Of a stretch of DNA of 23,779 nt, positions 1 to 23,779 are shown in pieces. The stretch spans positions 1-23,779 of IMG/VR virus record IMGVR_UViG_3300043465_000415, one strand, 5' to 3'. Source of the stretch: a virus. Both the position numbers and the translations under genes were made by a program. The notes under the pieces are model-generated. The model was not told the DNA's origin. It saw nothing but the letters and a program-made list of their open reading frames with translations, and did no database searches. Each line of letters begins with the position of its first letter. Within the stretch, counting starts at the first letter, position 1.

Positions 1-1
1 T

Positions 2-118
2 GACGCTTGCATTGACGCAATGGGCTTTGCCTTTGTCGATGGCTTTGCGTGCGCTGAAGAGTGCGCAGCGGCTATTGTAACGCAAGCACTATTGTGCACT
101 GATTTTGTAGGAGAGTAA
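2..118 (+). CDS. C-terminal end of a gene cut by the window edge
   Basis: An open frame enters from the left edge and runs 38 codons to a TAA at 116-118. It ends two bases before the ATG of the next gene, and its last codons (GTA GGA GAG) supply the AGGAGAG Shine-Dalgarno of that gene. The visible part is rich in Ala and Cys with several acidic residues. No family can be named from so short a piece. It fits the packing of the small plus-strand genes that follow, but it could be a chance open frame. Confidence 0.45.
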   Translation, partial: DACIDAMGFAFVDGFACAEECAAAIVTQALLCTDFVGE

Positions 119-120
119 CA

Positions 121-234
121 ATGTCTTTTGATTTATCACACTATATTCCGTTCAACGTGTTTGCGATGATATGGGTTGTTTGCATGTTGGCTGGCGTGTC
201 GTTTGCCAGCCGTAACGATAGAGAGGGGAAGTAA
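121..234 (+). CDS. 37-residue single-pass membrane peptide
   Basis: ATG at 121 follows an AGGAGAG ribosome binding site by a few bases. The product has one hydrophobic segment at about residues 10-29 (Phe, Val, Met, Ile, Trp, Leu) followed by a charged tail SRNDREGK. This predicts a single membrane span with a short polar C-terminus. It lies between two other tiny genes, and the next ATG (236) begins one base after its stop codon. The function is unknown. Small one-helix membrane peptides are common in phage early regions. Confidence 0.6.
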   Translation: MSFDLSHYIPFNVFAMIWVVCMLAGVSFASRNDREGK

Positions 235-235
235 T

Positions 236-433
236 ATGTATAACGCTTATCAATGCGGCGAAGGCGAGATTGTTTACCGCCGCCAACCAACCATGTCTGA
301 GATACGTTTTGGACATGGGGCCGTTCATTATCGCACATTCACAATTGCCGATACGCCGGAAATGTTTCTTGCGGACGGCTCACGAAAGCGGTTTTTCAAG
401 GCCAAGGATGACGGCTTATTCTACCGCCGCTAA
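236..433 (+). CDS. small hypothetical phage protein (65 aa)
   Basis: The frame is open from 176, but ATG 236 is preferred: GAGAGGGG at 221-228 sits about seven bases upstream, and starting there avoids a long overlap with the previous gene. The protein is basic near its C-terminus (SRKRFFKAKDDGLFYRR) with many aromatic residues and no membrane segment. I do not recognise the family. Its position in a run of small plus-strand genes suggests an early accessory role, which is inference only. Confidence 0.6.
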   Translation: MYNAYQCGEGEIVYRRQPTMSEIRFGHGAVHYRTFTIADTPEMFLADGSRKRFFKAKDDGLFYRR

Positions 434-443
434 CACCACCGGA

Positions 444-461
444 CGGCGGGGAAACCCGCCG
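444..461 (+). other. GNRA-capped RNA hairpin between two genes
   Basis: A seven-base-pair G+C stem (CGGCGGG/CCCGCCG) closes on a GAAA tetraloop. It is followed at about 469-480 by a second short stem, GGCG-CTAG-TGCC. It lies in the 68-base gap between the genes at 236-433 and 502-750. There is no following run of T, so it does not look like an intrinsic terminator. An mRNA processing or stability hairpin, or a protein binding site, is more likely. Confidence 0.5.
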
Positions 462-501
462 CGAGGATGGCGCTAGTGCCAATTAAGAGAGTGAGAAACT
501 A

Positions 502-750
502 ATGACATTCGTTACACAAGCCATAGAAACCAAATATCTTGGCGCGACCAACACCAAGGGCGGGCGTATCAAGGCGACAGCATGGGCTGGCAGCGTCACA
601 ATCGGTTATGACCATGCGCTAGACGTTCAAGGCAATCACAAGCGCGCTGCGGACGCCCTGATTGCTAAATTCGTTTGGGCTGGCACGTTTGCCCAAGGCG
701 GTAACGCAAAGGGTGACGGTTATTATTTTGTAAACGTGGAGGGCGCATAA
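502..750 (+). CDS. small conserved-looking phage protein (82 aa)
   Basis: ATG 502 is preceded by a purine-rich AAGAGAGTGAGAAA ribosome binding region. The protein opens with a YLGATNTKGGRIKATA stretch and has a Gly/Ala/aromatic composition, no membrane segment and no catalytic motif I can assign. Proteins of this look, with a LGATNTKG.RIKA start, occur in many tailed phage early regions as uncharacterised genes (from memory, not a search). The next gene begins two bases after its stop codon. Confidence 0.7.
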   Translation: MTFVTQAIETKYLGATNTKGGRIKATAWAGSVTIGYDHALDVQGNHKRAADALIAKFVWAGTFAQGGNAKGDGYYFVNVEGA

Positions 751-751
751 C

Positions 752-943
752 ATGACGCACGCACGAACCTGCACCGCCTGTGGCGCTGGCATGAACGAAG
801 GATACGTCATCAACGGCGGATGTGGGCATTACTGCTCAGACGAATGCCTGCCCATGACAGAGGCCGAATTCGAAGAGCTTTACGCTGACGGCGAGGGCGA
901 TAGCTATTGGACTGAATGGGAAGAAGAAGAGGAGGACGCATAA
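752..943 (+). CDS. small zinc-ribbon-like protein with an acidic tail (63 aa)
   Basis: The N-terminal half has paired cysteines: CTACGAG at about residues 7-13, then GGCGHYCSDEC at about 22-32. This is the spacing of a small treble-clef or zinc-ribbon knuckle. The C-terminal half is strongly acidic (WTEWEEEEEDA). Zinc binding is inferred from the Cys/His pattern. The acidic tail could mimic DNA or mediate protein contacts, but nothing in the sequence proves either. It sits two bases after the upstream stop and two bases before the next ATG. Confidence 0.65.
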   Translation: MTHARTCTACGAGMNEGYVINGGCGHYCSDECLPMTEAEFEELYADGEGDSYWTEWEEEEEDA

Positions 944-944
944 C

Positions 945-1085
945 ATGACCCTGGTTTATAAGTCATCGCGCAGCGAGATATGGGAAGTCATCGAAGACTA
1001 CGGTTCTGACTTCTATGTCTACGTCAACGGCAAGCACGTCCGCACCTGCCCATCTATCGACATGGCAAGGGCGTGCGCATCATGA
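945..1085 (+). CDS. 46-residue hypothetical protein overlapping the methyltransferase start
   Basis: ATG 945 lies just downstream of the previous stop, within reach of the GAGGAGG at about 928-934. The frame ends at TGA 1083-1085, which overlaps the next ATG (1082) as ATGA, the coupling seen throughout this window. The product is a soluble small protein with several Tyr and Val residues (DFYVYVNGKHV). I do not recognise it. The tight fit between its neighbours is the main evidence that it is a real gene. Confidence 0.6.
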   Translation: MTLVYKSSRSEIWEVIEDYGSDFYVYVNGKHVRTCPSIDMARACAS

Positions 1086-1684
1086 AGGTGCTAGTCGCTT
1101 GCGAATATAGCGCCACCGTCCGCGATGCGTTCCGCGCCAAAGGGCATGACGCGTGGTCCTGCGACCTATTACCGACAGACGGCAATCCGCACTGGCATAT
1201 CCAAGGCGATGCGCTGGCTATCGTCAACGGACACGCGTGGGATTTGCTCATTGCCCACCCGCCGTGCACCTATCTAACCAATAGCGGTGTCACATGGCTG
1301 CACAAAGACCCGACACGTTGGGCAAAGCTGGATGAAGGCGCGGCCTTTTTCAAGGCGCTGTTAGACGCGCCTGTTGAACGCATAGCGGTAGAGAATCCTA
1401 TTATGCACAAGTACGCCAAGGAACGCATTGGAGGCGTCAAACAGACGCAGACCATCCAGCCCTATCAATTCGGGCATTTGGAGCAGAAAGCGACCTGCCT
1501 ATGGTTGAAGGGCCTACCGCCGCTAAAGCCAACGTCCGATCTGAAAGCGCAGACTAAGGCGTTGCCTGACAACGAGCGCCAGCGCCTGCACTATCTGCCA
1601 CCATCTGCCGATAGGTGGAAGCTGCGCAGCACAACATACAAAGGCATTGCGGAGGCAATGGCTAATCAATGGGGAGAGTTATAG
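1082..1684 (+). CDS. short cytosine-C5 DNA-methyltransferase-like protein (200 aa)
   Basis: A GTG at 1073 would add three residues, but ATG 1082 overlaps the upstream stop as ATGA and has an AAGG about ten bases ahead. The N-terminus (VLVACEYSATVRDAF, then SCDLL) resembles a Rossmann cofactor-binding strand. HPPCTYLTNSG at about residues 59-69 carries a Pro-Pro-Cys motif like that of cytosine-C5 methyltransferases, with Cys62 the expected nucleophile. VENP at about 103-106 matches the position of the ENV motif. Canonical enzymes usually exceed 300 residues with a separate target-recognition domain. Here no obvious recognition domain or QRR-type motif is seen. Likely role: modification of phage DNA against host restriction (inference). 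A related nucleotide-modifying enzyme remains possible. Confidence 0.75.
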   Translation: MKVLVACEYSATVRDAFRAKGHDAWSCDLLPTDGNPHWHIQGDALAIVNGHAWDLLIAHPPCTYLTNSGVTWLHKDPTRWAKLDEGAAFFKALLDAPVERIAVENPIMHKYAKERIGGVKQTQTIQPYQFGHLEQKATCLWLKGLPPLKPTSDLKAQTKALPDNERQRLHYLPPSADRWKLRSTTYKGIAEAMANQWGEL

Positions 1685-1821
1685 TGATTAAACCACAACA
1701 GGCCGCGCCATTAGGCCGGAACCACCGGGTAAGTTCAGACCAGGCTTGGCCGCTGCGCAATTCGGCGGGGCTGACCTTCGCGGAAGCCAAGCGCCTTAGA
1801 GAGCAGGAGCCAAGCAAATGA
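1684..1821 (+). CDS. 45-residue protein with GTG start, bridging two genes
   Basis: The GTG at 1684 shares its first base with the last base of the preceding TAG and has GGGGAGAG at 1671-1678 about five bases upstream. The frame closes at TGA 1819-1821, overlapping the next ATG at 1818 as ATGA. The product is polar and basic with no recognisable domain. Good ribosome binding site spacing and couplings on both sides support a real gene despite its size. Confidence 0.5.
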   Translation: MIKPQQAAPLGRNHRVSSDQAWPLRNSAGLTFAEAKRLREQEPSK

Positions 1822-2003
1822 ACGACAACGACGATGAACCGTTCGATCGATACACCGAACGGGCAAGCGCCACCTTGGCCTACCGCCTTATGGAATATCT
1901 GGAGTTTCTTGGCGTGATAACTGACGAGCATGTCTGCTATCTACGTTACCCGCCGATAGAATTGATCGAAGACGCCGAAAAAGCATTGAAGGATGAAGCA
2001 TGA
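1818..2003 (+). CDS. small acidic hypothetical protein (61 aa)
   Basis: ATG 1818 overlaps the upstream stop (ATGA) and has AGAGAGCAGGAG upstream. The protein starts with an acidic NDNDDEPFD segment and then looks mostly helical (TLAYRLMEYLEFLG, IELIEDAEKALKDEA). No membrane segment or catalytic motif is visible and I do not recognise the family. Its stop overlaps the start of the helix-turn-helix gene by ATGA, so the two are probably co-translated. Confidence 0.6.
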   Translation: MNDNDDEPFDRYTERASATLAYRLMEYLEFLGVITDEHVCYLRYPPIELIEDAEKALKDEA

Positions 2004-2179
2004 CAAGTGAAGAGTTTAAAGCAACACGCGAGAAGCTAAACATGACGCAAGGACATCTTGCCCGCAAGATCGGGCTGTCCGAACGGTCGATAAGATACTA
2101 TGAGCAAGGCGGGCGTTCAGTGCCCGCTCCGGTCTCTATCCTCTTAGAGACGTTTCTACGGGGTCTGGAGCGTGCATAG
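2000..2179 (+). CDS. XRE-type helix-turn-helix DNA-binding protein (59 aa)
   Basis: Residues about 12-36 read KLNMTQGHLARKIGLSERSIRYYEQG with the pattern of a Cro/CI-like (XRE) helix-turn-helix: a TQ start, Ala/Gly at the turn and a Ser-Arg-Ser recognition helix. The whole protein is little more than this domain, as in small phage repressors or Cro-like proteins. The start overlaps the upstream stop as ATGA. It may regulate the plus-strand operon or bind the repeat region at 2798-3103; neither is shown by the sequence. Confidence 0.7.
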   Translation: MTSEEFKATREKLNMTQGHLARKIGLSERSIRYYEQGGRSVPAPVSILLETFLRGLERA

Positions 2180-2264
2180 CTATAATTGGGACCGTAACCT
2201 AGCAATCGCCCTATATGCCTCTCTATGGGCCGTATACGGGCTTATATGGCTATTTAAAGGATAA
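2172..2264 (+). CDS. 30-residue one-helix membrane peptide (GTG start)
   Basis: The GTG at 2172 lies inside the last codons of the helix-turn-helix gene, about eight bases after GGGG at the 2160s. The product is almost entirely one hydrophobic helix (LAIALYASLWAVYGLIWLF at about residues 10-28) with a Lys-Gly end. It ends three bases before the ATG of the terminase-like gene, and its AAAGGATAA tail provides that gene's ribosome binding site. The membrane role is inferred from composition, and the start codon is uncertain. Confidence 0.45.
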   Translation: MHSYNWDRNLAIALYASLWAVYGLIWLFKG

Positions 2265-2267
2265 GAC

Positions 2268-2783
2268 ATGGCTGGACATATTAAACGACGCACCATTGCG
2301 TCAAACTTAGACAAGGTTGGCGAAACTGTTTTGCTGGAGAAGATTGCTTCCGGCATGACAATGGCTGGCCTTGCTCGTGAATTGAACATCAGCAACCTCT
2401 CGCTCTATCATTGGATACGCAAAGACCCAGATAGAGAGGAGCGGTTCAAGCAGGCGCGGACAATCGCGGCGGATCAATGGGCGGATGAGTGCCTCGATAT
2501 TGCCGACGCTTCGGACAACGTATCGGCCAACGCCGACAGGCTCAAGATTGAAACGCGCAAATGGCTGGCTGGTGTTGCCGCACCGGAGAAGTTCCAAGCC
2601 AAGCCGACCGCAGCGGTCCAAGTCAACGTGAACCAACTTCATCTTGATGCACTGCGCCAGCTAAACTTGGCGTCGTCAAATCCACATGAAGAAGAAGTCA
2701 CCATCGACATCACGCCACCCAAGCAAGTCGGCTCTCATAACCTCGATGCGGACGACTTGCCGGGTGTGTTTGACGACGACTAA
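2268..2783 (+). CDS. terS: terminase small subunit-like protein (Sf6/phage TerS type)
   Basis: ATG 2268 follows AAAGGATAAGAC. Residues about 27-60 form a helix-turn-helix (IASGMTMAGLARELNISNLSLYHWIRKDP). A helical region with QWADECLDIADA (about 69-80) and RLKIETRKWLAG (about 90-101) follows. This order (HTH, D-ILDIAD, R-K-ETRKWLA) is characteristic of Sf6-like small terminases, which bind phage DNA as a ring and present it to the large subunit. The C-terminus is acidic (DADDLPGVFDDD). The large subunit usually follows directly but is absent here; a repeat region and an HNH gene follow instead. A non-packaging DNA-binding role is the main alternative. Confidence 0.7.
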   Translation: MAGHIKRRTIASNLDKVGETVLLEKIASGMTMAGLARELNISNLSLYHWIRKDPDREERFKQARTIAADQWADECLDIADASDNVSANADRLKIETRKWLAGVAAPEKFQAKPTAAVQVNVNQLHLDALRQLNLASSNPHEEEVTIDITPPKQVGSHNLDADDLPGVFDDD

Positions 2784-2864
2784 CGTAAAACTCCCATCCG
2801 TGCATGGTTTGACCCCTTCGGGCCGGGTTTACAAAAATCCGTGCACGGTTTGGCTCTCTTAAAA

Positions 2865-2879
2865 ATGGCTGTTTTCTGC
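2865..2879 (+). repeat. 15-bp direct repeat, left copy
   Basis: ATGGCTGTTTTCTGC occurs here and again at 3041-3055 in the same orientation. The two copies occupy nearly mirror positions between the inverted arms, yet are not inverted, so they break the palindrome. Each copy could formally begin a short frame (MAVFC...), of 29 and 17 residues, but no good ribosome binding site is seen. Confidence 0.8.
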
Positions 2880-2911
2880 AATCCGTGCATGGTTGGGCCG
2901 GAAGTGCATGG

Positions 2912-3010
2912 TTTTTTCAAGAACGTCCTATACATTTTGGGTATTTACTAATTCGTATATACATATTATGCATATAAACACCCCGTGTATAAGGGCTCAT
3001 GGGTGGAAAA
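2912..3010. promoter_or_regulatory. AT-rich core of the inverted-repeat element
   Basis: The segment between the 23-bp arms is much richer in A+T than the flanking genes, with GTATATAC, ATGCAT and TATTATGCATATA runs near 2955-2976. It could be a DNA unwinding region or hold promoters. A weak pair TTTACT/TTATGC with about 16-base spacing can be drawn on the plus strand toward the HNH gene. The promoter reading is low confidence. Confidence 0.4.
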
Positions 3011-3040
3011 GGTCGGCACTTCCGGCCCAACCATGCACCG

Positions 3041-3055
3041 ATGGCTGTTTTCTGC
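3041..3055 (+). repeat. 15-bp direct repeat, right copy
   Basis: This is the exact second copy of the repeat at 2865-2879, lying between the right-hand 23-bp and 19-bp inverted arms. Its same-strand orientation inside an otherwise inverted structure suggests that it is a directional signal or was copied separately. Confidence 0.8.
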
Positions 3056-3129
3056 GGGTTTCCGCTCACGCCAAACCGTGCACGGATTATTTAAACCCGG
3101 CCCAACCCGGCCTGAAAGGATAAATACCT

Positions 3130-3630
3130 ATGGCAACCCTTGAATTGATAACCAAGACATTCAACTACGACCCAGACACCGGAGCACTGACCTACCGTGA
3201 GCCAAGAGGATCACTTCCCGCCGGACGCCCAGCGGGCACGGCCATAGCAACGGGCTACAACGTAAAGTTCAATGGCTCCTACACCTTGGCCCATCGGATC
3301 ATATGGAACATGATGACAGGCGAATGGCCACAGCACCCTATCCGCCATGTCAACGGTGACAAACTGGATAACCGCTGGAGCAATTTAGAGGTGCGGGTTC
3401 CGCTCCGTAACCGTGAGCCAATCACGCGCAAGCCTGTGCCCCGCAGCACCAACCAAGTTTCTGCGCATGGCGTAGGCCGTGTCGATTTCGATAAGATGGG
3501 TGTGACGCTGTTTGAGGCTAACGCTATCGTCAAGGGCGAACGCGTTTTTCTAGGCCGCTTTGAGACAAAAGCCAAAGCAGAGGCCGCGTTCAAGAACGCA
3601 ACAGGTTACGGCGCTCCGGGCAGCCTATAA
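3130..3630 (+). CDS. HNH endonuclease with AP2-like DNA-binding domain
   Basis: ATG 3130 has AAAGGA about ten bases upstream. Residues about 54-90 carry AHRIIWNMMTGEWP, IRHVNGDKLDN and RWSNLEV, the pattern of the HNH_3-type nuclease (His-Arg..Trp, a central His with Asn, then DN..NL). The C-terminal third, ending RVFLGRFETKAKAEAAFKNA, resembles an AP2-type domain (LGxFxTxxEAxxA). Such HNH plus AP2 proteins are typical free-standing homing endonucleases of phages: they nick or cut DNA at intron-less or allelic sites. It stands alone between the repeat element and a terminator. HNH proteins also assist packaging in some phages, so its place after the terminase-like gene is worth noting. Confidence 0.85.
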   Translation: MATLELITKTFNYDPDTGALTYREPRGSLPAGRPAGTAIATGYNVKFNGSYTLAHRIIWNMMTGEWPQHPIRHVNGDKLDNRWSNLEVRVPLRNREPITRKPVPRSTNQVSAHGVGRVDFDKMGVTLFEANAIVKGERVFLGRFETKAKAEAAFKNATGYGAPGSL

Positions 3631-3634
3631 AAAA

Positions 3635-3655
3635 GAGGGGGCGCTATGCCCCCTC
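3635..3655. terminator. bidirectional intrinsic terminator between convergent genes
   Basis: A perfect eight-base-pair stem GAGGGGGC/GCCCCCTC encloses a GCTAT loop. It is flanked by AAAAAA on the left, giving a U-run for the minus-strand transcript, and by CTTTTTG on the right for the plus-strand transcript. It separates the plus-strand HNH gene from the minus-strand gene 3644-3946, whose stop codon falls inside the hairpin. Confidence 0.9.
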
Positions 3656-3946
3656 AACTTTTTGTATCAGCCTATCGAGATACCACCTCGCTTTGCGAAG
3701 GTCCGCAACCGGATCGGCTTTCTTTTCATAACGCCAGAGATATTTGAGGACATTCGCTTTCAACGCGCCGCGAAAGCCTTCGTCGCTTAGCGCGGCCTCG
3801 ATGGCGTCAATCGCTTCAATCCCTCCCGCTGTATAGTGCGGTGGGCTATTGACCACATCTACCACATCGACCGCCTCGCCCCCTACCACATCGGCATTGA
3901 GCGCATCCCTAATCTCTTTGTATCTCATAAAATCATTCCCATACAT
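3644..3946 (-). CDS. DUF3310 (SaV-like) phage protein
   Basis: The C-terminal half shows the DUF3310 signature: SPPHYTAGGIEAIDAIEAAL at about residues 34-53, then VLKYLWRYEKKADPVADLRKARWYLDRLI. The N-terminus is a variable extension with a Val/Asp-rich piece. Members occur widely in phage replication regions, and a related T7 protein (gp1.7) acts as a nucleotide kinase, so a role in nucleotide metabolism is possible but not proven here. The ATG at 3946 overlaps the primase stop as TAATG; an alternative start is ATG 3928 with GGGA ahead. The stop lies in the terminator hairpin, so this is the last gene of its operon. Confidence 0.85.
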   Translation of the reverse strand: MYGNDFMRYKEIRDALNADVVGGEAVDVVDVVNSPPHYTAGGIEAIDAIEAALSDEGFRGALKANVLKYLWRYEKKADPVADLRKARWYLDRLIQKVEGA

Positions 3947-6423
3947 TAGCCATCATCCCTATCATCTGCTTTGAAGTTAATCTGAACGCCAAAGAAATCT
4001 TCGGACTGCTCGTCTATCATGGCGTTGATAACCATATAGTCTTCATCGCCTATGAGAAGTTCAAGGCCACGGAACACACGCTTCGTACGTGTCGCCCGAT
4101 CCCTTGCGGGTTCATAGCCATGCGTCGTCATCTCTCCGTTGAACTTACGCTGCGACCAGTCTTTCCCCTTGCCCTCGTTGTTATCCTTGCACCAGTCGCG
4201 GAAGTCATTGAACGCCTCGTTGGTGGTCATCTCATTGTCCGCCCCAGCCACGCAGCGTTCACTAATCCAGCGGGCCAATGCGTCCTCCCCTGCGAGATAC
4301 TCATCGGTAGCTTGGATTACTGCCTGCGGTGGGTTCAGACCCTGCTCCAGCCAAGCCTTCGCGCCTTCGATAACCCACGCCAAGATGGCTGGATACTCTT
4401 CCTTCAGCTTGTCCGGCAAGTCCATGTCCTTGCGGACTGGCTTGGTCTCGAACGGGATGAGGTGCATACGCCGACGCATAGCATCGTCCACGTTAGTAAT
4501 CTCTGGCTTCGTATTGCCCGCGATAATCAACGTAAACTGCGGATTGAACTCAAACAAATCCTGCCGCATGAAGCGCGCACTAATCTTATCCCCGCCAGTC
4601 AGCGCCTTGACCTTGGCTTCGTCCCACCTGCGTGACGGGTCAATCTCCTGCGCATGAACGAGCCTCGCGCCCATCAACGACGCCAACTCTGTGGGATGCC
4701 GCTGATTGTTCGACGCGAGGAACACGTCCGCACTGGCCACGGTGGCATAATCGCCAAGGATATTGCCTATCGCTCCGAGGAACGTCCCTTTGCCATTACC
4801 GCCGGACCCGTGGGCGAAGGCAAGCACATGCTCTTTGGTGCTACCCGTAGCCGAATAGCCAGCCAACCTTTGAAGATAAGAGATCATCTCCGCGTCACCG
4901 TTGCACGCCTCATTGAGGAACGCTTGCCATTGCGGGGCTGGCTTGCTGAAGTCCGCCTCGACCGATGTGCATTTTGTGCACATGCGAGAACGGTCGTGCG
5001 CAAACAAGACCCCCGTCTTCAGGTCCACCATGCCCGACCGGGTGTTGAGGATATAGATGTCTGCGTCTAGCTGCTCGGTGGTCGCCTGCATCGACGGCTC
5101 TACTGCCGCCAGCTTCGCCACGTTTGCGATCACATTATACGACGCCACACGCTGCGCGATACGCTCACCCTTTTGCGGGCTGTCTATCTTTTCCAAGGCC
5201 TCCGCTGACGCTTGGGCACAGACCTTGCGGACAATGGTAAGATGCTTCTTGGCCACGTCCACCGCCCACTTGTTGCCGTCCCATGCGACCCAGCCCATGC
5301 CGCCCACAACGTATCGTATATCCGAAACGTGTAGCCGAGCAACGCGCTGCGCCAACGCAATGTCACTATACTCAACCGGTGTCTCACCCGCCGAGGCCAC
5401 CACGCCAAAGTCTTCGTCGCTGAAGTCCGTCACATCGAACTCATCGACCTCGCGCTTGTAGCCAAAGGTCGCAGCCTTACCGGCCAGCCAGTCCCAGCCC
5501 AACTCATAGGGCGGGTGCATACGACCGAAGTCTGCTTCGATAGTATCGAGCGAGTTTACCCCGTCTTCCCAACGCTCGGCCCAGCCTGCGAATATCTCGA
5601 ACGCATCCGGCTCATTGTCCGGGCCACACGCTGCCTTGATGGCGTAGCCCATGCGAATATAGTCATCGCGGTCGGGGAAGTGTTCGGTCTTGTTCGGGAT
5701 AGCAGTCACCGCAGCAGCCACATGGACAACGCTTGGCGCAGTAAGCGAAGCCTGATCGACCGACTGCCGCTCGACTGCCTTCTGCGCCGTCTTATCCGCG
5801 TGGATAATTTGGCAGCCCATCATCTCCAGCGTCTCCGTTAGATCAGCAAAGAACTGCTCAATCTTTTCCCGCGTGACCTTCTTCAGCCCAGCCGGGCCGC
5901 GTGTCTCCAAGTCCACATCAAGACTGTATGGTTCCTTAGTGATAGGGTGAATACCGGCGATGACGTATTGCTGCCCGTCCCCTAGAAATTCTACAAGCTG
6001 CTCGACCCCGCGACCATCACGGAACCGCACCTGCATCCGGCCAATCTTTTCATCGGTGCGATACATGAACAGGCGCTTGGGGAAACGACCGATACGCATC
6101 GGGGCTTTGCCCAATGCCTTCACCGCCATATCACCAATGACACGAGCCAGCCCCTCGTTGACAACATCAATGTCAACCGCAGGATATTTGCTTGCCTTCA
6201 AGCCGATATTAGCATGGCTGCGGTCCCACCGCTCCACGTCATTAGGCGTCGGCACATAGTCCTGCCACGCGTAGCCGCCCCATGTGCCCTGCGCATTCTG
6301 CCGACCGGGTGCTTTGCCTGCCTGATCCGCTTGGATTTTAGACATGGCTGACAACTCAGCGTTCGGCGGGATAACGGACACGAGATCGGTGAACCCGATC
6401 TCATACAGTGTCTTAAACTTCAT
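3946..6423 (-). CDS. primase-helicase: prim-pol, PriCT and D5/SF3 helicase domains (825 aa)
   Basis: This is the central replication enzyme. Residues about 1-200 form a bifunctional primase-polymerase domain with a metal-binding VDIDV (Asp84, Asp86) and a later VEFLGDGQQYV strand. About 250-320 looks like a PriCT-type linker (DYIRMGYAIKAACG ... GWDWLAGKA). The C-terminal half is a D5-type superfamily 3 helicase: Walker A GSGGNGKGT at about 539-547 (Lys545), Walker B-like LVHAQEID, sensor AGNTKPEI, and an Arg-rich MRRRMHLIPF. It is expected to unwind the fork and make primers. The ATG shares one base with the upstream TGA (TGATG), and the downstream DUF3310 gene is also overlapped. The length is normal for the family and all key motifs are present. 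Confidence 0.92.
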   Translation of the reverse strand: MKFKTLYEIGFTDLVSVIPPNAELSAMSKIQADQAGKAPGRQNAQGTWGGYAWQDYVPTPNDVERWDRSHANIGLKASKYPAVDIDVVNEGLARVIGDMAVKALGKAPMRIGRFPKRLFMYRTDEKIGRMQVRFRDGRGVEQLVEFLGDGQQYVIAGIHPITKEPYSLDVDLETRGPAGLKKVTREKIEQFFADLTETLEMMGCQIIHADKTAQKAVERQSVDQASLTAPSVVHVAAAVTAIPNKTEHFPDRDDYIRMGYAIKAACGPDNEPDAFEIFAGWAERWEDGVNSLDTIEADFGRMHPPYELGWDWLAGKAATFGYKREVDEFDVTDFSDEDFGVVASAGETPVEYSDIALAQRVARLHVSDIRYVVGGMGWVAWDGNKWAVDVAKKHLTIVRKVCAQASAEALEKIDSPQKGERIAQRVASYNVIANVAKLAAVEPSMQATTEQLDADIYILNTRSGMVDLKTGVLFAHDRSRMCTKCTSVEADFSKPAPQWQAFLNEACNGDAEMISYLQRLAGYSATGSTKEHVLAFAHGSGGNGKGTFLGAIGNILGDYATVASADVFLASNNQRHPTELASLMGARLVHAQEIDPSRRWDEAKVKALTGGDKISARFMRQDLFEFNPQFTLIIAGNTKPEITNVDDAMRRRMHLIPFETKPVRKDMDLPDKLKEEYPAILAWVIEGAKAWLEQGLNPPQAVIQATDEYLAGEDALARWISERCVAGADNEMTTNEAFNDFRDWCKDNNEGKGKDWSQRKFNGEMTTHGYEPARDRATRTKRVFRGLELLIGDEDYMVINAMIDEQSEDFFGVQINFKADDRDDG

Positions 6424-6644
6424 CAGTGCAACTCCCTCTTTTCGATTTGGTCCCGTCTCTGCATCAGCATATCTACCGCCGCGTCAATGGCGTAGAGCGC
6501 AAACTCAGGTTCGGCTTCGGTTAATATCTTATACGCGGGCGTCGTTAGTATTACGCCGCGTTCAAACTCTTCTTCAAAACCGATGATGAATACTGGAATG
6601 AACTCCACTTTTTGTTCATCATCGGTCCATCTTACTTTGTCCAT
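6423..6644 (-). CDS. small acidic hypothetical protein (73 aa)
   Basis: The ATG at 6644 has a GGGAGG ribosome binding site seven bases upstream, overlapping the previous stop region. The protein is acidic and mixed helix/strand (VEFIPVFIIGFEEEFERGVIL, then FALYAIDAAVDMLMQRRDQIEK). No known motif is visible. It is translationally coupled to the primase-helicase by TGATG, so it probably belongs to the replication operon. Function unknown. Confidence 0.65.
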   Translation of the reverse strand: MDKVRWTDDEQKVEFIPVFIIGFEEEFERGVILTTPAYKILTEAEPEFALYAIDAAVDMLMQRRDQIEKRELH

Positions 6645-6646
6645 GA

Positions 6647-6889
6647 CTAGCCTCCCATGAAGTCGCCACCTTCAACCGCAGCGTTTACAGCCCGGCCAGT
6701 GTAAGACGCTTTGTTGTCCGCATGGATTTGCTCCGTGCTTCTGGCTGGCTGAAGCGACTGCGCATATACGAGAAGTTCGTAAGCATCAATCTTGCCTTCG
6801 ATATTTATTATGTTGCCGTCCCGTCGGGTGAAGCCCTGTGTGTTGTTGTCGATCCACTCGGCCAGTTGTGCCGCTAATACCTGTTTCAT
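6647..6889 (-). CDS. small hypothetical protein in the replication operon (80 aa)
   Basis: The frame is open from 6934, but ATG 6889 is chosen because AGAAGGAG lies about seven bases upstream, the best ribosome binding site in this region; a longer start would run through the micro-ORF at 6903-6980. The product begins with MKQVLAAQLAEWID and ends Gly-rich (EGGDFMGG). No catalytic or membrane features are seen and the family is not recognised. Confidence 0.65.
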   Translation of the reverse strand: MKQVLAAQLAEWIDNNTQGFTRRDGNIINIEGKIDAYELLVYAQSLQPARSTEQIHADNKASYTGRAVNAAVEGGDFMGG

Positions 6890-6902
6890 TTCGCTTCTCC
6901 TT

Positions 6903-6980
6903 CTAAAATCTAATGTCGCCATCGGCCCAATCATAAATATCCCCGCCGAAATTATCGTGCAGGAATTGGCGCAGGCTCAT
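6903..6980 (-). CDS. 25-residue micro-ORF coupled to the upstream membrane protein
   Basis: An ATG at 6980-6978 overlaps the stop of the upstream gene as ATGA, and the frame ends at TAG 6905-6903, just before the ribosome binding site of the next gene. The product is short and acidic with aromatic residues (FGGDIYDWADGDIRF). The evidence is only that it fills the gap exactly and uses the coupling common in this genome. It may be a real micro-protein or simply keep ribosomes on the transcript. Confidence 0.4.
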   Translation of the reverse strand: MSLRQFLHDNFGGDIYDWADGDIRF

Positions 6981-7168
6981 ATCCGCCATTCCGTAAACAA
7001 AGCCCTATAGAGGGATTTCAGCAATGCTTTCGCCAAATGAATGGGCCACCAAATAGCGCCAATCCAATCGTCGGTGTCGCTCAATATATACGACAGACAC
7101 ACAACATATACCGACACGAAATATAACATCCCGAAAAATGCGGCTATTGCAATTTCATTTGGTGTCAT
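6977..7168 (-). CDS. small membrane protein (63 aa)
   Basis: ATG 7168 is preferred over the longer frame (7207): it overlaps the upstream stop as ATGA and has AAGGGG some eleven bases ahead. Residues about 5-28 form a strong membrane helix (IAIAAFFGMLYFVSVYVVCLSYIL), followed by a DTDDW loop. A second amphipathic or membrane segment (IWWPIHLAKALLKSLYRALF) comes next. It is probably an inner-membrane protein of unknown role, encoded in the replication operon; superinfection exclusion or membrane tethering are guesses. Confidence 0.6.
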   Translation of the reverse strand: MTPNEIAIAAFFGMLYFVSVYVVCLSYILSDTDDWIGAIWWPIHLAKALLKSLYRALFTEWRI

Positions 7169-7335
7169 TTCAAATGATCCCCTTCTGTAATCCGATCCGC
7201 CAACCAACGTGTGTTGCGTTCGAACATGTTCATCTTACCTGAGCGAAGCCAAGCAATGATGGCTTCCTTTTCATTCACGACAGGCGCTTCCTGAACCGTG
7301 GCTTTCTCTTCAGTAGTTTTTGTAATACGTGCCAT
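7165..7335 (-). CDS. small hypothetical protein (56 aa)
   Basis: The frame is open further upstream, but ATG 7335 is clear: CAAGGAG stands eight bases ahead, and the ATG overlaps the upstream stop as TAATG. The protein has a charged N-terminus (ARITKTTEEKATVQE) and a basic helical C-terminus (AIIAWLRSGKMNMFERNTRWLADRI). No domain is recognised. It is co-translated with the HTH protein above and the membrane protein below. Confidence 0.65.
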   Translation of the reverse strand: MARITKTTEEKATVQEAPVVNEKEAIIAWLRSGKMNMFERNTRWLADRITEGDHLK

Positions 7336-8105
7336 TATATTAACTCCTTGATTGTAAACCCTTTTGACTGAGCATAGGCGATGAGGTCGTCGATCCACAT
7401 GATGCCTTTCCCAGAAACAAAATACTGATTGACGCCCCGGAAGGGTACGTTCTTCACGTCGCCCCATGTGTGGGCCGACTGCTCGTACATCCGTATGTCT
7501 GCACGATGGACCGACGGGTGCGTGCGGCGCAGGAAGTTAGCTGCCTCAGTCGCAATCAATTTCGTGTGGCTGGAGAACTCCCGCCGAGCGACTGTCTGCT
7601 CTACTTCTGTATCGGCTGGGACGAACTTAGTTACCTCGGCGTATCGTTCCGTCTTTGATACAGCTACGGTTCCCGTCTCTTTAAGCCAACCTTTAATCGT
7701 TCTGCGGTCGCTGCCGTATAGACGCATAAGTTGCGCGCATGTCATGGTCGGGGCCATCGTGCAGAAGTTATCCGGAACAGACCGCTTTCTTCCGCTTGAA
7801 CTGACAACGATCTCCGTAAGTTTAAGTTCGTCCATCCAACGAACGACCACCGACCTAATCCGGCCATAATGTTTAACGAGTTGCGACACATTCATAGTAC
7901 GGGCCAACTCCCGTAAGTCCTCCGGCGGTGGCGATTTGTGCGAAACAAACTCCCGCTTCAGTCCTATCTTCCTACGCCGCGTATCAACGGCGTCGGCAGA
8001 ACGGCCAAGCACTTCCCCAATCTGCGCGTATGTCAGATTCTTATGGTAAAGTTCTGTGAGTGTAGCGTCCTCTTCGGCGCGCCACGGCATAAAACTGTTA
8101 GACAT
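7335..8105 (-). CDS. multi-helix-turn-helix DNA-binding protein (256 aa), candidate regulator
   Basis: ATG 8105 is chosen over 8117 because GAGGGAG lies just upstream of it. Residues about 6-50 (PWRAEEDATLTELYHKN LTYAQIGEVLGRS, then VDTRRRKIGL) resemble a Myb/SANT or GcrA-like DNA-binding domain. Two further HTH-like units follow at about 70-95 (VSQLVKHYGRIRSVVVRWMDELKL) and about 120-145 (CAQLMRLYGSDRRTIKGWLKETG). The C-terminal 100 residues are unassigned. It is the first gene of the minus-strand replication operon and faces the polymerase operon across 144 bases, so control of both promoters is a reasonable inference. No nuclease motif is evident. Confidence 0.65.
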   Translation of the reverse strand: MSNSFMPWRAEEDATLTELYHKNLTYAQIGEVLGRSADAVDTRRRKIGLKREFVSHKSPPPEDLRELARTMNVSQLVKHYGRIRSVVVRWMDELKLTEIVVSSSGRKRSVPDNFCTMAPTMTCAQLMRLYGSDRRTIKGWLKETGTVAVSKTERYAEVTKFVPADTEVEQTVARREFSSHTKLIATEAANFLRRTHPSVHRADIRMYEQSAHTWGDVKNVPFRGVNQYFVSGKGIMWIDDLIAYAQSKGFTIKELI

Positions 8106-8249
8106 AAACTCCCTCATTTGTTGATGCCCTTCTTGGGTGGCACAGTTTCAATATCGAACGCAAGAACTTTTTTTTGTTGACGACACTATGCTGTTTGTGC
8201 CAGCTATACGGAAAGCAAACGTGACACCGACGAAAAAGAGGGAAAGACT
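8106..8249. promoter_or_regulatory. divergent intergenic region between two replication operons
   Basis: The two replication blocks are transcribed away from this region, so promoters for both must lie here or further upstream. It holds a T-run (about 8166-8175) followed by TTGACG, and a TATACG near 8205. No pair with good -35/-10 agreement and spacing could be drawn on either strand. The ribosome binding sites of both flanking genes sit at its ends (GAGGGAG on minus, AGAGGGA on plus). Confidence 0.5.
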
Positions 8250-10157
8250 ATGGTAGTGAGCATCGACTTTGAGACGCGTAGCGCCGTCGATCTTCGCAAG
8301 ACAGGCGTCTATAAGTACGCCGCTGACCAATCGACTGACATCTGGTGCATGGCATACAAGGCCCCGTGGTCTGACGACGTGCTAGTATGGCAGCCGGGCG
8401 ATGCGGTAGATACCCACCTTGAAGATTGGATTATGGCAGGCGGATTGCTGTCTGCATGGAACGCCAACTTTGAACGCGTAATCTGGAACGAGATCATGGT
8501 TGCCCGCTACCAATGGCCAGCCACCAAGATTAAACAATGGCGCTGCACGATGGCGCAGGCCAGCGCGATGGGACTACCTCGTGCGCTAGGTCAAGCCGCT
8601 GCTGTCCTCGGTGTCGAAGAACAGAAAGATAAGACCGGCGCGGCCCTTATGCTCCGGATGGCACGGCCACGTAAGGTGAACGCCGACGGCAGCTACACTT
8701 GGTGGAACACGAAGGATAAGATTGAACAGCTTGTCGCTTATTGCCGACAGGACGTGCGGACGGAACTGTCGGTAGCTGAAACGCTGAACGCAATGCCTGA
8801 CAGTGAGCGCCGTCTCTATCAACTCGACCAACGCATCAACGACCGTGGCGTTAAAGTTGACATCGACCTCATCGAACGGGTTAGCAAACTTGCTAATGAT
8901 GCGTCGGAAAACATTGACGCAGAGATGAAGCGCCTTACGAACGGTCAAGTCAAAGCAGCGACGAACGCAATGGACTTAACTGCGTGGCTTCGTGGCTATG
9001 AGTTAAACGTCAACTCCGTGGACAAGCAGACCGTGACGCGGATGCTTGCTATGGACGGGCTGCACCCCATCATCAAGCAAGTGCTGAAGCTACGCCAAGA
9101 CGGCGCGAAGTCTAGCACCGCTAAGTATGACGCGATGGTCAACGCAGCCAACGCTGACGACCGTATGCGCGGCCTTCTCATGTATCACGGCGCGGCAACG
9201 GGCCGGTGGTCTGGCCGTTTGGTGCAGCCGCAGAACTTCCCACGTCCGCAAAAGAAACAAGACGAGTTGGACGAGATCATTGCCAAACTCAAAGCGGATA
9301 AGGATGTGTCGGAGCATGGGGCCGGAACGGTTCTGGCGTCCGACCTGTTGCGTTCGATGCTGATAGCCGACGACGGCCATCGACTAATGTTTGCCGACTA
9401 CTCGGCAATCGAGGCCCGCGTGTTGGCGTGGGTAGCAGGGCAGAGCGATCTCGTTGAGACGTTCCGGAAAGGGGGAGACGTGTATAAAGAAATGGCATCA
9501 GCCATCTACAACGTGGACGTGGAGAGCGTCACTGACGGACAACGGCAGGTTGGTAAGATGGCAATCTTGGGTTGCGGCTACGGCATGGGGGGCAAACGCT
9601 TCGCCGAGCAGTGCGCCACGATGGGTATCAAGGTGGATGAAGACGAAGCTAAGCGCATCGTGGCTGTCTACCGTGAAAAGAACAACAGGATCGCGCAGTA
9701 CTGGCGAGATGTTGAGCAAGATTTTGTAGAGATGGTGAAGGGGGCAGGCAGGTTAAGGACCGTCGGGCTTCCATTACCTAGCGGGCGGTCGCTTACGTAC
9801 CACAATCCGCGCATCATTCAGCGTGAAACCCCTTGGGGTGCGATGAGAGATACAGCGCAAGTCGATACGTTGAATAGCGTGACGCGTCAGTGGACATCCC
9901 AGATAATCTGGGGTGGCTTGCTGACGGAGAACGTGGTGCAAGCGACCGCCCGTGACATGATGGCCACCGCCATGATGGCGTTAGAGATTAAAGGTTACCC
10001 AGTAATCCTGTCCGTACACGATGAAATCATTAGCGAAGTGCCAGATGGTTTTGGTTCGCTTGACGAAATGATTGACATCATGACACAAGTTCCTGCATGG
10101 GCGCAAGGCTGCCCGATCAACGCCGAGGGCAAAGAAGGAAAGAGGTATCGGAAATGA
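8250..10157 (+). CDS. family A DNA polymerase with 3'-5' exonuclease (635 aa)
   Basis: This is the phage replicative polymerase. Exonuclease motifs: DFET at residues 6-9, NANFER near 71-76, YCRQDVRTE near 163-171. Polymerase motif A FADYSAIEARV has its catalytic Asp at 383. Motif B RQVGKMAILGCGYG runs from 432 to 445 with Lys436 and Tyr444. Motif C VHDE has His590, Asp591 and Glu592. The 5' nuclease domain of bacterial Pol I is absent, as is usual in phages. Tyr444, at the site where Phe or Tyr affects dideoxynucleotide discrimination, is Tyr as in T7. AGAGGGAAAG precedes the ATG. The stop overlaps the DUF2800 gene (ATGA). It acts with the primase-helicase and SSB encoded nearby. Confidence 0.95.
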   Translation: MVVSIDFETRSAVDLRKTGVYKYAADQSTDIWCMAYKAPWSDDVLVWQPGDAVDTHLEDWIMAGGLLSAWNANFERVIWNEIMVARYQWPATKIKQWRCTMAQASAMGLPRALGQAAAVLGVEEQKDKTGAALMLRMARPRKVNADGSYTWWNTKDKIEQLVAYCRQDVRTELSVAETLNAMPDSERRLYQLDQRINDRGVKVDIDLIERVSKLANDASENIDAEMKRLTNGQVKAATNAMDLTAWLRGYELNVNSVDKQTVTRMLAMDGLHPIIKQVLKLRQDGAKSSTAKYDAMVNAANADDRMRGLLMYHGAATGRWSGRLVQPQNFPRPQKKQDELDEIIAKLKADKDVSEHGAGTVLASDLLRSMLIADDGHRLMFADYSAIEARVLAWVAGQSDLVETFRKGGDVYKEMASAIYNVDVESVTDGQRQVGKMAILGCGYGMGGKRFAEQCATMGIKVDEDEAKRIVAVYREKNNRIAQYWRDVEQDFVEMVKGAGRLRTVGLPLPSGRSLTYHNPRIIQRETPWGAMRDTAQVDTLNSVTRQWTSQIIWGGLLTENVVQATARDMMATAMMALEIKGYPVILSVHDEIISEVPDGFGSLDEMIDIMTQVPAWAQGCPINAEGKEGKRYRK

Positions 10158-11299
10158 CAGCACACGCTAAGTTTGGCGCATCGAATGCGAAGCGCCGCAT
10201 CAACTGCCCCGGCTCACTCGCAGCCGAGGCTCCGTTCCCTAACGAGAGTTCACCCTACGCCGAACTGGGTACAGCGGCGCATGAATTTGGTGAGTTCTGC
10301 TTAGTCAATGGACATGAAGATGCCTTCGCCTTCATTGGCCAAGAGCATAACGGCCACAAGGTTGACGACAACATGGCCCGTGCGGTGCAGGTTTACATTG
10401 ACTACATCCGCGAGACGGCTGCCTTGGAACCAAGCATCTGCCGCTATGAGAAACGCTTTAGCCTAGACAAACTTGATCCACCCATGCCGATGTTCGGCAC
10501 GGCTGACAACATCATCTACGGCAAGGCAACTGGGACGCTTTACGTCAACGACTATAAGCACGGCCAAGGCGTTGCGGTCGAAGTCGCAGATAACGAGCAG
10601 CTTAAATACTATGCGCTCGGTGCTATCCTTGAGATTGGCGAGAAGGCTCCGGTCAATAAAGTTATAACGGTCGTTATACAACCCCGCGCTTCACACCCTG
10701 ATGGTCCGGTGCGGTCGCATAGCTACAGCCGCGACGAGATTATGGACTTTGGCACAGACCTGATTGATGCAGCACATGCGTCGCTGAAGCCGGACGCACC
10801 GCGCATTTCTGGCGACCACTGCAAGTTCTGCCTTGCGGCGGGGACTTGTTCGGCCCTGCGCAACAACGCCCTTGAGGTCGCACAAGACGAGTTCGGTACA
10901 GTACGAACTGTCAATGACCTAACTCCACAGGAGGTAGCGGACTATCTGCAAAGGGTTCCGCTGATCGAAGAGTGGATCAAGTCTTTGCGCCGCCACGCTA
11001 ATAGCCTGCTTGAAACGGGCGGCGGACTTCCCGGCTACAAGCTGGTTGAGAAACGACCGACCCGCCGCTGGCGTGTTGAAGAAGAGTTTGTGGCTTGGGC
11101 CACAGAAGAAGGTCTCGATGACGACGACATCTACGAAAAGAAGTTGAAGTCGCCACCGCAGATCGAGCGTGTTGTAGGTAAGAAGAACTTGCCTGCATCG
11201 CTCGTCATAGCTGTATCATCCGGCACATCAATGGTCGCTGATACAGATAACCGTCCCGCTGTTGCCACGTTGGCAGCAGATGACTTTACCGTTGAATAA
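10154..11299 (+). CDS. DUF2800 family, RecB-like PD-(D/E)XK nuclease (381 aa)
   Basis: ATG 10154 overlaps the polymerase stop by ATGA; the longer frame from 10097 would run inside the polymerase gene. The N-terminus (KFGASNAKRRINCPGSLAAE ... GTAAHEFGEF) is typical of DUF2800. FGTADNIIYG from about residue 113, VNDYKHG, then QLKYYALG match the Asp, Asp-x-Lys and Gln/Tyr motifs of RecB-like nucleases. HCKFCLAAGTCSA near 220 resembles the cysteine cluster that can bind Fe-S or zinc in such enzymes. The likely role is nuclease or recombination exonuclease work alongside the SSB encoded next. Activity is inferred from motifs. Confidence 0.85.
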   Translation: MTAHAKFGASNAKRRINCPGSLAAEAPFPNESSPYAELGTAAHEFGEFCLVNGHEDAFAFIGQEHNGHKVDDNMARAVQVYIDYIRETAALEPSICRYEKRFSLDKLDPPMPMFGTADNIIYGKATGTLYVNDYKHGQGVAVEVADNEQLKYYALGAILEIGEKAPVNKVITVVIQPRASHPDGPVRSHSYSRDEIMDFGTDLIDAAHASLKPDAPRISGDHCKFCLAAGTCSALRNNALEVAQDEFGTVRTVNDLTPQEVADYLQRVPLIEEWIKSLRRHANSLLETGGGLPGYKLVEKRPTRRWRVEEEFVAWATEEGLDDDDIYEKKLKSPPQIERVVGKKNLPASLVIAVSSGTSMVADTDNRPAVATLAADDFTVE

Positions 11300-11309
11300 G
11301 GAAATACCG

Positions 11310-11870
11310 ATGTCAAAAGTTATTACACCAGAAGCAATCATCTCGTATCCACATGTGTTCGAACCACAAACACCTCCGGGTGCAACTGAGCCAGTCTATT
11401 CTTGCTGCCTTGTATTCCCTGACGGCACTGACATGTCCGAACTCAAAGCAACGGCTGCTGCTGTGGCCAAGGAGAAGTGGGGGGACAAGACAAAGAGCCT
11501 CATGGAAGGCGGCAAAATCCGTATGCCTTTCCGTAACGATGGCGAAGAGAAGGGCTACCCTGAAGGGTCGGTCTTCATGAACGTCAAATCTAAGCAAGCC
11601 CCCGGTGTGGTCAGCAAGTTTGCTGGCGAGAACGGCAAGCCTGCTCCGATTACCGATCCCAAGGAAATCTACCCGGGTGCAAAGGTTCGTGCCTCGCTGC
11701 GCGCCTATGCGTACAGCGTCAACGGCAACAACGGCGTTGCCTTCTCACTGGGCAATCTTCAGAAGGTAGCCGACGGTCCCCGTATGGATGGCCGTCTGTC
11801 TGCTGCGGACGAGTTCACTGCGACGGAACGTCCGTCCGCAGACATCTCCGACCTTGACGATTTGCTTTAA
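11310..11870 (+). CDS. DUF2815 single-stranded DNA-binding protein (186 aa)
   Basis: ATG 11310 is preferred over the longer frame at 11262 because AAGGAAAT lies just upstream and it avoids overlap with the preceding gene. The protein matches the DUF2815/Enc34 SSB-like pattern: an N-terminal VITPEAIISYPHVFEP strand, then FPDGTDMSELKA, a MPFRNDGEEKG..EGSVFMNVKS core, GAKVRASLRAYAY and NNGVAFSLGNLQKV. The acidic C-terminal tail DISDLDDLL resembles the partner-binding tails of SSBs. It should coat single-stranded DNA during replication and recombination. It is the last gene before a hairpin terminator. Confidence 0.9.
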   Translation: MSKVITPEAIISYPHVFEPQTPPGATEPVYSCCLVFPDGTDMSELKATAAAVAKEKWGDKTKSLMEGGKIRMPFRNDGEEKGYPEGSVFMNVKSKQAPGVVSKFAGENGKPAPITDPKEIYPGAKVRASLRAYAYSVNGNNGVAFSLGNLQKVADGPRMDGRLSAADEFTATERPSADISDLDDLL

Positions 11871-11879
11871 GTAAAAGGG

Positions 11880-11911
11880 AGGGCCGGGGAGTTGGAAGTC
11901 GCCCCGGCCCT
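11880..11911. terminator. bidirectional hairpin terminator
   Basis: A ten-base-pair stem AGGGCCGGGG/CCCCGGCCCT with a 12-base loop lies between the convergent SSB gene and SNF2 gene. On the minus strand it is followed by CCCTTTTAC, a short U-run; on the plus strand only CTTCTC follows, so it is probably stronger for the late minus-strand transcript. Confidence 0.8.
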
Positions 11912-11913
11912 TC

Positions 11914-13197
11914 TCAATCTAAAGCCTCAGAAATCATCTGGGCTTTCTTGGCTAAGGTCTTAGCCACAATCTCATCAACAGAATTGACAAGGCCGAACGT
12001 CCGAACGATCACGGGCTTTGTCTGGCCGATGCGATGGCAACGCTTAGCCGCCTGTGCGTTCGTCGCCGGAACCCAGTCCATCTCCACAAACGCCACCTGA
12101 TTCGCAGCCGTCAATGTAATGGCGGTAGAGCAGGCCGTGATCTGGCCGATGAAGACGCGCACCTTCGGGTCGGTCTGGAAGTTATCAATCGCCGCTTGAC
12201 GGTCGGCGGTAGCCATGCCGCCTGCAACCACCACGGGGTTAAAGTCTTTCAGCTTATCGTATAGCGTCTGTAGTGCGTCGGTGTGGTAGGCGAAGATAAC
12301 GATCTTGTCGTAGGCATCATCGGCCAACTCGCCCGCTATCTGTGCGGCGATGGGCGCTGCCTTGGCTACACCCGTCAGCCGACGCAGTGACGCGATGTGA
12401 GGAGCAATGCTTTCAATCGCAGCAGAGAAATCTACATTAGCTAAGGAATGCGCGAGGATCATATCAACCGCTTCGGCTTGGCGTGGGTCGTCGATGTGTT
12501 TCCTGTCGCTCCAGTTAGCTATCTCGACTGGCGCGCTCTGCCACCAGATAGGCGGCAAATCTTTCAGTACCACCTCGCCCTTGCGGCGTAGCATGATTGC
12601 TTTCAGCACGGTCTTGAACTCGCCCATGCGTTCGGCCTTGTTGCCGAGAACCTGAAGGCCGAACTGTCCGCTCCAAGTCTTGCAGAAATACGTTGTATAT
12701 TCGGCGAAGTTTAGTGGGTACTGCCAAATCGCTTTAAGATGGGTCCAGAAATCGCTGACATTATTAGGGATGGGAGTACCGCTAAGAAGCCAAACACGAT
12801 CAGCAAAACGAACAAGACCATCACCGCGGCAATACTGGCCATATAGATACTTTGTGCGCTTAGCAGTACGGTTCTTGAGATAATGAGCCTCATCCAAAAC
12901 AAGAACGTCTGGTTCAAACTTTGCGATCTCATTGCGGACCTCCTTCGATTGCGTGATCTTATCGTAGCTAAAGACTTTGACTTCGCGCTCGACGGTTCCC
13001 CACCGCTCGAACTCACGACGCCAGTTAATCTTGGCAATGGCCGGGCAAATTACGACGACCTTTGTTAGGCCGAGTTTATCACAGGCCGCGATAACTTGAA
13101 GTGTTTTGCCAAGGCCCTGCTCATCGGCAAGGAACGCCGCCGGGTTATCACAGAGAAAGTCTGCGCCGACCTTTTGGTAATCGAATAGATGGTTCAT
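11914..13197 (-). CDS. SNF2-family DEAH-type helicase (427 aa)
   Basis: ATG 13197 has GAGGGAAG upstream and is chosen over 13251. Motifs in order: Q-like FDYQKVGADF, Walker A DEQGLGKT (25-32, Lys31), motif Ia ICPAIAKINWRREF, Walker B LDEAH (101-105), motif III LLSGTP (137-142), and in the second RecA fold ITACSTAITLTAA and the motif VI RCHRIGQ (386-392). The HRIGQ signature places it in the SNF2/SMARCAL1-like group, which remodel or anneal branched DNA. Its start overlaps the end of the RuvC-like gene by 50 bases, suggesting co-expression and a joint job on junctions or forks. It is the last gene of the long late minus-strand block. Confidence 0.9.
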   Translation of the reverse strand: MNHLFDYQKVGADFLCDNPAAFLADEQGLGKTLQVIAACDKLGLTKVVVICPAIAKINWRREFERWGTVEREVKVFSYDKITQSKEVRNEIAKFEPDVLVLDEAHYLKNRTAKRTKYLYGQYCRGDGLVRFADRVWLLSGTPIPNNVSDFWTHLKAIWQYPLNFAEYTTYFCKTWSGQFGLQVLGNKAERMGEFKTVLKAIMLRRKGEVVLKDLPPIWWQSAPVEIANWSDRKHIDDPRQAEAVDMILAHSLANVDFSAAIESIAPHIASLRRLTGVAKAAPIAAQIAGELADDAYDKIVIFAYHTDALQTLYDKLKDFNPVVVAGGMATADRQAAIDNFQTDPKVRVFIGQITACSTAITLTAANQVAFVEMDWVPATNAQAAKRCHRIGQTKPVIVRTFGLVNSVDEIVAKTLAKKAQMISEALD

Positions 13198-13675
13198 TGT
13201 CTTCCCTCTCGGCGGCGTAGCAGGCAAGAAGCGCAGCTTCGGCTCGGCCATCGTCCTTTTTCCGTGCGAAGAGATGGGCGTAATCCGGGAACAACTCTTG
13301 TGCCCGCTGACGACTGCCGTCCTTTCCTCCGAACGTGCGCATAGACTTAATCCAAGTCGCAGGCGGTATCAACTCAAAAGATACAGACAGGCCAGCAAGC
13401 ACGCCTTCAACGATACCCGCCGCTCTGCCGAAGCTGAACATCGAGGACACACCTTGGCCCGGCATGGCGTGGACTTTCTCGATGAGAGCGGAAGTATCGG
13501 CGGTGACGTGACCGCGCAAAGAATTGGCCAGCATGTGCGCGTCCACCTGATTGACGACACGCGGCCCGCGCTTGACCTTTAGAGTAGGCATGTCGATGAT
13601 GACAAGTTCTCGGCTATCCTTATCCAGAATAGCGACAGCCCCGAACGCGCCGGGATCAATGCCCATGAACTTCAT
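13148..13675 (-). CDS. RuvC-like Holliday junction resolvase (175 aa)
   Basis: The N-terminus MGIDPGAFGAVAI carries the first catalytic Asp (Asp7) in an RNase H-like fold. ALIEKVHAMPGQGVSSMFSF supplies Glu66, and the KDDGRAEAALLACYA segment supplies the final acidic residues (Asp141/Asp142 and Glu146). This is the phage RuvC-like pattern. The enzyme should cleave branched DNA such as Holliday junctions, which phages clear before packaging. ATGs at 13675 and 13666 are both possible, neither has a good ribosome binding site, and both lie in a palindrome (13661-13679). The 3' end overlaps the SNF2 helicase gene by 50 bases. Confidence 0.88.
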   Translation of the reverse strand: MKFMGIDPGAFGAVAILDKDSRELVIIDMPTLKVKRGPRVVNQVDAHMLANSLRGHVTADTSALIEKVHAMPGQGVSSMFSFGRAAGIVEGVLAGLSVSFELIPPATWIKSMRTFGGKDGSRQRAQELFPDYAHLFARKKDDGRAEAALLACYAAEREDNEPSIRLPKGRRRLSL

Positions 13676-13679
13676 GGGC
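13661..13679. repeat. 19-bp palindrome over the resolvase start codons
   Basis: GCCCATGAACTTCATGGGC has nine-base arms around one central base and contains both candidate ATG codons of the RuvC-like gene. As RNA it would form a hairpin hiding the start; as DNA it could bind a dimeric protein. Either would limit translation or transcription of the resolvase. It may also be chance, since the MKFM coding sequence constrains part of it. Confidence 0.6.
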
Positions 13680-13692
13680 GGTATCTATAATA

Positions 13693-13824
13693 TCAGAAGC
13701 TAGTTCGCAAGTGACTGCGTGGCCCCAAAGACTTACGATGGCGAAGCCCGTCGGGTTTGTGGCGACGCTTTGCTTTTGGCTGTGGTCGCCATGACATGTC
13801 TTTAACACCACTCTTCTTGGCCAT
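13693..13824 (-). CDS. 43-residue very basic protein
   Basis: The ATG at 13824-13822 overlaps the stop of the large virion protein as TAATG and has AAAGG six bases ahead. The product is unusually rich in Lys, Arg and His (WRPQPKAKRRHKPDGLRHRK) and ends in SHLRTSF, with no hydrophobic core. It probably binds nucleic acid, or is a small virion component; both are inference. The ribosome binding site and coupling support a real gene. It is followed by the resolvase gene 17 bases downstream. Confidence 0.6.
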   Translation of the reverse strand: MAKKSGVKDMSWRPQPKAKRRHKPDGLRHRKSLGPRSHLRTSF

Positions 13825-16811
13825 TACTTGCCTTTCGTATATACCTTATAGTCGCCGGGATCGGTGAACTGAGTACCGACAGGAAGCGCGTCATATTGTT
13901 CTTGGCTCTTGATGAGAGGAGCCTTGCTCAACTGACGCAGCAATGTGTCGGCTGTCATGCCGGTGCTGCTTTCGACTTGGCGGTTGAGCATGATCTTCTC
14001 TTCACGGTTCATGCCCTTAAACTTCTTTAGCAAAGAAAGTTCTGGGTTCTCCGCGTTGAACTTAGCGTTGGCGGCTTCACGCGCCTTGCTGTAAATCTCT
14101 TTGATTGCTGCGGACTTACCGACATTATCCAAGTTCTGATACTCAGGAGACTGCAACAACGGTGCGATCCCGCGCTCGGCAATGATGCCGAGGTCGCGGT
14201 TAACAAGGCGGTCGATAGCAACTTCGCCGGTCTTTGACCCCACATCGTAGGCCGTAAGGCCAAGTTTATCCAATTCGCTTTCGACAATGTTCTTGGCCGG
14301 ACGGATCGTGGCCCCAAGAAGCTGACGCAACGCGGGGTTATCAGTGGTCAATGGCCCTTCACGCGTGGCCGACACCGCTGCCGGAACGCCCATTGCCTGC
14401 TGCGCTCCGGGTATTGGACGCACAAGAGCGGCAAGTGGGTTGTCCTTGGTGTCACGGTAGACCGCTTCTTCGGGATCATACTGGGCGTAGAAATCTTTGA
14501 ACGTGCTGAATGGTTGAAGGAAGCCCGCGCCTACATCGGCCAGCCAGCTTGTCGCAATCGTCTTGGCTTTGTCGAGGTTTCCGGCAGCACCAGACAAATC
14601 CTTGAGAAGCTGGTCCGTTACATAGAGGCCCGTGCCTGCACGAAACTGCGCGCCGGATAGACCTTGGAGAATATCCTTTGTCTCAAACGCTTGGTCTAGG
14701 GTATTATCCTGCGCTCGTTTAATAAGATCAGCAACCAAAAGATACGGAGCCGCCGGGAAGTACGGGCGAAGATCGACTGTCCGGCCATCCTCAAGTTTCC
14801 CTTCGTACCATTTCTCCCCAGCGTTTTCGCTGTTGCGGAATTGGTACGCACCGTACAGCATGGACGAGCCGACAATGGCTTTAGACACAGCCGACACATC
14901 GCCCTTAGCAAACTTGGCGCGTTCCGCTTCGGTCAACAGCTTAGTGAAACCCGCAGGGCTGTAGTCAAACTGGAACTTTAAGGCGTTCATCATGAAGCGC
15001 GGAAACGGCATGATCGTTGTACCGACAACGCGGGCAACGGTCCCAACCTTGCCCATTTTGTCCAGCATATCCCCAAACTTATCGGCAACTTCAGATTTGC
15101 CGGAGTAAGTAAAGCCGAGGGTATCATCAAGCGCCGTAGCCCACGCTTCTTCGGGAAGATTTGCTAAGCCACCTGTGTCAACAAGTTCATCGAAGTCTAA
15201 ATTAAGCCGTGTCGCTTCTCGGCGTAGATAGACCGGGAACATTGCTTTGCGCGTTGCTGTTTCTGATACGCGGTTAAAAAGGTTTGCAACGTCAACAGCC
15301 TTCTCAACTTTTGCAAACGCATCTTTCCTGACTACACGCGACACATCCGCCGCATAGGTAGCCGCCAATTCTTTTTGTATTTCTGGCTGCACATTCTTCA
15401 TCTGCTCCCAGAACTTAGTGTTCCGACCGGGAGCAAAACGATCCGTAATAACAGCCGCTGCATCAAAGGGGTTAACGCCGACTTTCTCTTGGCGGAAAGG
15501 ATTAGCCGCAGCGTTGACCGCGCTATCCATAAGGTTCGTCGCCGCGTCGATAGGCACGCGAACGCCAGACGAAATGACGTTGCGCATTGTTGTGGCAACG
15601 CTTGATACGAGCGCACCGCGATAGGTGTTGGATAGTCGTTTCCAAAAGTCCATACCGTCCGCTTCTTGAAGGCCAAGTTTAGCAATGTCGGCTGCTTCTT
15701 TAGGAACGTACCGGCTGGCGATACTGAAACGCTGCATAACACGGGCCGCATCGCCCAGACCTTGGCGTGATCCAGTGATAAGTTCGAACAGGTCTTCGTC
15801 TTTAAGGTCGTACTTTGTAACGAGTTTAGACACCTCTTCTTCGGGAAGAGTGCCTGCCTTGAAGTGGCGATAGAAAAACTCAGAGAACGGCATATCGGCT
15901 GGGCGTTGCAGCCCTGCGAGATTGCTATAGTCTGCGGCGAAGTTAGCAACCTTACCGCCAATTTCAGCGGTAGGCACAGGCTGCGTCTGGCCCTTCACTT
16001 CCATAGCCGCGATAGCGGGTTTGCCTGTTTCCGGTGTAGACGCTGGCAGATCATATGCTGCATTACGCGGTGCTACCGCAGCTTCAGGGATTGCTGCTGT
16101 GGCCACGGGGGCTTCCGGCAACTCAACCGCCTTCGCCTTTGGCAGCGTCTCCGGTATAACAGGGGCTGGAGTAACGGTCTTAGCAACTGCGGCCATCTCC
16201 GGAGAGAGCGCAGTTTCCGGAACCGCTGCCGCAACTTCATCCGCAACTGCGGCTGGGCCAGTAGCAAAACGGCCGATAGCCGCGCTAGTCTCCGGTGCAA
16301 CACGACGGAGACCCGCCGCTACTGGCCTACCCGCAAATGGCAGAACGGTAAGCCCAGTGTTTAAATAATCTATACCTGTCCCACGACCTGTTAAGACATC
16401 GCCGATACTGGTTTCGATTGCGTTAAGGCCGAGTAGGCTTTCGATATTTTGAACTACGTCTTGGCCGTACTGTACCGCACCACGTTCATCAAAGCCGGGA
16501 AGCAAACCCGCTACATTCGCAACGCCAGAAGCAAGGGCGTCATAGACACCTCCCGTAATTGTAGTCGGGGTAACTGCGGTTAGTTCTGGTTGCCGATTAG
16601 CGGTAACAACACTCTCGCCTTCTGCTGGCGTTCGTGCGACAACAGGAGCCGCAAGCAGTGGACCTTTGTAGTTCTTTGCAATCCAAGCATCAGCCGCAGC
16701 TTTAAGTTCATCGTTGCTGTTAAGCGACGTTACACCGGGAAGCGTGATCGTCTCCCCAGTGGCCGGAATTTTCAGGAATACTGGTTCGCCTTTTGGCTTC
16801 ACTTCAGCCAT
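13824..16811 (-). CDS. large putative internal virion (ejection) protein (995 aa)
   Basis: The ATG has AGGA seven bases upstream. No enzyme motif is visible. The N-terminus looks like a small folded unit (EPVFLKIPATGETITLPG). Residues about 180-270 are Ala/Pro/Val-rich and low complexity, like a linker. The rest is long and mainly helical, with a hydrophobic stretch VGTVARVVGTTIMPFPRFMM near the middle. Size, composition and position after two smaller Ala/Gln-rich genes match the largest internal core protein of podoviruses (T7 gp16-like position), which leaves the capsid with the DNA. There is no transglycosylase motif that I can see. The function is inferred from context. Confidence 0.65.
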   Translation of the reverse strand: MAEVKPKGEPVFLKIPATGETITLPGVTSLNSNDELKAAADAWIAKNYKGPLLAAPVVARTPAEGESVVTANRQPELTAVTPTTITGGVYDALASGVANVAGLLPGFDERGAVQYGQDVVQNIESLLGLNAIETSIGDVLTGRGTGIDYLNTGLTVLPFAGRPVAAGLRRVAPETSAAIGRFATGPAAVADEVAAAVPETALSPEMAAVAKTVTPAPVIPETLPKAKAVELPEAPVATAAIPEAAVAPRNAAYDLPASTPETGKPAIAAMEVKGQTQPVPTAEIGGKVANFAADYSNLAGLQRPADMPFSEFFYRHFKAGTLPEEEVSKLVTKYDLKDEDLFELITGSRQGLGDAARVMQRFSIASRYVPKEAADIAKLGLQEADGMDFWKRLSNTYRGALVSSVATTMRNVISSGVRVPIDAATNLMDSAVNAAANPFRQEKVGVNPFDAAAVITDRFAPGRNTKFWEQMKNVQPEIQKELAATYAADVSRVVRKDAFAKVEKAVDVANLFNRVSETATRKAMFPVYLRREATRLNLDFDELVDTGGLANLPEEAWATALDDTLGFTYSGKSEVADKFGDMLDKMGKVGTVARVVGTTIMPFPRFMMNALKFQFDYSPAGFTKLLTEAERAKFAKGDVSAVSKAIVGSSMLYGAYQFRNSENAGEKWYEGKLEDGRTVDLRPYFPAAPYLLVADLIKRAQDNTLDQAFETKDILQGLSGAQFRAGTGLYVTDQLLKDLSGAAGNLDKAKTIATSWLADVGAGFLQPFSTFKDFYAQYDPEEAVYRDTKDNPLAALVRPIPGAQQAMGVPAAVSATREGPLTTDNPALRQLLGATIRPAKNIVESELDKLGLTAYDVGSKTGEVAIDRLVNRDLGIIAERGIAPLLQSPEYQNLDNVGKSAAIKEIYSKAREAANAKFNAENPELSLLKKFKGMNREEKIMLNRQVESSTGMTADTLLRQLSKAPLIKSQEQYDALPVGTQFTDPGDYKVYTKGK

Positions 16812-16819
16812 TCAAAATC

Positions 16820-17788
16820 CTATCGACGGATGATTGGTGTACCGGTTGCTGGCGGGAGAAATCCAGCAAAGGGGTTGGAGGATGTCGGCCCTTTCTGACC
16901 GGTATCAATAGCGCGTGTTGGGTTCTTCGGATCAAACGCCATAATTCTGCCATCGGCTGTAGTACGGAACTGATACGACGGCGCGCTTCCACCACCGCCA
17001 CCGCCGCGTCCATCGCCACGAGCAAAGCGTTTTTCATCAAGCGCCAAACTACGGGCTTGAAAAGCGGTCATCTGCTTCGGGATCGTCAGGACAAGTTCGT
17101 TCGTATCTTCGTTACGAATTTCAACCGCGTTGCCAACGTCAATCTCGCGTGTCTTGGACGGCATTTTCTGATCTGTAACGACAGACGAACCATCGCCAAA
17201 TGTCAGTCGCACATTGCCCGTTGCCGGATCGCGGTCACGGTTGAACACTTGTTTTTGGCGGAACGCTTCTGTCTGCACCAGTTTAAATGCTTCTGCGGGG
17301 TCCGCATTCTCAAGAACGCCGCGCTGGCTTTCTGGCAAAGACGATGCGAATTGCTTAATGAATGCGCGCTGCTGCTGCTCTTGCTGCTGAGCCTGCTGCA
17401 ACTGGGCAATCTGATACTGAGCGTTCAGCTTTTCCATCTGCTGCTTGCGCACGCCCTGAAGAACAGCGGACGGAGCCTGAGCACCTCGGCTACCTGCGGC
17501 GCGAAGTACTTGGCCAATCGCGCTAATCTTTTCGCCGGTTGATAACGGGTTAATGCCGCCGCTCATGAGAGCCTGCATATCCTGAATGTACTTTGCCGTC
17601 GGAGAAAGCGCAGGCTGTGCTGCTGTGGGCTGTGCTGCTGTGGGCTGTGCTGCTGCGGGCTGTGCTGCTGCGGGCTGGGGCACGACACCTGCCATATCAA
17701 TAGAAGGCATAGCGCCAACAGAACGCACTACGCCACCCTGCGGGGTGCGCTTCGGAATCAATGTTTGCAGTAGGGCGTATATCGACAT
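16820..17788 (-). CDS. putative internal virion protein with AAQP tandem repeats (322 aa)
   Basis: ATG 17788 follows GGAGGAGAT. The N-terminal part has a run of about five AAQPA/AAQPT units encoded by 15-bp DNA repeats. The middle (about residues 115-150) is a Gln-rich coiled coil (QYQIAQLQQAQQQEQQQRAF). A Gly-rich linker (GDGRGGGGGGSAP) follows near 270, then a short C-terminal domain (YQFRTTADGRIMAFDPKN). It lies between two other structural-looking genes with four to eight bases between them. An ejection or internal core role is inferred from order and composition. No enzyme motif is seen. Confidence 0.65.
   Translation of the reverse strand: MSIYALLQTLIPKRTPQGGVVRSVGAMPSIDMAGVVPQPAAAQPAAAQPTAAQPTAAQPALSPTAKYIQDMQALMSGGINPLSTGEKISAIGQVLRAAGSRGAQAPSAVLQGVRKQQMEKLNAQYQIAQLQQAQQQEQQQRAFIKQFASSLPESQRGVLENADPAEAFKLVQTEAFRQKQVFNRDRDPATGNVRLTFGDGSSVVTDQKMPSKTREIDVGNAVEIRNEDTNELVLTIPKQMTAFQARSLALDEKRFARGDGRGGGGGGSAPSYQFRTTADGRIMAFDPKNPTRAIDTGQKGPTSSNPFAGFLPPATGTPIIRR
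17613..17672. repeat. four tandem 15-bp repeats inside the 322-aa gene
   Basis: GGCTGTGCTGCTGTG occurs twice in a row (17613-17642), followed by two copies of GGCTGTGCTGCTGCG (17643-17672). On the coding strand they give the AAQP-type pentapeptide repeat. The pairwise identity suggests recent slippage or duplication. Repeat number may vary between relatives without breaking the frame. Confidence 0.9.
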
Positions 17789-17792
17789 CTAA

Positions 17793-18638
17793 TTATCTCC
17801 TCCGTAGAAGTTCAAGAAGAGTACCAAGCGCATCCGCAGCCGTACCAACTTGGCTAAGCGTTGACTGGCCGGGGGAAGTTGTTGTCTGCGTGACCGGAGA
17901 CGGCAGACCCTGCGAACCCAAAAGCAATGTCCGAAGCTGCTGCTCTGGGAAGCCGCGCTGTTCGAGGAAGTCCTTGTAGGCCAGATCGAGGTTCTGCTGG
18001 GCCATGCCGCGTTGCGCTTGACCCGTACCCTGAAGCATCGAAGCGTAAGCCTGCTGATTGCCAAGTGCCTGTTGGCCGTAGCCCGCAAGAGCCTGTGCAC
18101 CCGCAAGCTGCTGACCCGGCAGAGCCTGTGCAAACCCAGCGGCTTGCGAGTACCCCTGATTATACAGGTTCGACAGCGTTTGAGCCGTGTTCAAATCCTG
18201 CTCACCCGCAAGCTGCGCTTCGTATACACCACGACGTTCGTTACCGAATGCCCGCGATGAAGCAAGCTGCGCCCGCGTTGCTGCGTCACGTTCAGCGCGG
18301 CTCTGTGCAAGGCGGGCCATCGTGGCGTCGATGACGTTGGTCTGGAACGGCGACATGAAGCCGGTGACATCTTGCTGGAACCGCTGTGGCGTGTAACCCG
18401 CTGCGCCCTGAGCAACCTGTGTGGCTTGGTTAAGCTGCGGCATCCCAACTTGCTGGGTCGCAGCATTGATTGCCGTCTGGAACCCTTGCTCTTCAGCAGG
18501 ACGGAACTGCGCAATGCGCGGCCCTTGATACGCCTGATACGGAATGGCCGCGACTTGCTGTGCGGCGGTATAATTACGCGCCAGAATATCCTGAATAAAA
18601 GGATTGAGTTGCTGTGCAGTGGTAGTAGTTTCCGCCAT
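17793..18638 (-). CDS. putative internal virion protein, Ala/Gln-rich (281 aa)
   Basis: ATG 18638 is preferred to the upstream TTG (18650); it has GGGGAA eight bases ahead and overlaps the micro-ORF stop as TAATG. The protein is mostly helical with many Ala and Gln residues (NPFIQDILARNYTAAQQVAA, RLAQSRAERDAATRAQLASSRAFGNERRG, GQQLAGAQALAGYGQQALG). I see no signal peptide or enzyme motif. Similar Ala/Gln-rich proteins sit just upstream of the big ejection proteins in many podoviruses, so a small core protein is the likely role. Confidence in the gene is high; confidence in the function is moderate. Confidence 0.7.
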   Translation of the reverse strand: MAETTTTAQQLNPFIQDILARNYTAAQQVAAIPYQAYQGPRIAQFRPAEEQGFQTAINAATQQVGMPQLNQATQVAQGAAGYTPQRFQQDVTGFMSPFQTNVIDATMARLAQSRAERDAATRAQLASSRAFGNERRGVYEAQLAGEQDLNTAQTLSNLYNQGYSQAAGFAQALPGQQLAGAQALAGYGQQALGNQQAYASMLQGTGQAQRGMAQQNLDLAYKDFLEQRGFPEQQLRTLLLGSQGLPSPVTQTTTSPGQSTLSQVGTAADALGTLLELLRRR

Positions 18639-18709
18639 TATATTCCCCAAGCGGTTTGGCCGCCTAATCCTTCGTCATTAACACAAAACAAAATGAATTG
18701 ACAGCCCAT
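18638..18709 (-). CDS. 23-residue micro-ORF filling an intergenic gap
   Basis: The frame starts two bases after the stop of the jelly-roll gene (TAGTAATG) and ends at a TAA that overlaps the next ATG (TAATG), filling the gap almost exactly. The product has a hydrophobic CQFILFCV start and a DEGLGGQTAWG tail. There is no Shine-Dalgarno beyond re-initiation. It may be real or only a ribosome bridge. Confidence 0.4.
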   Translation of the reverse strand: MGCQFILFCVNDEGLGGQTAWGI

Positions 18710-18711
18710 TA

Positions 18712-19305
18712 CTACTGCACCTGCATTACTGATAGTAGGCAAGATGGCCCGGATGGAGCAAATGCCGTTGCAGGAGAAGCATGAAGTTCAAGGTTCGTGC
18801 TATCAGCGGCCCACATTAACTCAATGTAATCGCCAGCAACTAATGAAAAGAAGTCATCGCGGCCTGACGCCATGTGGCCACCGTTGATGTCACTTGTTGA
18901 CAAGAACGTACTTGCCGAAACATCTGTTCCATTTTTCCTGAACCAAAAATATGTAGTTTTTGCGCTGCTGTTATTGGATAGAACTGTAAAATGGGCTGAG
19001 AAATTATAGATGCCAGCTTCCGTTACAACGATCCGAGAGGCAGGCGATCCGATTGAAACGCCGTTACTTTCTTCAGTTGTGTCGAATGTAATCGCATACG
19101 CCGTATTCGCAGCGGCAGGAGACACACTAGCGGTCTTCTTAAACTGGCCGTAGAACCCGTCGTAGATCAGCTTGGCGGGGGCGTAGATACCAACGTCCTG
19201 ACCCTTCTCGTAAACATTATTCGAGAAAAGTTCTATGAGGCGGTTGCGTTGCGCTTCATAGTTTGGGTCGTACTGAGCAGGAGGTGGGGGTAGCTTAATG
19301 CTCAT
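18712..19305 (-). CDS. structural protein with C1q/TNF-like jelly-roll C-terminus (197 aa)
   Basis: A Pro-rich start (KLPPPPAQYDPNYEAQRNRLIELF) leads into a helix. From about residue 60 to the end there is a strand-rich domain: AYAITFDTT, a Gly/Ser segment, RIVVTEAGIYNFSAHFTVL, TTYFWFRKNGTDV, FFSLVAGDYIELMWAA. This order (aGxYxFsa...vxkNG...l.aGDyIel) is that of C1q/TNF-like jelly-rolls found in phage appendages and receptor-binding proteins. Its ATG overlaps the stop of the tail protein as ATGA. It is probably a tail or head appendage that contacts the host surface. Confidence 0.7.
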   Translation of the reverse strand: MSIKLPPPPAQYDPNYEAQRNRLIELFSNNVYEKGQDVGIYAPAKLIYDGFYGQFKKTASVSPAAANTAYAITFDTTEESNGVSIGSPASRIVVTEAGIYNFSAHFTVLSNNSSAKTTYFWFRKNGTDVSASTFLSTSDINGGHMASGRDDFFSLVAGDYIELMWAADSTNLELHASPATAFAPSGPSCLLSVMQVQ

Positions 19306-20783
19306 CGACGCCCACCCGGAATTGCGTTAAGGCGCTGCACACCAACACGCCAATCAGACGGCGTTGTGGTTGTTACGCGCATCTTTATCTGGCGTCCGTT
19401 GAAACGAACCGATGTCGGCTGTGTCAAACTATACGGGCCGTAGGATGTCTCTTCACTTGTCGGATAATAGCGCGTCTTAAATGTGGCGGAGACGCTACCC
19501 TGATTGCGTTCGTCTGGGATCATCTCGTTGATATAAAGGATTTGATCGCCGTTTCCAATCTGGAACGGACCGCTCTCGGCGTAAGGAAGCGCGTCGCTGT
19601 AGTTCAGGCCAACTTCGTGGTCGTAGATGAAGCCATCTGTGCCAACCATGACTGGGTTGCGGAACACGCTGCGGTCCGTACCCGCTGTACGAGCCAGCGT
19701 GCCAATCGTCCAATGGTTCTCCACATAATCCCACGCAACGTAGCTGTCATTCTCGTTAGAGTTGGCCGATGGATAGAACCACCAGACTTCGTTGTACTGC
19801 GCGTTGTTAACAGCGTAGACTTTGGAGATTTGGTTGGTGTTAATGTTGTTGAACACATAGTCGTAGACTTCGCATGGTAATGGCTTCACATAGCCATCAT
19901 AGATGTGGAAGCCCTTCTGGCCCATCCATACCGCCATATTGTCAAGAACAGCAACGCAGTTGGCAGACGCAGCGCCGCAAGCACGGCCCGCGATTTCCGC
20001 TTGATACACAAATGGCTGGCCGACGTATGTCAGAGTGTGCGCGTCAATGTCAGTCAGGATAAGGTTCTGGCCGCGAACGCGCTTACCGGTCATAATCCGC
20101 CCAGACGTTTGCAGTATGATGCTACCCGCCAGATTGGTAGAAGCGGCTGTCCAGATGGTATTGTTTTCGAGATCGGACCACGCAACCTTACGGCCATCGC
20201 CGGAAGCACCCAGCGCAAACAGGGAGCGTTCGGCAGTTACAAGAAGACCAATGCAACTTGTCGGCGCGTTGGTGATTACAGCGGCTTTTGTTGGCGTTGT
20301 GTAATCAAGCTGCCACTCATACAGCTTGCCGTCAGATGTCGAGCAGCCGACGAGATATTCGCCCCAAGTATCTAGCGACCATGTGGTAGCCGCCGTTACC
20401 GAGCCAGTATCCGGACGAGGTATGCCGTAATAACCACTGCCGTAAGTACCAATCCCGTAACCCGCACCCGAAGAAGCGTTGTCAGAACCTGCGGTAAAAC
20501 CAACAGGCGTAATATCTACCAGAACATTGGATTGTGTTACCGCATAAAGTTTCGACGAAGTTCCGATAGCCATGAGGCGTACATCGCTGTTCGTCTTCCA
20601 CGCCAGCAAAGAGCGGGCCTTGCCCGTTAGCGCGGTAATGTTGCGCTTCTCCCACCCGCCAACCGGCTCCATTGCGCCTTCTGTCCAGCGCACAAGATTA
20701 ACGTCGTACCACCGCCCGGCGGACTGAAGTTCAGTGCCGTTGCGAAATACGCCGGGAGGAATGTTAATCGGAATGAGCGCCAT
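19302..20783 (-). CDS. tail hub / DNA-stabilisation-like protein, P22 gp10 type (493 aa)
   Basis: The protein starts MALIPINIPPGVFRNGTELQ and is strand-rich with repeated Trp and Gly residues: SLLAWKTNSDVRLMAIGT, TWSLDTWGEYLVGC, GKLYEWQL, VAWSDLENNTIWTA, then NAQYNEVWWFYPS and SYVAWDYVENHWTIG. This beta-propeller-like pattern resembles the phage stabilisation protein of P22 (gp10), part of the tail that closes the portal. Length is close to gp10 (about 470). The ribosome binding site is GGATAAAAAT. A T7 gp12-like tubular protein is the alternative. Confidence 0.6.
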   Translation of the reverse strand: MALIPINIPPGVFRNGTELQSAGRWYDVNLVRWTEGAMEPVGGWEKRNITALTGKARSLLAWKTNSDVRLMAIGTSSKLYAVTQSNVLVDITPVGFTAGSDNASSGAGYGIGTYGSGYYGIPRPDTGSVTAATTWSLDTWGEYLVGCSTSDGKLYEWQLDYTTPTKAAVITNAPTSCIGLLVTAERSLFALGASGDGRKVAWSDLENNTIWTAASTNLAGSIILQTSGRIMTGKRVRGQNLILTDIDAHTLTYVGQPFVYQAEIAGRACGAASANCVAVLDNMAVWMGQKGFHIYDGYVKPLPCEVYDYVFNNINTNQISKVYAVNNAQYNEVWWFYPSANSNENDSYVAWDYVENHWTIGTLARTAGTDRSVFRNPVMVGTDGFIYDHEVGLNYSDALPYAESGPFQIGNGDQILYINEMIPDERNQGSVSATFKTRYYPTSEETSYGPYSLTQPTSVRFNGRQIKMRVTTTTPSDWRVGVQRLNAIPGGRR

Positions 20784-20795
20784 ATTTTTATCCGT

Positions 20796-20811
20796 ACCTA
20801 AAGTCTTAGGT
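20796..20811 (-). other. small hairpin upstream of the tail protein gene
   Basis: ACCTAA-AGTC-TTAGGT is a six-base-pair stem with a four-base loop in the 34-base gap between the Rz1-like stop and the next ATG. On the transcribed strand it is followed by ACGGATAAAAATATG, which holds the ribosome binding site. It could be a weak terminator, a stability hairpin or a processing site. Confidence 0.4.
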
Positions 20812-20817
20812 CTTATA

Positions 20818-21171
20818 TCACTTCTTGGGAATTTTTACAGCCTCTTCCCATGCTTCTATTGTTCGGCGGTGACGCAATGCGCAGTCACCATATTTAGCTA
20901 ATATATCGACTTCCCATATAGCACGCTCAGGATCAATAAGCGTAGCTGGTGGCGAGGGAAGCGGCGGGCAGTTACTCGCTAGGTTCGCTGGCGGCTGCGG
21001 CATTGGCGCGATTGACGCCGCCTTCGAGCAGCCCGATAAGACGAGGGTCAGGAGCACAATCAGCAGGAACAGCAGGCAAAGTCTTATATATCTCGCGGAT
21101 GGTTTGCTTTTCTCCGGCGACCACGACATCGGCTTTATCTCGTTCGGATTGGTAGAGCGTTGAAACCTCAT
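20818..21171 (-). CDS. Rz1: o-spanin, Rz1-like outer-membrane lipoprotein (117 aa)
   Basis: A hydrophobic segment YIRLCLLFLLIVLLTLVLSGC ends in a lipobox with Cys48, followed by a Pro-rich run (PMPQPPANLASNCPPLPSPP). Both are hallmarks of Rz1-type o-spanins, which link to an i-spanin to disrupt the outer membrane. It overlaps the Rz-like gene in another frame (20972-21171). ATG 21171 has AAGGA about eight bases ahead; ATG 21129 is a shorter alternative with a weaker site. The 117-residue length is longer than a typical embedded Rz1, because it extends past the Rz stop. Confidence 0.8.
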   Translation of the reverse strand: MRFQRSTNPNEIKPMSWSPEKSKPSARYIRLCLLFLLIVLLTLVLSGCSKAASIAPMPQPPANLASNCPPLPSPPATLIDPERAIWEVDILAKYGDCALRHRRTIEAWEEAVKIPKK

Positions 21172-21331
21172 CTATTTTTCCTTGCATTTGCTGGCGCTGC
21201 TTCGCAGCTTTTTCCAGAACCGCAGAATACGCGGCATCGCACTGCCAGTCTTTGACCTTCCACCCGGCGGTAAGGCCAACAGCAAGAGCGCCTGCCGCCA
21301 CATAACCCATGAATGGATTAATCCGCACCAT
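20972..21331 (-). CDS. Rz: i-spanin, Rz-like inner-membrane protein (119 aa)
   Basis: An N-terminal membrane helix (MGYVAAGALAVGLTAGW, about 8-24) is followed by a long coiled-coil region (AVLEKAAKQRQQMQGKIDEV ... YQSERDKADVVVAGEKQTI). It ends in a DCAPDPRLIGLLEGGVNRAN motif typical of Rz proteins. This type-II membrane protein would reach the Rz1 lipoprotein across the periplasm. Its 5' end overlaps the holin-like gene by 14 bases, and its 3' part overlaps Rz1 out of frame. Confidence 0.85.
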   Translation of the reverse strand: MVRINPFMGYVAAGALAVGLTAGWKVKDWQCDAAYSAVLEKAAKQRQQMQGKIDEVSTLYQSERDKADVVVAGEKQTIREIYKTLPAVPADCAPDPRLIGLLEGGVNRANAAAASEPSE

Positions 21332-21539
21332 TTATTTTGCCCCATTCTCTCACCGCAAATATAGTCGCACAAGATGCAATCGTAGCCGCCAAGTCCGTAA
21401 GAGAAATCGACTGGCTGTTTACAATGGGCAAGGCTACCGCATTTACAATAACACCGCAAGCAATACCGACACATGTGACTGGACGCCACCAAACCCGGAC
21501 ACGCTCAAGCAGCGCGGTCTCAAGTTCTTTAATCGTCAT
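21318..21539 (-). CDS. putative holin, multi-span membrane protein (73 aa)
   Basis: Two strong hydrophobic segments (about 20-40: VTCVGIACGVIVNAVALPIV; about 47-63: LTDLAATIASCATIFAV) follow a charged N-terminus with VWWRP. A Gly/Asn/Asp-containing tail ends the protein. The size and pattern resemble phage and gene-transfer-agent holins. It lies between the endolysin and the spanins, the expected lysis order, and overlaps the endolysin gene by four bases. It would form the membrane lesion that times lysis. Confidence 0.7.
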   Translation of the reverse strand: MTIKELETALLERVRVWWRPVTCVGIACGVIVNAVALPIVNSQSISLTDLAATIASCATIFAVREWGKINGAD

Positions 21540-21928
21540 TTTGGGTCTGGGTATTTAGCGTGCGGAAGTTCCCAATGCGGGCCGTCCTTAAACGACTTCC
21601 AGTCCCCGCCCCAAGTGATCGACACATTCTCAAGATGCGCTGCCTTCTTCATGGCCTCTTCAATCTTATCGAACAGCGGCCAGTCCCAACGAATGCTACC
21701 TGCTACATACGGCGCGATGTCAACCGCGAATCCGTGAATGTGGCGCGAACGCATAGTCTTGGTCGCACCTTTTGCGAACAGTTCTTTCTGCCGTGCGGGG
21801 GTCCGCAGCCCTTCGATGACAGTGAAATCAATATCGGAAATGCTGATAGCGCGCTTAACGACGCGCACCAAATCGGGATGCACACCACGAAGGTTTAACA
21901 GGGAACGTGGGCCTAGCTTAAACGCCAT
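21536..21928 (-). CDS. endolysin, M15-family L-Ala-D-Glu type peptidase (130 aa)
   Basis: A zinc-peptidase pattern is visible: SRHIHGFAVDIA (His63 and Asp70, matching SxHxxGxAxD) and later DGPHWELP (His118), the third ligand, near an ITWGGDW segment. This is the M15 (VanY/T5 endolysin-like) fold, which cuts peptide stems in peptidoglycan. No signal peptide is present, so export depends on the holin. The ATG overlaps the upstream stop as TAATG and the gene overlaps the holin by four bases. All zinc ligands are present. Confidence 0.92.
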   Translation of the reverse strand: MAFKLGPRSLLNLRGVHPDLVRVVKRAISISDIDFTVIEGLRTPARQKELFAKGATKTMRSRHIHGFAVDIAPYVAGSIRWDWPLFDKIEEAMKKAAHLENVSITWGGDWKSFKDGPHWELPHAKYPDPK

Positions 21929-22146
21929 TACCGATCTGCCTTGTTGTCCAGCTTGTCTTCAATCCGGCGGAGGTGCATCATAACCTCGTCGAACTTCTTG
22001 TCGATGCTGTTGAATTTCTCGTCGCCGAACTCCAGCTTCGTCTCAAGAATTGCAAGACGATTGCTTAACTGCGTCCACACACCAATGATGGCGAAGATGC
22101 CCGCAACGACGGTGAGAAGCGTGTCGATGCCGAACGACATGTCCAT
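21928..22146 (-). CDS. membrane-anchored coiled-coil protein beside the lysis genes (72 aa)
   Basis: ATG 22146 is preferred over 22188: it overlaps the upstream stop as TAATG and has AAGGGAC ahead. Residues about 3-22 are hydrophobic (MSFGIDTLLTVVAGIFAIIGV). A heptad-like region of charged residues then runs to the end (LETKLEFGDEKFNSIDKKFDEVMMHLRRIEDKLDNK), predicting a coiled coil. It could be a lysis accessory (antiholin or XhlA-like in role, not proven) or a membrane-tethered virion component. Confidence 0.6.
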   Translation of the reverse strand: MDMSFGIDTLLTVVAGIFAIIGVWTQLSNRLAILETKLEFGDEKFNSIDKKFDEVMMHLRRIEDKLDNKADR

Positions 22147-22493
22147 TAGATAGTCCCTTCTACCCAAGCCAATGTGGCTTCGTCCCAAGTGTATACCTTA
22201 CCGTCGTCTGGGCATGGTGTTGGTGCGTCCCAAAGGCAGGTGTCTTCGTTGAGTGTCCACGACGCGAAAGGCTGTGGCGCGTAAAAAGCATCGCGCTCTG
22301 CGTCGTATGTATCACCAACGCCCGCGTAGTTCTTACGTAGCGGTTGGCCGTTTGGATGTTGGCCACCGTAGGTATTGTACGATGTCTGCACAAAAAGCGA
22401 TGGGTCGCCAAACGCGCCCGTGTCAATAACATCCTGTTCGATAACCAGAACTTCGGTGACGATGCCGTCGATAACTTTTGCAAAGTGGCTCAT
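22146..22493 (-). CDS. small phage protein of unknown function, Trp-rich C-terminus (115 aa)
   Basis: It begins MSHFAKVIDGIVTEVLVIEQ, a strand-rich start, and later shows SYNTYGGQHPNGQP, FASWTLNEDTCLWDAPTP and VYTWDEATLAWVEG. Proteins of this look are common next to tail fibre genes of aquatic phages (from memory). The ATG overlaps the stop of the Gly-rich gene as ATGA. The Trp/Tyr/Asp-rich pattern suggests a small virion or fibre-associated domain. No enzyme motif is seen. Confidence 0.65.
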   Translation of the reverse strand: MSHFAKVIDGIVTEVLVIEQDVIDTGAFGDPSLFVQTSYNTYGGQHPNGQPLRKNYAGVGDTYDAERDAFYAPQPFASWTLNEDTCLWDAPTPCPDDGKVYTWDEATLAWVEGTI

Positions 22494-23311
22494 GCTGTGT
22501 AACTTCCAGATGAGTTGAATTGGAGAATTGTGTTTGCGCCGCTAGTCGTAACCGTTGGCGAACCGGTGGTTGTGCCGCTGTAGTCGGCTGTTGGGATCGA
22601 AAGGATGACTACGCCAGAACCACCAGCGCCACCAGTTACGGACATACCGCCACCACCACCACCGCCAGTGTTAGCAGTGCCGGAAACGCCTGTATTAATA
22701 GTGCCGTCACCGCCGCCACCTGCCCCGCCGGTTCCGGGGGTTCCGCCTTGAGAGCCGCCACCGCCACCGCCTGCGCGTGTAACTGAAGTTCCTGTAATAG
22801 ATGACGCAGCGCCAGCGCCGCCGTTACCCGCAACACCGCCCCCCGCAGCACCCCCGACGGCACTTTTGCCACCGCCGCCGCCGCCATGACTAGCGAAGAG
22901 TTCGCCAAGACCGCCAGCAAAACCTTCGCCTGACACGCCAGTACCCGCCACCTCCGTGCCAGAGGTCGAGCCGCCAGTACCGCCACCAGAACCGCCGTTT
23001 GAACCGTTCTTTGGAGAGTTGCCGCCGCCGCCGCCGCCGCCAGTAGGCGCTATGGAGTTAAAAGATGAACTAGAACCGCTTGATCCGCGCCCGCCAGTTC
23101 CGGTTGCCGCACCGCCAGCGCCAACCGTGATAGTATATGTCGTGCCCGGTGTTAAAGTTGATGTGCCTGCGAGATAGCCACCCGCACCACCACCACCCCC
23201 ACCAGAGCCGCCACTACCACCGGCTCCGCCCCCTGCGATGACGAGATAACTGGAAGAGTAAGGCGCTTTGCTGCTACCCATCCCCGCCAAGGCGCACATA
23301 ATGCCAGTCAT
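22490..23311 (-). CDS. glycine-rich repeat protein, likely tail-fibre-associated adhesin (273 aa)
   Basis: ATG 23311 is chosen over the longer frame because it overlaps the tail-fibre stop as TAATG and has AGGA ahead. After a short N-terminus (ALAGMGSSKAPYSSSYLVIAGGGAGG) almost the whole protein is GG/GGGG runs with Ser, Thr and Ala, broken by TLTPGTTYTITVGAGG. This is the Gly-rich pattern of phage fibre or adhesin proteins, in which polyglycine sheets can carry receptor-contact loops. The C-terminus (VVILSIPTADYSGTT ... ILQFNSSGSYTA) is less repetitive. It is probably a fibre tip or receptor-binding partner of the upstream protein. Confidence 0.8.
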   Translation of the reverse strand: MTGIMCALAGMGSSKAPYSSSYLVIAGGGAGGSGGSGGGGGGAGGYLAGTSTLTPGTTYTITVGAGGAATGTGGRGSSGSSSSFNSIAPTGGGGGGGNSPKNGSNGGSGGGTGGSTSGTEVAGTGVSGEGFAGGLGELFASHGGGGGGKSAVGGAAGGGVAGNGGAGAASSITGTSVTRAGGGGGGSQGGTPGTGGAGGGGDGTINTGVSGTANTGGGGGGGMSVTGGAGGSGVVILSIPTADYSGTTTGSPTVTTSGANTILQFNSSGSYTA

Positions 23312-23779
23312 TAAGTTAATCCTGCGCCTGAAATCACCCAAGTTGTAGAAGCAACCTTTACGCAAGTCACAAGGCCGTATTGCGCCAGTGTGCGTGAGCC
23401 TGTGTTGGCTGTTCCAGCTTGGCGCAGTGTGTCTGAGGTTATGGAAATAGTTTGGTTGCTGCCGCTGTTGTTATATAGGGCGATGGCTGTGCCGACAGGG
23501 AACGCGACAGAGGCGTTGGCCGGGATGACCCAGCCGCCAGTCGTGTTAGAAACCTGCTTGCCTGCATCAGACAACGCCAGCGTGTACGCGCCGGTCTGGG
23601 CGTTTTGCGGCAAGCCGCGATAGCCAATGCTATCCGCAGCTATAGTTCCCGTAGCCGTAACGGTAACATCTTGGTCGAGTGCGGTAATGTCAGTATTAGC
23701 GCCAGAGGCTGCTTTGGCGTTAAGCTGCGTCTGGATGGCGGATGTCACGCCATCGAGGTAGCTAAGTTCCGTTGGGCTA
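23311..23779 (-). CDS. C-terminal part of a tail fibre protein, cut by the window edge
   Basis: The frame is open to the right edge; a GTG at 23748 is an internal codon, not the start. The first visible residues include ELSYLDGVTSAIQTQLNAK, a repeated motif seen in many phage tail fibres. A strand-rich Ala/Thr/Gly sequence then leads to VISGAGLT at the end. It lies upstream of the Gly-rich gene in the same operon and is joined to it by TAATG. It would form part of the host-binding fibre. Confidence 0.8.
   Translation of the reverse strand, partial: SPTELSYLDGVTSAIQTQLNAKAASGANTDITALDQDVTVTATGTIAADSIGYRGLPQNAQTGAYTLALSDAGKQVSNTTGGWVIPANASVAFPVGTAIALYNNSGSNQTISITSDTLRQAGTANTGSRTLAQYGLVTCVKVASTTWVISGAGLT

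Follow-up and report, generated by a model that had tools for sequence, protein, structure and literature searches.

A non-coding gap of 346 bp (positions 2784-3129) separates a terminase small subunit-like (TerS-like) open reading frame from an HNH open reading frame in the window analyzed here, a linear virus record of 23,779 nt (23.8 kb) from IMG/VR that carries structural, lysis and replication genes. A large inverted-repeat element lies wholly within this gap. What does this element do for the phage, and which protein reads it? The earlier note viewed it as a binding array that could be a replication origin, a pac/cos site or a super-operator, and it suggested the TerS-like, XRE and multi-HTH proteins as binders. 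We conclude that the element is very probably the phage's origin of replication, with iterons bound by the C-terminus of a primase-helicase.

Architecture of the element and its surroundings

The arms of the element contain three perfect inverted pairs, of 12 bp (2820-2831/3092-3103; coordinate sum 5923), 19 bp (2836-2854/3070-3088; coordinate sum 5924) and 23 bp (2885-2907/3016-3038; coordinate sum 5923). Their common axis is at 2961.5-2962, and the claim of a single axis near 2962 for these pairs is therefore exact. On the best axis, perfect arms of at least 8 bp total 54; when the element is shuffled 300 times with its dinucleotides preserved, the mean is 4.5 and the highest value 12. The element had also been described as built around CCGTGCAYGG boxes, and this description holds: the whole window has six strand-matches to this motif, at four places (2798, 2839, 2883 and 3076), all of them inside the element. 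Only 0.18 matches are expected, and six or more occurred in none of 100 shuffles.

Partial boxes at 2902 and 3031 fill out the set. The left boxes are on the plus strand and comprise box 1 (CCGTGCATGG, 2798-2807), box 2 (CCGTGCACGG, 2839-2848, within the 19-bp arm), box 3 (CCGTGCATGG, 2883-2892, which opens the 23-bp arm) and the partial box 4 (aaGTGCATGG, 2902-2911). The right set is inverted; on the minus strand it has the partial box 5 (CGGTGCATGG, 3031-3040) and box 6 (CCGTGCACGG, 3076-3085, within the 19-bp arm). The outer 12-bp arm on the left (GGGCCGGGTTTA, 2820-2831, plus strand) includes a box variant (GGGCCGGGTT), and its mirror copy (TAAACCCGGCCC) occupies 3092-3103 on the minus strand. 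Neighboring boxes are 41, 44 and 45 bases apart, with one further spacing of 19. The spacing of 41-45 bases that had been claimed is thus present in the window, but it varies in relatives.

The AT-rich center (2919-2978, 75% AT) is the AT-richest 60-mer in the whole window and is the proposed site of melting. The window strand of the element folds far better than shuffled sequences (z -8.9), and the element has no match in Rfam. Cumulative GC skew has its maximum near the element; because gene orientation flips at this point, the skew is uninformative regarding an origin. A small hairpin-like spacer (ATGGCTGTTTTCTGC, 2865-2879, plus strand) has a second copy at 3041-3055. These copies are direct, not inverted, on the two sides of an otherwise mirror-symmetric element.

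The TerS-like gene (Sf6 type) occupies 2268-2783 on the plus strand, and the HNH endonuclease gene 3130-3630 on the same strand. On the minus strand are a small nucleotide-kinase/MazG-like open reading frame (3644-3946) and the gene for a P4/D5-family primase-helicase of 825 amino acids (3946-6423), the proposed initiator. A phage PolA-type polymerase is encoded at 8250-10157, and XRE and HTH genes are close to the element. In the structural-gene region, an open reading frame of 995 amino acids (13824-16811) has no PHROG or Pfam match; its product is perhaps an ejected internal protein.

Relatives keep the layout and replace the boxes

A query with the TerS protein yielded 80 loci from viral contigs. 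The primase of the locus L058, used as query in turn, added 38 contigs that served as a fresh test. The combined set has 102 distinct loci. An element of the same design is found in the post-TerS gap of nearly all relatives whose contigs reach far enough. The total span (about 275 bp for the array), the opposed orientation of the two sets and the AT-rich gap of about 100 bp are conserved, and the center is AT-richer than its own element in 82 of 82 relatives. A blind box search of viral contigs also found the element conserved beside this gene family, at 25 of 25 loci among the matches listed. Further, the class-A box (defined below) is confined to one array or absent in seven near-complete contigs of 36-39 kb.

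Class A is defined by GTGCAYGG boxes (sometimes GTGCCGGG, the form that predominates in L058 and L064) and class B by GGGAC boxes. The latter are not palindromic, so their orientation is plain to read: 174 forward and 0 reverse in the left set, and 181 reverse and 15 forward in the right set. A change of class hits essentially every box copy in both arms. A search of related phages for the box and its geometry had been proposed as a check; across the 102 loci, the layout and symmetry are kept, but the box itself is replaced wholesale in some. A third box, CGGACGC, is present in L163 (6750-7020) and L164 (3742-4014), together with S762 and R774 in the primase and with the layout unchanged.

These replacements occur among close relatives. 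TerS, XRE and the primase are up to 97-98% identical across box classes; the TerS proteins of the window and L010 are 98% identical, though every box differs. Both classes are found within a single metagenome in several instances, among them 3300044675 (L012 in class A; L023, L068 and L070 in class B) and 3300049827 (L019 and L027 in class A; L024 in class B). The element does not depend on the HNH gene, which many relatives lack at this place. Since each class occurs both with and without HNH, the classes are not two inherited backbones. The genes on either side of the element converge on it in HNH-less relatives such as L049, and it is thus not needed as a promoter region.

The box columns of the two arms pair in 79% of cells among the relatives and the non-box columns in 49%, with 25% expected at random. 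The non-box value is well above random, indicating some dyad symmetry beyond the boxes. The blind search, made with CCGTGCACGGTTTG, was also a search for free-standing decoy arrays; among the matches listed, arrays of at least five boxes occur only in this family.

Several loci have peculiarities. L162 looks collapsed, with no more than two full boxes. In L026, L042, L077 and L079, small AP2-type DNA-binding-protein-like genes are inserted just right of the element; the inserts bring extra GGGGACA copies in L042, L077 and L079 and extra GTGGACACTT repeats in L026. In L082, L035, L039 and L031, a terminase large-subunit match is about 3-4 kb away from the element, and TerS is encoded on the other strand; this split of the large and small subunits is unusual. 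In more distant relatives (L218-L221, L259, L278 and L280), short GGTTTGC tandem arrays, possibly iterons of another type, lie 1-2 kb beyond the primase. Two loci from bacterial MAGs, L215 and L216, did not reveal the host.

The protein that follows the boxes

The proposed initiator is a P4-family primase/D5-type SF3 helicase. It scores 304 bits against TIGR01613 (cut-off 108.7) and matches PF08706 (D5_N) and PF19263 in Pfam. Foldseek matches of its model include AsfvPrimPol, vaccinia D5 and SaPI5 Rep, and the last (structure 7ola) is also its best sequence match in the PDB. An AlphaFold model of residues 344-825 from a 39-sequence alignment (pLDDT 82.7) superseded a poor one of the C-terminus alone without an alignment (pLDDT 43). 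It has a D5-type helicase followed by a winged helix in the order helix-helix-hairpin (regional pLDDT about 73-87), with a helix at 734-747, the recognition helix at 758-767 and strands at 772-774 and 782-789. The roles of recognition helix and wing are those that we presume from general knowledge of winged helices.

In a scan confined to the neighborhood of the element, which stops short of the structural genes and of much of the distant genome, we compared every residue of 14 proteins to box class. Whole-protein comparison finds the neighbors alike across the classes, and the signal is seen at the level of residues only. The strongest well-sampled columns are all in the primase: residue 774 (0.84 bits), then 763, 762, 733, 772 and 735. 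The remaining primase columns reach at most about 0.28-0.31 bit. Residue 627, in the helicase domain, covaries weakly with box class at 0.28-0.31 bit, the highest value outside the winged helix. Among the other proteins, the hypervariable g6650 reaches 0.50 bit and the HTH protein 0.36, mostly on 15-17 rows of a hypervariable alignment. The MazG-like protein, encoded between initiator and element, has no column above 0.22 bit; the respective limits are 0.11 for TerS and 0.08 for XRE.

Covariation and AlphaFold secondary structure place the winged helix at residues 730-790 (4054-4236, minus strand). The candidate specificity positions are 733 and 735, at the start of the helix that precedes the recognition helix; 762 and 763, in the recognition helix; and 772 and 774, in the first wing strand (codon 762 is at 4138-4140 and codon 774 at 4102-4104, minus strand). 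Because these few residues of a DNA-gripping tip change with each box swap, the primase-helicase is indicated as the reader of the boxes. The covariation thus points to its C-terminus, on the other strand, in place of the three binders suggested earlier, none of which covaries comparably. It also supports the more general idea of a protein-binding array.

The initial set had R774 in 46 of 46 class-A loci and K774 in 17 of 17 class-B loci. In the set of 102, R774 accompanies GTGC boxes in 59 of 60 cases and K774 accompanies GGGAC boxes in 29 of 29. Thus, 88 of the 89 classed R/K loci are concordant; 12 other R/K loci are unclassed, mostly because their contigs end too early. The rule holds too in a clade in which the primase is about 73% identical. 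The lone exception, L152, combines R774 with GGGAC boxes. Its primase C-terminus is like that of L149 and it has an inserted small AP2-like gene; it may have recombined recently or be a chimera of the assembly. As judged by eye, no residue covariation is evident between the GTGCAY and GTGCCG sub-classes.

Could common descent or linkage account for this pattern? We built a maximum-likelihood tree from residues 301-700 of the primase, a segment that excludes the specificity region. Box class and residue 774 each undergo 18 changes on this tree, and supported branches force at least 11 of those in box class. Comparison of independent pairs, again on supported branches, gave eight concordant cases, no discordant case and one case without difference (p=0.008). 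The repeated changes of both box and residue 774, together with the eight-to-zero result of the pairs, demonstrate that the covariation is not mere inheritance. Silent changes in codons for constant residues carry at most 0.15 bit relative to box class, except at codons 734 and 736, and the synonymous codons around 762-774 do not track box class. As the silent changes do not follow the boxes, linkage to the nearby element does not explain the covariation. Codons 734 and 736 flank 733 and 735, however, and their silent signal makes some tract exchange around 733-736 possible.

Alternative explanations

Two of the functions first considered for the element call for a different reader. Pac sites are often in or near terS, and the element begins just after the TerS-like gene; the boxes might therefore bind the adjacent TerS-like protein and start DNA packaging. 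This is very unlikely, given that TerS does not covary with box class and is nearly the same protein in the window and L010, where all of the boxes are different. In addition, the large-subunit match is kilobases away on the opposite strand in four relatives. The near-complete contigs end at scattered distances from the element, and it is therefore not a fixed genome end (cos). Multi-site operators with concerted class differences exist, for example the stoperators of cluster A mycobacteriophages, and XRE and HTH genes are nearby. We nonetheless consider it very improbable that the XRE or multi-HTH regulator binds the element as an immunity array or super-operator: the columns of XRE are near zero, the 0.36 bit of the HTH protein is on 15 rows, and the convergent flanks in HNH-less relatives mean that no adjacent start needs the element.

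The remaining alternatives concern the nature of the repeat. In pRN1 and phage BIP-1, a primase/SF3 helicase/winged-helix gene is followed on its 3' side by a large stem-loop (PMC4234260), and the element might likewise be an origin that acts as one large stem-loop rather than through iterons. The strong folding of the window strand is in keeping with this notion. Stem pairing does not, however, require boxes of the same arm to change together, as they do; the box columns pair far more often than the non-box columns, and box class covaries with winged-helix residues. We thus find a stem-loop mode of action highly improbable. A mobile repeat or MITE-like insertion without a role for the phage would have an inverted-repeat form, and an HNH gene is adjacent. 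But the element is single-copy, not dispersed, and found at the same position with a conserved span throughout the family, and an insertion of this kind would predict no covariation with an initiator. We give this reading practically no credence. An iteron-based replication origin remains the preferred reading, supported by the layout, the box switches, the covariation with the initiator and the precedents discussed below.

A model for replication and the switching of its specificity

The array is always on the 3' side of the P4/D5-family primase-helicase gene. It is not directly 3' of it: the MazG-like open reading frame, and in the window also the HNH gene, intervene. The matching of initiator and iterons that is expected of origin specificity is seen as the covariation in 88 of 89 loci, and the putative binding of the boxes by the primase-helicase rests on this pattern. 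We propose that the winged helix would bind the boxes as iterons and that the two opposed sets would load two helicase hexamers, one on each side of the AT-rich center. The center would then melt, the SF3/D5 motor would unwind the DNA, and the primase part would start synthesis in both directions; the PolA-type polymerase would probably extend the primed strands. The steps after binding are modeled on the biology of related systems. Box class would set the specificity of replication, and sister phages could thus own origins that are mutually non-recognized.

On balance, we lean toward the view that this freshwater phage family has exchangeable origin-specificity alleles, in which the whole array switches together, many times, with a handful of residues in the winged helix (chiefly 774, and also 762, 763 and 733). 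The switches are found between phages that are otherwise 97-98% identical, even among contigs of one metagenome. Competition with co-infecting sister phages, satellites or decoy origins with the same boxes could drive the switching. Ectopic origin copies are reported to have been tried as a block to phage lambda (PMC4488673), and the origin of Streptococcus phage Sfi21 is also labeled a phage inhibitory sequence in its record; escape from decoys or competitors is thus a reasonable conjecture.

How specificity can change jointly has long been puzzling, since none of the boxes can lag behind the initiator. The family amounts to a natural experiment in which specificity shifts in an initiator and, along with it, in a dozen binding-site copies. 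If this reading is true, it provides a natural recognition code for D5/P4-type initiators. Further, a phage family that is common and uncultured has been given a probable replication origin, with its reader, on the basis of sequence alone.

Comparison with known origins

The earlier note knew of no named element with this layout, but the origins of SaPIs and other PICIs (PMC6092414, PMC7581432) and the annotated origin of Sfi21 match it. Sfi21 is a full phage, and its record (NC_000872.1, 34487-34784) has an annotated origin of 302 bp that is non-coding and directly 3' of the gene for a P4-family primase (TIGR01613); the sequence itself contains inverted GTTAC/GTAAC boxes around a center of up to 94% AT. 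Both phages thus have a non-coding repeat element of about 300 bp 3' of a P4-family primase, although that of the window is not directly adjacent and its boxes are unrelated in sequence. In Acidithiobacillus phage AcaML1, the gap that follows the primase contains inverted arrays of TGACGG.

Satellite phage P4 uses ori plus crr, whereas the family of the window has one array per genome. P4 alpha, with a Toprim primase, binds its origin repeats via a winged helix (as summarized in PMC4234260); the window resembles this system in having a primase-helicase, origin repeats and a winged helix, for which box binding is predicted here. The window resembles pRN1 and BIP-1 (PMC4234260) in that an inverted repeat lies on the 3' side of the gene for a protein with primase, SF3 helicase and winged-helix parts. 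Their element is defined as a stem-loop without iterons, whereas oriented iteron sets switch together in the window family.

An AT-rich region between two sets of iterons is a constant feature of PICI origins (PMC6092414), and SaPI Rep, apparently in the form of two hexamers, uses its C-terminal domain to read the downstream iterons (PMC7581432). The element shares with them the two opposed iteron sets, the AT-rich region between and a location beyond the 3' end of the gene for a self-loading primase-helicase (Rep or Pri-Rep in SaPIs and PICIs); reading of the iterons by the C-terminal domain is proposed for the window primase as well. Their origins are immediately 3' of the initiator and are carried by satellites; here, the MazG-like open reading frame and HNH intervene, and the phage has its own structural and lysis genes. 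We do not file the element as a PICI origin, since immediate adjacency to the initiator and a satellite carrier are characteristics that it does not share. As an origin, it adds one example to a kind already known. In 2018, this layout was described as common to PICIs and to no other known bacterial replicon (PMC6092414); the element suggests that a PICI-type origin layout serves ordinary phages too. Here, in distinction to SaPIs and PICIs, the box classes switch among near-identical phages, along with candidate residues for reading them; that all boxes have repeatedly switched in nature, together with a small number of residues of the initiator, is, as far as we have found, new.
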